Positions 1-64,000 are shown, counted from the stretch's first letter. The stretch: DNA of 64,000 nucleotides from Anaeromyxobacter dehalogenans 2CP-C (GCF_000013385.1 NC_007760.1:1365001-1429000); one strand, 5' to 3'. Numbers and translations are program-made. Notes: generated from the letters alone by a model not told the origin.

Positions 1-1400
<1,400 letters not shown>

Positions 1401-1553
1401 GTCTCCCTTTTCTCAGGTCGTAGGCGACCTGCTCGAGGTCGAGATCGAATTCCTTGTAGAAGTGCGGCCCTCTGCGGCCCCGCGGTGCGGTGCTCTTCTT
1501 TTCCCTTCGTAACGGTTGTCGAGAGGCGACACGCCTCACGTTCTTTCAAAGGT

Positions 1554-1671
1554 TTGCGGTGGCTATATCGGTGGGGTCACACCCGTTCCCATCCCGAACA
1601 CGGTAGTTAAGCCCACCAGAGCCGATGGTACTGCACCGGAAGCGGTGTGGGAGAGTAGGTCGCTGCCGCAT
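1554..1671 (+). rRNA. rrf: 5S ribosomal RNA
   Basis: The sequence has the 5S core 'cccatcccgaacacggtagt' (1589-1608) and the 3' part 'ggtgtgggagagtaggtcg'. The two ends pair as helix I (tgcggtggc with gctgccgca). It lies about 150 bases after the 23S end, as in a 16S-23S-5S operon. The 1401-1553 spacer shows no tRNA or gene. Confidence 0.95.
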
Positions 1672-1679
1672 CTTTTCGT

Positions 1680-1717
1680 GCCCGCCAGAGCAATCCGCTC
1701 TGGCGGGCTTTTTCTTT
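1680..1717 (+). terminator. Intrinsic terminator of the rRNA operon
   Basis: A 12-bp GC-rich stem (gcccgccagagc at 1680-1691 pairing with 1697-1708) encloses a 5-base loop and is followed by a T-rich run (ctttttctttt). It sits 9 bases after the 5S RNA, where the rrn transcript should end. Confidence 0.93.
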
Positions 1718-1795
1718 TGGCGCGCATTGCGTACGTCGGGCGGCCCGGTGCGGCGCGCCACGGCCGATGCCTGCCAGGGAAGGCGTCCGGGCGGG

Positions 1796-1801
1796 TATAC
1801 T
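1796..1801 (+). promoter_or_regulatory. Likely -10 box of the mtnP promoter
   Basis: TATACT lies 37 bases before the mtnP start in an otherwise GC-saturated stretch. No clear -35 hexamer is visible. A GGAGGG ribosome binding site follows at about 1828-1833. Confidence 0.5.
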
Positions 1802-1838
1802 CGCCCTTTCGCCGCAGCCGCGGCGACGGAGGGACTCG

Positions 1839-2720
1839 ATGGCGCGCGCGATGGTCGGGGTGATCGGGGGGACGGGGCTGGGCGAGGCGCTCGGCGCCCT
1901 CGGCGGCGGCGAGGTCCGCGAGCTGGACACGCCGTTCGGCAGGCCGTCCGCGCCCATCACGCTCACCGAGGTGGGCGGGGTGCCGCTGGCGCTGCTCCCG
2001 CGGCACGGGGAGGGGCACATGCTCAACCCGTCGCAGGTCCCGTACCGCGCGAACATCTGGGCGCTGAAGTCGCTGGGCGTGACCCACGTGCTCGCGAGCG
2101 GCGCGGTCGGGAGCCTGCGCGAGGAGGTGGCGCCGCGCAACCTGGTCATCCCGGATCAGGTGATCGACAGGACCTTCCGCCGCGCCGGCACGTTCTTCGA
2201 CGACCTCGCGGTGCACGTGGAGTTCGCGGCGCCGTTCTGCACCACGCTGCGCAACGTCCTCGTGAAGGCCGGCACCGGGTTCCCGGCCCGCGTCCACCAG
2301 GGCGGGACGTACGTCTGCATGGAGGGCCCGCAGTTCTCCACGCGGGCCGAGAGCGAGCTGCACCGCAGCTGGGGGGCCTCGCTCATCGGCATGACCGTGA
2401 TGCCCGAGGCGAAGCTCGCGCGCGAGGCGGAGCTCTGCTACGCGCTCGTGGCGCTCCCGACGGACTACGACTGCTGGAAGCCGCACCCGGCCTCGGTGGA
2501 CCAGGCGAAGCTCATCGAGGAGATCCTGGGGAACGTGAAGTCGGCGACCCAGAACGCGATCGAGCTGATCCGCCGCGCCATCCCGCACGTCGCCGCGCTC
2601 GAGAAGCCGTGCGCGTGCCAGTCGGCGCTGGCGCTCGCGATCTGGTCGGACCGCAGCCGGATCGCGCCCGCCACCCGCGAGAAGCTGCGCCCCATCCTCG
2701 AGAAGTACCTGGCCGGCTGA
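1839..2720 (+). CDS. mtnP: S-methyl-5'-thioadenosine phosphorylase
   Basis: This 293-residue cytosolic enzyme of the PNP/MTAP family cleaves methylthioadenosine with phosphate to adenine and 5-methylthioribose-1-phosphate, in methionine salvage. The sequence opens with the family phosphate-loop motif VIGGTGLGE. It continues with PRHGEGH, PYRANIWALKSLGV and the conserved MEGPQFSTRAES block, then the C-terminal LPTDYDCW purine-site segment typical of MTAP rather than PNP. The ATG at 1839 is chosen over an in-frame upstream start at 1767 because it has a GGAGGG ribosome binding site and the family sequence begins there. It stands alone between the rrn terminator and a convergent glycosylase gene. 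Other salvage genes are not in view. Confidence 0.93.
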   Translation: MARAMVGVIGGTGLGEALGALGGGEVRELDTPFGRPSAPITLTEVGGVPLALLPRHGEGHMLNPSQVPYRANIWALKSLGVTHVLASGAVGSLREEVAPRNLVIPDQVIDRTFRRAGTFFDDLAVHVEFAAPFCTTLRNVLVKAGTGFPARVHQGGTYVCMEGPQFSTRAESELHRSWGASLIGMTVMPEAKLAREAELCYALVALPTDYDCWKPHPASVDQAKLIEEILGNVKSATQNAIELIRRAIPHVAALEKPCACQSALALAIWSDRSRIAPATREKLRPILEKYLAG

Positions 2721-2728
2721 GCCGGCGG

Positions 2729-3403
2729 TCAGGCGCCGGCGGCGGGCGGCTCCGGCGACGGGGCGCGGCGCAGCAGCGCGGCGACGCGCGCCAGGTCGGC
2801 GACCAGGCCCGCCAGCGCCGCTCGCCGGGCCGCGTCGTCGGGGGCGCGCAGCACGGCCGACGGGTGCAGGGTCGCGACGACGATCTCCGCGAGCGGGGAG
2901 GGCACCGGCTGCCCGCGCCGCTCCGTCAGCCGGAAGCCGCGCCCGAGCAGCGCCTGCGCGGCGGTGGCGCCCAGGCACACGACCGCGCGCGGCCGCACCG
3001 CCGCGAGCTCCGCCTCGAGCCAGGGGAGGCAGGCGCGCACCTCCCCGGCGCTCGGCTTCTGGTGGATGCGGCGCTTGCCGCGCGGCTCCCACTTGAAGTG
3101 CTTCACCGCGTTGGTGACGTAGGCGTCGCGCCGGTCCAGGCCGGCCGCGGCGAGCGCGCGATCCAGCAGCCGGCCGGCGGGGCCGACGAACGGCTCGCCG
3201 GCCCGGTCCTCGTCGTTGCCGGGCTGCTCGCCCACCAGCATCACGGTCGCGCGCGGCGCTCCGGCGCCGAACACGGTCTGCGTCCCGCGCTCCCACAGCG
3301 GGCACGCGGTGCAGCCTGCGGCGGCGCGGCGGAGCGCCGGCAGCGTGGCGCGACGGGGGACGAGCGGGGCGGCGGTGCCGCCCGGCGGAGCGCGCCGGGG
3401 CAT
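2729..3403 (-). CDS. udgX: UdgX-type uracil-DNA glycosylase (4Fe-4S)
   Basis: This 224-residue uracil-DNA glycosylase superfamily protein has motif A GEQPGNDED at 58-66, the variant that defines UdgX, in place of the GE-A-P-G type of family 4/5 enzymes. The UdgX insertion KRRIH is at 110-114 and the HPSA motif at 180-183. Cysteines 31, 34, 125 and 143 fit the four 4Fe-4S ligands. UdgX of mycobacteria excises uracil and becomes covalently bound to the abasic DNA through the histidine of KRRIH, which would be His114 here. It is convergent with mtnP (8 bases apart) and 69 bases downstream of a Nudix gene on the same strand, which suggests a nucleotide-damage pair. The subfamily rests on clear motifs; covalent trapping itself is inferred. 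Confidence 0.9.
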   Translation of the reverse strand: MPRRAPPGGTAAPLVPRRATLPALRRAAAGCTACPLWERGTQTVFGAGAPRATVMLVGEQPGNDEDRAGEPFVGPAGRLLDRALAAAGLDRRDAYVTNAVKHFKWEPRGKRRIHQKPSAGEVRACLPWLEAELAAVRPRAVVCLGATAAQALLGRGFRLTERRGQPVPSPLAEIVVATLHPSAVLRAPDDAARRAALAGLVADLARVAALLRRAPSPEPPAAGA

Positions 3404-3472
3404 GCGGACAACATGGGGCCGCGCCGGCGGGGACGCCCGCGACCCGAGGGGCCGAGAGAGTACGGGCGCCGG

Positions 3473-3898
3473 CTAGGCGGCGGGCGCGTCGAGCGCCAGC
3501 GCCGCGAGCTGGCGGACGTTCGCCGGGCACTCCAGCGACGCGAGCTCGCCGCGGGTGACCCAGCGGGCGGCGTCCCACTCGTCGCAGGCGGCGAGCTCGC
3601 GGCCCGGCACGTCCGCCACGAACGCGAAGTTGAGGTGCAGCCCCTTCGAGCCCGCCGGGTGCTCCTCGTAGCCGATGAGCCCCGGGGGCGAGCCGTCCAC
3701 GCCGAGCCCCGCCGGGAAGCGTCCGGCCAGGCCGGTCTCCTCGCGCAGCTCGCGCACGGCGCCCTCGAGCGGCGTCTCCCCCGGCTCGAGCTCGCCGCCC
3801 ACCGGCAGCCAGGTCCCGAGCCGGCGGTGGCGGATCAGCAGGACGGCGCCGCCGTGGCGGCAGAACACGGACGTCGAGAAGGCGCGGCGCTCGGACAT
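3473..3898 (-). CDS. Nudix hydrolase
   Basis: This 141-residue single-domain protein has a perfect Nudix box, G-x5-E-x7-REL-x-EE-x-GL, at about residues 35-57. The box coordinates the divalent metal that hydrolyses nucleoside diphosphate-X substrates. The substrate cannot be read from the sequence; the W-L-P-x-GG lead-in and the short length resemble the MutT/ADP-ribose-pyrophosphatase-like group. A CATACT hexamer 8 bases before the ATG predicts a near-leaderless mRNA. The gene precedes the UdgX gene by 69 bases on the same strand, so a two-gene unit for cleaning nucleotides and repairing DNA is plausible but not shown. Confidence 0.88.
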   Translation of the reverse strand: MSERRAFSTSVFCRHGGAVLLIRHRRLGTWLPVGGELEPGETPLEGAVRELREETGLAGRFPAGLGVDGSPPGLIGYEEHPAGSKGLHLNFAFVADVPGRELAACDEWDAARWVTRGELASLECPANVRQLAALALDAPAA

Positions 3899-3936
3899 GG
3901 GCGCGCAGTATGCCACCGGGCGCAGGACCGCGGGAG

Positions 3937-6900
3937 CTAGGCCCCGCCGGCGGCCCGATCGCGCGCGGCCGGCGGCTCCGGCGCGTCGGCGACGGCGCGC
4001 GGCCCGCGGCGCCCGCGGCGGCGCAGCTTCTCCACCCACACGAAGACCACCGGCACCACCCACAGCGTCAGCATGGTGGAGGTGATCACGCCGCCGATGA
4101 CGGCGATGGCCATGGGCGCGCGGAACTCGCTGCCCATGCCCTTCCCGAGCGCGGTGGGCAGCATCCCCAGGATCATCGCGCCGCTCGTCATGAGGATGGG
4201 GCGAAGCCGGCGCGGGCCGGACCTGCGCACCGCGGTCTCCGGGTCGTCGCCCTCGCGGAGGTGCTGCAGCGCCCCGTCCACCAGCAGGATGGCGTTCTTC
4301 GTGACGAGCCCCATCAGCAGGATGATCCCGATGAGCGAGCCGAGGTTCACCGTCTGGCCGGCGATCCCCAGCCCCAGCACCGCGCCCACGATGGCGAGCG
4401 GGAGCGAGAGCATGATGGTGAACGGGTGGACGAACGACTCGAACTGGCTCGCCAGGACGATGAAGATGAACACCACCGCGATGAGCAGCGCCATCCCCAT
4501 GTTCGCCTGCGACTCGGCCTGCTCCTTCTGCATGCCGTCCCAGATGTACGCGTAGCCGGCCGGCAGCGGGCGCGCGCCCACCTTCGCGCGGAGCGCCTGC
4601 ACCGCGCCGCCCAGGTCGTACCCCGGGGCGATCTGCGCCCAGACCGAGATGCTGCGCTCGCGCCGCTGGTGCTCGATCACGGCCGGGCTGGTCGAGCGCT
4701 CGAGCCGCGCGAGCTGCGCGAGCGCCACCGGCCCGCGCGGCGTCGAGATCCACATCCCGTCGAGCGCGCCGCGCGACTCCCGGTCGTCCCCGGCCAGCCG
4801 CACGCGGATCTCCGACTCGCGCCGCCCCTCGCGCAGCTTGCCCGCGACCTCGCCCTGCGTGGCCAGGCGCACCTGCAGCGCGACCGCGCCGGCCGGGACG
4901 CCCAGCCGCGCCGCCTCCTCGCGGTCCACCTCGACCTGCAGCTCGGGCTTGCCCGGCGAGTCCTTGAGCTGGATGTCGGTGAGCGCAGGGATCTCGCGCA
5001 TCGCCGCGACCAGGCGCTCCGCCTCCTCGCGGAGCCGGGCGAAGTCGCGCCCGGTCACGTGCATGAGCACCGGCGGGAAGTCGCCGATGCCCTCCAGCAT
5101 GGGCGGGTCCGAGACGGCCCGGGTCGCGAGCCGCTCGTCGGCGGCGAGGACGCCGCGGATCCAGGCCTTGTACGTCTCGACGCCGTCGGGGCGCGCGTTC
5201 TTGTCCACGAGATTGACGCGCCAGCGGACCTGCCGCGGGTCCTCCTGGTAGCCGATGGTCGCGTAGACCGCGGTCACGCCGGGCAGCGCGCGCACGCGCT
5301 CCTCCAGGGTGGCGCTCCGCCGGGAGGCGGTGGCGAGGCTGGTGCCCGGCGGGTACTCCAGGTTCACGATGAGCTGGTTGCGGTCCTCCTTGGGCGCGAA
5401 CTCGGACCCGAGCAGCGGGGCCACCACCAGGCTGGCCAGGAACAGCAACGCGGCCGCCGCGAAGGTGAGGGCGCGGTGCCGGAGCACCCAGTCCAGCGTG
5501 CGCGCGTACACGCGATCGTTCGCGTCGAAGGCGGCGCGGATCCGCCGGGCCACCGGGTGCTCCCGCCGCTCCTGGCCCGGGACGTGGGCGCGCACGAACC
5601 GCGCCGAGAGCATCGGGTCGAGCGTGAACGCCACGAACAGCGAGATGAGCACGGCCACCGTGATGGTGAGCCCGAACTGGCGGAAGAACTGCCCGGTGAT
5701 GCCCTGCATGAACGCGACCGGCACGAACACCGCCACCAGGGTGAAGGTGGTCGCCATCACCGCCAGCGCGATCTCCTGCGTGCCGCGGCTGGCCGCCACC
5801 GGCGGCGGCTCCCCGGCCTCGAGCCGGCGGGTGATGCTCTCGCGGACCACCACCGCGTCGTCGATGAGCAGGCCGATCGCGAGCGAGAGGCCGAGCAGGG
5901 TGAGCTGGTTCAGCGAGAAGCCCATCCAGTACATCACGAACAGCGTGCCCACCACCGAGGTCGGCAGGGCGAGCGCGGAGATGACGGTGCCGCGCACGTC
6001 CAGCAGGAACAGCAGGATGATCAGCACGGCCATCGCGCCGCCGAAGAAGATGGCGACCCACACCTCGTGCGCGTTGGCCTCGATGATCACCGACTGGTCC
6101 ACCAGGACCTGCGCCCGGAAGCCGAGCTCGGCCTGTAGCTCGGGCAGCAGCCGCTTCACCTCGTTCGCGACCGCGGCGGAGTTCGCGCCGGCCTGCTTCA
6201 CCACCTCGACCGCGACCGCGTCCACGCCGTCGGTGCGGACCAGCGTCTTCGGCTCCTTGGCGCCCTTGCGCACCAGCGCCACCTCGGCGAGGCGCACCAG
6301 CGAGCCGTCCTGCGCCGCGGTCACCGGCATCCGGCGGAGCGCGTCCACGTCCCGGAACTCGCCGCGCACGCGGATGCCGACCTCGCCGTCGCCGGCCGGG
6401 AACTTCCCGCCGGGCAGGTCGAGGTGCTCGCCCTGGATGCGCCGGAACACGGCGTCCGGGTCCAGCCCGACCGCGCGGAGCCGGTCGCGGAACAGGTCCA
6501 CCGAGACCTCCGGCTCGGCCCCGCCCACGATGCGCACCGCCGCCACGCCCTCGAGCTGCTCGAGCCGCGGGCGCACCTGGTCGTCCAGCTTCTCGCGGAG
6601 CGCGACGGGATCCTGGCCGGACGCCGCCGAGAACACGAGCACCGGCTGCGCCGCCACGTCGTACTGCGCGATCACCGGCGCGCGGGCGCCGAGCGGCAGC
6701 TCCCCCTGCGCGATGCCCACCTTGTCGCGGACGTTCTGGACCGCCTCGCCCAGCGGGACCGACAGCTCGAACTCGATGAACACCAGCGACACGTCCTCGC
6801 GCGAGGACGAGAAGACCTTGTCGATCCCGGCGATGGACGAGACCGCGTCCTCGATGGGACGGGTGACGTTCTCCTCGACGTCGCCCGGGCTCGCGCCGGG

Positions 6901-7053
6901 GTAGGTGGTGGTGACGGTGACGAACGGCATGCTGACGTCGGGGTAGAGGTCGGTGCCCAGCCGGCGCAGGCCGAGCAGGCCGAGCACGACCAGCGTCACC
7001 GACATCATGGCGGTGAAGACCGGCCGGCGGATGGCGACGTCGGAGAGCGTCAT
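3937..7053 (-). CDS. RND efflux pump, inner-membrane permease (AcrB/HAE1 type)
   Basis: This 1038-residue protein has the AcrB/MexB layout: an N-terminal transmembrane helix (about 12-30), two large periplasmic loops and twelve membrane helices. The proton-relay pair of helix 4 is present in IDDAVVV at about residues 397-398, and the helix-10 lysine in LVTKNA at about 919. It should export hydrophobic drugs, solvents or metabolites using the proton gradient. The ATG at 7053 overlaps the stop of the adaptor gene (ATGA), so the two are translationally coupled. An upstream in-frame start would lengthen it by 58 residues of GR-rich sequence and is rejected. No outer-membrane channel sits directly in this operon, but a TolC-like gene is next door (8997-10439). 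Confidence 0.95.
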   Translation of the reverse strand: MTLSDVAIRRPVFTAMMSVTLVVLGLLGLRRLGTDLYPDVSMPFVTVTTTYPGASPGDVEENVTRPIEDAVSSIAGIDKVFSSSREDVSLVFIEFELSVPLGEAVQNVRDKVGIAQGELPLGARAPVIAQYDVAAQPVLVFSAASGQDPVALREKLDDQVRPRLEQLEGVAAVRIVGGAEPEVSVDLFRDRLRAVGLDPDAVFRRIQGEHLDLPGGKFPAGDGEVGIRVRGEFRDVDALRRMPVTAAQDGSLVRLAEVALVRKGAKEPKTLVRTDGVDAVAVEVVKQAGANSAAVANEVKRLLPELQAELGFRAQVLVDQSVIIEANAHEVWVAIFFGGAMAVLIILLFLLDVRGTVISALALPTSVVGTLFVMYWMGFSLNQLTLLGLSLAIGLLIDDAVVVRESITRRLEAGEPPPVAASRGTQEIALAVMATTFTLVAVFVPVAFMQGITGQFFRQFGLTITVAVLISLFVAFTLDPMLSARFVRAHVPGQERREHPVARRIRAAFDANDRVYARTLDWVLRHRALTFAAAALLFLASLVVAPLLGSEFAPKEDRNQLIVNLEYPPGTSLATASRRSATLEERVRALPGVTAVYATIGYQEDPRQVRWRVNLVDKNARPDGVETYKAWIRGVLAADERLATRAVSDPPMLEGIGDFPPVLMHVTGRDFARLREEAERLVAAMREIPALTDIQLKDSPGKPELQVEVDREEAARLGVPAGAVALQVRLATQGEVAGKLREGRRESEIRVRLAGDDRESRGALDGMWISTPRGPVALAQLARLERSTSPAVIEHQRRERSISVWAQIAPGYDLGGAVQALRAKVGARPLPAGYAYIWDGMQKEQAESQANMGMALLIAVVFIFIVLASQFESFVHPFTIMLSLPLAIVGAVLGLGIAGQTVNLGSLIGIILLMGLVTKNAILLVDGALQHLREGDDPETAVRRSGPRRLRPILMTSGAMILGMLPTALGKGMGSEFRAPMAIAVIGGVITSTMLTLWVVPVVFVWVEKLRRRGRRGPRAVADAPEPPAARDRAAGGA

Positions 7054-8180
7054 CCGCGCACCTGCGCCAGCGCCGTGCCCTCGGCCAGCCCGACCGGCGG
7101 GTCGGTGACGACGCGCAGCCCCTCCGGCCAGGCGCCGCCCTCCGGCACGATCACCGCGGTCTCGCCCTCCTCGGCGAGCAGGCGCACCGGCAGGGCCCGC
7201 GCCTTGCCGTCCGCGCCGGCCACCCACACCGCGTGGCCGCCGGTGCGCTGCACCAGCGCCGGCGCGGGCACGCGGAAGGCGTCGCGCTCCGCCCCGCGGG
7301 GCAGGTCGGCGCGCGCGTACGCGTTCGCGAGGAAGCGGCCGTCGGGATTGGGGACCGCGATCTCCACCGGAACGCGGTTCGTGGCCGCGTCCACCGCGGG
7401 GACCACCACCGTCACCACCGCGTCCGCCGTGCGCGCCCCGATGCCGGGGAGCGACACGGCCACGCGGGCGCCGGGCCGGAGCTCGGCGGCCTCCGACTGC
7501 GTGAGGGAGGTCTCGAGCACCAGCTCGCGCGTGGTGACGAGCGTGACCAGCGGGACGCCCGGCGACACGGTGATGCCCACGCCGTCCGGCACGCGCGTGA
7601 CCACCCCGGCGAAGGGCGCGACCAGCCGGTGGTGGGAGAGGTGGACCCGCGCCTGCTCCGCCTGCGCCTGGGCCGCGGCGAGGTGCGCGGCGGCGAGGTC
7701 GCGCTGGGCCCGCGCCTGCGTGGCCTGGGCCTCCGAGGCCCCCTCCTCGCGGCGGAGCCGCTCGGTGCGCGCGAGGGCGTCCTCCGCCAGCGCGAGCTGC
7801 GCCCGGGCGGCCGCGACCGCGGCCTCGGCCTGCCGGACCGCCGCGGAGGCGGCGCCGGTGTCGAGCACGGCCAGCAGCGCCCCCTCGCGCACCTCCTGCC
7901 CGCGGCGCACGGCGACGCGCTCCAGCGTGCCGGCCACGCTCACCGCCAGGACCGAGGCCTGGCGCGCCTTCAGGGTCCCGGTGGCGGTGACGCGCGGCGC
8001 GAAGCGGACGCGCTCCGGGGCGGCGAGGTGCGCGGCGGCCGCCGCCGGTCCGGCGGCGGGCGCGGGGGCGGGCGCGGGGGCGGTCGCCGGCGCGGGAGGC
8101 GGCGGGGGCCGATCGGCGCCGCGGCGGCCGCAGGCGGCCGCGGCGAGCGCGAGGAGCAGGGCGGGGCGGAGCGGCGGCAT
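7050..8180 (-). CDS. RND efflux periplasmic adaptor (membrane fusion protein)
   Basis: The 376-residue adaptor has an export signal ending in LALAAAAC (Cys17), which looks like an atypical lipoprotein box. A long Pro/Ala stretch (about 25-50) follows. Then come a split biotinyl-lipoyl domain, an Ala/Arg/Glu-rich alpha-helical hairpin at about 120-195 (AAVRQAEAAVAAARAQLALA and following), and a beta-barrel domain. It should bridge the RND permease to a TolC-type channel. It is the first gene of a coupled pair with the permease. A TACAAC -10 box (8213-8218) and a palindromic operator (8197-8212) lie just upstream, inside the end of the tetR gene, so it has its own repressible promoter. Confidence 0.92.
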   Translation of the reverse strand: MPPLRPALLLALAAAACGRRGADRPPPPPAPATAPAPAPAPAAGPAAAAAHLAAPERVRFAPRVTATGTLKARQASVLAVSVAGTLERVAVRRGQEVREGALLAVLDTGAASAAVRQAEAAVAAARAQLALAEDALARTERLRREEGASEAQATQARAQRDLAAAHLAAAQAQAEQARVHLSHHRLVAPFAGVVTRVPDGVGITVSPGVPLVTLVTTRELVLETSLTQSEAAELRPGARVAVSLPGIGARTADAVVTVVVPAVDAATNRVPVEIAVPNPDGRFLANAYARADLPRGAERDAFRVPAPALVQRTGGHAVWVAGADGKARALPVRLLAEEGETAVIVPEGGAWPEGLRVVTDPPVGLAEGTALAQVRG

Positions 8181-8196
8181 GTGCGGATCTCCGATG

Positions 8197-8212
8197 CTGA
8201 CCGGCGGGTCAG
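8197..8212. promoter_or_regulatory. Operator 1 of the RND-pump TetR repressor
   Basis: CTGACC-GGCG-GGTCAG is a perfect 6-bp inverted repeat with a 4-bp spacer. It directly follows a TACAAC -10 box (minus strand, 8218-8213), so the predicted transcription start of the adaptor-permease mRNA falls inside it. It overlaps the tetR stop codon. The same half-sites recur at 8926-8941 upstream of tetR. Confidence 0.8.
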
Positions 8213-8880
8213 GTTGTAGCGCGGCGGGTGCGAGGGGGCGGCGCGGCGCGCGCGGCCGGCCCCGCCATGCCCTCGTAGAAGATGGTCAGGAAGGAGCGCG
8301 CCCACCCGGCGAGATCCGGCTTCTGGCGCAGCTCGGCCGTCCGCCGCACGAAGCCCTCGTACGTGCCGACCAGCAGGTCGGCCACGGCGGAGGGGTCGAT
8401 GTCGCGGCGGAGGCGGCCGGCGGCCTGCTTCGCGGCGATGCGATCGCGCAGGGCACGCTGCAGGCGCCGCCGGAAGTCGGCCAGGCCGCGGGTCCACGCC
8501 GGCCCGGCCGCCTCCAGCGCGCGGATCACGTGGCGGTTGCGCCAGAGCAGCTCGAGCGACTCCAGGTCCACCTGCACCTCGAACTCGAGCTGGGCGCGCA
8601 GCAGCGCCGGGCCGTCCTCGTCCCCGTGCTCCCGGTCGAAGCGGCGCTCCGCCTCCTCGCGGCGCCGGGTCTGCTCCTCGAGCGCGCCGTAGAGCCGCTG
8701 GACGAGCTCCGCGAAGGCCGCGTCCTTGGTGCGGAAGTGCAGGTAGAAGGCGCCCTTGGAGATGCCGGCGCGGCGCGCGATGTCCTCGACGCGGGCGCGC
8801 GCGAGCCCGTGGCGGCAGATCTCCTCGCGGGCGGCCTCGAGCAGCGCCTCGTGGGCGCCAGGGGCTGGGCGGCGGGCCAT
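8209..8880 (-). CDS. TetR-family repressor of the RND pump
   Basis: This 223-residue regulator has a canonical TetR N-terminal helix-turn-helix at about residues 27-50 (VEDIARRAGISKGAFYLHF), followed by an all-helical ligand domain. The ATG at 8880 is preferred to one 13 codons upstream because the promoter (TTGCGA, 17 bases, TACAAC at 8891-8919) leaves only 10 bases before it and would lie inside the longer frame. Two identical-half-site palindromes, one upstream of its own promoter and one over the adaptor promoter, indicate autoregulation and control of the pump. The inducer is unknown. Its coding end contains the adaptor's promoter. Confidence 0.9.
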   Translation of the reverse strand: MARRPAPGAHEALLEAAREEICRHGLARARVEDIARRAGISKGAFYLHFRTKDAAFAELVQRLYGALEEQTRRREEAERRFDREHGDEDGPALLRAQLEFEVQVDLESLELLWRNRHVIRALEAAGPAWTRGLADFRRRLQRALRDRIAAKQAAGRLRRDIDPSAVADLLVGTYEGFVRRTAELRQKPDLAGWARSFLTIFYEGMAGPAARAAPPPRTRRATT

Positions 8881-8890
8881 GGCGACGCCC

Positions 8891-8919
8891 GTTGTACGGC
8901 GCCGCGCGCGCGATCGCAA
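8891..8919 (-). promoter_or_regulatory. Promoter of the RND-pump tetR gene
   Basis: TTGCGA (8914-8919) and TACAAC (8891-8896) are separated by exactly 17 bases. The ATG follows the -10 box by 10 bases, so the leader should be only about 3-4 bases. Confidence 0.65.
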
Positions 8920-8925
8920 CGGTCG

Positions 8926-8941
8926 CTGACCGACGGGTCAG
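8926..8941. promoter_or_regulatory. Operator 2 of the RND-pump TetR repressor
   Basis: CTGACC-GACG-GGTCAG has the same half-sites as the site at 8197-8212 and differs only in one spacer base. It lies 6 bases upstream of the tetR -35 box. Confidence 0.78.
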
Positions 8942-8996
8942 GAATTCCGCGCGAACCCGGGCGGGCCGGCGGCCTCGCCGTGCCCGGGCGGCGCCG

Positions 8997-10439
8997 TCAC
9001 GGATCGAACGTGCCGTCCGCGCGTGCCAGGGCGAGGCGCGCCAGCCGGGCGTCGAGCGTGGCCGCGACCAGGCCGAGCTCGGCGGAGGACGCGGCGCTGG
9101 TGGCGTCCGCGACCTCGAGGTAGGTGGCCGCGCCGGCCGCGTGCGCCCGCTGCGCCTGCTCCAGCGCCTCGCGCGCCAGCGCGGCCTGCTCCTCGGCCTT
9201 CCGCGCGGCCGCCGCCGCGCTGTCGAGGTCCAGCCGGGCGCGCCGGACGTCGTCGCGGGCCTTGTTCGAGGCGAGCGCGAGCGCCGCGTCGGCCTCGGCC
9301 GCGCGGTGGCCCGCGTCGGCGAGCTCCGCCTCGCGCCGGCCGCCGTCGAAGAGCGTCCACTGGAGGCCGAGCATCACGGTCCAGCCGGCGTGCTCGCCGG
9401 TGAAGCCGGTGATGCTGGCCCAGCGCCAGGTCCCGCTCACGCCCAGCGTCGGGAGGTACGCGGCGGCGGCCTCGCGGCGCTGGCCCTGCGCCAGCGCCAG
9501 CCGCCCGCGGGCGGCCTCCACGTCGGGCCGGCGGGCCGCGCGCTCCTCCTGCTCCCGGGCGCCGGCGGACGGCGCCGGCGGCTCGGGCGGACGCTCCACG
9601 TCGAAGTCCGCGTCGCGATCCAGCAGCGTCGCGAGCGCGAGCCGGGCCGCCGCGTACGCGTTGCGCGTCCGGATCAGCTCCTGCTCGGCGCGGGCGCGAT
9701 CGGTGCGCGCCTTCAGCAGCGCCAGGCGCGGCGCGGCGCCCTGGGCCACGAGGTGCTCGGCGTCGGTCTCGTGCCGGCGCCAGGTCTCGAGCGTGCGCTC
9801 CTGGACGGCGACCGCCTCGCGGAGGGTCGCCGCGCCGTAGTAGAGCTGCGCCACGCCGTACAGCAGCTTCTGGCGGGTGTCGGCGACCTGCGCGCCCGCC
9901 ACCTCCTCGGCCAGGTACGCGTTGCGGATGGCCGGCCAGAGCCGCGGGGCCAGCAGCGCCTGCCGCACCTCGGCCTGGACGCCGTACTGCGTCCTCCGCT
10001 GCAGCTCCAGCTCCTCGACCGACGTCGGGACGAGCGCGAGGGTGGTCGCCTCGCCGGGCAGGTTGACGGGCGAGAACGGGCGGCCGGGGTCGTAGGGCGG
10101 GAGCGCCGCGCGCGGCGCGCTGGTGGGCCGGCCCAGGTCGCGGATGGCGAAGCTGGTGGGCAGGTCGAGCACCACGTCCTCGGAGTTCCAGGCGTACGAG
10201 CCGCCCGCGGTCACCTGCGGCAGGTAGTGGCTCCACGCCTTCCGCGCGAGCGTGCGCGCCTGCGCCAGCCGCTCGCCGGCGATGCGCAGCTCGAGGCTGG
10301 CCTCGCGGGCTCGGCGGAAGGCCGCGTCCAGCGTGAGCACCGGCGGCGGGGTGGCGGCCTCGGCCGCGGCCAGGGGTACGCCTGCGCCGGCGTCCGCGGC
10401 CGCGGCGAGCGCGAGGGCGAGCAGGGCGGGGGAGATCAT
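8997..10439 (-). CDS. TolC-family outer-membrane efflux channel
   Basis: This 480-residue protein has a short export signal (about 1-20). Two similar helical halves follow, each beginning with the family's LTLDAAFRRAREASLELRIA-like pattern; the second half is around 300-470 with RRPDVEAARGRLALAQGQRREA. It should form the trimeric outer-membrane duct for a tripartite exporter. Its ATG at 10439 overlaps the stop of the upstream ABC-2 permease (ATGA), making it the last gene of the tetR-hlyD-permease-permease-tolC operon. It could also serve the RND pump encoded 116 bases further on, which has no channel of its own. A much longer frame joining it to the permease frame is a shadow. Confidence 0.93.
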   Translation of the reverse strand: MISPALLALALAAAADAGAGVPLAAAEAATPPPVLTLDAAFRRAREASLELRIAGERLAQARTLARKAWSHYLPQVTAGGSYAWNSEDVVLDLPTSFAIRDLGRPTSAPRAALPPYDPGRPFSPVNLPGEATTLALVPTSVEELELQRRTQYGVQAEVRQALLAPRLWPAIRNAYLAEEVAGAQVADTRQKLLYGVAQLYYGAATLREAVAVQERTLETWRRHETDAEHLVAQGAAPRLALLKARTDRARAEQELIRTRNAYAAARLALATLLDRDADFDVERPPEPPAPSAGAREQEERAARRPDVEAARGRLALAQGQRREAAAAYLPTLGVSGTWRWASITGFTGEHAGWTVMLGLQWTLFDGGRREAELADAGHRAAEADAALALASNKARDDVRRARLDLDSAAAAARKAEEQAALAREALEQAQRAHAAGAATYLEVADATSAASSAELGLVAATLDARLARLALARADGTFDP

Positions 10440-11659
10440 GGGGTGCTCCTGGGGAGGGCGGCAGGCGGCTCGGCACCGGGCTTCCGTCGCAGGGCGGAGA
10501 GGCGGCGCGCCAGGGAGGCGCGGTGGACCACGAGCGCCGCCACCGCGGAGTGGAGGACGAGCAGCGCCCCCAGCCAGGCGAGCTGCGGCGCGACGGCGCC
10601 GAGGTCGCCGGTCTTCATGACCAGCACCCGCAGGGCCCGCAGCGCGGGGGTGGCCGGGAACACGGCGGTGGCGAGCTCGACCGCGCGCGGGAGCTGGCCC
10701 GGAGGCCAGGTGAACCCGGACGCGAGGAAGAGCGGCACCGAGAAGAACATCAGGAGCTGGAACGTGCCCATCCGGTCGCGCGCCAGGCTGGCCAGCCCGA
10801 TGGCCACGGGGACCATCACCACCGCGAACGCCAGCAGCAGCGTGGCGGTGGCGAGGACGCTCGGGCCGGCCCATCCCATGGCGGGCATGAGCACGAGCCC
10901 GATGAACACGACCCCGGCCAGCCAGAACGGCGCGTGGGCCGCGGCCATGCCGAGCAGCCGCGCCAGCGGGAGCGGCTCGCGGCCCGCGGGCGGCAGCCCG
11001 GCCTCGAGGCGCGCGCCGGCGCTGAACGCGAGCGAGACCACCACCAGCTGCTGGAGCACCACCAGGAAGATGCCGGCGGCGAGGTAGCGGCCGTAGGAGC
11101 CGGTGGGGTGGTACAGCAGCCGGTCGCCGGTCGCGATGGGCGCGGCGCGGGCGCGGGCCACCGCGGGAGGCATCCCCTTCGCGAGGAACGCCGCGGCCCG
11201 CACCCGCGCGCCGGTGGCGCCGGCGACCGTGACCGCGGCCGGGTAGGCGATGGCCCACGTGTACATGTTGGCCCCCCCGGCCCACACCGCGAGCTGGGCC
11301 TGCTCGCCGCGCTTCAGCCGGCGCGAGAAGTCGGGCGGGACGACCACCAGGAGCTCGGCCTCGTCCCGGCGCAGCGCGGCCATGCCGTCGTCGAGCGAGG
11401 CGACGCGCCGTGCGACGCGGAGCTCCGGGGTCGCCTCGAGCTCGAGGGCCACGCGGCGGGAGAGCGCCGAGCCGTCCAGGTCGAGCAGCAGCGCCGGCCG
11501 GTCGCGCGCGTCCTCCGCGTGGTAGAGGTACGCGACGATCACCGGGTAGAGCAGGGGGATCGCGACGAGCACGAGCAGGATCGACCGCTCCCGGAAGATC
11601 CGCCCCCGCTCCTCGCGCGCGCTCGCGCGCAGCACGTCCTGCCACGCCCGGGCGGTCAT
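10436..11659 (-). CDS. ABC-2 type transporter permease (second of two)
   Basis: The 407-residue protein has one N-terminal membrane helix (about 26-47), a large extracytoplasmic domain with the DLDGS and VVVPPDFSRRLKRGE motifs, then five or six helices in the C-terminal half. This is the ABC2_membrane_3/YhhJ-YbhR layout. It would form the membrane part of an exporter with its paralogue at 11656-12792, the HlyD adaptor and the TolC channel. Both ends overlap neighbours by 4 bases (ATGA), so translation is coupled along the operon. No ATP-binding subunit or domain is found in it or anywhere in the operon. Confidence 0.88.
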   Translation of the reverse strand: MTARAWQDVLRASAREERGRIFRERSILLVLVAIPLLYPVIVAYLYHAEDARDRPALLLDLDGSALSRRVALELEATPELRVARRVASLDDGMAALRRDEAELLVVVPPDFSRRLKRGEQAQLAVWAGGANMYTWAIAYPAAVTVAGATGARVRAAAFLAKGMPPAVARARAAPIATGDRLLYHPTGSYGRYLAAGIFLVVLQQLVVVSLAFSAGARLEAGLPPAGREPLPLARLLGMAAAHAPFWLAGVVFIGLVLMPAMGWAGPSVLATATLLLAFAVVMVPVAIGLASLARDRMGTFQLLMFFSVPLFLASGFTWPPGQLPRAVELATAVFPATPALRALRVLVMKTGDLGAVAPQLAWLGALLVLHSAVAALVVHRASLARRLSALRRKPGAEPPAALPRSTP

Positions 11660-12792
11660 GCGGTCCTCCGGGCGCGCGCCCGGGCCACCAGCGCCCGCGC
11701 CGCCCTCGAGGCCGCGATCACCGCCGCGAAGCCCGCGGCCTGCGCCGCGAGCCAGCCGAGCGGGCCCGCCAGATCGCGCAGCGCGGCGGGCTCGTGCAGG
11801 AAGATCCGCAGCGCGCGGCCGAAGGGGGTGAACGGGAGCGCGCTCGCGACCGCGCGGATCGGCCCGGGGATGACGTCCCAGGGCCAGGTGAGCCCGGAGA
11901 ACATGAGCGAGAGCATCCCGAGCAGCACCGTGGACTGGAACGCGAACGGGCCGCCGCCGAGCAGCGCCGCGAGCGCCGCCGCGAACAGGAGCTCCGCTCC
12001 CACGAGCGCGAGCAGCGAGCATGCGACCACCGGGAACGGGCTCGCGGGGCGGATCCCGTCGATGCGCAGCAGGCCGTAGGTGGACAGGAGCGCCAGGGCC
12101 AGCGACACCGCCAGCACCGCCGCCCACCGGCCCAGCGCCTCGGCCGGGCGGCGCCCCGGGGCGGCGGGCCAGATCACCGACCAGGCCAGGAACAGCGTCG
12201 CGAGGTGCACGAAGAACAGCGCGAACGCCGGGGCGAGGTACACGGCGAAGCTGGCGCCCGGGTTGCGCGACATCGCCTCGGTGACCACCACCGGCGCCGC
12301 CTTCGCGAGCGCGGCCGAGGGCGCGGTGCCGAGCTTCTGGAGCACGCCCAGCTCGACGCCCGCGGACACCGTCGCGAGCACCTTCGCGATCGTGCGCGAG
12401 GCGGTGCGCCCGACGAGCACGTTGCTCATGTCCACCGCGGCGAGGATCTCGGCGCGGCGCCCGCGCTTCAGGTCCGCCGAGAAGCCGTCGGGCACCAGGA
12501 CCACGCCCGCCAGCGCCCCGCGGTCGAGCGCCTCCTGCGCGGCCTCGAGCGTGGGGGGCGGATCCGTGAGCACGCGGAGCTCGGGGGTGGCGTCGAGGTA
12601 CCGGGCCACGGTGCGGGAGGGGCCGGTGCCGTCCAGGTCGAGGACGGCGATCGGGAGCTCGCGCATCACGCCCTGCCGATAGGTGGCGATGGTGAGCCAG
12701 CTCGCGCCCAGGAACACGGCCAGCATCAGCCGGTAGCGCGGGCTGGCGGCGAGCGCCCGCAGGTGCGCGAGGAAGGCGGCGCGGAACCCCAC
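11656..12792 (-). CDS. ABC-2 type transporter permease (first of two)
   Basis: This 378-residue paralogue of the next gene has the same design: an N-terminal helix (about 20-42), an extracytoplasmic domain with VLDLDGTGPSR and VVLVPDGFSADLKRGRR, and a C-terminal five- to six-helix bundle (FVHLATLFLAW, LLALVGAELLFAAAL, LGMLSLMFSGLTWP). The GTG start is 3 bases after the HlyD stop. The two proteins presumably pair as a heterodimer. Export substrates for such YbhSR/YhhJ-like systems are usually drugs, dyes or lipids, but nothing here fixes the substrate. Confidence 0.86.
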   Translation of the reverse strand: MGFRAAFLAHLRALAASPRYRLMLAVFLGASWLTIATYRQGVMRELPIAVLDLDGTGPSRTVARYLDATPELRVLTDPPPTLEAAQEALDRGALAGVVLVPDGFSADLKRGRRAEILAAVDMSNVLVGRTASRTIAKVLATVSAGVELGVLQKLGTAPSAALAKAAPVVVTEAMSRNPGASFAVYLAPAFALFFVHLATLFLAWSVIWPAAPGRRPAEALGRWAAVLAVSLALALLSTYGLLRIDGIRPASPFPVVACSLLALVGAELLFAAALAALLGGGPFAFQSTVLLGMLSLMFSGLTWPWDVIPGPIRAVASALPFTPFGRALRIFLHEPAALRDLAGPLGWLAAQAAGFAAVIAASRAARALVARARARRTA

Positions 12793-12795
12793 GGC

Positions 12796-13767
12796 TCACC
12801 TCCGGGCCGCGGGCAGGGCGGGCGCGAAGCGCGCGGTCATGCCGGGGCGCAGCTCGGGGTCCGGCTGGCGCGGCCGGGCCTTCACCTCGAACGTGCGCAG
12901 GTCGAAGCTGCCCTTCTCGCCGGTCGCGCGCCAGGTGGCGAAGTCGCCGAGCGGGGCCACCGAGAACACGGTCATGGGGAGGCGCCGGCGCAGCGCCGGG
13001 ACCTCGACGTCGAGCTCGGTCCCGACCTTCACCGCGCCGAGCAGGTCCTCGCGGACCGGGAACACCGCCCAGGCGTCGCTCCGGTCCACGAGCGTGAGGA
13101 TGGGGTAGCCGGTGGCGGCGAGCTCGCCGCGGTGGACCAGGATCTTCGCCACCTCGCCGCCGATGGGCGCGGTCTGGACCGTCTCGCGGCCGTAGCTCTC
13201 CACCTCGGCCAGGCTGCCCTGGCCCTGGCGGACCAGCGCGCGCAGCGCCTCGACCTCCTCGGCGCGGGCGCCCTTGATCACCAGGTCGTGGCGGGCCTGC
13301 GCCACCGCGAGCTGGTCCCGGGCGGCCTTGAACTTGAAGTCGGCCTCGTCGAAGGCGGCCTGGGTGATGGTCCCGGTGGCGAGCAGGGCGGTGGCGCGCT
13401 CGTGCGCCTTGGTGGCGACCTCCAGCTGGCTGCGGGCGGTGTCGAGCGCGCGGCGCGCCTGCTGCCGCTCCTCGGCGCGCGCGCCGCGCTCGGCGATCTG
13501 CAGCCGGGCGCGGGCGGCGTCCACCGCCGCCTTCACCTGGTCGATCTTCGCGGCGACCTCCTGGCTCTCGATGGTGACGAGCTCCTGGCCCTCCTTCACC
13601 GGGTCGCCCTCGCGCACCGCCAGCGCCTTCACGCGGCCGGGGATCTTCGAGGCGACGTCGATCTCGGTCGCGTCCACGAGGCCGGTGATGGGCGCCGGCG
13701 CGCGCTGGCCGCAGGCGGCCAGGAGCGCGACGGGCGCGAGGAGCAAGGGGAGGAGGCGGCGGGTCAT
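12796..13767 (-). CDS. HlyD-family periplasmic adaptor lipoprotein
   Basis: The 323-residue protein has a clear lipoprotein signal with LAAC (Cys19). A lipoyl half-motif comes early (VASKIPGRVKALAVREGDPVKEGQELVTI, about 40-67), followed by a long helical hairpin (about 68-185) and the second lipoyl half with PIGGEVAKILVHRGELA. This matches the YbhG/YhiI adaptor of ABC-2 exporters. It starts 1 base after the TetR stop and leads into the two permease genes, so it is the adaptor of that exporter. Confidence 0.92.
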   Translation of the reverse strand: MTRRLLPLLLAPVALLAACGQRAPAPITGLVDATEIDVASKIPGRVKALAVREGDPVKEGQELVTIESQEVAAKIDQVKAAVDAARARLQIAERGARAEERQQARRALDTARSQLEVATKAHERATALLATGTITQAAFDEADFKFKAARDQLAVAQARHDLVIKGARAEEVEALRALVRQGQGSLAEVESYGRETVQTAPIGGEVAKILVHRGELAATGYPILTLVDRSDAWAVFPVREDLLGAVKVGTELDVEVPALRRRLPMTVFSVAPLGDFATWRATGEKGSFDLRTFEVKARPRQPDPELRPGMTARFAPALPAARR

Positions 13768-13768
13768 C

Positions 13769-14398
13769 TCAGGCTCCGATTCCGTCGAGCAGGAGGCGCA
13801 CGAAGTCGCGCAGCACGGCCTCGCGCGCGCGGACCGCGCGCAGGTCGGTGGACCACAGCGCCTCCAGGAACGGGCGCTGCATGAAGTAGCCGAGGAACAG
13901 CGCGCCGACGCTCATGGTGAACGTCCGCGGATCCAGGTCGGCGCGGAAGGCGCCCTGGGCGACGCCGCGCCGGAGCACCGCGTGGATGGCGTCGAGGTTC
14001 GCGGCGATCCGGTCGGTGAGGAGCCTGCGGCCGCGGCGGGCGCGCGAGAGCGCCTCCCAGCCCATCAGCCGCACGAAGTCCTCGTGCTCGGAGAGGAACG
14101 CGAAGAAGCGGCGCACCAGCGCCTCCACCTCCTCGCGCGGCGCCGCGCGCGCCCCGGCGGGCGTGGGATCCGCGGCCGCGAGCGCGAGCGTCAGGTGCGC
14201 GTCGAGGACGGCGCGGTACAGGCCGTCCTTGTCGCCGAAGTAGGCGTAGATCATCCGCTTGTTCACGCCGGCGCGCGCCGCGATGTCGTCGATGCGCGCG
14301 CCGTCGTAGCCGTGCTCCGCGAAGGCGCGGCCGGCGGTCTCCAGCAGCCCGGCCCGGGTGGCCTGCGCGTCGCGCCTGCGTGGGGGAGCCTTCGCCAT
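13769..14398 (-). CDS. TetR-family regulator of the ABC-2 exporter operon
   Basis: This 209-residue regulator has a TetR helix-turn-helix at about 35-58 (IDDIAARAGVNKRMIYAYFG) and a C-terminal domain of the type found in YbiH/CecR-like repressors beside YbhG-S-R exporters. It is the first gene of a five-gene operon with almost no gaps. Its TATACT -10 box ends 7 bases before the ATG, and an AT-rich imperfect palindrome occupies the -10/-35 spacer, so it probably represses its own operon. Confidence 0.88.
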   Translation of the reverse strand: MAKAPPRRRDAQATRAGLLETAGRAFAEHGYDGARIDDIAARAGVNKRMIYAYFGDKDGLYRAVLDAHLTLALAAADPTPAGARAAPREEVEALVRRFFAFLSEHEDFVRLMGWEALSRARRGRRLLTDRIAANLDAIHAVLRRGVAQGAFRADLDPRTFTMSVGALFLGYFMQRPFLEALWSTDLRAVRAREAVLRDFVRLLLDGIGA

Positions 14399-14405
14399 GC
14401 GGGCA

Positions 14406-14425
14406 AGTATATAACCAGTTAGTTA
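14406..14425 (-). promoter_or_regulatory. -10 box and candidate TetR operator of the exporter operon
   Basis: On the minus strand the order is TAACTAACTGGTTA then TATACT (14411-14406), 7 bases before the tetR start. TAAC-TG-GTTA is a perfect 4-bp inverted repeat, extended by AAC...GTT outside. The AT-rich patch stands out from its 74% GC surroundings and sits where a repressor would block RNA polymerase. Confidence 0.5.
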
Positions 14426-14484
14426 CTTCGTGCGCACGCGGCATCGTGGCGCAGCCCTGGTCGGCAGCACGGCCCCAGCCCTCG

Positions 14485-15780
14485 TCAGCAGGGAATCTCG
14501 AAGTAGAACGCCGCGCCGCGGCCCGGCTCGCTCTCGACCCAGGCCTGGCCGCCGTGCGCCTCGACGATGCCGCGCACGATGAACAGGCCCAGGCCGTGGC
14601 CGCGCTTCTGGCTGCCGGCCGGCTGCCAGTAGCGGTCGAACAGGTGGTCGCGGACGTCCGGCGCGACGCCGGGGCCGCGGTCCACCACCGCGAAGCGCAC
14701 GGCGCCGCCGCGCCGCTCGGCGGTGATCACGACCTCCTCGCCGTCCGGCCCGAACTTCAGCGCGTTCCCGACCAGGTTCGCGATCACCTGCGCGATGCGA
14801 TCCGGATCCCAGGCCGGCACCGGCAGGTCGGGGGCGAGGCGCACCGCGATCCGCTGCCGGCGCTCCGCGGCCAGCGCCTCGAGCGGCTCGGTCGCGCGGG
14901 CCACCACCGCGGCGGGCGGCTCGGCGCGGCGATCGAGCTGCAGCCGCCCCGCCTCGATGCGGGCGAGGTCCAGCAGCCCCTCGATGAGCCGGTTCATGCC
15001 GCGGACGGTGCGCTCGAGCTTCGCGAGCAGCGCGTCGCCCTGCGGGCGGCGCGGCTCGTCCACCAGGCGCGCCAGGCGCTGGATGCCGAGCAGCAGCGCC
15101 GACATCGGGTTCTTGAGGTCGTGCGAGACGATCGAGAGCGTGTCCTCGCGGGCCCGGACCGCGCGCTCGACCTCCTCGAAGAGCAGCGCGTTCTCGAGCG
15201 CCATGGCGGCCCGCGCCGCGAGGTCCTCGGCCAGCGCCAGGTCGTGCGCGCCGTAGCGCCGCGTGGACTCGGCGAACGCGAGCGTCATCACCGCGCGGGT
15301 CCGGCCGCGCACCCGCAGCGGCACGACCACCCAGGACCGCGCGCGCAGCCGGCGCAGCGCGGCCACGTCGGCCGGCTCGCCGGCGCGGGGCGGCGGCGGG
15401 TCGGGGACCAGCTCGGCGCGCCCGCTCGCCACCACCGCGGCGACCCCGTGCGCCGGCGCACCGCCGAGCGGGACGGCGCGGGGCAGGGTGCTCGCGAGCG
15501 GCGCGAGGTCCGGGTTCCAGTGCTCGGCGGCCACGCGCTCGGCCTGGTCGTCGCGGATCAGGTGGACCAGGCACCAGTCGGCGAGGTGCGGCACCACCAG
15601 GCGGGCGAGCTTGCCCAGGGTGGCGCGGTGGCCGCGCGCGTCCTCGAAGAGCGCGCCGGTGACCTCGTACAGGAACGCGAGGCGGCGCTGCGTCTCCTCG
15701 AGCTGCGCGCGCGCGTCGAGGCCGGCCGCCGCCTGGGAGGCGGCATCGGGCGCACCCGAAGGGGGCTGGGTGGCGTCCAT
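14485..15780 (-). CDS. Soluble sensor histidine kinase with GAF domain
   Basis: This 431-residue cytoplasmic kinase has a helical N-terminus and a GAF-like sensor (about 45-200). A HisKA domain with SHDLKNP (His220) and a HATPase domain follow, with the N-box around 335-339 (ANLVGNALKF), DRGPGV, and the GHGLGL lid motif. No membrane helix is present, so it senses a cytosolic signal. No response regulator is adjacent; the nearest receiver domains are in cheB and cheA upstream. It is 60 bases after cheB but has its own promoter (TTGTGT, 17 bases, TAGAGT), so it need not be part of the chemosensory operon. Confidence 0.92.
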   Translation of the reverse strand: MDATQPPSGAPDAASQAAAGLDARAQLEETQRRLAFLYEVTGALFEDARGHRATLGKLARLVVPHLADWCLVHLIRDDQAERVAAEHWNPDLAPLASTLPRAVPLGGAPAHGVAAVVASGRAELVPDPPPPRAGEPADVAALRRLRARSWVVVPLRVRGRTRAVMTLAFAESTRRYGAHDLALAEDLAARAAMALENALLFEEVERAVRAREDTLSIVSHDLKNPMSALLLGIQRLARLVDEPRRPQGDALLAKLERTVRGMNRLIEGLLDLARIEAGRLQLDRRAEPPAAVVARATEPLEALAAERRQRIAVRLAPDLPVPAWDPDRIAQVIANLVGNALKFGPDGEEVVITAERRGGAVRFAVVDRGPGVAPDVRDHLFDRYWQPAGSQKRGHGLGLFIVRGIVEAHGGQAWVESEPGRGAAFYFEIPC

Positions 15781-15789
15781 TTGGAGGCG

Positions 15790-15818
15790 ACTCTAGGCCG
15801 CATGTGGGACGAACACAA
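15790..15818 (-). promoter_or_regulatory. Promoter of the GAF histidine kinase gene
   Basis: On the minus strand TTGTGT and TAGAGT (15795-15790) are spaced 17 bases apart. The ATG at 15780 follows the -10 box after 9 bases, so the mRNA would be leaderless or nearly so. Confidence 0.6.
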
Positions 15819-15840
15819 CCTGTCGGGGAGGCCAGGGTCG

Positions 15841-16869
15841 TCAGCGCCGGAGCCACAGCGCGAGGCGGTCGGCGATGGCATCCGGCGCGAGGACCGCGTC
15901 GGCCAGCCCCGCGGCCCGCGCGGCGCCCGGCATGCCGTCCACCGCGCAGGAGGCGGCCTCCTGCGCCACGACCCGCCCGCCGGCCCGCCGGAGATCGGCG
16001 AGCCCCTCCACGCCGTCCCGGCCCATGCCCGACAGGATCACGCCCACCGCGCCGGCGCCGTAGGCCGCCGCCACCGAGCGGAACAGCGGCGTGCCGGAGG
16101 GCCGGAAGCCGCCCACCGGCGCCGCGTCGGTGACGGTCGCGCGGGTGCCGTCCGCGCTCACGCCCAGGTGCCGGTCGTCGGGCGCGACGTGCACCACGCC
16201 CGGCTCGAGGAGCAGCCCGTCGCGGGCGACGCGCGCCGGGAGCGGGCCGGCGGACGCGAGCCAGCGCGCGAACCCCTCCGCGAAGCCGAGCGCGATGTGC
16301 TGGACCACCAGCAGCGGCGCGGGGAGGGCGGCGGGGAGCCGGGCCAGGATCCGCTGCAGCGCGGCCGGCCCGCCGGTGGAGGCGGCCACCGCGACCACCC
16401 GGCCCCGGGGGACGTCGGGCGGCGCGGCCGGGGGCGGCGCGGCGGCGCGCGCCGGCTCGGGGCGGCGCAGCAGCGCCACGCGGCTCATCGCCTTGACCGT
16501 GGTGACGAGCCGGCGGGCGTCGTCGGCGAAGCCGGGGGAGCCGGGGCCGCGCGGCTTGGGCAGCGCGGCGAGCGCGCCGGCGGCCAGCGCCTTCATCGAC
16601 AGCGTCACCTCGTTCACGTCGAGCGAGGTGACGATGACGATGGGCGTGGGCCGCTCGGCCATGATCTGCGCGGTGGCCTGGATGCCGTCCACCGGCATCA
16701 TCATCACGTCCATGGTGATCGCGTCGGGCCGCAGCGCGCGCACCAGCGCCAGCGCCTCCGCGCCGTCCGACGCCTGGCCCACCACCTCGAGCTCCGGGTC
16801 GGCGGAGAGGATGCCCACCAGCAGCTGGCGGGCGGTGGGCATGTCCTCCACCACGAGCACGCGGATCAT
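15841..16869 (-). CDS. cheB: Chemotaxis protein-glutamate methylesterase
   Basis: The 342-residue protein has an N-terminal receiver domain with phosphoacceptor Asp54 (ITMDVMMMPVDG). A Pro/Ala linker (about 138-155) leads to the CheB catalytic domain with Ser164 (AASTGGP), His191 (VVQHI) and Asp285 (SGMGRDG). It removes methyl groups from, and deamidates, receptor glutamates and glutamines, so it acts opposite CheR. It follows cheA by 2 bases and ends the cheR-cheW-mcp-cheA-cheB operon. The receiver has MMMP where MP usually follows the Asp region, a minor insertion-like variation. Confidence 0.96.
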   Translation of the reverse strand: MIRVLVVEDMPTARQLLVGILSADPELEVVGQASDGAEALALVRALRPDAITMDVMMMPVDGIQATAQIMAERPTPIVIVTSLDVNEVTLSMKALAAGALAALPKPRGPGSPGFADDARRLVTTVKAMSRVALLRRPEPARAAAPPPAAPPDVPRGRVVAVAASTGGPAALQRILARLPAALPAPLLVVQHIALGFAEGFARWLASAGPLPARVARDGLLLEPGVVHVAPDDRHLGVSADGTRATVTDAAPVGGFRPSGTPLFRSVAAAYGAGAVGVILSGMGRDGVEGLADLRRAGGRVVAQEAASCAVDGMPGAARAAGLADAVLAPDAIADRLALWLRR

Positions 16870-16871
16870 GG

Positions 16872-18992
16872 TCACCCCAGCAGGTGTTCCAGCGTGTCGA
16901 GCAGGCTCCGCTGGTCGAACGCGCTCTTCACCAGGTAGGCGCTGGCGCCGGCGGCCAGGCCGCGCGCGCGGTCGGCGTCGGCCTCCCGCGCGGTCACCAG
17001 CACCACCGGCATGGCCGCCAGCGTCCGCGAGGCGCGGACCGCCTCGGTGAGCGCGAAGCCGTCGAGGCGCGGCATCTCCACGTCCGCGACCAGCGCGTCC
17101 GCCCCCTCGCGCTCCAGGATGGCCCACGCCTCCGCGCCGTCGGCCGCGGTCGCCACCCGGTAGCCGGCGGTCTCCAGGATGGAGCGCTCCAGCGCGCGCG
17201 TGGTGGGCGAGTCGTCCACCAGCAGGACCCGCGGCCGCCGCCGCGGCGCCGCGGCGGCCGGCGCGAGCGAGGCGGTGGGCCGGCCCAGCGCCGAGGCCAC
17301 CACCGCCGGCACGTTCAGCACGAGCGCCACGCCGCCGTCGGGGAGCAGCGCCGCGCCGGCGAGGTGGGGCAGCGCGCGGACCCGGGCGCCGAGCCCGCGC
17401 ACGCGGAGCTCCTGCTCGGCCACGAGCGCGTCCACCGCCAGGGCCACGGGGCGCCCGCCCGCGGCCACCACCGCGAGCTGCAGCGGCGCGCGCCCGCCGG
17501 CCGGCGCCGCGGCGGGCAGGCCCAGCACCTCGGCGAGCGCGACCGCCGGCACCGGCTCGCCGTCCACCGTCACGGTGTCCCGCCCCCCCAGCGGCCGCAG
17601 GCCCTCCGGGTGGACCTGCAGCAGGCGCCGGAGCTGGCTCGCCGGGATGGCCACCGACTCGCCGCCGCAGGAGACGACCAGCGCGCGCAGCGCGAGCAGC
17701 GTGAGCGGCACCACCAGCACGAAGCGGGTGCCGTGGCCGGGCCGCGTCTCCACGTCCACCGCGCCCTGCAGCGCCTCCACCGCGGCGCGGACCGCGTCGA
17801 GGCCCACGCCCTGGCCCGACACCTCGGTGACCCGCGGCGCGGTGGTGAAGCCTGGCAGGAACACGCGCCGCGCCAGCGCCCGCGCGTCCGCCGCCTCGGG
17901 CAGCCCGGCGCGCGCGGCCCGGCGCCGGATCGCGTCCAGGTCCAGGCCGGCGCCGTCGTCCTCGACCGCGATCTCCACCTCGCCCCCGCGCAGCACCGCC
18001 GTCACGGCGATCCGGCCGCGGGCGGGCTTCCCGGCGGCGGCGCGCGCCGCGGGGGGCTCGAGCCCGTGGTCCACCGCGTTCCGGACCAGGTGCAGGAGCG
18101 GCGCCCGGAGCGCGTCCGCGACCGCGCGGTCGAGCGCGACCTCGCCGCCCGCGATCGAGACGTCCACCTCCTTGCCGGCGCCGCGGGCCACGTCGCGCGC
18201 GGCGCGCTCCAGCCCGGCGCAGGCCTCGGCGAACGGCACCATCCGCAGCGCGCGGAGCTCGTCCGCCAGCGGCTCGGCGGCCTGCGCCACGCGGCGGCGC
18301 GCCGAGGCGGCCGCCGCGGAGATCCGCTCCAGCTCCGACTCCAGCCTTGCCAGGCGCGCGGCCTGACGGCCCGCGGCGGCCCGGGCGGCGGGCGCGGGGC
18401 CGGCGCGGGCGAGCGCGTCGCGCAGCGCCCGCTCGTCCTCGGCCCACTCCGCCCGCCAGCGGCGGACCTCCGCCTGCAGCGCCTCGAGCGGCGCGCGCGC
18501 GCCCTCGCCCGCGTGGCGCGCGGCCCGCAGCTCGGCCTCGAGCGCCTGCAGCCGGTCGAGCCGGGCCGCGTCCAGGCGGACCGAGCCCGTCCCGCCGCCC
18601 CCGGGCGCCTCGGCGGGCCGCGCCACCGCCTCGAGCGGCGCGCCCTCGCGCTCGCCGCGGCCGCGCAGCCGCCGCCCGGCCTCCTCGATGGCGTCCACCG
18701 CGTCGAGCAGCTCGTCCACCAGCGGCCGCGCCTCGTCCGGCGGCCGCTCGCGCGCGGCCGCCAGCGCCCGCTCCATGCGCGCGGCCTGCGCCTCCACCGC
18801 CTCCACGCTCGCCGCGCGCGACGAGCCCTTCACGCTGTGCACGGTGCGGAAGATGCGCTGGAGCAGCTCGGCGCGGTCCGGCGCGGGCGCGCGCTCCAGC
18901 GCGAGCAGGTCGGCGGTCAGGCTGCGCACGTGGTCCTCGAGCTCGCCGAGGAACGTGGCGCGGAGCAGCGCCTGGAGGCGGTCGGCGTCCAT
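16872..18992 (-). CDS. cheA: Hybrid chemotaxis histidine kinase CheA with C-terminal receiver
   Basis: This 706-residue protein has an HPt (P1) domain with His52 (TVHSVKGSSRAAS). A long Ala/Arg/Glu helical region follows in place of a recognisable P2, with the P3 dimerisation segment at about 200-265. The P4 kinase domain has HLVRNAVDHGLEPP, EDDGAGLD and GQGVGLD. A CheW-like P5 domain is at about 430-570, and a receiver domain (about 585-706) has LVDDSP, ADVEMP and the VKSAFD lysine. This is the FrzE-like CheA-REC architecture of myxobacteria. The receiver may act as a phosphate sink or as the output, since no separate CheY is encoded nearby. Confidence 0.95.
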   Translation of the reverse strand: MDADRLQALLRATFLGELEDHVRSLTADLLALERAPAPDRAELLQRIFRTVHSVKGSSRAASVEAVEAQAARMERALAAARERPPDEARPLVDELLDAVDAIEEAGRRLRGRGEREGAPLEAVARPAEAPGGGGTGSVRLDAARLDRLQALEAELRAARHAGEGARAPLEALQAEVRRWRAEWAEDERALRDALARAGPAPAARAAAGRQAARLARLESELERISAAAASARRRVAQAAEPLADELRALRMVPFAEACAGLERAARDVARGAGKEVDVSIAGGEVALDRAVADALRAPLLHLVRNAVDHGLEPPAARAAAGKPARGRIAVTAVLRGGEVEIAVEDDGAGLDLDAIRRRAARAGLPEAADARALARRVFLPGFTTAPRVTEVSGQGVGLDAVRAAVEALQGAVDVETRPGHGTRFVLVVPLTLLALRALVVSCGGESVAIPASQLRRLLQVHPEGLRPLGGRDTVTVDGEPVPAVALAEVLGLPAAAPAGGRAPLQLAVVAAGGRPVALAVDALVAEQELRVRGLGARVRALPHLAGAALLPDGGVALVLNVPAVVASALGRPTASLAPAAAAPRRRPRVLLVDDSPTTRALERSILETAGYRVATAADGAEAWAILEREGADALVADVEMPRLDGFALTEAVRASRTLAAMPVVLVTAREADADRARGLAAGASAYLVKSAFDQRSLLDTLEHLLG

Positions 18993-19007
18993 GGCGGGCG
19001 CGGCGCG

Positions 19008-20651
19008 CTAGGCGGCCCGGTCCGGCTCGGAGAGCAGCTGGGTGAGCCGCACCGCGAGCGTGGAGAGGTCCTGGACCGCCTGCTCGGTCTGGCGGATGGC
19101 CTGGACCGTCTGGTCGGTGGTCTGCTTCACGTCGCGCATGGCCTGGTTGATCTGGCCGAGCCCCTGGGCCTGCTGGGTGGCGGTGGCGGACATGTGGCTG
19201 GAGGTCTCGGCCAGCTCGGCGATGGCCCCGGCCAGCGAGTGGATGGTCTCGCCGGCGCTGCGGGCCGCCTCGGTGGCCTGGGCCATGCCCTTCGAGTACT
19301 GCTCGGTCGAGACCACCGAGCGGCTCGCCATCTTCTGGATCTCGCCCAGGATGCGGCGCACCTCCACGGTGGCCTTCTTGGCCTGCTCCGAGAGCGACTT
19401 CACCTCGGCCGCGACCACCGAGAAGCCCTTGCCGTGCTCGCCGGCGCGCGACGCCTCGATGGCGGCGTTGAGCGCGAGCAGGTTGGTCTGGTCGGAGATC
19501 TCGTTCACCAGGTTGACGATGTCGCCGACCGCCTGCGTCTGCTCGGCGAGCCGGACGATGCTCTCGGCCACCGAGTCGGCCTGCTCCTTCGCCGCGGTCA
19601 TGGAGCCCACCGCGCGCTCCACCGCGCGCCGGCCGTCCTGCCCGATCTCGTCGGAGCGCCGCGCCGTCTCGGCCGCCGCCTGCGCCCGCTGCGCCGCCTG
19701 CGAGGACATCTGCGCCAGCTCCTCGACCACCGCGACCGTCTCGGTGACGGCGCCCGCCTGCTCCTGCGCGCCGGTGGCCTGCTGGTTCGTGGAGGTGACG
19801 ATCTGGTTCGTGCCGGTGGCGAGCCGCGTGGCCGTGTCCCGCACCGCCGCCAGCAGCGCCTCCACCTGGCGCCGCATCGACTGCTCCTTCGCGAGGCCGC
19901 TCCGGACCTTCTCGGTCATGGCGTCGAACGAGCGCCCGAGCGCGGCGACCTCGTCCTGGCCCGGCACCGCGGCGCGGGCCTCCAGGTCGCCCGCCGCCAG
20001 GCGGTCCGCCGCGGCGGCGAGGCGGCCGATGCGGCGCGTGGTGCCGCGCGTCACCGTCAGCACCGCCGCGAGCACGGCGATCACCAGGATCGCGAACAGC
20101 ACCTGCACCACCAGGAACTGGCGCACCCGGCCGGCCGTCACCTGCGCGGCGACCGCCGTGTCGCCCTGCAGCTGGGTCAGGTAGCGCTCGTGGATCTCGC
20201 GGAAGCGGTCGAGGTCCGCCTGCGCCTCGGCGCGCCCGGGCGCGGCCATGACGCGGGCGAGCAGCGGGCGCAGCTCGTTCGTCCACGTGCCCTCGCGCGC
20301 CCGGAGCGAGGCCACCACGCGCGGATCGCGGATGGGCTCGGTGCCGGTCTCCGGGTCGCCCTGGAGCAGGATCCGGTAGCGCTCGTCCAGCGCGCTCATG
20401 GTGCGCACCAGCGCCTCGCGGGTGCGGGCGCGGTCGGCGGGCGCGTCGAACAGCCGCTCGGAGAGGTCCAGCGCCTGGTACCGCAGCACCGCGCCCTCCA
20501 CCAGCTTGGCGGTCCACTCCTCCTCGCCGTGCAGGCCGGAGAGCATCCACAGGTTCAGGCCGATGAGCCCCGCGGCGGCGGCGAACAGCGCGAGGGCGGA
20601 GCCCCCGAGCCGGAAGCCGAGCGAGCGGGTCCGGCGGATCTCCATCTGCAT
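19008..20651 (-). CDS. Methyl-accepting chemotaxis protein
   Basis: This 547-residue receptor has a first membrane helix at about 14-36, a periplasmic domain of roughly 140 residues that looks like a four-helix bundle, a second helix at about 178-201, HAMP (202-255) and a signalling domain. The hairpin tip [22 protein letters not shown] is at about 375-400. It has no C-terminal CheR-binding pentapeptide. The ATG at 20651 overlaps the cheW stop (ATGA); a second in-frame ATG lies two codons later. As the only receptor in the operon it is likely the dedicated input for this CheA. The ligand cannot be told. Confidence 0.95.
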
Positions 20652-21289
20652 CAGGTCACCTCGGTCGGGAGGGAAGGGGCGTCCACGGCGAGCCGCGGGT
20701 CGCGGAGCAGGGCCGCGCCGTCCAGCAGCGCCAGGCCCGCGGCGGTGACGCCGAGGACGTACTCGGGCCGCGCGCGGCGGGGGGCGGCGGGGGCGGGGAG
20801 GAGGTCGCCGGGGACCAGCTCGTCGAGCCCGTCCACCTCGTCGGCGAGGAGCGCCAGCTCGGCGCGCTCGCCGCCGAGGACGAGCAGGCGGGTCCGCTCG
20901 CCGGCGGGCGCGGGCGGGGCGCCCAGGTACTCGCGGACGTCGAGCACGTCCACCAGCTCGCCGCGCAGGTTCGCGAGGCCGGCCACGAAGGCGGGCGCCC
21001 CGGGCAGCCGCGCCAGCCGCGGCGGCCGCGCCACCTCGCGGACCACCCCGGTCTCGAGCGCGTACCGCTCGCCGCCCAGGCGGAACGCCAGCACCGGGCG
21101 CGCGCCGGCCGGGCGCGGGGCGGGCGGCGGCGCGGCGAGCGCGCGGGCGCGGGCCTGGAGCGCGGCGCGGGCGGCCTCGCCGGACGGGCGCGCGCCGGAG
21201 CCCAGCGCCGCCGCGGCGCGGGCCAGCCGCTCCTCGAGGTCCTTCCAGTCGATCGGCGCGCCGGCGCGCCTTCGTTCACCCGCGGTCAT
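20651..21289 (-). CDS. cheW: CheW-type coupling protein
   Basis: The 212-residue protein has a roughly 60-residue Ala-rich N-terminal extension ([14 protein letters not shown] and on), then a CheW domain with [14 protein letters not shown], the conserved [17 protein letters not shown] segment and a C-terminal LLDGAALL strand. It links the receptor to CheA. It overlaps cheR by 14 bases and the receptor gene by 4. CheW is usually about 150-170 residues, so the N-terminal extension is unusual and may tether it to CheR or to another partner. Confidence 0.9.
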
Positions 21290-22763
21290 CGCCTCCGCCG
21301 AGCAGCTCGAGCTGCGCCGATGCTACCTCGGAAAGGGGGCCCGCGCACCGCCCGTCGCCGAGCGGCAGCGGCGCGTCGGGCGGGAGGGCGGCGCAGATGC
21401 GCCGGACGCTCCGCCACGCACGCCGGGCGCCGGCCTGGTCGCCGGCGCGCGCCAGCAGGCCGGCGAGCTGCGCGTGCGCCACCGCCAGCCCGGCGTCGAG
21501 GTACAGGCACCGGCGTAGCGCCTCCACCGCGCCCTCGAGCCGGCCCGCGTCGGCGAGGACCGCGGCGTGGAGGAGGTGCAGCTCCGCGGCGAGCGGGTGG
21601 GCCTCGGCGGCGCGCGCCGCCAGCGCCTCCGCGCGCGGCGGGTCGCCGGCGTTCGCCGCGGCGTGGACCAGCGCGGCCGCGCCCTCCGGCGTGGCGAGGA
21701 GCGCGCCGGCCCGGTCCAGCACGGCCCCCCAGTCGCCGCGGCGGAGCGCGTCGAGCGCGCCGGCCAGGTCCGGCGCCGGGGCCGCCGCGGGGAGGCGCGC
21801 CGCCGCCGGCGCCGGCGGGGGAGGCGGGGGAGGCGGCGGCGCGGCGGCGGGGGGAGGGGTCGCCGGCGCCTGCGGGCGGCCGGGGCGGCGCGGTGGCCGG
21901 GCGCGCGGCGCGGCCGGCTCGGCCTCGGCGGGCCGGTGGTAGACGACGCCCGCCGCGGTGGACACCGGCTCGAACGGCGCGAGCCCGCCGAGCGGCGGGT
22001 CCGCCAGCCCGGTGAGCAGCCAGCCGCCGGGCGCGAGCGCGGCGTGGAGGCGGCGCGCCACGGCGGCCACGACCTCGCGCTCGAGGTACATGAGCGCGTT
22101 GCGGCAGAGGACGAGGTCCACGCCGGCGGTGCCGGTCCCCGGCGACGGGTAGGTGGCGTCGGCGAGGTTCAGGTACTCGAAGCGGACCCGCGCCCGGATG
22201 CGCGACGGCACCTTCCAGCGGCCGCCCTCGCGCCGCAGCAGGCGCGCGGCGGTGGCGCGCTCGGGGCCGCGCAGCGACCAGTCGCCGTACGCGCCGGCGC
22301 GGGCGCGGGCCAGCGCCGGCCGCGAGATGTCGGTCCCGAGCACCCGCGAGCGCTCGCCCACGCCCGCCTGCTCCAGCGTGAACGCGAGCGTGTACGCCTC
22401 CTCGCCGGTGGCGCACGCGGCGCTCCATGCCCGGAGCGCGTGGCCGGCCGGGCGGCTCGCCGCGAGCGCCGGGACGACGCGGTCCCGCACCAGCGCGAGC
22501 TGCGGCGGATCCCGGAAGAAGTAGGTCTCACCCACCGTGACGGCGGCGACGAGGTCCGCCACCGCGAGCCGCCCGTCGCGGAGCCGATCCGCGTACGCGC
22601 GCGGGTCGGTGAGCCCGGCCGCGCGCATGGCGCGGCGCGCGGCCTCCTCCACCTCCGGCCGGCGGTGCGCGGGGATCCGGAGGCCGGCGTGGCGCACCAC
22701 CTCCGCCGCGATCTCGGCGAAGGCCGGATGCGACCAGGCGCCCGGGGGGGACCCCGTGCTCAT
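21276..22763 (-). CDS. cheR: CheR methyltransferase with C-terminal TPR region
   Basis: This 495-residue protein has the CheR N-terminal helical domain and a SAM-binding methyltransferase domain (AVTVGETYFFRDP, RAWSAACATGEEAYTLA, LGTDIS, VDLVLCRNALMYLE). A proline-rich linker including ten consecutive prolines (about 310-330) precedes TPR-like helices (about 345-480). It methylates receptor glutamates. This CheR-TPR form matches FrzF of Myxococcus, where the TPRs steer site selection. It is the first large gene of the chemosensory operon. Its ATG overlaps the stop of a possible 17-codon leader frame. Confidence 0.94.
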   Translation of the reverse strand: MSTGSPPGAWSHPAFAEIAAEVVRHAGLRIPAHRRPEVEEAARRAMRAAGLTDPRAYADRLRDGRLAVADLVAAVTVGETYFFRDPPQLALVRDRVVPALAASRPAGHALRAWSAACATGEEAYTLAFTLEQAGVGERSRVLGTDISRPALARARAGAYGDWSLRGPERATAARLLRREGGRWKVPSRIRARVRFEYLNLADATYPSPGTGTAGVDLVLCRNALMYLEREVVAAVARRLHAALAPGGWLLTGLADPPLGGLAPFEPVSTAAGVVYHRPAEAEPAAPRARPPRRPGRPQAPATPPPAAAPPPPPPPPPAPAAARLPAAAPAPDLAGALDALRRGDWGAVLDRAGALLATPEGAAALVHAAANAGDPPRAEALAARAAEAHPLAAELHLLHAAVLADAGRLEGAVEALRRCLYLDAGLAVAHAQLAGLLARAGDQAGARRAWRSVRRICAALPPDAPLPLGDGRCAGPLSEVASAQLELLGGGDDRG

Positions 22764-22813
22764 GGCCGGCGGCCCGCGGCCGGGGCACCGGGCGGACGTT
22801 CCGGAGCGGACAT
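22760..22813 (-). CDS. Possible 17-residue leader peptide ahead of cheR
   Basis: An ATG at 22813 opens a 17-codon frame rich in Pro, Ala and Arg, ending in ...AAGRRP. Its TGA overlaps the cheR ATG (ATGA). The best -10 box for the operon, TAGACT at 22827-22822, lies 8 bases before this ATG, the same short distance seen at other gene starts in the window. Translation of this frame would therefore deliver ribosomes straight to cheR. It may equally be an untranslated leader; no homologue is known to me. Confidence 0.35.
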   Translation of the reverse strand: MSAPERPPGAPAAGRRP

Positions 22814-22959
22814 GGGCGCGCAGTCTAGCCGAGCCCGGGCCGCGGCGGGCCGCGTGCGCGCGCCGGCGCTGCGCCCGCGCCGCGCAGCCCCACCGGTGAG
22901 CACCCGTCGTGCTTGCCTCGCGGGTGCGCGGGGCGTTTGCTCGCCCCCAGGGGGCAACC

Positions 22960-23298
22960 GTGGACACGCCGTTCGAGGGCGGCGAACGAGGGACCGTCGA
23001 TCGGCTGCGGCAGGACGAGGCGACCCTGGAGCAGCAGGTCGCCGAGGCGCGCAGGCAGGCGGCGGCCACGCTGGAGCGCGCGCGGCGCGAGGCCGAGGCG
23101 CTGGCGGCGAGCGCACGCCACGAGGCGGAGCGCTCCGCGGACGCGCTGCGGGCGACCGCCGCCGAGGCCCAGGATCGCGCGCAGGAGGCGGCGCGCGCGG
23201 CCTGCGAGGCGGACCGGGCCGAGGTGGCCCGCCGCGCGGCCGCGAACCGCGCGCGGGCGCTGGCGTGGTTGCGCGCGCGGGTGCGGGGGGAGCCGTGA
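22960..23298 (+). CDS. V/A-type ATPase peripheral-stalk subunit (G/H-like)
   Basis: This 112-residue protein is almost wholly a charged coiled coil (EATLEQQVAEARRQAAATLE, then alternating Ala/Arg/Glu), ending in RALAWLRARVRG. It matches the small stalk subunit that pairs with subunit E. The GTG at 22960 is chosen over one 17 codons upstream because it has AGGGGG at the right distance and the coiled coil begins there. It is the first gene of the ATPase operon, and its stop overlaps the GTG of subunit I (GTGA). Assignment rests on shape and position, since coiled-coil stalk proteins have little sequence signature. Confidence 0.75.
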   Translation: MDTPFEGGERGTVDRLRQDEATLEQQVAEARRQAAATLERARREAEALAASARHEAERSADALRATAAEAQDRAQEAARAACEADRAEVARRAAANRARALAWLRARVRGEP

Positions 23299-25154
23299 TC
23301 CTGCCCATGGCGCGCGTGGAGGTGCTCGGGCCGCGGGACCTGCTCCCGCGGGCGCTCGAGCTGCTCCAGGTGCGCGGCGCGGTGGAGCTCCGCCCGGCCC
23401 CCGCCGCGGCGCGCCCGGCGGCGCCGCTCCCGGGCGCGCCGGAGCGCGCGGTGCGCCTCTCCGAGGCGGTCCGCCAGATCGACGCGCTCGCCGGACGGCT
23501 CCCGCCCGCGCGCGGGGAGGCGGCGCCGCTGGAGCTGCCGGAGCCGGGCACCCAGGCGCTCCTGGATCGGCTCGCGGCGCTCGAGTCCGAGCTGGCGCGG
23601 ATCGAGGCGCGGCGCGCCGCGCTCGCCGAGGAGCGCGAGGCCACCGCGCGCTTCGCACGCCTGGTGGTCGCGCTCGCGCCGCTGACGCACGGCGTGGACC
23701 CGGCGGCCGAGCCGGAGCTGCACGGCCTGGTGCTGCGCAGCGACCCGGCGGCGCTGGCGCTGCTGGAGTCGGAGGTGCGCCGGCTGTCGGGCGGCGCCTG
23801 CGAGGTGAAGGCGCGGCCGCTCGACGCGGAGCACACCGGCGTGCTGGTGGTGGTCCCGCGGGCCGCCGGGCGCGCGCTCACGGCGCTGTTCTTCGAGCGC
23901 GGCGTGGACGAGGTGCGCCTCCCGCCGGCCTACGGCGGGCGGCGGCTGCTCGACGTGCTCCTGCTGCTCTCCGCGCGGGCGCGGGCGCTCCCGGACGAGA
24001 TCGCCGCGGCGGACGCGGCGCTGGCGCGGGTCGCCGCCGGGCTGGCCCCGGCGCTGGCGCGCGCGCGGACCCGGGCCGAGGGCGAGCTGGCGCGCCTCCA
24101 GGCGATGGGGAGCTGCGGCGAGACCCGCTTCGCGTTCGTGGCCGTCGGCTACATGCCGGCCGACCAGGTCGCGGCGCTGCGGGCGGCGGTCGCCGCCGAG
24201 CTGGGCGACCGGCTCACGGTGCTGGCGGAGCGGCCCGGGCGGTCGGAGTGGTCGCAGGTCCCGGTGGTGCTCCGCAACCACCGCTGGCTGCGCCCGTTCG
24301 AGCGGCTCCTCGCGCTGGTCTCGCTGCCGCGCTACGGCTCGGTGGACCCGACCCCCTGGCTGGCGCTGTTCTTCCCGCTGTTCTTCGGCCTGGTGCTGGG
24401 CGACGTGGCGTTCGGCGCGGCCGGCGCGGCGGTGGCGCTCTGGGCCCGCCGGCGCGGCTGGGGCGGGCGGGTCGGGCGCGACCTCGCCTGGGTGGCGCTG
24501 TGGTGCTCGGCGGCGTCGGCGCTGTTCGGCCTGCTGTACGGCGAGGCGCTGGGCGAGCTCGGCGTGCACCTCGGGCTGCACCCGCTGCTGCTCGACCGCC
24601 GGCGCGGCTTCATGGCCTTCCTCGGCGGCGTGCTCGCGCTCGGCGGCGTCCACGTGCTGCTGGGGATGGGGCTGGGCGTCGGGTCGGCGCTGCGCGAGCG
24701 GCACCTGCGCGAGGCGGTGGGGCGGGGCGCGAAGCTGGTGCTCCTCGTCGCCGCCGCGGCCGCCGCCGCCGCGCTCGCGGGGAAGCTGCCGCCGGCGGCG
24801 CTGCGGCCGGCGCTGTTCGGCACGGTGGGCGCGCTCGCGGTCGCGGTGGCGGCCGAGGGCCCCATGGCCGCGCTCGACCTGGTGCTCGGGCTCGGCAACG
24901 TCCTGTCCTACGCCCGCCTCATGGCGCTCGGGCTCGCCTCGGCGATGCTCGCCGAGGTGGCGAACCTCATCGCCGGCACGCTCGAGCCCGCGCCGGTCGG
25001 GATCGCCATCAGCGTGCTGCTGCACGCGGTCAACTTCAGCCTGTGCCTCATCAGCCCGATCGTGGCGGCGCTGCGCCTCCACTACGTGGAGTTCTTCGAG
25101 AGGTTCTACGAGGAGGGCGGCGAGCCGTTCCGGCCGTTCGCCCTCGACGCATGA
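23295..25154 (+). CDS. atpI: V/A-type ATPase subunit I (membrane stator)
   Basis: The 619-residue protein has a soluble N-terminal half with long helices (LDRLAALESELARIEARRAALAEE) and a C-terminal half with about seven membrane helices. Family motifs include DPTPWLALFFPLFFGLVLGDVAFG, LGNVLSYARLMALGLASAMLAEVANL and the LHYVEFFERFYEEGGEPFRPF tail. Subunit I forms the static ion half-channels next to the K ring. The start is either the GTG at 23295, coupled to the previous gene, or an ATG at 23307; the longer form is given. Confidence 0.94.
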   Translation: MILPMARVEVLGPRDLLPRALELLQVRGAVELRPAPAAARPAAPLPGAPERAVRLSEAVRQIDALAGRLPPARGEAAPLELPEPGTQALLDRLAALESELARIEARRAALAEEREATARFARLVVALAPLTHGVDPAAEPELHGLVLRSDPAALALLESEVRRLSGGACEVKARPLDAEHTGVLVVVPRAAGRALTALFFERGVDEVRLPPAYGGRRLLDVLLLLSARARALPDEIAAADAALARVAAGLAPALARARTRAEGELARLQAMGSCGETRFAFVAVGYMPADQVAALRAAVAAELGDRLTVLAERPGRSEWSQVPVVLRNHRWLRPFERLLALVSLPRYGSVDPTPWLALFFPLFFGLVLGDVAFGAAGAAVALWARRRGWGGRVGRDLAWVALWCSAASALFGLLYGEALGELGVHLGLHPLLLDRRRGFMAFLGGVLALGGVHVLLGMGLGVGSALRERHLREAVGRGAKLVLLVAAAAAAAALAGKLPPAALRPALFGTVGALAVAVAAEGPMAALDLVLGLGNVLSYARLMALGLASAMLAEVANLIAGTLEPAPVGIAISVLLHAVNFSLCLISPIVAALRLHYVEFFERFYEEGGEPFRPFALDA

Positions 25155-25170
25155 CGAAAGGGAGGACGAC

Positions 25171-25386
25171 GTGGACAAGGTGCTCATCACGCTGGCCGCC
25201 GCGCTCGCCGTCGGCGTCACCGCCCTCGCCACCGCCTGGGTCCAGTCGCGCATCGGGTCGGCCGGCGCAGGGGCGCTGGCCGAGAAGCCGGAGGTGCGCG
25301 GCGCCGTGATCGTCATGCTCGCCATCCCCGAGACCCTGGTGATCCTCGGGTTCGTGGTGGCGGTGCTGATCCTGACCGGAGGATGA
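25171..25386 (+). CDS. atpK: V/A-type ATPase subunit K (rotor-ring proteolipid)
   Basis: This 71-residue protein consists of a single two-helix hairpin. The ion-carrying glutamate lies in the second helix in the motif LAIPETLVILGF, about Glu54. Helix 1 ends in WVQSRIGSAGAGALAEKPE. The polar Gln at the end of helix 1 and the Thr after the Glu correspond to positions used as Na+ ligands in Na+-ATPases, but the aromatic ligand position is Leu. The coupling ion is therefore open. GTG start with GGGAGG 8 bases upstream. The stop overlaps the start of subunit E (ATGA). Confidence 0.94.
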   Translation: MDKVLITLAAALAVGVTALATAWVQSRIGSAGAGALAEKPEVRGAVIVMLAIPETLVILGFVVAVLILTGG

Positions 25387-25994
25387 CCGTGGGCTACGGC
25401 GACCTGCTCCGCGTGCTGGCCGAGGAGGCGGAGCGCGAGGGCCGGGAGCTGCGCGCGGCCGCGGAGCGCGAGGCCGCGCGCGTGCTCGAGGAGGCCCGGG
25501 CGGCCACCGCGGCGGCGCGCGACGCGCTGCTGGCCCGGGCCGCCGCCGACGCGGCCGAGGCCGCGCGCGCCGGCGGCGACGCGCTCGGGCGCGAGCGGGA
25601 GCGGGTCTCGCTCCTGGCGCGCCGCGAGGCCCTCGAGGCGCTGCACCGGGCGGCGGCCGGAGGGCTGGCCGCCGAGGGCGACGCGGCGCTCGACGCGCGC
25701 CTGCTCGCGGAGCTGCTGCCGGAGGTGGGCGAGGCGCCGTTCGAGGTGGAGGTGGACCCGGGCGCCGGCGAAGCCTGCCGCGCCGCGCTGGCGCGGCTGG
25801 ATCCCGCCGCGGCGGCCCGCGCGACCGTGCGCGAGGCCGCCGCGCCGCGGGGCGGCGTCCGGGTGCGGGTGGGCCGGCGCGAGCTCGACGACACGCTGCC
25901 GGCGCGCCTCGAGCGCCTGTGGCCGGAGGCCGAGGCGGAGCTGGCTGCGATCCTGTTCGCGGAGGCGGGCGCATGGCCCGGCTCGACCGCCTGA
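25383..25994 (+). CDS. atpE: V/A-type ATPase subunit E (peripheral stalk)
   Basis: The 203-residue protein has an N-terminal coiled coil (about 10-100, EEAEREGRELRAAAEREAARVLEEA-like) and a C-terminal alpha/beta domain ending in the family pattern DDTLPARLERLWPEAEAELAAILF. It anchors the catalytic head to the stator together with the G/H-like subunit. It overlaps K by 4 bases and C by 22 bases. Confidence 0.9.
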   Translation: MTVGYGDLLRVLAEEAEREGRELRAAAEREAARVLEEARAATAAARDALLARAAADAAEAARAGGDALGRERERVSLLARREALEALHRAAAGGLAAEGDAALDARLLAELLPEVGEAPFEVEVDPGAGEACRAALARLDPAAAARATVREAAAPRGGVRVRVGRRELDDTLPARLERLWPEAEAELAAILFAEAGAWPGSTA

Positions 25995-26986
25995 ACGCGC
26001 GCGTGGGCGCGCGCCGGCCGCTCCTGCTCGACGCGCCCGGGCTGCGCGAGCTGCTCACGCGCCCGTCCACCGAGGCGCGGGTGGAGCTGCTCCGCTCCCG
26101 CGCCGCCGGGGCGGGGCTGCCGGCGGACGCCGCCGCGCCGCCGGTGGCGCTGGCGCGCGTCGAGGCCGGGCTGCGGGCGGCGGCGCGCGCGGAGGCCGAG
26201 CGGCTGGTGGGCCTGGCCGAGGGGCGCCGTGCGCGGGCCCTGCTCGCGGCGTTCGTCGCGCTCGACGAGGCGGCGGCGGTGAAGGCGGTGCTCCGCGGCG
26301 TGGCGCTGGGGGCGCCCATCGACGCGACGGTCGCCGCGGCCCCGGCGGTGACGCCCCCCGGGCCCGAGGCGCTGCGCGCCGCCGCGGCCGCGCCGGCGCT
26401 CGCCGACGCGGTGGCGGCGCTGGAGGCGGCCGGCTCGACGGTCGCTTCCGCGGTCCGGCCCGCGCTGTCCCAGGTCGGGAAGGCCGGGCTGGCGCCGCTG
26501 GAGCGCGCCGCGGACCGCGCCGGGCTGGCGCGGGCCCGCGCCGCGTGCCGGCACCGCGGGGAGGACGGCGAGATCCTGGCGCGCCACCTCGCGGACCGCA
26601 CCGACGCGCGCAACGCCGAGACGCTGCTCACGCTGGACGGCGCCGCGCCGGAGCCGGGCACCTGGCTCGAGGGCGGCCGGCGCTGGGACGCGGCCGCGCT
26701 CGACGCGCTGGCGCGCGCAGGGGCCGCGGCGGCGCGCCAGGCGGTGGCGGCCGGGTTCGGCCTGCCGGCCGCGGCGCTCGGGTCGCCCTGGGCGGCGGAG
26801 CGCGCGCTGGAGGCCGCGCTGCTGGTGCCGCTGCGGCGCGAGGCGCGGCGGCGGCCCCTGTCGATCGCGGTCCCGCTGCGGCACCTGCTGGAGCGCCGGG
26901 CCGAGGTGGCCCGCGTGGCGGTGCTCCTCCGCGGCGCCGCGGTCGGGATCTCGGGCGACGAGCTCCTCGACCTGGTGGAGGCGTGA
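25973..26986 (+). CDS. atpC: V/A-type ATPase subunit C (central stalk/ring adaptor)
   Basis: This 337-residue, mostly helical protein is built of three repeated helical lobes, as expected for the C (d-type) subunit that seats the DF shaft on the K ring. Segments such as LLTRPSTEARVELL, DGEILARHLADRTDARNAETLL and AVPLRHLLERRAEVARVAVLLRG fit the family. The ATG at 25973 lies inside subunit E and is preferred to the frame's earlier start at 25919, which would add unrelated residues. It is followed by subunit F after 1 base. Confidence 0.85.
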   Translation: MARLDRLNARVGARRPLLLDAPGLRELLTRPSTEARVELLRSRAAGAGLPADAAAPPVALARVEAGLRAAARAEAERLVGLAEGRRARALLAAFVALDEAAAVKAVLRGVALGAPIDATVAAAPAVTPPGPEALRAAAAAPALADAVAALEAAGSTVASAVRPALSQVGKAGLAPLERAADRAGLARARAACRHRGEDGEILARHLADRTDARNAETLLTLDGAAPEPGTWLEGGRRWDAAALDALARAGAAAARQAVAAGFGLPAAALGSPWAAERALEAALLVPLRREARRRPLSIAVPLRHLLERRAEVARVAVLLRGAAVGISGDELLDLVEA

Positions 26987-26987
26987 C

Positions 26988-27386
26988 GTGGCGGCCGGGG
27001 CGGGCGAGCGCGCGGGGGTGGCGACGGGCGCGGCCGGCGCGCTGCGGCTCGCGGTGGCGGTGCGGTCGGCGGACGCGCTGGGCTTCCGGCTGGCGGGGGC
27101 GCCGGTGGAGGCGGTGGAGCCGGGCGAGGAGGCCGCGGCGTTCCGGCGGCTCCTCGGGGACGCGGAGGTCGGGGTGCTCGCCGTGGAGGAGGAGCTGCTG
27201 CGCGCGGTCCCGGAGCGCCTGCTGGCCCGCGTGCGCGAGCGCGGCCTGCCGGTGGTGCTGCCGTTCGCCCTGCCGCGGCGCCTGGGCGAGGAGGGCAGGG
27301 GGCGCGCCTACGTGGCCGCGCTCATCCGCCGGGCGGTGGGCTACGGCGTGAAGCTCGGCAGCGCGGGCGGGGGAGGGGCGCCATGA
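26988..27386 (+). CDS. atpF: V/A-type ATPase subunit F (shaft)
   Basis: The 132-residue protein has a Rossmann-like core: [25 protein letters not shown], then [18 protein letters not shown], and a [10 protein letters not shown] segment. These match the small F subunit that joins D in the rotor shaft. The first 17 residues are a Gly/Ala extension, so a start slightly downstream is possible. The stop overlaps the start of subunit A (ATGA). Confidence 0.9.
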
Positions 27387-29122
27387 GCGGGACGCTGGTG
27401 CGGATGGCCGGGCCGACGGTGGTGGCGGAGGGGCTCGCCGGCGCCAGCCTGAACGAGGTGGTGCGCGTCGGCGAGGAGCGGCTGCTCGGCGAGATCATCC
27501 GGATCGAGGGCGACCGCGCGACCATCCAGGTCTACGAGGAGACGGCCGGGCTCGCGCTGGGCGAGCCGGTGGAGGCCTCCGGCGAGCCGCTCGCGGTGGA
27601 GCTCGGGCCGGGGCTGCTCGGCTCGGTGTTCGACGGCGTGCAGCGGCCGCTCTCCGAGCTGGCCGCGCGCGAGGGCGACTTCCTGGGCCGCGGCGCCTCG
27701 CTGCCGGCGCTGGACCGCGCCCGCGCCTGGGAGTTCGAGCCCGCCGTGGCGCCGGGCGACCGCGTGGAGGGCGGCGTGCGCCTGGGCGTGGCCCGCGCCC
27801 CGGGCGCCCCCGACCACCCGGTGGTGGTCCCGCCCGGCGTGGCCGGGCGCGTGGCGGAGGTCCGCGCCGGCGCGCGGCGGGTGGAGGAGCCGGCGGTGCT
27901 GCTGGAGGGGGGCGCCACCCTCGCGCTGCTGGAGCGCTGGCCGGTGCGGCGCCCGCGCCCGGCGCGGCGGCGCCTTCCGCCGGACGTGCCGTTCCTCACC
28001 GGCCAGCGGGTGCTGGACTGCTTCTTCCCGGTGTCGGCCGGCGGGACGGCGGTGGTGCCGGGCGGCTTCGGCACCGGCAAGACGGTGCTGGAGCAGAGCC
28101 TGGCGAAGTGGGCGGCCGCCGACGTGGTCGTCTACGTGGGCTGCGGCGAGCGCGGCAACGAGATGTCCGAGGTGCTGGACGAGTTCCCGCGCCTCGAGGA
28201 CCCGCGCACCGGCGGGCCGCTGCTCGCGCGCACCGTGATGATCGTGAACACCTCGAACATGCCGGTGGCCGCGCGCGAGGCGTCCATCTACACCGGCGCC
28301 GCCATCGCCGAGTACTTCCGCGACATGGGGCGCTCGGTGGCGCTCATGATCGACTCCACCTCGCGCTGGGCCGAGGCGCTGCGCGAGATCTCGGCGCGCC
28401 TGGAGGAGATGCCCGGCGAGGAGGGGTACCCGACCTACCTCGCCTCGCGGCTGGCGCGCTTCTACGAGCGCGCGGGGCGGGTGGAGACGCTGGGCGGGGC
28501 CGAGGGCGCGGTGACCATGGTGGGCGCGGTGTCGCCGCCCGGCGGCGACCTCTCGGAGCCGGTCACCCAGTGCTCGCTCCGCGCCACCGGCGCGCTCTGG
28601 GCGCTCTCGGCCGACCTGGCGCACCGGCGCCACTACCCGGCGGTGGACTGGAGCGTCTCGTTCACGCTGGAGGGCGACCGGCTGGCGGGCTGGTTCGAGC
28701 GCGAGGCGGGCGACGGGTTCGGCGCGCTGCGCGACGAGGCGCGCAAGCTGCTGCAGCGCGAGCGCGAGCTGGCGGAGGTGGCCGAGCTGGTGGGGACCGA
28801 GTCGCTGCAGGACGCCGAGCGGCTGGTGCTCGAGTCCGCGCGGCTGCTGCGCGAGGGCTTCCTGCGCCAGAGCGCGCTCGACCCCGCCGACGCGACCTGC
28901 CCGCCCGCGAAGGCGTTCGAGATGCTGCGGCTGTTCCTGGAGTGGCACCGGCGCGCCGGCGCCGCGATCGGCGCGGGCGTGCCGCTCCGGTCGATCCTCG
29001 ACACCGGCCTCGGCGCGCGGCTGCTGCGCCTGGGGCAGCTCCCGGCGGCCGAGGTGCCTGCGGCGGCCGCCGCGCTGCGCGCGGATCTCTCGGAGGCGCT
29101 GGCCCGCATGGAGGCGGAGTGA
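27383..29122 (+). CDS. atpA: V/A-type ATPase catalytic subunit A
   Basis: This 579-residue subunit has a P-loop GGFGTGKT at 227-234 and the catalytic glutamate in CGERGNE (about Glu256). The A-subunit-specific non-homologous region (about 110-190) separates the N-terminal barrel from the nucleotide domain. Later motifs include [16 protein letters not shown] and [16 protein letters not shown]. It hydrolyses or synthesises ATP at the A/B interface. The P-loop contains Phe where many family members also have F and T in place of C/A, within normal variation. Confidence 0.97.
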
Positions 29123-29124
29123 TC

Positions 29125-30552
29125 ATGGACCTCGTCACCCGCCGCATCCGCGGGGCGCTCGGCATCGCCGGCCCGCTGCTGTTCCTCGAGGGCGTCCCGC
29201 GCGCGCGCCTGGGCGAGGTGGTGCGCATCCGGGGCGAGCCGGAGGCCAGCGGGCGTGCCGCCGAGGAGCGGAGCGGGCAGGTCATCGCGCTCTCGCGCGA
29301 CCGGATCGCGGTGCAGGTGCTCGAGGAGACGCGCGGCCTCGCCCCGGCGCGCTCCGAGGTCACGCTCACCGGCCAGGTGGCGCGGCTGGGCGTCGCGCGC
29401 GGCATGCTGGGGCGGGTGCTGGACGGCCTCGGCCGGCCCGCCGACGGGCTCCCGCCGCCCGTGCCGGAGGCGCGTCCGGCCATCCACGGCGCCGCGCTCA
29501 ACGTCACGCGGCGCGAGAAGCCCTCGGACTTCATCGAGACCGGCGTCTCCGCCATCGACGGGATGAACACGCTGGTGCGCGGCCAGAAGCTGCCGGTGTT
29601 CTCCTGCGCCGGCCTGCCGGCCTCCCGCCTCGCGGCGCAGATCGTGTGCCAGGCGCGGGTGCGCGGCGGCGAGCCGTTCGCGGTGGTGTTCGCGGCCATG
29701 GGCTCGCCGTTCCGCGAGTACCACGCGTTCCTGGAGGCGTTCCGGGCCGCGGGCGTGCTGGATCGCACGGTGGTGTTCCTGAACCGCGCCGAGGATCCGC
29801 CCATCGAGCGGCTCATGACGCCGCGGTGCGCGCTCACCTGCGCCGAGCACCTGGCGTTCACGCACGGGCTGCACGTGCTGGTCGTGCTCACCGACGTGAC
29901 CAGCTACTGCGAGGCGCTGCGCGAGGTGGCGCTGGCGCGCGAGGAGGTGCCGGGACGGCGCGGCTACCCCGGCTACATGTACACCGACCTCGCCACCATC
30001 TTCGAGCGCGCCGGGCGCGTGCGCGGGCGGCCGGGCTCGCTCACGCAGCTCCCGGTGCTCACCATGCCGGACGACGACCTCACCCACCCCATCCCCGACC
30101 TGACCGGCTACATCACCGAGGGGCAGATCGTGCTCTCGCGCGACCTCGACCGCCGCGGCGTGTACCCGCCCATCGACGTGCTGCCCTCGCTGTCGCGGCT
30201 CATGGGCCTGGGCGCGGGGCCGGGCAAGACCCGGGACGACCACCGCCCGGTCGCCGATCAGCTCTACGCGTTCTACGCGCGCGGCCGCGACGTGCGGCGC
30301 ATGGCCGCCATCGTGGGCGCGGCCAACCTGGGCGAGGAGGAGAAGCGGCTGCTCGCGTTCGCGGACGCGTTCGAGGACGGCCTGGTCGGCCAGGGCGGCA
30401 CCTTCCGGACGATCGAGGACACGCTCGAGGCCGGCTGGCGGCTCCTGTCCGGCTTCCCGCCCGCGGCCCTGACCCGCATCCCGGAGCGCCTGCTGCGCGC
30501 CCGCCCGGCCCAGCCCGCGGCCGCGGCGACGTCCGGCGGAGCGATCGCATGA
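29125..30552 (+). CDS. atpB: V/A-type ATPase regulatory subunit B
   Basis: The 475-residue subunit is homologous to A but has no P-loop: the place corresponding to it reads [15 protein letters not shown]. Family motifs include [41 protein letters not shown] and [33 protein letters not shown]. It supplies the arginine finger side of the nucleotide site. The start ATG is 2 bases after the A stop. The stop overlaps the D start (ATGA). Confidence 0.97.
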
Positions 30553-31178
30553 GCCGCGCCGCCACCACGCGGATGGGCCTGCTCGAGGTCCGCGCCCGGC
30601 GCGCGGTGGCGGGCAAGGGGGCGCGGCTGCTCCGCGCCAAGCGCGAGGTGCTGGCGAGCGAGCTCTGGAGGCTGGTGCACGACGTGCTCGAGGGGCGCGC
30701 CCGGCTGGACGAGGCGCTGCGCCGCGCGGTGAAGGCGCTCGAGCTGGCGAAGGCGCTGGAGGGTGAGGAGCGGCTCGCGTCGCTGGCGCTCCCGGCGGCC
30801 CGCGCCGTCCCGCTCGCCGTGACGGTGCGGCGGGTGTGGGGCGTGCCGACCCCGTCGGTGGCCGCGCCGCCGCTGGTGCGCGCGGCCGATCAGCGGGGCA
30901 GCTCGCCGGTGAGCTGGGGGCCCTCGGGCGCGGCCGCGGCGCGCCACCACGAGGAGTCGCTGGAGGTGCTGCTCACCATCGCCTCCAAGGAGCTGCACCT
31001 CGCCCGGCTCGGGGAGGAGATCCAGGAGACCTCGCGGCGCATCAACGCGCTGGAGCAGCTCGTGCTGCCCGCGCTCCGGAGCGAGGCCTCGCGGATCGCG
31101 GCGGCGCTGGACGAGCGCGACCGCGAGGACGCGGTGCGCCTGCGGCGCTTCCGCGCCCGCCACCCGCGGCCCGCCTGA
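30549..31178 (+). CDS. atpD: V/A-type ATPase subunit D (rotor shaft)
   Basis: This 209-residue protein begins [33 protein letters not shown], the N-terminal shaft helix of subunit D. It ends with a second long helix ([27 protein letters not shown]). The two helices form the central coiled coil that rotates inside the A3B3 head. It is the last gene of the operon and is convergent with the DUF2267 gene 9 bases away. Confidence 0.93.
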
Positions 31179-31187
31179 CCGGGCCGC

Positions 31188-31619
31188 TCAGCTCGGCCGG
31201 CGCCACAGCGGCAGCAGCTCGGGCGGGAGCAGGCGCCCGACCTCCTCCGCCTGCTCCTCCGGCAGCTGCGCGCGCAGCGCCGCGAAGACCGCGCGGGCGG
31301 CCGCCTCGGCGCCCCCCGGCGACGGCCCCAGGTCCTCGGCCACGTGCGCCTCGAATGCCTCCGCGGTCAGCGGCTCGCGCGGCCGCACCGCGGCGGTGCC
31401 GCGGTGGCGCTCGCACAGCGAGAGCTTCCCGCGGAACGGCTCGGGCAGGACCTCGCGGAGCGGGGCGAAGTCCGAGGAGCGCGTCCGGTCGGCGAGCGCG
31501 CAGGCGACCGCCTCGACGGCCCGCGCGGCCTCGGCGCGGCGGGGAAGGCCCTCCCGGGCGAGCGCCTCGACGAGCGCCCGGAAGTCTGCGTCGATGAGCG
31601 GATCCGCGAGCCTCGGCAT
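31188..31619 (-). CDS. DUF2267-like protein
   Basis: The 143-residue cytosolic protein has the DUF2267 pattern AFEAHVAEDLG, then EAAARAVFAALRAQLPEEQAEEVGRLLPPELLPLWR in its C-terminal half. A helical N-terminal half contains a possible degenerate repeat (DFRALVEALAREGLPRRAEAARAVEAVACALADR). Function is unknown for the family. The ATG at 31619 is preferred to one 21 codons upstream because the upstream residues are low-complexity Gly/Arg/Pro. It is convergent with the ATPase operon and divergent from a histidine kinase gene. Confidence 0.75.
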   Translation of the reverse strand: MPRLADPLIDADFRALVEALAREGLPRRAEAARAVEAVACALADRTRSSDFAPLREVLPEPFRGKLSLCERHRGTAAVRPREPLTAEAFEAHVAEDLGPSPGGAEAAARAVFAALRAQLPEEQAEEVGRLLPPELLPLWRRPS

Positions 31620-31690
31620 GCCCGGAACGTCGTCACCGGGCGCCGGGGCGTCACCCCGGCCTCCCCGGCGCGGGGCCGCCATATTGCCGG

Positions 31691-33532
31691 GTGCGGGGGG
31701 CGATGCGGCTCGGAAGCGGGAGGACGGGGCGGGAGCGCCCGCGCGACGCGCCGGGGCTGGCGTCCCGCGCCCGGGCGTCGATCTGGCCGGCGGCGCTCGC
31801 CCTCGGGGTGGTGTCGGTGCTCGGGGTGGCCGCGCTCGGCGTGCGCACGCAGCGCATGGCCAGCGAGGCGTGGGACCGCCTGCTCGACGAGAACGTGGCC
31901 GCCCTGGTGGACGCCGAGCGGCTCGCCACCGCGAGCGAGCTCGGCCTGCGGCTGGCGCGCGACGCGGCCGTGGACGGCGAGCCCGCCACCCTCCGCGCCC
32001 TGGGCCGCAACCAGGCGGAGGTCGCCGACCTGCTCGGGCGCGCGGCGGCGCGCGCGCGCACCCCCGAGGAGCGGGACCGCGTGGTGGCGCTCGCCGAGGA
32101 CCACGCGCTCCTGTGGCGGCTCGGCGAGCGGGCGGCCGTGGAGCGGCTGCGCGGGCAGCCGCCGGGCGCGGTGGCGAGGCGGCTCCAGGCGTCGGCCGGC
32201 CCGGTGCGGCGCCGGATCGACGACGGCGTGGCGGCGCTGGTGCGGGCGCACGAGCAGGACCTGACCCGGGCGCGCCAGCAGGTCGCGGCGGGCGAGCGGC
32301 GCGGGCTGCTGGCCCTGGCCGGCGCCGCCGCGGTGGCGGTGGCGCTCGCGGTGCTCCTCGGCGTGTGGCTGCGCCGCAGCCTGGGCGCGCTCCGGCGCAG
32401 CGAGGCCCGGTTCCGCGCCACGTTCGAGCACGCCGGCGTGGGCATGGCGCACGTCTCGCCGGACGGCCACTGGCTGCGGCTGAACCGCCGCTACCGCGAG
32501 CTGCTGGGCTGCGAGCGCGAGGACCTGCGGGCGGCCACGGTGCTCGACCTGACCCACCCCGACGACCGCGCCGCCGAGGCGCAGCGGAGCGCGCGGCTGC
32601 TCGCCGGAGAGATCGACGGCTACGCCGCGGAGGAGCGCCTGCTCCGGCGCGACGGCGAGACGCAGTGGGTGAACGTGACCTGCGCCATCGTGCGGGACGG
32701 CGCCGGGCGCACGCGCTACCTGGTGCGGTCGGCGGAGGACGTGTCGGCGCGCCGGCGGGTCGAGGAGGAGCTCCGGGGCGCCGTGCGCGCCCGCGACGAG
32801 TTCCTCCAGGTGGCCTCGCACGAGCTGCGCACGCCGCTCGCCACGCTGCGCCTCCAGGTCGAGTCGCTCCGGGCGGCGCTCGCGCGCGGCCGGGCCGAGC
32901 CGGCGCGCGCGGTCGCCCGGGCCGACGCGGCGCTGCGGCAGACGGCGCGCCTCGACGCGCTGGTGGACGCGCTCATCGAGGTCTCGCGGGCGGGCCGGGG
33001 CGCGGTGGCCCTGCAGCGCGAGCGGGTGGACCTCGCCGAGGTGGCGCGGCGCGTGCTGCGCCGGAGCCTCGACCCGGCGGTGCACCACGGCATCGAGCTG
33101 CACCTGCGCTGCCGGAGCGTGCTGGCGTGGGCGGACCGGGCGCGGCTGGAGCAGGCGCTCGGGCACCTGCTCTCGAACGCGCTCCGCCACGGCGCCGGGC
33201 GGCCGGTGGAGATCCGCGTCGAGGGGGAGGGCGCGCTCGGCCGGATCGTCGTGGTGGACCATGGGGCCGGCGTGGACCCGGCCGACGCCGAGCGGATCTT
33301 CGGCCGGTTCGAGCGGGCCACCTCGTGGCGCCACCACGGCGGCCTCGGGCTGGGCCTGTTCCTGGCCCGGCGCATCGCCGAGGCGCACGGGGGCACGGTG
33401 CGCCTCGAGCGGGCGGACGGGGACGGGACCGCGTTCGTGCTGGAGGTCCCTCGGGAGCTGCCACGGGAGGACCTCGCCCCCCGCGACGCGGGCGAGCCGT
33501 CCGGCGGGGACCAGCCCGGCCAGGCGCACTGA
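31691..33532 (+). CDS. Membrane sensor histidine kinase with PAS domain
   Basis: This kinase of about 613 residues has two membrane helices (about 32-53 and 205-226) flanking a helical periplasmic sensor. A PAS domain follows (about 240-360: FRATFEHAGVGMAHVSPDG, DLTHPDDR). HisKA has ASHELRTP with His377. The HATPase domain has SNALRHGAG, DHGAGVDP and GLGLGLFLARRI. The start may be the GTG at 31691, which a CATATT -10 box (31680-31685) would make leaderless, or the ATG at 31703 preceded by GGGGGG. No response regulator gene is adjacent, so it is an orphan kinase. Confidence 0.92.
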   Translation: MRGAMRLGSGRTGRERPRDAPGLASRARASIWPAALALGVVSVLGVAALGVRTQRMASEAWDRLLDENVAALVDAERLATASELGLRLARDAAVDGEPATLRALGRNQAEVADLLGRAAARARTPEERDRVVALAEDHALLWRLGERAAVERLRGQPPGAVARRLQASAGPVRRRIDDGVAALVRAHEQDLTRARQQVAAGERRGLLALAGAAAVAVALAVLLGVWLRRSLGALRRSEARFRATFEHAGVGMAHVSPDGHWLRLNRRYRELLGCEREDLRAATVLDLTHPDDRAAEAQRSARLLAGEIDGYAAEERLLRRDGETQWVNVTCAIVRDGAGRTRYLVRSAEDVSARRRVEEELRGAVRARDEFLQVASHELRTPLATLRLQVESLRAALARGRAEPARAVARADAALRQTARLDALVDALIEVSRAGRGAVALQRERVDLAEVARRVLRRSLDPAVHHGIELHLRCRSVLAWADRARLEQALGHLLSNALRHGAGRPVEIRVEGEGALGRIVVVDHGAGVDPADAERIFGRFERATSWRHHGGLGLGLFLARRIAEAHGGTVRLERADGDGTAFVLEVPRELPREDLAPRDAGEPSGGDQPGQAH

Positions 33533-33549
33533 CCCGCCCCGCGCCCGCG

Positions 33550-34260
33550 CTACCAGGGGATGAGCCGTCCGTCGCGGAAGAACCCGCCGCTCGGGCCGTC
33601 GTCGGGCAGCGTGGCCAGCCAGACGATCCCCTCCGCGCCGCGGTCCACCGAGCGCGGGGCCTCCTCGCCCCCCATGCGCGTCCGGACCCAGCCCGGGCAC
33701 GCCGCGTTCACCTTCACCGCGGGGCCGGTCACGCCGGAGAGCTTGAGCGTGAGCGCGTCGAGCGCCGCCTTGGAGATGCAGTACGGCGCAGGCCCCTCCA
33801 GCCCCTCGCCGAAGGAGCCGGACCCGGAGGAGACGTTCACCACGCGCCCCCACCCGGCGCGCTGCATGGCCGGCACCAGCGCGCGGCAGAGCCGGAGCGG
33901 GCCGAACAGGTGGACCTCCATCGCCTCGCGGAACGCCTCGTCCGGCGCGCTCAGCACGCCGCCCTGCGGGTAGACGCCGGCGTTGTTCACGAGCACGTCC
34001 ACGTGGACGCCGTCGGCGGCGAGCTGCGCCAGGGCGGCGTCCACCGACGCCGGGAGGGAGAGATCGAGCGCGAGCGCGCGGGCCGCGTGGCCGTGGGCCG
34101 CGAGCGCAGCGGCGGCCTGGGCGCCCGCGGCGGCGTCGCGCGTCCCCAGGAGCACCGCCATCCCGCGCGCCGCCAGCGCCTCGGCCACCGCGAGCCCGAT
34201 CCCGCGGTTCGCGCCCGTGACGAGCGCGGTCCGGCGGGGCGGGCGATCGGATCCGGTCAT
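33550..34260 (-). CDS. Short-chain dehydrogenase/reductase
   Basis: The 236-residue classical SDR has the NAD(P)-binding TGANRGIG at 15-22, NNAG at 92-95, and catalytic Ser around 145 with Tyr160 and Lys164 (YCISK). The Arg at the third position of the glycine motif and GTRDA after beta-2 suggest NADPH preference. It resembles plant-type carbonyl reductases that accept varied ketones. The substrate is unknown. It is convergent with the PAS histidine kinase gene. Confidence 0.9.
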   Translation of the reverse strand: MTGSDRPPRRTALVTGANRGIGLAVAEALAARGMAVLLGTRDAAAGAQAAAALAAHGHAARALALDLSLPASVDAALAQLAADGVHVDVLVNNAGVYPQGGVLSAPDEAFREAMEVHLFGPLRLCRALVPAMQRAGWGRVVNVSSGSGSFGEGLEGPAPYCISKAALDALTLKLSGVTGPAVKVNAACPGWVRTRMGGEEAPRSVDRGAEGIVWLATLPDDGPSGGFFRDGRLIPW

Positions 34261-34485
34261 GCCGACGGCATGCGCCGGATCCGGCCGCGAGTAAAGCCCC
34301 CGGGCGCGGGCCCGCGCGCGCCCGCGCAGGAAGGTCTCCCGCGCGGCGAGGCCGCGCCCGCGGGGACCTCGCGCGGACCCGCGTCAGCGGGCGCGCGAGG
34401 TCACGGGACCCGCGCAGCAGGGGTGGGGCCCCGACGCCCTTCGGCAAGCTCAGGGCGGCGGGGCGAGGGCGCAGCCCTCGTGAGA
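34261..34485. other. Gene-free stretch with one dispersed-repeat copy and a small hairpin
   Basis: No plausible coding frame was seen. It is GC-rich, with a dispersed-repeat copy at 34437-34458. A small hairpin GAGGGC-gca-GCCCTC lies just downstream of the lipoprotein stop on the minus strand and lacks a T run. Confidence 0.5.
34437..34458. repeat. Copy of the dispersed 25-base repeat (diverged)
   Basis: CCCTTCGGCAAGCTCAGGGCGG is a diverged version of the minus-strand unit CCTTCGACAGGCTCAGGCTG found at 60984-61058. It lies in the gene-free stretch after the Ig-repeat lipoprotein gene. Confidence 0.6.
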
Positions 34486-35481
34486 TCAGTTCGGCGCCGT
34501 GATCGTCTGCGTGGTCGCGTACGCGCCGCAGGTCGTCGTGATCGTGGCGGTGAACTGCGCGCTCGCGCCGGGCGCCAGCTCCACCGTCGCCGGCGAGACC
34601 GACACGCCGAGGATGCGGTCGCTCACCGTGACGGCCGCGACCGCGCTCGCGGTCCCGCTGGCCTGGCTCGTGGCGATCACGTGGTAGGTGCCCGCCGCGT
34701 TCGGCGCGGTGTAGACGCCGCCCGAGGTGATCGACCCGCCGGCCGCGCCTTCCTGGACGGACCAGGTGACCGCGCCGCTGGCGGCGCCGGTGACGGTGGC
34801 CGTGAACGTGAGCGTCCGGCACGCGTCCACCGTGCCGCTCGCGGGCGAGACGGTCACGGCGACCGGGCCCGGGGGCGTCGGCGCGCTGACGGTGACCGCC
34901 GCCTCGGCCGTGGCGGCCGGATCCGCGACGCTCGCCGCCACCACGTGGCAGGTGGCGGCCGCGCCGGGGGCGGTGTAGACCCCGCCCGCGCTGACCGTGC
35001 CGCAGCCCGCCTCGCGCACCGTCCAGGTGACGCTCGGGTCGGTGGCGTTGCCGACCGTCGCCGTGAACGCGACGGTGCCGCCCGCGCCGACGCTGGTCGA
35101 GGCCGGGGAGACGCTCACCGTGATCGGCGCCGGCGTCGGGGTGACGACGACCTTGGACCGGCCCTTCGCCAGCCCGTTGCCCCGGCTCGTGGCGCTGACG
35201 GTGTACGTGCCCGCGGCGAGCGGCGCGACGTAGCTGCCGGTCTGGCTGATGGTGCCGCCGTCGGTTTCCCACGTGACCGTCGTGTCGGCGGTGCCGGTCA
35301 CGACGCTGGTGAAGTCCACCGTCCCGCCGGGCGCGACCTGGATCTCCTTCGGGCGGACCTCGACGGTCACCGTCTGCCCGGCCGGGGGAAGCGGGCCCTG
35401 GGTGGAGGGGGAGCCTCCGCCTCCGCATCCGGCCACGGCGGCCAGGACGGCGGAGGCGAGGAGCAGGCGGGTGATCGGCAT
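34486..35481 (-). CDS. Lipoprotein with bacterial Ig-like (BIG2-type) repeats
   Basis: This 331-residue protein has a lipoprotein signal with VAGC (Cys19) followed by a Gly/Ser/Pro spacer. Three complete repeats of about 85 residues follow, each with V-x-V-x-P......G-x-x-V-x-F-x-x-x-V......V-T-W and GG-x-Y-T/V-A-P. A fourth repeat stops after about 45 residues, before its Trp and GG-x-Y-x-AP elements. It should be a surface or periplasmic adhesive scaffold. A strong AAGGAAAGCGAG binding site precedes the ATG. The sequence after the stop shows no continuation of repeat four in another frame. Confidence 0.85.
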   Translation of the reverse strand: MPITRLLLASAVLAAVAGCGGGGSPSTQGPLPPAGQTVTVEVRPKEIQVAPGGTVDFTSVVTGTADTTVTWETDGGTISQTGSYVAPLAAGTYTVSATSRGNGLAKGRSKVVVTPTPAPITVSVSPASTSVGAGGTVAFTATVGNATDPSVTWTVREAGCGTVSAGGVYTAPGAAATCHVVAASVADPAATAEAAVTVSAPTPPGPVAVTVSPASGTVDACRTLTFTATVTGAASGAVTWSVQEGAAGGSITSGGVYTAPNAAGTYHVIATSQASGTASAVAAVTVSDRILGVSVSPATVELAPGASAQFTATITTTCGAYATTQTITAPN

Positions 35482-35784
35482 CTCGCTTTCCTTGCGGGCT
35501 GGGGAGCGGCGGGACGCCTTGAAACCCTGAGCGCGTCCCGCGGTCCGGTGTCGTTGAGTCGTGGGGCAAGTTCCCACGACGCGCCGGGTCGCAACAGCCG
35601 CCAAAGCAGCGGCGCCGCCGTGGGTGGTCCGCACACATCCCCCCGTAGCCCTTTGGTTTTCCCCATCCGCCGCGGACGGCGCGCGCCCGCGGAACGCTCC
35701 CGCGCTCGCCCTGGGAACGCGTCCTCGGGCACCGGCTCCCGGGGGATGGATCGCGGCGGAGCCGGAGCATACAGTCGCACCCCC
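35482..35784. other. Gene-free divergent intergenic region with an inverted repeat
   Basis: This 303-base stretch separates the divergent lipoprotein and spermidine-synthase-like genes. It holds a perfect inverted repeat at 35558-35580 and a TACAGT -10 box at 35770-35775 for the rightward gene. No small coding frame with a convincing start was found. Confidence 0.6.
35558..35580. repeat. Perfect 8-bp inverted repeat (operator or RNA hairpin)
   Basis: GTCGTGGG and CCCACGAC are separated by 7 bases (gcaagtt). It lies 77 bases upstream of the lipoprotein start. It has no T run, so it is not a simple terminator. It could be a regulator site or a 5'-UTR hairpin. Confidence 0.5.
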
Positions 35785-38700
35785 ATGAGGGACTTCCGGC
35801 GTGGCGGCATGTACGCGCTGTTCTTCGTCTCCGGGGCGGCGGGCCTGGTCTACCAGGTGGCCTGGTCGCGCCTGCTGAACGAGATCTTCGGCGTCACGGC
35901 GCACGCGGTGACCGCGGTGCTGGCCACGTTCCTCGGTGGCCTGGCGCTCGGGAGCTGGATGCTCGGGCGCGCGGCGGACCGCTGCCGCGACCCGCTGCGC
36001 CTCTACGCGCTCCTCGAGCTCGGCGTCGCGGCCACCGCGCTCGCGGGCACCGCGGCGGTGCGGGCGCTCGACCCGGTCCACCTGTGGGCGGCCTCGCGGC
36101 TCGCGCCGGACTCCGTCGCGCTGCTGCTGGTGCGCGCGGGGCTCGCGGCGGTGGTGGTGCTCCCGCCCACCGTCCTCATGGGCGGCACGCTCCCCGCGAT
36201 CACGCGGGCCCTGGTCCGCCGCATCGGCCACCTCGGCCGCGAGCTGAGCTTCGTGTACGCGCTCAACACCGCGGGCGCGGTGGCGGGGAGCGTCGCGGCC
36301 GGCTTCGCGCTCATCCGCGCGCTCGGGGTGCACGGGACGCTCTGGGCCGCCGCCGCCGCCAACGTGGCGGTGGGGCTCGGCGCGCTGGCGCTCTCTCGCG
36401 CGCGCGGCGGGTCCGGGGCGTCGCCGCCGGCCGCCGCGGCGCCGGCGCGTTCGCCCGCGCCGGCGGCGGGTCCCGAGGCCGGGGCCGGCTGGATCCTCGC
36501 CGTCATGGCGCTCTCCGGCGTCTCGTCGCTCGCGCTGGAGGTGATCTGGACCCGCATGCTGGTGCTGGTCGTCGGCACCTCCACGTACGCGTTCGTCACC
36601 ATGCTCACCGCGTTCCTGGTGGGCATCGCGCTGGGGAGCTTCGTGGCGCGCGCCTTCGTGGACCGGGTGCGCAGCCCGCGCCGGGCGTTCGGCTGGGTCC
36701 AGGCCGGCATCGCCGCGTCCACGCTCGCGACCCTGCCGCTCATGGGCGCGCTGATGGGCGGCGCGCAGCGGTGGGTGGACGGCCTGGAGCTGCGGTGGGA
36801 GGCGCTCCTCGCCGGGCGCTTCGCGCTCAGCTTCCTCGTGATGATCGTCCCGACCACGCTCATCGGGATGACGTTCCCGCTCGCGGCGCGGATCTGGGCC
36901 CGGACGCTCGACACGCTGGGCGGGCGCCTCGGGCAGCTCTACGGCGCGAACACGCTCGGGAACATCGCGGGCGCGGTCCTGGGCGGGTTCGTGGTGCTCC
37001 CGGCGGTGGGGATGCAGCGCGGGGTCGCGCTCATGGCGGTCCTGAACCTCGTCGGCGCCGCCTGGGCGCTCCTCCCCGCGCGCGAGGACCACCGCCGGCC
37101 GGCGGTCCTGCTGCGCGCCGCGCCGGTCTCCGCCGGCCTGTGGGCGTGCGCGCTGCTGGTCGCGCTCTGGCGGCCGGCGCCGTTCGGCTCGGCGGAGGAG
37201 GGGCCCGACGACCCGGTGCTGTTCTACCGCGAGGGCCTGGTCTCGACGGTGAAGGTGATCCAGCGCGCCGACGACGGCCGCCAGCGGGTGATGCTGGTGG
37301 ACGGGGTCCGGATCGGCCAGAGCAGCGACGGCGTGGACCGCAAGCAGCAGGTGCTGGCGCACTTCCCGATCCTGCTGCGCGACCGGCCGCCGGCCCGCGT
37401 GCTGACGATCGGGCTCGGCACCGGCATCCTCGCCGGCGAGGTGGCGCGCCACCCCGGGGTCGAGCGGGTGGACGTCGTCGAGCTGTCACCCTCCGTGATC
37501 GAGGGCGCGCGCCTCTTCGACCGCTTCAACGGCGCGGTGCTCGACGACCCGCGGGTGCGGGTGGTGAACGACGACGGCGTGGCGTTCCTGCGCCGGAGCA
37601 CCGAGCGGTACGACGCGATCGTCTCGGACGGCAAGTCGCGGTCCGGGCACGCGGGCAACGCGCAGTTCTACTCCGACGACTACTACCGATCCGCGCGGGC
37701 CCACCTCGCCCCCGGCGGCGTCATGATGCAGTGGGTCCCGCTGGACGTGCCCGCGGCGGACCTCCGCGTCATCCTGCGCACGTTCGAGGGCGCGTTCCCC
37801 GACACGTACGTGTGGATCGCGCAGTCCTCCTGCTTCCTGGTGGGCCTCGATCGCCCGCTGGCGCTGGACCTCGCGAAGGTCCAGCGGGTGCTCGACGCGC
37901 CGGAGAGCGAGGACCTGCGCCGGCACGGCTGGCGGACGGCGGCCGAGGTCGTGGCGCTGCTCGCGGCCGACCGCGAGACGCTCGCGCCGTGGCTGGCGCA
38001 GGAGGACGCCGTCAACACGCTCGAGCGTCCCATCCTGGAGTTCTACGCGCCCGCCGGGCTCGCCGTGCCCGCCGGCGTGCGCGCCGCCGCGAACCTCGCG
38101 ACGCTCGGCACGCTCGGGCGAGGGGTCCCTCCGACGGCGCGGGTCACCGGCGCCGACGCGGCGACGCTGGCGGACGGCGCCCGGGCCGAGCGGCTCCTGG
38201 TCGCCGGGATCGGGGCGCTCGGCCGCGGGGACGCGGCGGGCGTCGCCGACCTGGAGGAGGCCGCCCGGGCGGCGCCCGAGGACGGCGTGATCCGCCAGGC
38301 CGTGGCGGAGGCCCTGGTCCAGCTGGGCGTGGACGCCGACGGCGCCCGCGACGTCCTCCGCGCCGAGGGCCTGTACCGCGCCGCCATCGCGGCGTGGCCG
38401 CGCTTCGAGATCGCCTGGGTGAACCTCGGCCGCGCGCTGGCGCTCGAGGGCCGCGTCCCCGAGGCGCTCGCGGCGGAGCGCCGGGCGCTGGAGCTGAACC
38501 CGGAGTCGGGCGGCGCGCACCGATGGGCCGCCGACCTGCTCCTCGCCCTGGGCCGGCCGGGCGAGGCCATCGCGCACGCGCGGGAGGCGGTGCGGCTCGC
38601 CCCCGGCGCCGCCCGGCTCCGGGCCGGGCTCGGCACGTCGCTCGCCATGGCCGGCCGCTTCGACGAGGGGCTGCGCGAGCTGCGCGAGGCGGTCCGGCTC

Positions 38701-39024
38701 GACCCGCGCGCGCCCGAGCCGCTGGGCCGCGCGGCGCTGCTGCTCGCGACGCGGCCCGGCGCCACCGGCGCCGACGCCGAGGAGGCGGTGCGGCTCGCCT
38801 CGCGGGCGCGCTCGCTCACCGATGGCCGCGATCCCGCCGCGCTCGAGACGCTCGCGGCCGCGTACGCCGCCGCGGGCCGGTTCGGCGACGCGGTCGCCGA
38901 GCAGGGCAGGGCGGTGGAGCTGCTCGAGCGCGCGGGCGGCGCGCAGGCGGACGACGCGCGCGCGACCCTGGCGCGCTACCGGGCGGGGCAGCCGCTCCGC
39001 CTGGAGGCGCCCGCCGCCCGGTGA
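35785..39024 (+). CDS. Fused multi-pass membrane / spermidine-synthase-like / TPR protein
   Basis: This 1079-residue protein has an N-terminal region with about twelve to fourteen membrane helices (1-480; GLVYQVAWSRLLNEIFG, TAFLVGIALGS, GANTLGNIAGAVLGG). A spermidine-synthase-type SAM-binding domain follows (about 480-700), with LTIGLGTGILAGE, VDVVELSPSVIEGA and YDAIVSDGKSRSGHAGNAQFYS. The last part (about 790-1070) holds TPR repeats (FEIAWVNLGRALALEGRVPEALAAERRALELNP). Such fusions are widespread in Deltaproteobacteria and Myxococcota, and their product is unproven. The usual catalytic Asp-x-x-Asp pair of SpeE is altered to SDGKSR, so ordinary spermidine synthesis is doubtful. A TACAGT -10 box ends 9 bases before the ATG. 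Confidence 0.88.
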   Translation: MRDFRRGGMYALFFVSGAAGLVYQVAWSRLLNEIFGVTAHAVTAVLATFLGGLALGSWMLGRAADRCRDPLRLYALLELGVAATALAGTAAVRALDPVHLWAASRLAPDSVALLLVRAGLAAVVVLPPTVLMGGTLPAITRALVRRIGHLGRELSFVYALNTAGAVAGSVAAGFALIRALGVHGTLWAAAAANVAVGLGALALSRARGGSGASPPAAAAPARSPAPAAGPEAGAGWILAVMALSGVSSLALEVIWTRMLVLVVGTSTYAFVTMLTAFLVGIALGSFVARAFVDRVRSPRRAFGWVQAGIAASTLATLPLMGALMGGAQRWVDGLELRWEALLAGRFALSFLVMIVPTTLIGMTFPLAARIWARTLDTLGGRLGQLYGANTLGNIAGAVLGGFVVLPAVGMQRGVALMAVLNLVGAAWALLPAREDHRRPAVLLRAAPVSAGLWACALLVALWRPAPFGSAEEGPDDPVLFYREGLVSTVKVIQRADDGRQRVMLVDGVRIGQSSDGVDRKQQVLAHFPILLRDRPPARVLTIGLGTGILAGEVARHPGVERVDVVELSPSVIEGARLFDRFNGAVLDDPRVRVVNDDGVAFLRRSTERYDAIVSDGKSRSGHAGNAQFYSDDYYRSARAHLAPGGVMMQWVPLDVPAADLRVILRTFEGAFPDTYVWIAQSSCFLVGLDRPLALDLAKVQRVLDAPESEDLRRHGWRTAAEVVALLAADRETLAPWLAQEDAVNTLERPILEFYAPAGLAVPAGVRAAANLATLGTLGRGVPPTARVTGADAATLADGARAERLLVAGIGALGRGDAAGVADLEEAARAAPEDGVIRQAVAEALVQLGVDADGARDVLRAEGLYRAAIAAWPRFEIAWVNLGRALALEGRVPEALAAERRALELNPESGGAHRWAADLLLALGRPGEAIAHAREAVRLAPGAARLRAGLGTSLAMAGRFDEGLRELREAVRLDPRAPEPLGRAALLLATRPGATGADAEEAVRLASRARSLTDGRDPAALETLAAAYAAAGRFGDAVAEQGRAVELLERAGGAQADDARATLARYRAGQPLRLEAPAAR

Positions 39025-39097
39025 CCGGGGTCGCGGGGCGGGCGCCGAGCCCGCGCCCATCGGGCGACTCGGCCGGCCCGACGACCCGTCCGTGTGC

Positions 39098-39128
39098 TTG
39101 CGAGCGTATGACCGAGGCGGCATATAAC
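39098..39128 (+). promoter_or_regulatory. Promoter of the ArsR-family gene
   Basis: TTGCGA (39098-39103) and TATAAC (39123-39128) are separated by 19 bases. The GTG start at 39134 is only 5 bases past the -10 box, so transcription should begin at or next to the start codon. Confidence 0.5.
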
Positions 39129-39133
39129 GCTGC

Positions 39134-39463
39134 GTGGAAACGTCCTTCGCCGCCATCGCCGAGCCGAACCGCCGGGCCATCCTGGGCCTGCTCGCGTCGT
39201 CGGAGCGGTCCGTCGGCGAGATCGAGCGCCGCCTGCGGATGCCGCAGACCTCGGTCTCCAAGCACCTCCGCGTGCTGCGCCAGGCGGGCCTGGTGGAGGC
39301 GAGGGTCGAGGCCCAGCGGCGGGTCTACCGGCTGCGGCCCGAGCCGCTCCGGGAGATCGACGCCTGGCTCGAGCCGTTCCGGCGCCTCTGGACCGCCCAC
39401 GTGGACGCGCTCGAGCGCCACCTCGATCGCATGGAGCGAGCCGAGAAGGAGAGGAACCGATGA
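39134..39463 (+). CDS. ArsR-family transcriptional regulator
   Basis: The 109-residue winged-helix protein has AEPNRRAILGLLASSERSVGEIERRLRMPQTSVSKHLRVLRQAGLV with a classic ArsR helix-turn-helix at about 25-52. It has no metal-binding Cys cluster, so it belongs to the non-metal group that usually sits with an AHSA1/SRPBCC gene, as it does here. Its stop overlaps the next start (ATGA). It has a GTG start with no ribosome binding site and a -10 box ending 5 bases upstream, so the mRNA is probably leaderless. Confidence 0.9.
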   Translation: METSFAAIAEPNRRAILGLLASSERSVGEIERRLRMPQTSVSKHLRVLRQAGLVEARVEAQRRVYRLRPEPLREIDAWLEPFRRLWTAHVDALERHLDRMERAEKERNR

Positions 39464-39996
39464 GCGGACGCGAGTACGAGCCCGGCCCCGCGGCCGGGGC
39501 AGAGGTCTGGAAGGACGGCGAGCGCTGGACGCTGGTGCTGGTGCGGGACCTCCGTCACCCGCCCGCGCGCGTGTGGGAGGCGCTCACCGAGCCCGCGCAC
39601 CTGGTGGAGTGGGCGCCGTTCGACGCGGACCGGAGCCTCGCCGCGGCGGGGCCGGTGACGCTCTCGACCGCGGGCGTGCCGACGCCGCAGCTCTCCGCGT
39701 CCACGGTGAGGAGGGCGGAGGCGCCCAGGGTGCTGGAGTACACGTGGGGTGACAACGAGCTCCGCTGGGAGCTCGAGCCGCACGGCGCGGGCACGCGCCT
39801 GACGCTGTGGCACGCCATCGACCGGCGCTTCGTGTCGTGGGGCGCCGCCGGCTGGCACGTCTGCCTGGACGTGCTGGACCGGAGCCTGGCGGGCGAGCCC
39901 ATCGCACGGATCGTCGGGCCCGAGGCGATGAAGCTCGCCGGCTGGCAGCGCCTGGTCGGCGAGTACGCGGCGCAGTTCGGCGGCGAGTCCGCCTAG
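39460..39996 (+). CDS. SRPBCC/AHSA1-domain protein
   Basis: This 178-residue protein has the SRPBCC lipid/ligand-cavity fold pattern: LVLVRDLRHPPARVWEALTEPAHLVEWAPFDADRSL near 26-60, then ELEPHGAGTRLTLWHAIDR near 105-122, and a C-terminal helix. It is translationally coupled to the ArsR gene, a common pair in which the regulator controls the SRPBCC protein. The ligand is unknown. Confidence 0.88.
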   Translation: MSGREYEPGPAAGAEVWKDGERWTLVLVRDLRHPPARVWEALTEPAHLVEWAPFDADRSLAAAGPVTLSTAGVPTPQLSASTVRRAEAPRVLEYTWGDNELRWELEPHGAGTRLTLWHAIDRRFVSWGAAGWHVCLDVLDRSLAGEPIARIVGPEAMKLAGWQRLVGEYAAQFGGESA

Positions 39997-40029
39997 GAGG
40001 GCGAACGTGGAGACGGCACAGGTGAGCCC

Positions 40030-40452
40030 GTGATCGCGCGCGCACCGCGGACCCGCACGACGAGGCCTGCGCCGGCCGGATCGGCCTCCGCGCGGATCGA
40101 CCGGAAGATCGCGTCGCTCGGGGACTGGCGCGGGGAGACGCTCTCGCGGGTGCGCGAGCTCGTCCACGAGGCCGACCCCGAGGTCGTCGAGGAGCTGAAG
40201 TGGATGGGGACGCCGGTCTGGCCGTACCGGAGCGTGGTCAAGCTCACGTTCGCCCGCGGCGCCGCGCTGCCGGACCCGGCGGGCCTGTTCAACTCGAGCC
40301 TCGACGGGAAGGTCCGGCGGGCCATCGACCTCCGCGAGGGCGAGGAGATCGACGCGATGGCGCTGAAGGCGCTCGTCCGCGCCGCCGTGGCGCTCAACCT
40401 CGAGGCGACGGCGAGGCCGAGGGCGCGGCGACCCGCGCGCCGGCGCGCCTGA
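40030..40452 (+). CDS. DUF1801 (YdhG-like) protein
   Basis: The 140-residue protein has the DUF1801 core: IASLGDWRGETLSRVRELVHEADPEVVEELKWMGTPVWPYRS, followed by VKLTFARGAALPDPAGLFNSSLDGKVRRAIDLREGEEID. It has basic N- and C-terminal tails. Function is unknown; the fold resembles iron-chaperone-like CyaY/YjbR-type proteins. It lies 33 bases after the SRPBCC gene and is likely co-transcribed with it. The GTG start at 40030 has an AGGTGAG site just upstream. Confidence 0.8.
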   Translation: MIARAPRTRTTRPAPAGSASARIDRKIASLGDWRGETLSRVRELVHEADPEVVEELKWMGTPVWPYRSVVKLTFARGAALPDPAGLFNSSLDGKVRRAIDLREGEEIDAMALKALVRAAVALNLEATARPRARRPARRRA

Positions 40453-40463
40453 GCGACCCGGGC

Positions 40464-41321
40464 TCAGGTCGTCGCGACCAGCAGCTCCTCGGAGTTGCTG
40501 GGGAGGCGCAGGCCGTCCGCACGGTCCGCGAAGTAGCGCGCGGTGAGCGCGTCCGCCGAGACGTGCGTCGCGCCCGGGAAGCCCGCCGCGCGCGCCAGCG
40601 CGAGGATCTCCTCGGGCTCGAAGAAGCTCAGCCACGGCGTGCCGTTCGCGCGCGCGCCGCGCGCGGCCGCCTCGATCCCGGGGCGGATCGCCGGCTCCGC
40701 CCGCTCGATGGGCAGCATGAAGGACATCACGAACGTCGAGCCCGCGGCGAGCGACGCGGCGGCGCGCAGCGTGGAGGCGATGGCCTCCCGGGTGAGGTAC
40801 ATGCTCACGCCGGTGGACGCGACGACCGCCGGGCGCGCCGCGTCGAAGCCCGCGCCGGCGAGGCGCGCCAGCCACGGGTCTCCGCGCTCGAAGTCCACCG
40901 GCACGAAGCGCAGGAACGGCGGGACGCCGAGGCCGAGCTCGCCGAGGCGCCGCTGCTTCCACGCCTGCGTGGCCGGCTCGTCCACCTCGAACACGCGCAG
41001 CCGCGCGCCGAGCTCCGGCCGCCGCAGCGCGAACGTGTCCAGCCCCGCCCCGAGGACGACGTACTGCGCCACCCCGCCGGCGACCTGCGCCTCGACGAGG
41101 TCCTCGACGAACCGCGCCCGCGCCACGATCGACGCCCGGAACGGCCGCGTGAACGCGCCCATGTCGGGCCGCTGCTGCCAGCCTTCCTCCGGGCCGGCCA
41201 GCGCGAGGCCGACGGTGTCCTCGAGCACGTGCGGCGGCGGATCGGCGAGCACGTGCAGCGCGCGCCACAGCGCCACCCGCACGGCGGTGTGGTCGGGGAC
41301 CTGCCTCGGCGCGTCGGCCAT
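40464..41321 (-). CDS. Class I SAM-dependent methyltransferase (leucine carboxyl methyltransferase/TIGR00027-like)
   Basis: This 285-residue protein has the family features VVLGAGLDTFALRR (SAM-binding motif I), LRVFEVDEPATQAWKQRRLGEL, FVPVDFERGD and VVASTGVSMYLTREAI. These match the LCM/PPM1-like family that is expanded in mycobacteria and myxobacteria, with mostly unknown small-molecule substrates. The ATG at 41321 is preferred over an upstream start at 41612 because GAGGAG lies 8 bases before it and the extra residues have no family similarity. Confidence 0.88.
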   Translation of the reverse strand: MADAPRQVPDHTAVRVALWRALHVLADPPPHVLEDTVGLALAGPEEGWQQRPDMGAFTRPFRASIVARARFVEDLVEAQVAGGVAQYVVLGAGLDTFALRRPELGARLRVFEVDEPATQAWKQRRLGELGLGVPPFLRFVPVDFERGDPWLARLAGAGFDAARPAVVASTGVSMYLTREAIASTLRAAASLAAGSTFVMSFMLPIERAEPAIRPGIEAAARGARANGTPWLSFFEPEEILALARAAGFPGATHVSADALTARYFADRADGLRLPSNSEELLVATT

Positions 41322-41551
41322 GAGAGGGCTCCTCGGGCGCCACGAGCGGCCGGGCGCCACGCAGGTGTAATCGTCGCCTGGCCCGGTGCGCCCGCCTCGC
41401 CTCGCGCGCACGCACGAGGGGATGATCGAGCCGGCGCGGCGCGGCGGGGTCGAGGGCGCTGGCGGCGCGCTCCTCTGGACGCACGCCCGCCCCATCCTCG
41501 AGTCGCTGCTCACGCCGCGAGCGTGATCCGCGCGGCCAGGCGCGGACGCCC

Positions 41552-41591
41552 GAAAAAGCGAGAGGGGCCCCGCGGTTGAGCGAGGCCCCTC
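41552..41591 (-). terminator. Intrinsic terminator of the tRNA-Asn gene
   Basis: On the minus strand GAGGGGCC (41591-41584) pairs with GGCCCCTC (41569-41562) and is followed by TCGCTTTTT (T run complementary to 41553-41557). It begins 7 bases after the tRNA's encoded CCA. Confidence 0.85.
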
Positions 41592-41597
41592 CCGGAA

Positions 41598-41673
41598 TGG
41601 CTCCCCAGGCATGACTCGAACATGCGACCCGGTGATTAACAGTCACCTGCTCTGCCAACTGAGCTACTGGGGA
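41598..41673 (-). tRNA. tRNA-Asn (GTT)
   Basis: The 76-base cloverleaf on the minus strand has acceptor TCCCCAG pairing with CTGGGGA, a D arm with AGCTCAGTTGGCAGAGC, anticodon loop CTGTTAA with GTT (Asn), and a T arm with GTTCGAGTC. Discriminator G and a genomically encoded CCA (41598-41600) complete it. It has its own promoter and terminator. Confidence 0.97.
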
Positions 41674-41687
41674 ATGGCAGGGGCGCG

Positions 41688-41716
41688 AATCTAGAGAACG
41701 GCCGGGGCGTCGTCAA
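41688..41716 (-). promoter_or_regulatory. Promoter of tRNA-Asn
   Basis: On the minus strand TTGACG (41716-41711) and TAGATT (41693-41688) are spaced exactly 17 bases. The tRNA 5' end is 14 bases past the -10 box. This is the best match to a housekeeping sigma-70 promoter in the window. Confidence 0.8.
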
Positions 41717-41820
41717 GGGGGTAGCGCCCCCGGCCGGTGCATCGGTCGCCGGGGTGCCCGGCGCCGCGCCGAGCGACGCTCGGCCTGCGGTCCGGAAGTC
41801 GTGCGGCGTGCCCCGGCCGC

Positions 41821-41826
41821 TATACT
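41821..41826 (+). promoter_or_regulatory. -10 box 6 bases before the BtrH-like gene's GTG
   Basis: TATACT is followed after 6 bases by the GTG start codon at 41833. The predicted transcription start coincides with the start codon (leaderless mRNA). No strong -35 is seen. Confidence 0.55.
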
Positions 41827-41832
41827 CCTCCG

Positions 41833-42834
41833 GTGATCCTGCCCGGCTTCGAGCACCGGCCCGGCCTGCACTGCGGCTCCACCGCGCTCGCGGACGCGCT
41901 GCGCGTCCGCGGCGTGGCGCTGTCCGAGCCCATGGCGTTCGGCCTGGGGGCGGGCCTGGGCTTCTACTACCTCTCGGCGCCGGAGCTGTCGCCGAGCCAC
42001 CTGTTCGTGGGCCGGTCCGCGCACCTGGAGCGCGCCGCCTGCGAGGTGCTCGGCCTCTCCGCCGTGGAGCGGAGCGCCGACGACCCCGCCTCGGCGTGGG
42101 AGGGTGCGCGCGCCGCCCTGGAGCGCGGGCTCGCGCCGATCCTGTCCACCGACCTGGCGGAGCTGCCGTACTGGGGCAGCCGCACGCGCTTCGGCGGCCA
42201 CCGGGTGGTGCTCGCCGGGCACGACGCGACGCGCGGGATCGCCTGGCTGGCCGACACCGATCGGCCCGGCCTCGAGGCGGTCCCGCTCGACGCGCTCGCC
42301 CGCGCCCGCGCCTCCATCGCGCCGCCGTTCGGGACGGGCGGCAACCCGTGGCTGGAGGTGGACGCGCCGGCGCCGCCGCGCCCGCTGGGCGAGGCGGTGC
42401 GGGAGGCGCTGCGCCGGCAGGCGCGCGAGATGCTGCTCGATCCGGACGGCTTCGCGGGCGTGTCGGCGATCGAGCGCTTCGCGGCGGAGCTGCCGGACTG
42501 GCCGGCGCGCGCGACGGGCGAGGCGGATCGGGCCTGGTGCTTCCGGTACGCCTGGCAGGTGACCGAGAAGCGCGGCACCGGCGGCGGGCTGTTCCGGGCG
42601 CTGTACGCCCGCTTCCTGCGCGAGGCGGAGGCGGCGCTCCCCGGGCTCGCGGCGCTCCGCCTGCCGGACCGGATGGACGCGCTCGCGGCCGGGTGGAGCG
42701 CGCTCGCCGAGGGGATGCGCGCGGCGGGCGAGGTGCCCGGCGGCGCGGTCTCCCCGGAGCTGGCGGCGCAGGCGCGCGCGCTGGCGCAGGCGGAGCGGCG
42801 GTACCACGAGGACGTGGCGGCACGGGTGCCTTGA
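41833..42834 (+). CDS. BtrH-N / DUF4872-type protein
   Basis: This 333-residue protein begins with the BtrH N-terminal pattern GFEHRPGLHCGSTALADAL and SEPMAFGLGAGLGFYYL. His13-Cys14 are the likely active-site or thioester residues of the papain-like fold. A DUF4872-type helical C-terminal half follows (about 170-330). In butirosin biosynthesis BtrH transfers an acyl group from a carrier protein. Here no carrier protein or biosynthetic cluster is near, so the function is unknown. Its stop overlaps the next start by 1 base (TGATG), tying it to the SirB1-like gene. Confidence 0.8.
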   Translation: MILPGFEHRPGLHCGSTALADALRVRGVALSEPMAFGLGAGLGFYYLSAPELSPSHLFVGRSAHLERAACEVLGLSAVERSADDPASAWEGARAALERGLAPILSTDLAELPYWGSRTRFGGHRVVLAGHDATRGIAWLADTDRPGLEAVPLDALARARASIAPPFGTGGNPWLEVDAPAPPRPLGEAVREALRRQAREMLLDPDGFAGVSAIERFAAELPDWPARATGEADRAWCFRYAWQVTEKRGTGGGLFRALYARFLREAEAALPGLAALRLPDRMDALAAGWSALAEGMRAAGEVPGGAVSPELAAQARALAQAERRYHEDVAARVP

Positions 42835-43688
42835 TGACGCTGACGCTGACGCGAGATCTGGAGGGCCGCGCGCGCGCGCGCTTCGCCGAGCTGCTGGGGC
42901 GCGACCTGGTCCCGCTCGACGAGGCGGCGCTGGCGATCGCGCAGGAGGAGTACCCGGCGCTCGAGCCGGAGGCGTACCTGACCCGCCTCGACGACCTCGC
43001 CGCGCGCGTCGCGCGCCGCGTCCCCGGGCCGGCGCGGGCCGCCTCGGCGCTCCGGGCGCTCCGCGAGGTGCTCCACGACGAGGAGGGGCTCCGGGGCAAC
43101 GACGACGACTACTACGACCCGCGCAACTCGTTCCTCAACGACGTCCTGGATCGCCGCCTCGGCATCCCCATCACGCTGGCGCTGGTCTACGTCGAGGTCG
43201 GGCGCCGGGCCGGGCTGCGGCTGGAGGGGGTCGGCTTCCCCGGCCACTTCCTCGCGAAGTACGTCTCGCCCGGCGGCGTGGAGGTGTTCGTGGACGCCTA
43301 CCACGGCGGCGAGATGCTCTCGGCCGACGAGTGCGTGGCGCGCTACAAGGCGCGCACCGGCGGCAAGGACCTCGACCCGCGCTACCTCGCCGCGGTGTCG
43401 CCGCGCCAGATCCTCGCCCGCATGCTGCAGAACCTGAAGCGCGTCTACGCGGAGCGGAAGGACGACGTCCGGCTGTTCTGGGTGCTCGATCGCATCCTGC
43501 TGCTCGCCCCCGGCCAGCGCGAGGCGCTGCGCGACCGGGGCCTCGCCGCGGCGCGGCTGGGCGGGGCGGCCGCCGCCATCCGCGACCTGGAGGCGTACCT
43601 GGCGCTCGCGCCCGCGGCGGCCGACGCCGACGAGGTGCGCGCCACCGTGGCCGGGCTGCGCTCCGGGCGCGGCGCGCTGCTCAACTGA
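42834..43688 (+). CDS. SirB1-family transglutaminase-like protein with TPR tail
   Basis: The 284-residue protein carries the SirB1 signature DDDYYDPRNSFLNDVLDRRLGIPITLALVYVEVGRRAGL, then GVGFPGHFLAKYV (about 75-140). TPR-like helices follow (about 190-275). Family members have a degenerate transglutaminase fold: the usual Cys is missing and the FPGHF histidine remains. It is coupled to the BtrH-like gene. Its last 8 bases overlap the convergent ferredoxin gene. Confidence 0.88.
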   Translation: MTLTLTRDLEGRARARFAELLGRDLVPLDEAALAIAQEEYPALEPEAYLTRLDDLAARVARRVPGPARAASALRALREVLHDEEGLRGNDDDYYDPRNSFLNDVLDRRLGIPITLALVYVEVGRRAGLRLEGVGFPGHFLAKYVSPGGVEVFVDAYHGGEMLSADECVARYKARTGGKDLDPRYLAAVSPRQILARMLQNLKRVYAERKDDVRLFWVLDRILLLAPGQREALRDRGLAAARLGGAAAAIRDLEAYLALAPAAADADEVRATVAGLRSGRGALLN

Positions 43689-44019
43689 CGGGGGGCTCGC
43701 GCCCCTCCAGGCGCGGGAGCCGCAGCCGCTCCACCGGCGTCCCGCCCACCAGGTGCCGCTCCACGATCTCCGGCACGTCCGCGGGCGACACGTGCCCGTA
43801 CCAGACGCCCTCCGGGTAGACCACGATCGACGGCCCGAACGCGCACGCGTCCAGGCACCCGGCGCCGTTCACGCGCACCTGCGCCTTCAGGCCGCGGCGG
43901 GCGACCTCCGCCTTCAGCGCCGCGCGGATCGCCTCGCTGCCCTTGTTGCCGCAGGCGCCGCGCGGATCCGACGGGTCCCGGTGGTTCTCGCAGACGAAGA
44001 CGTGGTGGCGGAAGCGCAT
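43681..44019 (-). CDS. Thioredoxin-like [2Fe-2S] ferredoxin
   Basis: This 112-residue protein has cysteines at 10, 23, 55 and 59 (C-x12-C-x31-C-x3-C, in FVCENHR, ACGNKG and GCLDACAFGP). This is the ligand set of thioredoxin-fold 2Fe-2S ferredoxins such as the Azotobacter Shethna-type protein. YPEGVWYGHVSPADVPEIVERHL is the usual C-terminal segment. The redox partner is unknown. TAGATC ends 6 bases before the ATG, predicting a leaderless mRNA. Confidence 0.92.
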   Translation of the reverse strand: MRFRHHVFVCENHRDPSDPRGACGNKGSEAIRAALKAEVARRGLKAQVRVNGAGCLDACAFGPSIVVYPEGVWYGHVSPADVPEIVERHLVGGTPVERLRLPRLEGREPPVS

Positions 44020-44056
44020 GGCGGCGATCTAGCGCCGGCCCCCGCGCGCCGCCAGA

Positions 44057-44845
44057 TCAGGGATCGCGGGGCACCAGCTGGCCGCGCGGCACCACCAGCA
44101 GCGCGCCGCCGGAGACGGCCAGGTCCTCGCCGACGAGGTGCCCGGACGCCTCGCTCGCGAGGTACAGCACCGCCTGGACCACGTCGTCCACCTCGCCGAG
44201 GCGCCGGTTGGGCAGGGTGGCGGCGATGGCGGCCCCGGTCTCGTCGAGCGCGGCCGCGGCCATGGGCGTGCGGATCCAGCCGGGGGAGACGAGGTTGACG
44301 CGCGTGCCGGGGGCGAGCTCGACCGCCAGGCTCATCGCCAGCGACTGCAGCGCGCCCTTCGACGCCGCGTAGTGCGCGTGCCGCGCCTCGCCGCGCTGCC
44401 CGGCGGTGGAGCCGATGAAGACGACGTTGCCGCGCCCGTCGCGCCCGAGGTGCGGGACCGCCTCTCGCACCAGGTAGAACGCGCTGAACACGTTCACCCG
44501 GAAGATCTCCTCCAGCCGGTCGGCCTGGGTCGTCGCGACGGGCGCCTCGTTCCAGATCCCGGCCGAGTGGACCAGCTGGTCGAGGCCGCCCAGCGCGGCC
44601 GCGGCCTCGCGCACGCAGGCGACGCAGCCGGCCTCGGTGCCGAGGTCGGCGCCGATCGCCACCGCCTGTCCGGGGTGGCGCGCCGCGAGCGCCTCGGCCG
44701 CGGCCCGGTTCGACCGGTAGTGGACGGCGACCCGCGCGCCCTGGCCGAGCAGCGCCTCGGCGATGCCGAGGCCGATGCCGGAGGACGCGCCCGTGACCAG
44801 CGCCCGCCGCCCGGCGAGATCCGAGTACCGCGCCACCACGGTCAT
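44057..44845 (-). CDS. Short-chain dehydrogenase/reductase (FabG-like)
   Basis: This 262-residue classical SDR has TGASSGIG at 18-25, HSAG at 93-96 in place of NNAG, catalytic Ser near 146, and Tyr159 and Lys163 (YAASK). PGWIRTPM and a GG-x-LLVV tail follow. YRSNRAAAEAL after beta-2 suggests NADP(H). The start overlaps the HAD gene's stop (ATGA), so they are coupled. The substrate is unknown. Confidence 0.9.
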   Translation of the reverse strand: MTVVARYSDLAGRRALVTGASSGIGLGIAEALLGQGARVAVHYRSNRAAAEALAARHPGQAVAIGADLGTEAGCVACVREAAAALGGLDQLVHSAGIWNEAPVATTQADRLEEIFRVNVFSAFYLVREAVPHLGRDGRGNVVFIGSTAGQRGEARHAHYAASKGALQSLAMSLAVELAPGTRVNLVSPGWIRTPMAAAALDETGAAIAATLPNRRLGEVDDVVQAVLYLASEASGHLVGEDLAVSGGALLVVPRGQLVPRDP

Positions 44846-45744
44846 CGCCGCCTCCTGCCGCGCGGGGCCGGCGCGCGCCGGCCGGGGCCCCAGCGCGCGC
44901 CCTCCAGCACGTCCACCACCTGCACGAAGCTGGAGACGGCGAGCGGCCAGCGCCCCTGCGCCTCGTCGGCCACGTGCCGCTGCGTGATCCTCCGCGCCGA
45001 GATGACCGCGAGCCGGTCGCGGTACTCCTTCGACACGTAGGTGCCGTACTCCGCCCACACGCCCACCGCGCCGCACGCCTGCGCCACCGCCATGTCCTTC
45101 TTGACGTTGTCCCCGACGTAGATCACCTCGGGGCCGCGCAGGACGAGGTCGGCGAGGATGCGCCGCAGGCCGGCCGGGTTCGGCTTCTCGGCGTCGCGCG
45201 GGAGCTCCACCACCGGCGTCTTGCCGCGGTAGTGGCCCTCCTCCTCCTTGCGCCGGATCTCCGGGGCGACGTTCTCCGGGAGCGGGAAGAACGGCAGCGT
45301 GTACAGCGCGTCGAAGTGGCCGTCGAGCTTCAGGTGCTTCAGGCGCAGCTCGGCCGCGTTCCGCGGCGCGTCGGTGAGCGCCACCACCTTCAGCCCCCGG
45401 GCGCGGAGCTGGTCGAGCGTCTCGCGCACGCCGGGGTAGGGCTTCAGGTACCGGTCGCGCGCCGCGCGGAACGCGAGCCGGGCCGGGTCCACCACCAGCG
45501 CGTTGAACGAGTCGAAGTCCGCCTCGTACGGCCGGAAGATGTCGGACAGCTGGATCGCGAACGGGTACTCGTTCGACTCGTACTGCGCGTACACCGCCTT
45601 CAGCGACTGGACGATCCGGATGCGCGGCAGCCCGGTGGTGGCCACCAGCGAGTCGATCATCGCCTCCAGGGCGGGGACGATGTAGTCCACCCACGGATAC
45701 AGCGTGTTGTCGAGGTCGGTGACGACCGCCCGGATGCTCGGCAC
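44842..45744 (-). CDS. HAD-superfamily hydrolase
   Basis: The 300-residue protein has motif I DLDNTLYPWVD (nucleophile Asp near 11), motif II LTDAPRN, motif III Lys in AEKPNPAGL, and motif IV VGDNVKKDM. A helical cap lies between motifs I and II. It is a cytosolic phosphatase or dehalogenase-type enzyme with an unknown substrate. The GTG at 45744 is chosen over one at 45780: motif I begins 10 residues in, and a TACCAT -10 box (45756-45751) ends 6 bases before it, so the longer frame would start upstream of the transcript. It is first in an operon with the SDR gene and divergent from the pseudokinase gene. Confidence 0.87.
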   Translation of the reverse strand: MPSIRAVVTDLDNTLYPWVDYIVPALEAMIDSLVATTGLPRIRIVQSLKAVYAQYESNEYPFAIQLSDIFRPYEADFDSFNALVVDPARLAFRAARDRYLKPYPGVRETLDQLRARGLKVVALTDAPRNAAELRLKHLKLDGHFDALYTLPFFPLPENVAPEIRRKEEEGHYRGKTPVVELPRDAEKPNPAGLRRILADLVLRGPEVIYVGDNVKKDMAVAQACGAVGVWAEYGTYVSKEYRDRLAVISARRITQRHVADEAQGRWPLAVSSFVQVVDVLEGARWGPGRRAPAPRGRRRR

Positions 45745-45809
45745 GCGCGCATGGTAGCCGGGTGGGGCCGCAGCCGCCACCGGGGACGCGCCTTCCGGCG
45801 GTCCCTTGC

Positions 45810-45815
45810 TAATAT
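45810..45815 (+). promoter_or_regulatory. -10 box 6 bases before the pseudokinase gene's GTG
   Basis: TAATAT ends 6 bases before the GTG at 45822, so the predicted transcript begins at the start codon. Confidence 0.55.
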
Positions 45816-45821
45816 CCGCGC

Positions 45822-47654
45822 GTGACCGCGAACGAACGCTTCCAGGTGATCACGCCCCTGCACGACGCCGCCGGCTGGCGGCGCGCCCTCGCGGTGGACC
45901 GGCGCGGGGGCGCCCCGCGCGCCGTGGTGCTCGCGTACGCGCCGGCCGCGCTCACCGACGACCCGGCGCGGCTCGCCGCGCTGGTGCGCGACGCCGAGGC
46001 GGCCGCGCGGGTGCACCACCCCAACGCCGTCCCGGTGCTCGGCCTGGAGACGCTCGGCGAGGCGCTGGTGGCGGTGGAGGCGCACCGGCGCGGCGCCACG
46101 CTGCGCGCGCTCCTGGACGGCGGGGGCCGCCTGCCGCCGGAGCTGGTCCTCCGCGCCGGGCTCGACGCGTGCGCGGCGCTCGCCGCCGTCCACGCCGTGG
46201 ACGCGGGCGAGGGCCAGCCGCTCGCGCACGGCGCGCTCGCGCCGGAGCGGGTGCTGGTGGCCGACGACGGGTCCTGCCTGGTGTCGGGGCTCGGCACCGG
46301 CGGCGCCGGGTGCCCGGCCGGCGACCTGCGCGCCCTCGGCGCGATCCTGCACGAGTGCCTCGCCGGCGAGCCGCCCGCGGCGGTACCGGCGCCGCTGGAG
46401 GGGCCGGGGATCCCGCCGGCGCTCGCCGCGGTCGTGGACCGCGCGCTCGGCGCCGGCGGCCAGGAGCCGTTCGCGTCGGCGGAGGCGCTGGGCGAGGCGC
46501 TGGCGGGCGCGCTGCCCGCCGCGCCGCCGGAGGCCATGGCGGCGTACCTCGAGGCGATCCTGCCGGCCGGGGAGGGCGAGCGCGGCGAGGTGCTGCGCAT
46601 GGTGGCCCGCGCGCTCTCGCCGGCCGGCGCCGAGCGCGCCGTGCCGGTGCGGCCCGCGCCGGAGATCACCGCCGAGGTCTCGGCGGAGCTGCTGGCGCCG
46701 GCCCCGGCGCGGCGTCCGGCGGTGGTGGCCCAGCCGCCCTCGGTCGCGGTCGCCGCCGCGGCGACCGCCGCGCCCGCGCCGGCGCCGGCGTCCGCGATGG
46801 CGTCCGGGATGGCGCCCGCGACGACGGCCGCGACGCTCGCGGCGCCGGTCAACGCCGCCGTCCCGGCCGGCAACGCAGCGGCCGCGGCCCAGCCTGCGAT
46901 CACGCCGGCGCAGCCGCCCGCGCCCGTGTCGCTCGCGCCCCCGCCCGACGCGGCCATCACGTTCGCCGCGCCCGCCCCGCCCCCGCGGTCCGCGCTGCCG
47001 GTGGTGCTCGGGATCGCGGTGGCCATGGCCGGCGTCGGCTTCGGCATCGGGTTCGTGCTGTCCCGCGGCCAGCCGCGCGCGACGCCCGCCGCCGTCGCGC
47101 CGGTCGCCGCCGCCCCGGCCCCGACCCCGGCGGCCGCGGCGCCGCCGGTCCCCCGCGCCGAGGCGCCCGCCCCCGCGCCCGAGCCTCCGTCCGACGCGGC
47201 GCCCGCGCAGGCCGTGCCCGCCGCACCCGAGCCGCGCCGCGCGGCGCCGGCCCCGGCGCCCTCGCTCGCGATCACCGCCGAGCCGGAGGGAGACGTCTAC
47301 GTGGACGGCAAGCGGGTGGGCCGGAGCCCGGTGACCGTGCCGGTGCCGAGGGGCGACCACCGGGTCCGGCTGCGCAACGCGGCCGAGGGCGTGGACGTGC
47401 AGAAGCGCGTCACCGCGCGCGGGCCGGGCACGCCGGTGCGCTTCGCGCTCGGGCGCGGCGTGCTCGCCGTGACGGCGCCGGCCGGCACGGAGGTCCGGGT
47501 GGACGGGCGGCGCGTCGGGGAGGGGAGCGTGAAGGTCCAGCTCTGGGAGGGCGCCCACCAGGTGGAGGCCCGCCTCGGCGACGCCCGCGTGCAGGAGCGC
47601 TTCGAGCTGCGGCCGAACGAGACCTGGACCTACGCGGTCACGCCGACGCCGTGA
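45822..47654 (+). CDS. Protein kinase-like pseudokinase with membrane helix and PEGA domains
   Basis: This 610-residue protein has an N-terminal half (about 1-240) with a Ser/Thr-kinase outline: AARVHHPNAVPVLGLE resembles the alphaC-to-beta5 region, and DLRALGAILHECLAGEPP resembles the alphaF region. All catalytic residues are lost. HRDLKPEN is HGALAPER (136-143), DFG is SGLG (155-158), and the beta-3 lysine is absent. A Pro/Ala-rich stretch (about 290-380) leads to one membrane helix (about 388-408) and another Pro/Ala linker. Two PEGA domains follow (about 484-520 and 546-585, the first with DVYVDGKRVGRSPVTVPVPRG). It would bind cell-envelope or partner ligands outside and act as a scaffold inside. 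Confidence 0.83.
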   Translation: MTANERFQVITPLHDAAGWRRALAVDRRGGAPRAVVLAYAPAALTDDPARLAALVRDAEAAARVHHPNAVPVLGLETLGEALVAVEAHRRGATLRALLDGGGRLPPELVLRAGLDACAALAAVHAVDAGEGQPLAHGALAPERVLVADDGSCLVSGLGTGGAGCPAGDLRALGAILHECLAGEPPAAVPAPLEGPGIPPALAAVVDRALGAGGQEPFASAEALGEALAGALPAAPPEAMAAYLEAILPAGEGERGEVLRMVARALSPAGAERAVPVRPAPEITAEVSAELLAPAPARRPAVVAQPPSVAVAAAATAAPAPAPASAMASGMAPATTAATLAAPVNAAVPAGNAAAAAQPAITPAQPPAPVSLAPPPDAAITFAAPAPPPRSALPVVLGIAVAMAGVGFGIGFVLSRGQPRATPAAVAPVAAAPAPTPAAAAPPVPRAEAPAPAPEPPSDAAPAQAVPAAPEPRRAAPAPAPSLAITAEPEGDVYVDGKRVGRSPVTVPVPRGDHRVRLRNAAEGVDVQKRVTARGPGTPVRFALGRGVLAVTAPAGTEVRVDGRRVGEGSVKVQLWEGAHQVEARLGDARVQERFELRPNETWTYAVTPTP

Positions 47655-47687
47655 GGCCGCGGTCGCCCGGCGCGTCGCCCGCTCGCC

Positions 47688-47712
47688 CCTCGACAGGCTC
47701 GGGGTGAGCGGG
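47688..47712. repeat. Dispersed-repeat copy, minus-type orientation
   Basis: CCTCGACAGGCTCGGGGTGAGCGGG differs at a few positions from the minus-strand unit of the tandem repeat at 60984-61058. It faces a second copy 12 bases on, giving an inverted pair after the pseudokinase stop. Confidence 0.65.
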
Positions 47713-47724
47713 CGTCATCGAGCT

Positions 47725-47748
47725 CCGCTCAGGGTGAGCCCCGTCGAG
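47725..47748. repeat. Dispersed-repeat copy, plus-type orientation
   Basis: CCGCTCAGGGTGAGCCCCGTCGAG is a variant of CCGCTCAGCCTGAGCCTGTC... and is inverted relative to the copy at 47688. Together they could form a long hairpin between the convergent pseudokinase and slyD genes, in a terminator-like position but without a T run. Confidence 0.65.
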
Positions 47749-47767
47749 CCATGAGCGAGGCGCGCGG

Positions 47768-48259
47768 TCAGTGCTCGTGCCCGTGGCCCTCGGGACCGTG
47801 GGCGTGGCCGTGCTCCAGCTCCTCGGCGGTCGCGGCGCGGACGTCGCGCACCTTCACGTCGAAGTGCAGCGTCTTGCCGGCGAGCGGGTGGTTGAGGTCG
47901 ATCACCACCGACTCCGGCTTCACCTCGCGGATCGCGAACGGCACCGGCTCGCCGTCCGCGCCCTCGGCGGTCAGCTCCATGCCGACCTGCGGATCGAAGC
48001 CGGGCGGGAACGCCTTGCGCGGCACCTCCTGCACGCCGCGGGGATCGTGCTCGCCGTAGCCGTCGGCCGGCGCGACCACCACCGTGCGCGACTCGCCCAC
48101 GTCCACGCCCTCGAGCGCCGACTCCAGGCCGGGGACGATCTGCCCCTCGCCGTGGAGATAGGTGAGCGGCTCGCCCGGCTCGGACTGGTCCACGACCTTC
48201 CCGTCCCCGAGGTGCAGCGAGTAATCGAGGCCGACGACGCTGCCCTTCGCGATCTTCAT
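47768..48259 (-). CDS. slyD: FKBP-type peptidyl-prolyl isomerase, SlyD family
   Basis: The 163-residue protein has an FKBP core interrupted by an insert-in-flap (IF) chaperone domain. The N-terminal part is VVGLDYSLHLGDGKVVDQS and HGEGQIVPGLESALEG. The IF domain is about 70-120, and the core resumes with VVIDLNHPLAGKTLHFDVKV. The tail is His-rich (HGHAHGPEGHGHEH), as in metal-binding SlyD. It assists folding and may deliver nickel. A strong AGGAGGG site precedes the ATG. Confidence 0.94.
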   Translation of the reverse strand: MKIAKGSVVGLDYSLHLGDGKVVDQSEPGEPLTYLHGEGQIVPGLESALEGVDVGESRTVVVAPADGYGEHDPRGVQEVPRKAFPPGFDPQVGMELTAEGADGEPVPFAIREVKPESVVIDLNHPLAGKTLHFDVKVRDVRAATAEELEHGHAHGPEGHGHEH

Positions 48260-48370
48260 GGGCCCTCCTGAGGCCGTGGAGCTCGGGACGGCGGTGCGCC
48301 TCCCTGCGGCCGGTATTTCCCGGTCGGGGCCCGCCTGGCAAGCAAATACGACGATGGGTCCGCGGCCCGC

Positions 48371-50656
48371 CTACCAGTAGCCCCACCGCCGGCGGAGCAC
48401 CCACTCGGCCGTCAGCACCGCCGCGAGGCCCGCGAGCGTCCACCAGCGATCCCAGATCGGCACGGCCTTCCGCCGGCCGATCTCGACGACCTCCGGATCA
48501 GCGAGCGCGAGGTCGGGCAGGTCGCCGCCGGGCAGCGCGGAGTACGCGCCGCCGGTCGCCTCCGAGACCGCCTGCAGGAGCTCCGGCCGCGGCGCCGCGT
48601 CGGCGTCCTCCGGCCCGGCGCCGCGCACCGCCACCGCGGCGCTGGCCGGGTCCGCGACGCCCTCGGCGCGCGAGACCACCCGGTAGGCGCCCGGGCCGGG
48701 CGGCACCAGCTCGATCCGCGCCGTCCCGTCCTCGCCCGCCACCGCCTCGCCGTGCGCCACCGTGCGCCCGTCCTCGGAGACCAGGTCCGCCGAGACCTTC
48801 TTCCCGGCGGCGGGGCCCCAGTCCGGCCCGCGCGCGGTGACGGTGAGCCCCACCGGCGCGCCGGGCTCGACCGACGGCGCGTCGGGCTCGACCTGCAGCG
48901 GCCCGAGCGACGGATCGCGCACCAGCCAGCGCAGCGCGCCGTTCCAGAAGCGCAGGTACGCGCGGTTGCCCTGGCCGCCCTCGGCGGCGAGGAAGCCCCA
49001 GCGCCAGGTGGCGTCGGTGGCCACCGCCAGCGTGCGCCCCTGGCCCACCTCGCGCACCGCCACCAGCGGCGCCGCGCGCCCGCCCACGCTCACGGCGGGC
49101 GCCTCGAGCAGCACCGACGCGCCGGCGCCCGCGGGCAGCGCGCGGGTGAGGTTGACCGCGGTGACCGGCGGCAGGCTCGCCCACGCGGCCTCGTTCGGCC
49201 CCTCGCCCGGCGCGAGCGCCGTGACCGGGTGCCGCTTGCCCTCGGCGGTCAGCCGGGGCCGGAACTCGCCCTCCGCCTCGCTGGTGCCGTCGAGCGGGGC
49301 GACCGGGAGCACCTCGGCGAGCGGCGTCTGCCCGTAGCGCCCGTCGCCGAAGCTCTGCTCGCCGCCGACCATCGCGAGCGCGCCGCCGCCGCGCACGTAG
49401 TCGCGGAGGTTCGGCAGGTAGCGATCGATCTCCAGGCCGCGGTACGGGCCGTAGGCGAAGTCCACGAACAGCACCGCGTCGAACGTCCGGAGCTGCTCGC
49501 CGAAGATCTCCCCCACCGGGAACGGGATGAGCGAGAGGTCCTCCTGCGGGCCCGGCTGGTCGGCGTTGGTCCGCAGGATGAAGAAGCTCACCAGGTCCAC
49601 GTTGGGATCCTGCTTCAGGAGCCCGCGCAGGAAGCGCACGTCCCAGCTCGGCCGGCCCGCCACCATCAGCACGCGGACGCGATCGCGGATGACGCGGAGC
49701 ACGAACGAGCGCTGGTTGTTCTCGGTCACCGCCTCGCCGGGCAGCACCGGCGCGGCCAGCGTGAACACGAAGGTGCCGGTCTGGTCGGGCGCGAAGGAGA
49801 GCGGCACCGAGTAGCGCTCCTTCCCCGGCTCGAGCCGCACCGTCGCCTGCGCCACCACCGCCCCCTCGCGCCGGAGCACGACGCGGACGTCCTGGGCCTC
49901 GAGGCCGCGCGCGCGCAGCGTCGCCTCGACGGTCACGGTGTTGCGGACGAACGCGAAGTCGTCCACCGCCACGCGCTCCACCGCCAGGTCGCGCGGCGCG
50001 CTCCGCCCCACCGCCACCGCGCTCACCGGCACGCCGAGCGCGCGCAGCCGGGCGCGCGTCGCCCCCGAGAGCCCGTCCGCGAGCGCCGCGTTGTCCGCGC
50101 CGTCGGACACCACCAGCGCGCCGGCCAGCCGGCGGCTGGACGCGCCCGCGCCCGAGGTCACCGCCTCGAGCGCGCCGAGCAGGTCGGTGCGGCCGGCGGC
50201 GGGCTCGAGGCCGCGCACCGCCTGCGCCGGATCCACCGGCGCCACCTCGCCGCCGAACCCGTACCACTCGAGGTCCACCCGGTCGGCGAGCCGCTCCAGC
50301 TCGGCCCGGTGGTCGCGCAGGAACGCGCCGGCCGCCGCCGCGCGGGAGGGCCCGCCCGGCTCGAGCGGGAACGCCATCGAGCGCGACGCGTCCACCAGCA
50401 CCGCGAACCGGTTGCGCACCCGCGCGGTCTGGAGCAGCTCCAGCGCGGGCTCGGCGAGCAGCGCCAGCGCGAGCAGCGCCGCCAGCGCGCGGAGCGCGAC
50501 GAGCGCGGCCTTGCGCGCGCGGCGCGGCTCGCCGGCGAGGCCGCGCCAGGCGAGCGCGATCGAGGCGAGCGCCGCCACGCCGAGCAGGGCGAGCGCCCAG
50601 GCCGGGAGCGGGGTGAGGGCGGTGAGCCGCCAGGCGTTGAAGGTCCCGCCGTCCAC
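48371..50656 (-). CDS. Membrane VWA-domain protein with glutamine-amidotransferase-like domain
   Basis: This 761-residue protein has two N-terminal membrane helices (about 20-37 and 52-72), then a VWA domain with an intact metal site (D89-x-S-x-S93). An extracytoplasmic beta-rich section follows (about 230-320). A class I glutamine-amidotransferase-like domain (about 325-540; VRVLMVAGRPSWDVRFLRG, GGGALAMVGGEQSFGDGRY) lacks an obvious catalytic Cys. One more helix is near the C-terminus. Proteins of this type sit with MoxR ATPase, DUF58 and BatA/B genes; none of those is in the window. GTG start 6 bases after the DUF4159 stop. Function is unknown. Confidence 0.85.
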   Translation of the reverse strand: MDGGTFNAWRLTALTPLPAWALALLGVAALASIALAWRGLAGEPRRARKAALVALRALAALLALALLAEPALELLQTARVRNRFAVLVDASRSMAFPLEPGGPSRAAAAGAFLRDHRAELERLADRVDLEWYGFGGEVAPVDPAQAVRGLEPAAGRTDLLGALEAVTSGAGASSRRLAGALVVSDGADNAALADGLSGATRARLRALGVPVSAVAVGRSAPRDLAVERVAVDDFAFVRNTVTVEATLRARGLEAQDVRVVLRREGAVVAQATVRLEPGKERYSVPLSFAPDQTGTFVFTLAAPVLPGEAVTENNQRSFVLRVIRDRVRVLMVAGRPSWDVRFLRGLLKQDPNVDLVSFFILRTNADQPGPQEDLSLIPFPVGEIFGEQLRTFDAVLFVDFAYGPYRGLEIDRYLPNLRDYVRGGGALAMVGGEQSFGDGRYGQTPLAEVLPVAPLDGTSEAEGEFRPRLTAEGKRHPVTALAPGEGPNEAAWASLPPVTAVNLTRALPAGAGASVLLEAPAVSVGGRAAPLVAVREVGQGRTLAVATDATWRWGFLAAEGGQGNRAYLRFWNGALRWLVRDPSLGPLQVEPDAPSVEPGAPVGLTVTARGPDWGPAAGKKVSADLVSEDGRTVAHGEAVAGEDGTARIELVPPGPGAYRVVSRAEGVADPASAAVAVRGAGPEDADAAPRPELLQAVSEATGGAYSALPGGDLPDLALADPEVVEIGRRKAVPIWDRWWTLAGLAAVLTAEWVLRRRWGYW

Positions 50657-50662
50657 CGCCGC

Positions 50663-51433
50663 CTAGCTCCGCCGCCGGAGGATGAACGGCAGGTGCACCG
50701 CGTCGTCCTTGTAGTCGGTGCAGAGCGCGTACATCGCCAGGTTCACGCCGGCGCGGAACGCCGCCTCGCGCTGCGCCTCGCCGCCGGGGGTGCACGGGTA
50801 CTCCCAGTCGCCCAGCTCGCTCCGCGCCCAGGCGCCGCCCAGGTCGTTCTGCGAGTAGACCACCGCCAGCCGCCCGTCGATGGCCTGCGCCTCCAGCCAC
50901 GGCTTCACCAGCACGCGGCCGCCCTGCCGGTCGAGCAGGTAGAACGTCTTGTGGAGCACGTGCTCGCGCGCCACCGGCTGCAGCGGCGAGGCGGGCAGCA
51001 CCTGCGCGAGCTCGCGCCGCACCGCCGCGTCGAAGCCCGCGCCGTCCGACGCGTCGGCCGAGTCCACCAGCAGGAACCCGCCGTACATGAGGTGGCGCCG
51101 GAGCGCGGCCCGCTCCGCCTCCGAGAACGGGGGCAGCCCGCCGGAGCCGGCCAGGTAGAGCATGGGGTGGCGGTGCAGGCCCGGGCGATCGAGGCGGACC
51201 GGCGCCGCGTCGGCGGCGGGCTCGATCGAGGTCCGCCGACCGAGCTCCCAGCCCAGGCGGCGGAGCGCGGTGGGCCGCGGGTTCCAGTTGCCGCCGTGCT
51301 GGACGTGGCCGATCTGGAGCATCGCGTCCGGGGTGAGCGCGCGCGCGCCGCGGGGCAGCGCGGCCGCGACGGCCGCGGCGGCGGCGCCCTGCAGGAACCG
51401 TCGGCGCGAGGTGGGGCGCGAGGGGCGGGGCAT
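50663..51433 (-). CDS. Tat-exported DUF4159 protein
   Basis: This 256-residue protein has a twin-arginine signal (SRRRFLQGAAAAAVAAALP, about 9-30). A DUF4159 domain follows: LQIGHVQHGGNWNPRP, YLAGSGGLPPFSEAERAALRRHLMYGGFLLVDSAD, and a C-terminal NLAMYALCTDYKDDAVHLPFILRRR. It is a flavodoxin/amidotransferase-like fold found beside VWA membrane proteins such as the gene that follows. A TAGACT -10 box (51488-51483) lies 49 bases upstream. Function is unknown. Confidence 0.87.
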   Translation of the reverse strand: MPRPSRPTSRRRFLQGAAAAAVAAALPRGARALTPDAMLQIGHVQHGGNWNPRPTALRRLGWELGRRTSIEPAADAAPVRLDRPGLHRHPMLYLAGSGGLPPFSEAERAALRRHLMYGGFLLVDSADASDGAGFDAAVRRELAQVLPASPLQPVAREHVLHKTFYLLDRQGGRVLVKPWLEAQAIDGRLAVVYSQNDLGGAWARSELGDWEYPCTPGGEAQREAAFRAGVNLAMYALCTDYKDDAVHLPFILRRRS

Positions 51434-51552
51434 CGGGATGGGTCAGCATCGCCGGCGGCCGGACCGCGCCGCGGGCCCCCACAGTCTAGGCCGGGTCGCG
51501 CCGGGACGCCCGCACAACCCGCGCCGCGGCCGGGCCCGGCGGAGGCCCGTGC

Positions 51553-51558
51553 TACAGT
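51553..51558 (+). promoter_or_regulatory. -10 box of the small membrane-protein pair
   Basis: TACAGT ends 8 bases before the ATG at 51567, so the leader would be only 1-2 bases. It is divergent from the TAGACT box of the DUF4159 gene (51483-51488). Confidence 0.5.
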
Positions 51559-51566
51559 CCGCCGCC

Positions 51567-51824
51567 ATGTCGCGCAGGGACAGGGGGAGCACCGGCCCGG
51601 CCGGGCGGATCGGCGAGCTGCTGGGGGCGGGGGACCACCGGGGCGCCGCCGTCGAGGCGCGGCGGGTGCTGGCCGATCCGGGCGCCGGCGAGGCGGCCCG
51701 GCGGACGGCCGGGGACGCGCTGGCCTCGTTGAGGCCCGACCCCGCCGCGGTGGCGGTCGGCGCCGCCGGGGTGCTCGTCGCCGTGGCGCTGACGCTCTGG
51801 ACCGTGCTGGGGGCGGGCGGGTGA
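51567..51824 (+). CDS. Small membrane protein of unknown function
   Basis: The 85-residue protein has a basic N-terminus, a short helical segment (RIGELLGAGDHRGAAVEARRVLADPGAGEAARRTAGD) resembling a TPR half, and one C-terminal membrane helix (about 60-82, VAVGAAGVLVAVALTLWTVLG), so it looks tail-anchored. The stop overlaps the GTG of the next gene (GTGA). I do not recognise the family. Confidence 0.65.
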   Translation: MSRRDRGSTGPAGRIGELLGAGDHRGAAVEARRVLADPGAGEAARRTAGDALASLRPDPAAVAVGAAGVLVAVALTLWTVLGAGG

Positions 51825-52483
51825 CGCCGGCGCTCGCGGCCTCGGTGCCGGCTGGGCCGGTGGCCGACGCGCTGGCGGCGCTGGTGCGGCTCGCGCTGGC
51901 GGCCCGCGCGTTCGGCTGGCCGCTGGGCCTGGCGCTGGTGGTCGTGGGCCTCGCGGCGCTGCTCGCCTCCGACCGCCTGCGGCGCCCCGCCGCGGCGGTG
52001 GGCGGCGCGGCGGTGGGGGTGCTCGCGGCGCTGGCCGCCCGGCGGCTCCTCGGCCCGCAGCTCGAGCTCTCCCCGGCCGCGTCGGCCGGGCTGGGCGCGG
52101 CCGTGCTGGGCGCGGCGTGCGCGGCGATGCCGCCGCTCTTCCCGGCCGCGGCCGCGGCGCTCGCCGGCGCGCTGGCCGGGGTTCACCTGCCCATCGGCGG
52201 GCGGGCGGCGGTCGGGGCCGGGCTGGGCGCGCTCGCGGCGGCGCTGCTCGCGCTGGCCGCGTCGCGCGCCGTCGCGGTGGTGCTGTGCGCGCTCGCCGGC
52301 GGCCTCGCGCTCGGCGTCGGCCTGCTGGCGGCCGCGGGCACGCGGCCGCTCGCCGCGGAGCTGGCGCTCCGGCCGTTCGCGCTGCTCGGGTTCGCGGTGG
52401 TGGCGGGGGTGGCCGGCGCGGCGTTCCAGCTCGCGCGCGGCGCCGACGCGGCGCGCCCGCGGCCCGGCGCGCTGCGCGAGTAG
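51821..52483 (+). CDS. Multi-pass membrane protein of unknown function
   Basis: This 220-residue, extremely Ala/Leu/Gly-rich protein has about six predicted membrane helices (for example WPLGLALVVVGLAALLA, AVLGAACAAMPPLFPAAAAALAGALAG, ALLGFAVVAGVAGAAFQLA) and a short Arg-rich tail. It is coupled to the small membrane protein before it. The layout resembles TMEM198/DUF4203-type proteins, but this is not firm. Confidence 0.65.
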   Translation: MTPALAASVPAGPVADALAALVRLALAARAFGWPLGLALVVVGLAALLASDRLRRPAAAVGGAAVGVLAALAARRLLGPQLELSPAASAGLGAAVLGAACAAMPPLFPAAAAALAGALAGVHLPIGGRAAVGAGLGALAAALLALAASRAVAVVLCALAGGLALGVGLLAAAGTRPLAAELALRPFALLGFAVVAGVAGAAFQLARGADAARPRPGALRE

Positions 52484-52498
52484 GCGCGGCGGCGGCGG

Positions 52499-53467
52499 TC
52501 AGGACTCGGGCGGCCCGAGCAGCTCGAAGTCCGGGATCTCGGCGCGCAGGAACTCGCGCAGCCGGCCGGTCAGCTTGGCCTCGATCTGGCGGGCGCGCTC
52601 GCGGGTGAGCCGGAAGTGGTCGCCCACCTCCTGCAGCGTGAGCGGCGGCGTGCCGTCGGGCGGGAGCAGGCGGTGCTCGAAGATGTACCGCTCCTTCTCG
52701 TCGGTGAGCGTCCCGGAGAACGCGTCCAGCTTCTCGCGGAAGATCCGCCGGAGCTGCTCGTCGCCGAGCGCCGCGTCGGGCGCCTGGCCGCCGTCGTCGG
52801 CGAGGCGGTCGAGGCGGTTCTGGCGCCCGTCGTCGCCCTCGGTGCCGACCGGCGCGTCCAGCGAGAGGTCGTCCGCGGCCATGCGCGCGCTCATCTCCTC
52901 CACGTCCTTCTCCTCGACCTGGAGGTTCTTCGCGAGCAGCCGCGGCGTCGGCTCGATGCCGCGCGCGAGCAGCTTCTCGCGCTCCTTGGAGAGGTTGAAG
53001 AAGAGCTTGCGCTGCGCCTGGGTGGTCCCGAGCTTCACCAGGCGCCAGTTCTCCATGATGAAGCGGATGATGTACGCGCGGATCCACCAGGCCGCGTAGG
53101 ACGAGAGCTTCACGCCCTTCCACGGGTCGTACTTCTTCACCGCCTGCATGAGCCCGAGGTTGCCCTCCTGGACGAGGTCCAGGAGCTGGAACGCGGTGCG
53201 GCGGTACTCGTGCGCGATCTTCACCACCAGGCGAAGGTTCGACGCGACCAGCTTGTAGGCGGCGTCCACGTCCCCGGTCTCGCGGTACTGGACGGCGAGC
53301 GCGTGCTCCTCGTCGCGCGAGAGCACCGGGTGGCGCGCCACCTCGGCCATGTACGCGCGGAGCGGGTCGTAGCGGACCAGCCCGCCCTCGGAGCGGTCGC
53401 GCGCCTCCCCGGCGGCTGGGAGCGCCGGGCGGCCCTGCGTGGAGCGGTGGCGCCTCTCGTCCGACAT
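52499..53467 (-). CDS. rpoH: RpoH-like (sigma-32) RNA polymerase sigma factor
   Basis: This 322-residue sigma-70-family protein has region 1.2 (PLRAYMAEVARHPVLSRDEEHALA) and region 2 (NLRLVVKIAHEYRR, LLDLVQEGNLGLMQAVKKYDPWKGVKLSSYAAWWIRAYI). The RpoH box is QRKLFFNLSK, diagnostic of heat-shock sigma factors. Region 4.2 is LQEVGDHFRLTRERARQIEAKL. It lacks region 1.1. It should direct heat-shock or developmental genes; myxobacteria have several such paralogues. It is divergent from a DEAD-box helicase gene across 208 bases. Confidence 0.9.
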   Translation of the reverse strand: MSDERRHRSTQGRPALPAAGEARDRSEGGLVRYDPLRAYMAEVARHPVLSRDEEHALAVQYRETGDVDAAYKLVASNLRLVVKIAHEYRRTAFQLLDLVQEGNLGLMQAVKKYDPWKGVKLSSYAAWWIRAYIIRFIMENWRLVKLGTTQAQRKLFFNLSKEREKLLARGIEPTPRLLAKNLQVEEKDVEEMSARMAADDLSLDAPVGTEGDDGRQNRLDRLADDGGQAPDAALGDEQLRRIFREKLDAFSGTLTDEKERYIFEHRLLPPDGTPPLTLQEVGDHFRLTRERARQIEAKLTGRLREFLRAEIPDFELLGPPES

Positions 53468-53515
53468 GGGGAGTCCGGGCCTGCCACGGGAACTGGCGGC
53501 CGCGCAAGTGCGTTG

Positions 53516-53551
53516 TGATATAGGTGTCGCGCCTCGCGCGCAAGGCGCGAG
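53516..53551. promoter_or_regulatory. AT-rich box and hairpin between rpoH-like and helicase genes
   Basis: TGATATAGG at 53516-53524 is the only AT-rich patch between the divergent genes and probably holds one or both -10 boxes. It adjoins a 7-bp inverted repeat CTCGCGC-gcaag-GCGCGAG (53533-53551). If the helicase transcript starts here it has a leader of about 120-150 bases beginning with this hairpin. DEAD-box helicase genes often have regulated leaders, but that is inference. Confidence 0.4.
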
Positions 53552-53675
53552 ACGACACGTCGGCGCATGGCGGTTTTCGCGGAGCGGCGCGGGCCCCGAT
53601 CACGCATCGGGGCTGGCGCGGTACCAGGCGAGCCCGCCATGCGTCGCTCCCAACTCCAACGGAGTGAGTGACAGC

Positions 53676-55562
53676 ATGGAAGAAGTCCACGGCGAGGCGC
53701 CCTCGGCGGCGCCCTCTGACTACGTCTCCGAGGCGTCGTTCGACGACATGGGGCTCTCGGAGCCGGTGCGGCGCGCGGTCGCGGAGCACGGGTACACCAA
53801 GCCGACCCCGGTCCAGTCCGCGACGTTCCGGCCCATCCGCGACGGCAAGGACGTCATCGTCCGGTCCAAGACCGGCACCGGCAAGACCGCCGCGTTCACC
53901 ATCCCCATCCTCGAGCGCATCCCCGACGGCCGCCGCAAGCCCTCGGCGCTCGTCATGTGCCCGACCCGCGAGCTCGCCATCCAGGTGGCCGAGGAGGTCA
54001 CCGCGCTGGCGAAGCACCGCGACCTCGGCGTGGTGACGATCTACGGCGGCGCCTCGATGGGCGACCAGCTCGACAAGCTGAAGGCCGGCGCGGAGATCGT
54101 GGTCGGCACCCCCGGCCGCATCTACGACCACATCCGCCGCAAGACCCTCCGGCTCGAGGAGGTGATGGTCTGCTGCCTCGACGAGGCGGACGAGATGCTG
54201 AACATGGGGTTCTTCGAGGAGGTGACGCGCATCCTCGACCACCTCCCCGCGGACGTGCAGCAGCTGCTCTTCTCCGCCACCGTCCCGGCGGACATCGAGC
54301 AGATCATCCACGACTACCTCACCGACCCGGAGACGATCCTGCTCTCCGGCGACGAGTACAAGGTCGAGAACATCAACAACGTGATGTACCCGACCGTGGA
54401 CGCGTACCCGAAGCCGCGCAACCTCCTCTACATGATCGGCATGGAGGAGCCCGAGGCGGCGATCATCTTCTGCAACACGCGCAGCGACACCTCGCTCGTC
54501 ACCGCGGTGCTGAACCGCAACGGCTACGACGCCGAGCTGCTGAACGGCGACCTGCCGCAGAAGGAGCGCGAGCGGGTGATGGCCAAGGTGAAGCGGGGAG
54601 AGGTCCGCTTCATGGTCGCGACCGACATCGCGGCCCGCGGCATCGACATCTCCGACCTCTCGCACGTCATCAACTACTCGCTGCCCGAGGATCCGGCGGT
54701 GTTCCTGCACCGGGTGGGCCGCACGGGCCGCATCGGCAAGAAGGGCACCAGCCTCTCGCTCGTGTCCGGCGGCGACCTGCACACGCTGACCGCGCTGCAG
54801 AAGAAGTACGAGATCGTCTTCGAGAAGAAGGCGCTCCCCACGCCGGAGGAGGCGCGGAAGATCTGGACCGACCGCCACGTCGCCGTCCTGAAGGACGCGA
54901 TGAGCTCGTCGATCTTCGAGGCCTACATCCCGCTCGCCCAGGAGCTGCGCAACCGGCCCGACGGCGAGTACCTGATCTCCTTCGCGCTCAAGTACTTCTT
55001 CACGCACCAGCGCATGGAGAAGGCGCAGGACCGCGAGAAGGCCGAGCACAAGCGCACCGAGCACGAGCGCCGCGTGCAGCCCGAGGTCCGCGAGGCGGCC
55101 GAGGGCCGGCGCGAGGGGGGCGAGGGCCGGCACGACGTCGGCCGGGAGCGCTCGCGCGACCGCGACCGCGGCCGGGATCGGGAGCGCGGTGAGCGCGGCC
55201 GCCGCGGCGGGCGCGATCGCGAGGCGAAGGCCGGCGTCCGGGGCGAGTCCCTGCCGGCAGCCAACGGCGAGGTCACCCCCGCCGTCGAGGTGGCCGCCGA
55301 GGCCGGATCGTCCTCGGCGCCGCCGCGGGCCCGCGTGTTCGTGACGCTCGGCGAGCAGGACGGCGCGGACGAGGCCAGGGTGCGCGAGGCGCTCCGGGCG
55401 CTCGCGCCGGAGCTCGAGCCGGTCGCCGTGGAGGTGCGCCGCTCGCACAGCTACGTAGACGTCCCGCCCGCCGCGCTGGAGGCCGCCGTGGCCGCCCTGG
55501 ACGGCAAGGAGTGGAACGGCAAGAAGCTCGCCGCCGAGAAGGCCCGCCGCCGGCGGCGCTGA
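53676..55562 (+). CDS. deaD: DEAD-box ATP-dependent RNA helicase (DeaD/CsdA-like)
   Basis: The 628-residue protein has all helicase motifs: Q motif (KPTPVQ), I SKTGTGKT, Ia PTRELAIQ, Ib VGTPGR, II DEAD, III SAT, IV IIFCNTR, V ATDIAARGID and VI HRVGRTGRIG. An Arg/Asp/Glu/Gly-rich low-complexity stretch (about 465-520, RDRDRGRDRERGERGRRGG) leads to a DbpA-type RNA-binding domain (about 550-620; RVFVTLGEQDG, VRRSHSYVDVPPAAL). The low-complexity tail may drive RNA binding or condensation. It remodels RNA or ribosome precursors. It is divergent from the rpoH-like gene. Confidence 0.95.
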   Translation: MEEVHGEAPSAAPSDYVSEASFDDMGLSEPVRRAVAEHGYTKPTPVQSATFRPIRDGKDVIVRSKTGTGKTAAFTIPILERIPDGRRKPSALVMCPTRELAIQVAEEVTALAKHRDLGVVTIYGGASMGDQLDKLKAGAEIVVGTPGRIYDHIRRKTLRLEEVMVCCLDEADEMLNMGFFEEVTRILDHLPADVQQLLFSATVPADIEQIIHDYLTDPETILLSGDEYKVENINNVMYPTVDAYPKPRNLLYMIGMEEPEAAIIFCNTRSDTSLVTAVLNRNGYDAELLNGDLPQKERERVMAKVKRGEVRFMVATDIAARGIDISDLSHVINYSLPEDPAVFLHRVGRTGRIGKKGTSLSLVSGGDLHTLTALQKKYEIVFEKKALPTPEEARKIWTDRHVAVLKDAMSSSIFEAYIPLAQELRNRPDGEYLISFALKYFFTHQRMEKAQDREKAEHKRTEHERRVQPEVREAAEGRREGGEGRHDVGRERSRDRDRGRDRERGERGRRGGRDREAKAGVRGESLPAANGEVTPAVEVAAEAGSSSAPPRARVFVTLGEQDGADEARVREALRALAPELEPVAVEVRRSHSYVDVPPAALEAAVAALDGKEWNGKKLAAEKARRRRR

Positions 55563-55598
55563 CCCGGAGGCGGCAGGGACGCCACGCGTCCGTGGGGC

Positions 55599-55626
55599 TT
55601 GGGGGAACACCCCGGATCGGTATGAT
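55599..55626 (+). promoter_or_regulatory. Promoter of the PAS-GAF-PAS gene
   Basis: TTGGGG (55599-55604) and TATGAT (55621-55626) are spaced 16 bases apart. The ATG at 55639 is 12 bases past the -10 box, giving a leader of about 5 bases. Confidence 0.5.
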
Positions 55627-55638
55627 CCGGAGACCCCC

Positions 55639-56958
55639 ATGCCCTTCGCCACCACCCCCGAGCTGCTGCGCGAGCTCGCCACGCTGTACCGCCGCATCGC
55701 GGAGCTCGAGGCCGGCGCCGGCATGCGCGCAGGCTCCGGCGCGCCGGCGGACGCCGCCCGCGACGTCGATCACCTCGGCGACGGCCTGCACGCCGCGGTG
55801 GCCGAGTTCTCCGACGACGTCATCGGCGTCCTCACCCCCGCCGCCGACATCCTCTACGTGAGCGACGGGATCGAGCGGCTCCTCGGCTACCGCGCCGGCG
55901 AGCTCGTCGGCCGCAACGCCTGGGCGTTCGTCGAGCCGGAGGACGTCGCCAGCATGGCGAGCGCGCGGTCCACGCCGCTCGACGACGGCGTGCCCATCGA
56001 GGTCCGCGCGCGCCACGCCGACGGCTCGGTCCGGTGGCTCGAGTTCGCGGCGCGGGCCTGGCCGCGGGGCGCGCCCCGCCTCATCGTGGCGCGCTGGCGC
56101 GACGCCCAGCGCCACCGCGAGCCCGCAGCGGCCGGCTCGGACGAGGCGAGGCGCGCGGCCGAGCTGCGCCGCAGCGCCGCGGTGTCGCGCATCTCCCAGC
56201 TCGCGCTCGGGCTCCCCGAGGTGCAGGACGTGCTCGACGCGGCCGCCGCGCTGGCGGCCTCGGCGCTGGGGCTGCCGGCGGGCGCGTTCCTGGAGGTGGC
56301 CGACGGCGGGCTGCGCGTGCGCGCGGCCTCGGGCTTCCCCGACGGCGCGCGCGGGCGTGGCGTGCCGAGCGTGATGACGCTGGCGGGGCTGGCGCACGCG
56401 AGCGGCGCGCCGGCGCGGGCGCCGGACCTGGCCCGGGACGGGCGGCTGGCGGACGCGCTCCTCGCCTCGGCGGGCGCGGGCTGCGCCCTGGCGGTGCCGG
56501 TGCGCGGGAGCGGGCGCGCCCACGGGGTCCTGCTGGTGGCCGGCCCGGCGCCCCGGGCGTTCGAGCGCGAGGAGCTGAGCTTCCTCGAGACGGTCGCGAA
56601 CGTGGTGGCCACCGCGGTGGACGCCCGGGCCGCGGCCGAGGCGCTGCGCGGGCGCGAGCGGCTGGCGCGCGCGGTGTTCGCGAGCGCGCGGGACGGGATG
56701 ATCATCGTGGACGGCGAGGGGCGCTGCGTGGACGCGAACCCGGCCGCGGAGCGGCTGCTGGGGGCGTCGCTCGAGGCGCTGCGCGGGCGCCGTCCGGCGG
56801 AGGTGCTCCAGAGCGCGCTCGACCTGTCCGGCGCGGCGGCGGACCACGGCGTCGCGACCGTGGCGACGCCGAGCGGCGCGCGCGCGCTGGAGTGGACGCT
56901 GGTGCCCGGGATGCTCCCCGGGCTCTCGCTGGCGGTGCTGCGCGGCCGGAGCGGCTAG
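55639..56958 (+). CDS. PAS-GAF-PAS sensory protein without output domain
   Basis: This 439-residue cytoplasmic protein has a short N-terminal helix, a PAS domain (about 50-160; [32 protein letters not shown]), a GAF domain (about 180-330; [21 protein letters not shown]) and a second PAS domain (about 345-435; [24 protein letters not shown]). No kinase, GGDEF, EAL or DNA-binding part follows. It may act by protein contact with a separate kinase. The stop overlaps the stop of the convergent M23 gene. Confidence 0.87.
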
Positions 56959-58268
56959 TTGAGCGCCACCGGCTCGCCGGCGAGGCGGGCCCGGGTGGGC
57001 GCGATCTTCTCGGCGAAGTCGGCGGCCCACTTCGCCGGGATGGGCGCGTCGCGCGGGATCTGCAGCCGGAGCGGGTTCACGAAGGACCCGCCGCGCTTCA
57101 CCGCGAAGTGCAGGTGCGGGCCGGTCGAGAGGCCGGTGGAGCCGACGTACCCGATCACCTGCTTCTGCGAGACCGCCTTGCCGGCCGAGACCGCGACGGC
57201 GGAGAGGTGGCAGTAGACCGACTCCAGGCCGTTGCGGTGCTTCAGCACCACCGCCTTGCCGCAGCCGCCCTTCCAGCCCGCCTCGCGGACCTGGCCGTCC
57301 CCGACCGCCCAGACCGGCGTGCCGGTGGGCGCGCCGTAGTCCACGCCCTGGTGGGCGCGGACGTACCCGAGCAGCGGGTGGTTGCGCATCCCGAAGCCGG
57401 AGGTGACGCGCGCGAGCTTGAGCGGAGACTTCAGGAAGCCGCGCCGCGCGCTGTTGCCGTTGTCGTCGTAGTAGCTGGTGTGGCCGTCCGGATCGGTGTA
57501 GCGGAACAGGCGCTTGCGCCCGGCCGCCTCGCCCTTGTACTCGGCCGCCAGCACCTCGCCGTAGCGGAGCAGCTTGCCGTCGGCGAGCACCTTCTCGACC
57601 ACCATGGTCATCGCGTCGCCGGCGCGGACGTCCTGGTAGAAGTCCACGTCCCATGCCAGCACGTCCGAGGCGAGCACCGCCAGCTCCGGATCCTCGCCGG
57701 CGCGCTCCAGCGACGCCCACAGCGAGCCCTCCACCTTCACCGCCACGCGGGCCACCTCGGTGGTCAGCTCGACCGGGCGCTTGCGGGCCTCGAAGGAGCC
57801 GTCCTCCTTGCGCTCCACCGTCCACTCGTCCGCCGGGCCCTGCCGGTAGCTGAACCGGTGCAGCTCGCCGTCGTCGTCGCGGCGCTCCACCCGGAGCTGG
57901 TCGCCGGGGCGGGCGCGGTGGAACGGGAACAGGCCCTTCAGCGAGGCCACCACCGCGTTCACCTGCGCCATCGGGACGTCGAGCTTCACGAGCGCCTGCG
58001 CCAGCGTCTGGTTGCGCGCGAGCCGGACCGTCACCGCCCGGAACCGCTCCGCCGGCGTCGGCTTGTGCGGCGCGAGCGTGGCGGTGGTGGGCGCGGGCAC
58101 CATGGCCGCGGCCTCGGGCGCCGCGGCGGCGGGCGTGCCGGGAACGGTGCGGAGGCCGCCGGTGGCGCCGGCGAGCGCGACGATCAGGAGGGCGAGGAAG
58201 CCGGCGCCGGCGAGGAACACGGGGAGCCGCCGGCGGCCGGGGGCGTCGTCGAAGCGAGGTACTTGCAT
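56955..58268 (-). CDS. M23 family metallopeptidase (murein endopeptidase)
   Basis: The 437-residue protein has one N-terminal membrane helix (about 16-36), then OapA/LysM-like and MepM-type N-terminal domains (about 75-275). A C-terminal M23 domain carries zinc-binding His306 and Asp310 (HQGVDYG) and His385/His387 (PHLHF), with a further His354 (YCHL). It should cut peptidoglycan cross-links in the periplasm. All catalytic residues are present. A TAGATT box (58283-58278) ends 9 bases before the ATG. Confidence 0.94.
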
Positions 58269-58328
58269 CGGCGCGGGAATCTAGCAGGCGAGGAAGGGAA
58301 CCGGAAGCTCCGAGTCGACCACCTCGGC

Positions 58329-59828
58329 CTACAGGTCGGCCCGCCGGTCCGAGTGCTCCTTGCCGTCGAACCGGAAGATGGTGCCCCGGCCCTCCACCTT
58401 CGTGTGGAGGTTGACCGGCCTGCGCCACAGGGACTGCACGTGGCGGAGGGTGTCGCGGGCGTAGTCGAGCTTCAGGTCCACCCCGTCGTGCTTGTGGACC
58501 AGGTAGAGCTCGCCCCGGTTCTCCCAGTTGCCGTCCTCGACCGCGATGAGCGGCTGCCCGAAGTTGGTGAGCATGTGGAGGAGCTTCTCCTTCACCTTGC
58601 GGAACTCGCGCTCCATGATCTCCCACCGCTGGTGCTTCTCGTTGTAGCCGAAGGTGAAGAGCCGCTGCTGGATGCAGAACTCCAGGCTCAGGAACTCGTC
58701 GATGAAGGTGACGTCGTTGTAGTGCTTGCGCACCTCGAAGATCTTCTCGCGCCCCACCCCGAGCTGCTTGTCCCAGTGCTTGCGCGCCACGAAGGAGTCG
58801 CACTCGTCGTACTCCTTCCCGAAGCGCCCCTTGTTCCAGCGGTCCTCGATGTCGCGCCACAGCTCCACCCCCAGCTTGTACGGGTTGAGCTGGCCGGGGT
58901 GGGTGGCGAGCGTGCCGGAGTGGTGGTCGGCGTAGTCGATGACCTCGGAGGCGTCGAGCGCCTTCTCGGTCATGATCTTGGAGTGCCAGTAGGTGGCCCA
59001 CCCCTCGTTCATGATCTTGGTCTGGCCCTGCGGCGCGAAGTAGTAGGCCTCCTCGCGGATGATCGAGAGCACGTCGTGCTCCCAGCGCTCGAGCGGCGCG
59101 TGCTCGAGCAGGAACAGCAGCACGTCGCGCTCGGCCCGCTCCGGGAACTTCTTCTTGCGCGCGGCCTCCTCGTCCAGCTTCCGCTGCTGCTCCTGCATGA
59201 ACTCGCGCGGGTTGATGTACTCGCGCATGTACTCGCGCTCGTTCTTGAACCCCTGGGCCACCTGCCGCTCCGCGCCCTCGCCCTCGACGTCGGGCCGGTC
59301 CGGCCGCCGCTTCACGTACGGTGACTGGTAGTCGATCAGGTTCTCGATGGAGAGGCAGCGGTCGATGAAGTCCTCGACCAGCTCGACGCCGAGCTTGTCC
59401 TGGTAGCGGCGCACGCGGGTGGCGTGGTTCGCCATCTGGTCCATCATCTTCCGGTTGGTGTGTCGGAACATGAAGTTGTTCTTGAAGAAGTCCACGTGCC
59501 CGAAGACGTGGGCCATCACCAGCTTCTGGTCCACGTCCATGTTGGACTCGAGCAGGTACGCGTACGAGGGGTCGTTGTTGATGACCATCTCGTAGATCTT
59601 CGACAGCCCGTACTCGTACCCCTTCGACAGCCGCTCGTAGTCCATCCCGAAGCGCCAGTGCGGGTAGCGGTTCGGGAAGCCGCCGTACGCGGCCACCATG
59701 TTGATCTCGTCGAACCCGAGCACCTCGAAGACGGTGTCGAAGAAGTCGAGCCCGTAGGCGCGCGCGTAGCCCTCCACGCGGTTGCGGATGTCGTGCAGGT
59801 GCGACGGGAGCTGGGTGTGCTTGTCCAT
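58329..59828 (-). CDS. spoVR: SpoVR-family protein
   Basis: This 499-residue protein has the strongly conserved SpoVR/YcgB features: the N-terminal [19 protein letters not shown] and [26 protein letters not shown], then [14 protein letters not shown] with conserved His, the central [14 protein letters not shown]-like segment (here [12 protein letters not shown]), and [21 protein letters not shown]. It is the third gene of the prkA-DUF444-spoVR operon, 6 bases after DUF444. This module is tied to nitrogen stress, stationary phase and sporulation in other bacteria. The biochemical role is not established. It uses fewer Ala/Arg residues than its neighbours, in keeping with strong conservation. 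Confidence 0.96.
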
Positions 59829-59834
59829 GCGCGC

Positions 59835-60941
59835 CTACTTCCCGGTGCCGAGGAACGTCTTGATGGAGGCGTAGATCGCGTCCTTGTCGGCGATCTCGGA
59901 GAGCGCCACGTTCTCGCGCGGCCCGACGGTCTCCTTCAGGTCCTTGATGAACTGGCCGGAGCCGTACGGGCTCTCCACCTGCCCGTAGCAGAACAGGTTC
60001 ACCGCCGGGAGGATCCGCTTCTGCAGCAGCTCCACGCACAGGCGGGTGTCGTCGGCGCTCCAGTTGTCGCCGTCGGAGAAGTGGAACGGGTAGACGTTCC
60101 AGGAGGTGGGCGCGTACTCGGTCTCGATCATCTCGAGCGCGAGCTTGTAGGCGGACGAGATCATGGTCCCGCCCGACTCGCGCGTGTGGAAGAACGTGTC
60201 GCGGTCCACCTCGCGCGCCACCGCGTCGTGGATGATGTAGCGGCTCTCCAGGCCCTTGTAGTGCTTCCGCAGCCAGGTATCGATCCAGAAGGACTCGATG
60301 CGGACGATCTCCTTCTGCTCGTCGCCCATCGAGCCGGAGACGTCCATCATGTAGATGACGACCGCGTTGGTCTCCGGGAGCGGGACCTGCTTCCAGGTGC
60401 GGTAGCGGCGGTCCTCGCGCACCGGGACGATCACCGGGCGGCGCCAGTTGTACGAGCCGCTCGCGATCTGGCGCCGCAGCGCCTGCTTGTAGGTGCGCTT
60501 GAAGTGGCGCAGCGACTCCGGGCCGCTGGGCGCGACGCCGGTGTACTTGAGGCGGGTCGCGATGATGCGGTCCTTGCCGCGCGGCTCGATGCGGGGGAGG
60601 GCGAGCTCCTCGCCGAGGATGTCGGCCAGCTCGTCGAGCGGGACGTCCACCTCGAGGATGTGCTGCCCCTCGCCCTGGCCGGCCTGGCCGCTGCCGGCCT
60701 GCCCGTCGCCGGGCGAGAGCGGGTCGCCGGGCTCGCCGTCGCCCTGGCCGACGCCGCCCTGCGAGCGCTCGCCGAAGCGGAAGTGCGGGATGTCGATGGT
60801 CGGGATCGGGATGGTGATGAAGTCCTTCCCCTTCTTCCCGACCATCTCTCCCTTCTGGACGTACTTCTTGAGGTTGCTCTTGATCCGGCCGCGCACGATG
60901 TCGCGGAAGCGGGCGTGGTCCTGCTTGATCTTCAGGGACAT
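59835..60941 (-). CDS. yeaH: DUF444 / YeaH-family protein with VWA domain
   Basis: The 368-residue protein has a basic N-terminal helical domain ([21 protein letters not shown]). A Gly/Gln/Pro-rich linker lies at about 60-95. The DUF444 body carries a VWA metal site D200-x-S-x-S204 ([10 protein letters not shown]), followed by [18 protein letters not shown]-like and [17 protein letters not shown] segments. It is the partner of the PrkA kinase in the YeaG-YeaH pair. It is separated from prkA by 127 bases that hold three tandem 25-base repeats. Confidence 0.95.
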
Positions 60942-60983
60942 GGTCGGCCCGTCCTCGCTGTCGTTCCTCGCCCGGTCCTATCC

Positions 60984-61058
60984 CCGCTCAGCCTGAGCTC
61001 GTCGAAGGCCGCTCAGCCTGAGCCTGTCGAAGGCCGCTCAGCCTGAGCCTGTCGAAGG
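60984..61058. repeat. Three tandem copies of a 25-base dispersed repeat
   Basis: CCGCTCAGCCTGAGC(CT/TC)GTCGAAGG occurs three times head to tail with exact 25-base period (60984-61008, 61009-61033, 61034-61058). Copies two and three are identical; copy one has two swapped bases. Each unit contains GCTCAG-C-CTGAGC, a near-perfect palindrome. The array begins 10 bases after the prkA stop, inside the prkA-DUF444-spoVR unit. Confidence 0.9.
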
Positions 61059-61068
61059 CCGAGGGCCG

Positions 61069-63141
<2,073 letters not shown>

Positions 63142-63321
63142 CTCGCTCCCTCTGTGTCTGGGCTCGGCGCACGCGCGCCGACCCAAGGAGCATAAGGAGC
63201 GGAGGAGCGGGCTGCAGACCGCGGGGCCGGCGGGAGACGCACGCCCAATGGGGCCTGCAGGCAGGCGGCGAGGCGGGTCCCCCCGTGCGCGGCACCGCGC
63301 CGGCGAGGCGGCCGGCGGGGG
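63142..63321. other. Intergenic region upstream of prkA; nothing further recognised
   Basis: This 180-base gap lies between the prkA start and the mltG stop and holds the prkA leader. No clear promoter hexamers, hairpin with T run, or small frame with a good start was seen. Confidence 0.5.
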
Positions 63322-64000
63322 TCAGCGGGCGCGGCGGAAGAACTCGACCTGCCACGCGCGCACGGCCGCGTTGTGGCAGGCGAGCGTCGGGCAGAACACG
63401 TGGGTGCCGTCGTTGCGCGACACGAAGTAGAGGTCGGAGCAGGTGGCCGGCGCGAGCGCCGCCTGCAGGGCCGCGGCGCCCGCGTTCGCGATCGGGCCGG
63501 GCGGCAGCCCGGCGGTCGTGTACGTGTTGTACGGGTGGGTCGCCAGCAGGTCGGCCTTGGAGATGTTCTTGGACCAGCGGCCGGTGCGCAGGAGCGTGGC
63601 GTACATGACCGTCGGGTCGGTCCCGAGCCGCATCCCGAGCCGCAGCCGGTTGTGGAACACGCAGGCGATGCGGGCGCGCTCCGCCGGCTGCCCGGTCTCC
63701 TTCTCGACGATCGAGGCGAGCGTCGCGGCCTCGCCCATCGACAGCGTCACGCCCGGTCTCCGGGCGGCGTCGGCGCGCGCGTACTCCTCCTTGAACCGCT
63801 CCACCATCTCCTCGGCGATGGTGCGCGCGGTGACGCCGCGCGCGAACGTGTACGTGTCGGGGAAGAGGAACCCCTCCAGGTTCGCGTAGGGGAGCCCGAG
63901 CGCGCGGGCGGTGCCGGGATCGTGCGCCACCGCGGCAAAGTCCTCGGCGCGCGCGAGGCCGCTGCGCCCGACGATCTCCGCGATCTCGTCCATGCGCAGC
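63322..64000 (-). CDS. mltG: Endolytic murein transglycosylase MltG (N-terminus outside window)
   Basis: The visible 226 C-terminal codons contain the YceG/MltG signature: LEGFLFPDTYTFARG, TLASIVEKETG with the catalytic Glu, ACVFHNRLRLGMRLGTDPTVMYA, and the C-terminal SKADLLATHPYNTYTTAGLPPGPIANAGAAALQAAL and DLYFV segments. MltG cleaves nascent glycan strands at the membrane and sets their length. Full-length proteins have an N-terminal membrane helix and LysM-like domain of about 110 more residues, which lie beyond position 64000. An in-frame ATG at 63993 is internal (LRMDEIAEIV is mid-domain), not the start. Confidence 0.93.
   Translation of the reverse strand, partial: LRMDEIAEIVGRSGLARAEDFAAVAHDPGTARALGLPYANLEGFLFPDTYTFARGVTARTIAEEMVERFKEEYARADAARRPGVTLSMGEAATLASIVEKETGQPAERARIACVFHNRLRLGMRLGTDPTVMYATLLRTGRWSKNISKADLLATHPYNTYTTAGLPPGPIANAGAAALQAALAPATCSDLYFVSRNDGTHVFCPTLACHNAAVRAWQVEFFRRAR

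Follow-up and report, generated by a model that had tools for sequence, protein, structure and literature searches.

An ABC-2 permease operon of Anaeromyxobacter dehalogenans belongs to a widespread clade of operons without an ATPase gene

Gene Content of the Operon

The window analyzed here is a stretch of 64,000 nucleotides of Anaeromyxobacter dehalogenans 2CP-C, taken from a single contig of 5.01 Mb. It contains an operon of five genes (positions are counted from the first letter of the window):

14398-13769, minus strand: tetR (tetR1), the first gene of the operon, matching TetR_N (57.7 bits) and TetR_C_29 (76.5 bits) of Pfam
13767-12796, minus strand: hlyD, encoding a periplasmic adaptor, i.e., a membrane fusion protein, with HlyD_D23 and HlyD_3 above cut-off
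12792-11656, minus strand: permease A, GTG start, 378 amino acids, ABC2_membrane_3 95 bits (cut-off 31.6)
11659-10436, minus strand: permease B, 407 amino acids, ABC2_membrane_3 89 bits (cut-off 31.6)
10439-8997, minus strand: tolC, the last gene of the operon, encoding an outer membrane channel, OEP 157 bits (Pfam)

The successive spacings from tetR via hlyD, permease A, and permease B to tolC are +1, +3, -4, and -4 bases, and re-measurement thus bore out the tight packing described in the original prediction. Also its central observation, an exporter operon without its ATPase, was confirmed: an HMM for ABC ATPases gave zero matches among all ORFs of the 64-kb window, and none of the PF00005 matches of the whole genome falls inside it.

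According to AlphaFold models of permease A (pLDDT 90.1, pTM 0.81) and permease B (pLDDT 88.2, pTM 0.82), both proteins are true ABC-2 (type V) membrane domains, with a six-TM fold and an extracytoplasmic domain. The best Foldseek match of permease A was the ABCH transporter 8z01 (ABCH-9C), and the structural matches of permease B were ABCH-9C, ABCA4, and ABCG5/8 with Z of ~20-22. Comparing the permeases by sequence with solved structures yielded no useful match. The type V transporters ABCA, ABCG, and ABCH thus share the membrane-domain fold of the two permeases but, unlike these, possess NBDs and hydrolyze ATP.

An ATPase-Less Clade Across Many Phyla

Among congeners, orthologues were found only in two genomes (G001 and G004), likewise without an ATPase gene, the protein identity being 91-92% for permease B and 97-98% for HlyD. 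The other ABC-2 permeases of the family and the order, which are ~24-31% identical, adjoin one or two NBDs, with the exception of those in G018, and in related ABC-2 operons of the family the NBD or NBDs lie between the adaptor and the permeases. The two kinds of operons can be told apart by their adaptors. HlyD is ~35-62% identical to the adaptors of ATPase-less operons from many phyla vs. ~26-35% to ATPase-linked adaptors, and the adaptor score was 246 bits in G193 and 195 bits in G018, both ATPase-less, whereas NBD-containing loci scored ~100 bits. Judged by these alignments, the HlyD adaptor is a marker of the ATPase-less family. In the HlyD alignment, the adaptors of this family also have invariant residues in common at the C-terminal end (in the window: FATWRATGEKGSFDLRTFEV), and these residues near the C-terminus are a possible family signature.

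Two samples of relatives were analyzed. The first was obtained by an adaptor-alignment scan of 84,980 species genomes, which revealed at least 571 relatives, the best 80 of which were used. These best 80 are from Myxococcota, other Deltaproteobacteria, Bacteroidota, Ignavibacteriota, Calditrichota, Spirochaetota, Fibrobacterota, Vibrio, Sutterella, and others. They show the arrangement hlyD-permease-permease, although a few are truncated where the contig ends. In most of them, tolC is located immediately upstream, and many loci in this adaptor-based sample are accompanied by a TetR-type regulator. None of the best 80 of at least 571 relatives has an NBD in the operon. The second sample was collected with an HMM of permease B (E up to 1e-60), which matched in ~9% of the genomes sampled from two phyla (17 of 198 in Bacteroidota and 26 of 299 in Pseudomonadota); among the 40 regions read from it, no NBD was present in the hlyD-permease block. 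In Myxococcota, the scores of the same HMM were separated by a clean gap, with at least 354 bits in five genomes and 209 bits in the next, when permease A of G193 (243) is set aside.

With both samples combined, an NBD within the hlyD-permease block was found at 0 of 126 loci, 92 of which have at least 3 kb on either side. A same-strand NBD lies within 3 kb of the block at two of the 126 loci; one is a GlnQ-like importer ATPase, the other a C39-peptidase exporter, and neither is related by sequence. The comparison with related genomes for a lost ATPase gene, as proposed originally, thus revealed the opposite of what had been named as the sign of a simple recent deletion, namely, an ATPase gene conserved at this site in the majority of relatives. 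As the ATPase is absent from all 126 loci, the operon represents an old family rather than a broken copy, and the absence is a feature of the family rather than of this one locus. That the ATPase is always encoded in related systems, as stated earlier, is correct for the YbhGFSR-type loci that were checked, but not for the operon's own clade. YbhGFSR was therefore not the appropriate frame of reference, since the operon falls in a separate, widespread clade. In three loci of Bacteroidota (L305, L307, and L308), HlyD adjoins an apparently single permease of the ATPase-less clade, possibly a homodimeric version.

An unrooted tree of 98 permease sequences, gathered by differing queries, agrees with this division and does not place the two states in an order of time. 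The NBD-linked permeases, including YbhS, YbhR, YhhJ, and RbbA of E. coli, are on one side of a branch with an SH-aLRT of 99. Permease B constitutes one side of a branch as well (SH-aLRT 96), while permease A needs two changes. After removal of the coupling-loop columns, the values were 98 for the NBD-linked split and 84 for permease B. Permease A of the window groups with other permeases A and permease B is found in clade B, both outside the clade of YbhS and YbhR. The split between NBD-linked and NBD-less permeases and the separate branch of permease B together indicate that the two ATPase-less permeases are paralogs of old standing.

The Coupling Site and the Permease Pair

In ABC-2/type V transporters, the loop between TM2 and TM3 contacts the NBD. 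In NBD-linked ABC-2 permeases, this cytosolic loop reads (R)ERExGTxEQL, and its core, ExExG(T/S), is present in all four E. coli proteins, YbhR, YbhS, YhhJ, and RbbA. The corresponding features in the window are:

12148-12171, minus strand: TM2-TM3 cytosolic loop of permease A, residues 208-215, coupling motif absent
10970-11002, minus strand: TM2-TM3 cytosolic loop of permease B, residues 220-230, coupling motif absent
11048-11053, minus strand: Gln203-Gln204 in TM2 of permease B, a clade-specific polar pair

When the fixed pattern E[RWK][EFD]x[GRNQ][TSN]xE was scored, it was present in 37 of the 42 NBD-linked permeases, but in none of 77 permeases A and none of 77 permeases B (37/42 vs. 0/154; Fisher P ~7e-35, with all sequences counted as independent despite their kinship). 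With a nearly identical pattern, the motif was absent from all 35 permeases A and all 39 permeases B of the second sample. Both window permeases lack the motif ExExG(T/S)xE, and in their AlphaFold models the TM2-TM3 segment spans only 8 residues in permease A and 11 in permease B. Most permeases A outside the sub-clade of the window keep a partial motif, reading roughly ExxxGTxxWL (E in 82% and T in 66%, weighted); thus, some cytosolic partner may still dock there. Even the partial E/T of the loop is missing from both permeases in the window and in the sub-clade nearest to it. The polar pair QQ in TM2 was present in 67 of 77 permeases B of the first sample and in none of the 77 permeases A or the 42 NBD-linked permeases; in the second sample, the same pattern was found in only 20 of 39 permeases B. 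The permease alignments showed no conserved acidic residue within the membrane core. Hence, there is no obvious proton-relay residue, and a standard proton relay finds no support.

Natural fusions in the order A-B exist in a Bradyrhizobium plasmid protein of 776 amino acids and in two Pseudomonadota genomes:

L369:5894-8224, L317:2244-4661, and L326 ORF 6935-9475: A-B fusions of about 780-850 residues

An NBD domain was sought in these fusion proteins, but none was found. The fusions and the paralogous nature of the pair suggest that an A/B heterodimer is the working unit. Another large ORF, L306 ORF 6041-8884 of genome G211, encodes 948 residues with two permease domains, which fit the model of permease A about as well as that of permease B.

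Comparison With Known Systems

Among the closest known systems are YbhGFSR and YhiI-RbbA-YhhJ, which share with the window operon an HlyD protein and a pair of ABC2_membrane_3 permeases with the same fold. In E. coli, the TetR regulator CecR is encoded beside YbhG, and a TetR gene is part of the window operon, too. These systems differ from the window operon in having an in-operon ATPase, which in RbbA is fused to a permease domain, and the coupling motif, and in belonging to a separate clade. An ABC-2-like membrane domain without an NBD is also found in the YhgE/Pip family and EsaA, which are single proteins, mostly of Gram-positives. Permease A scored 24.5 bits with the YhgE/Pip model TIGR03062, i.e., below the cut-off of 102.2, and YhgE/Pip proteins are not known to have HlyD or TolC partners.

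The gene arrangement without an ATPase has already been published for Helicobacter pylori, where the operon HP1489-HP1486 encodes TolC, HlyD, and two ABC permease domains (Gibson et al., 2022, PMC9570263). The likeness to the window operon is one of published gene content, and the gene order is different: tolC-hlyD-permease-permease in H. pylori vs. tetR-hlyD-permease-permease-tolC in the window. Among the 18-19 NBD proteins of H. pylori, the authors saw no clear candidate for the ATPase, which they assume to act in trans (PMC9570263). In Bacteroides thetaiotaomicron, the genes BT3902-BT3904, encoding ABC permeases and HlyD, respond to iron supply (PMC10434189). The NBD-less LmrA-MD was reported to be a secondary-active translocator (PMC6155054). 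Like the window permeases, it is an ABC membrane domain without an NBD, but it is of type IV, is an artificial laboratory truncation, and is not part of a tripartite assembly. A paper describing or naming the ATPase-less family as such was not found in the open-access literature.

How the Operon May Be Energized

The original prediction had posed two alternatives, an ATPase borrowed from elsewhere or a permease pair that works without one; it was right in this choice and in that the ATPase is truly missing. The best explanation, which we favor with moderate confidence, is that the operon encodes a conserved NBD-less tripartite exporter, the A/B heterodimer of which works without a dedicated ATPase. 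Permeases A and B would form an inner-membrane heterodimer of the type V ABC fold, from which the HlyD adaptor and TolC would pass the substrate on over the periplasm and the outer membrane, and expression would be under the control of TetR. The pair would most likely run without an ATP-hydrolyzing subunit and might draw its energy from an ion gradient, the substrate gradient, or the membrane itself. Because the core contains no conserved acidic residues, gradient-driven or conduit-like action is considered as likely as proton antiport. From the likeness to the lipid and sterol exporters ABCA, ABCG, and ABCH, one might guess at a lipid or amphiphile as the substrate. More tentatively, the entire clade may consist of widespread ABC-2-derived tripartite exporters that permanently do without ATP hydrolysis, in which the A/B pair, sometimes fused, would be a secondary transporter or a gradient-driven conduit cooperating with HlyD and TolC.

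The main rival of the NBD-less reading, which we consider rather unlikely, is that the permease pair acts as an ordinary ABC exporter with an NBD that is encoded at another locus and shared with another transporter. In the A. dehalogenans genome, every other PF12698/PF01061 permease found has a nearby NBD. When the ~60 NBDs of this genome were ranked by likeness to YbhF and their TM-rich neighbors were listed, each of the eight most YbhF-like NBDs, against expectation for an ATPase acting in trans, was adjoined by a same-strand TM-rich ORF. Ranks nine and ten were taken by an NBD that, from its context, we presume to be LptB-like and by a COG4586-like NBD ~4 kb from two PF06182 permeases. Thus, the originally proposed search for an orphan YbhF/RbbA-like ATPase yielded no unpaired NBD of the YbhF or ABC-2 type among the ~60. 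Two apparent orphans were rejected, one at 735 kb, as it is followed by a permease-like ORF, and the COG4586-like one at 471 kb because of the PF06182 permease pair. In this latter locus (G000:C1:466372-472073), the two permeases and the ATPase are encoded on opposite strands, an unusual layout for such a system.

More favorable to an ATPase in trans is the situation in G598, another host of an ATPase-less operon, which still has ~46 NBDs in a genome of 2.0 Mb. One of these is an orphan of the ABC-2 type, YadG-like and without a neighboring permease, which possibly forms an unlinked pair with a distant permease:

L357:3290-4237 and G598:C1:1760608-1761240: YadG-like NBD and distant ABC2_membrane permease of G598

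Hence, unlinked NBD-permease pairs seem to occur. The orphan HP0853 was proposed as the ATPase of HP1486-1489, since its orthologue in H. anseris is reported to sit in an operon that the authors regard as equivalent (PMC9570263). The partial loop motif kept in many permeases A would likewise fit an ATPase in trans; against it, the complete motif is gone from 154 of 154 permeases, including both of the window, and linkage to an NBD, which the sister systems show as a rule, was seen at 0 of 126 loci.

A further alternative, which appears improbable, is that the operon does not encode an active pump but a gated conduit, or a lipid-moving or scaffolding module for envelope integrity. The lack of evident energy-coupling residues is compatible with such a role, and so are the YhgE/Pip proteins, ABC-2-like and devoid of an NBD, the model of which matches permease A weakly. 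In H. pylori, deletions in HP1486-1489 lowered motility and the number of flagella; the system affects the stability of the flagellum, and a structural role is considered by the authors (PMC9570263). However, HlyD is nearly always kept, TolC usually, and a TetR-type regulator in many loci, which is the layout of an exporter. Finally, that an ancestral YbhGFSR operon dropped its ATPase gene in the Anaeromyxobacter lineage and is now decaying is extremely improbable: related ABC-2 operons in the same bacterial family do hold one or two NBDs, placed between the adaptor gene and the permease genes, but recent deletion is contradicted by the ATPase-less state of the whole clade over many phyla, and the operon is intact, its proteins being 91-98% identical to those of two congeners.

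Implications

It is the ATPase that defines an ABC exporter. A large natural clade that combines the ABC-2 fold with an adaptor-TolC conduit, but has no linked ATPase and has lost the coupling motif, would show that the fold can be re-powered, and it offers a natural test bed for ABC membrane domains acting without ATP. It also recasts the puzzle of the missing ATPase of H. pylori HP1486-1489 as a possible property of a family. The plain label "ABC transporter permeases" given to such genes implies a pump driven by ATP, where there may be none.

The Neighboring Efflux Operon

A second efflux operon, on the minus strand at positions 3937-8919 of the window, starts 77 bases past tolC:

8919-8209, minus strand: tetR2
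8180-7050, minus strand: membrane fusion protein
7032-3937, minus strand: AcrB-type RND pump, in an operon without a tolC of its own

This RND operon may use the tolC of the ATPase-less operon jointly. The two operons adjoin each other also in the congener G004 (locus L084).
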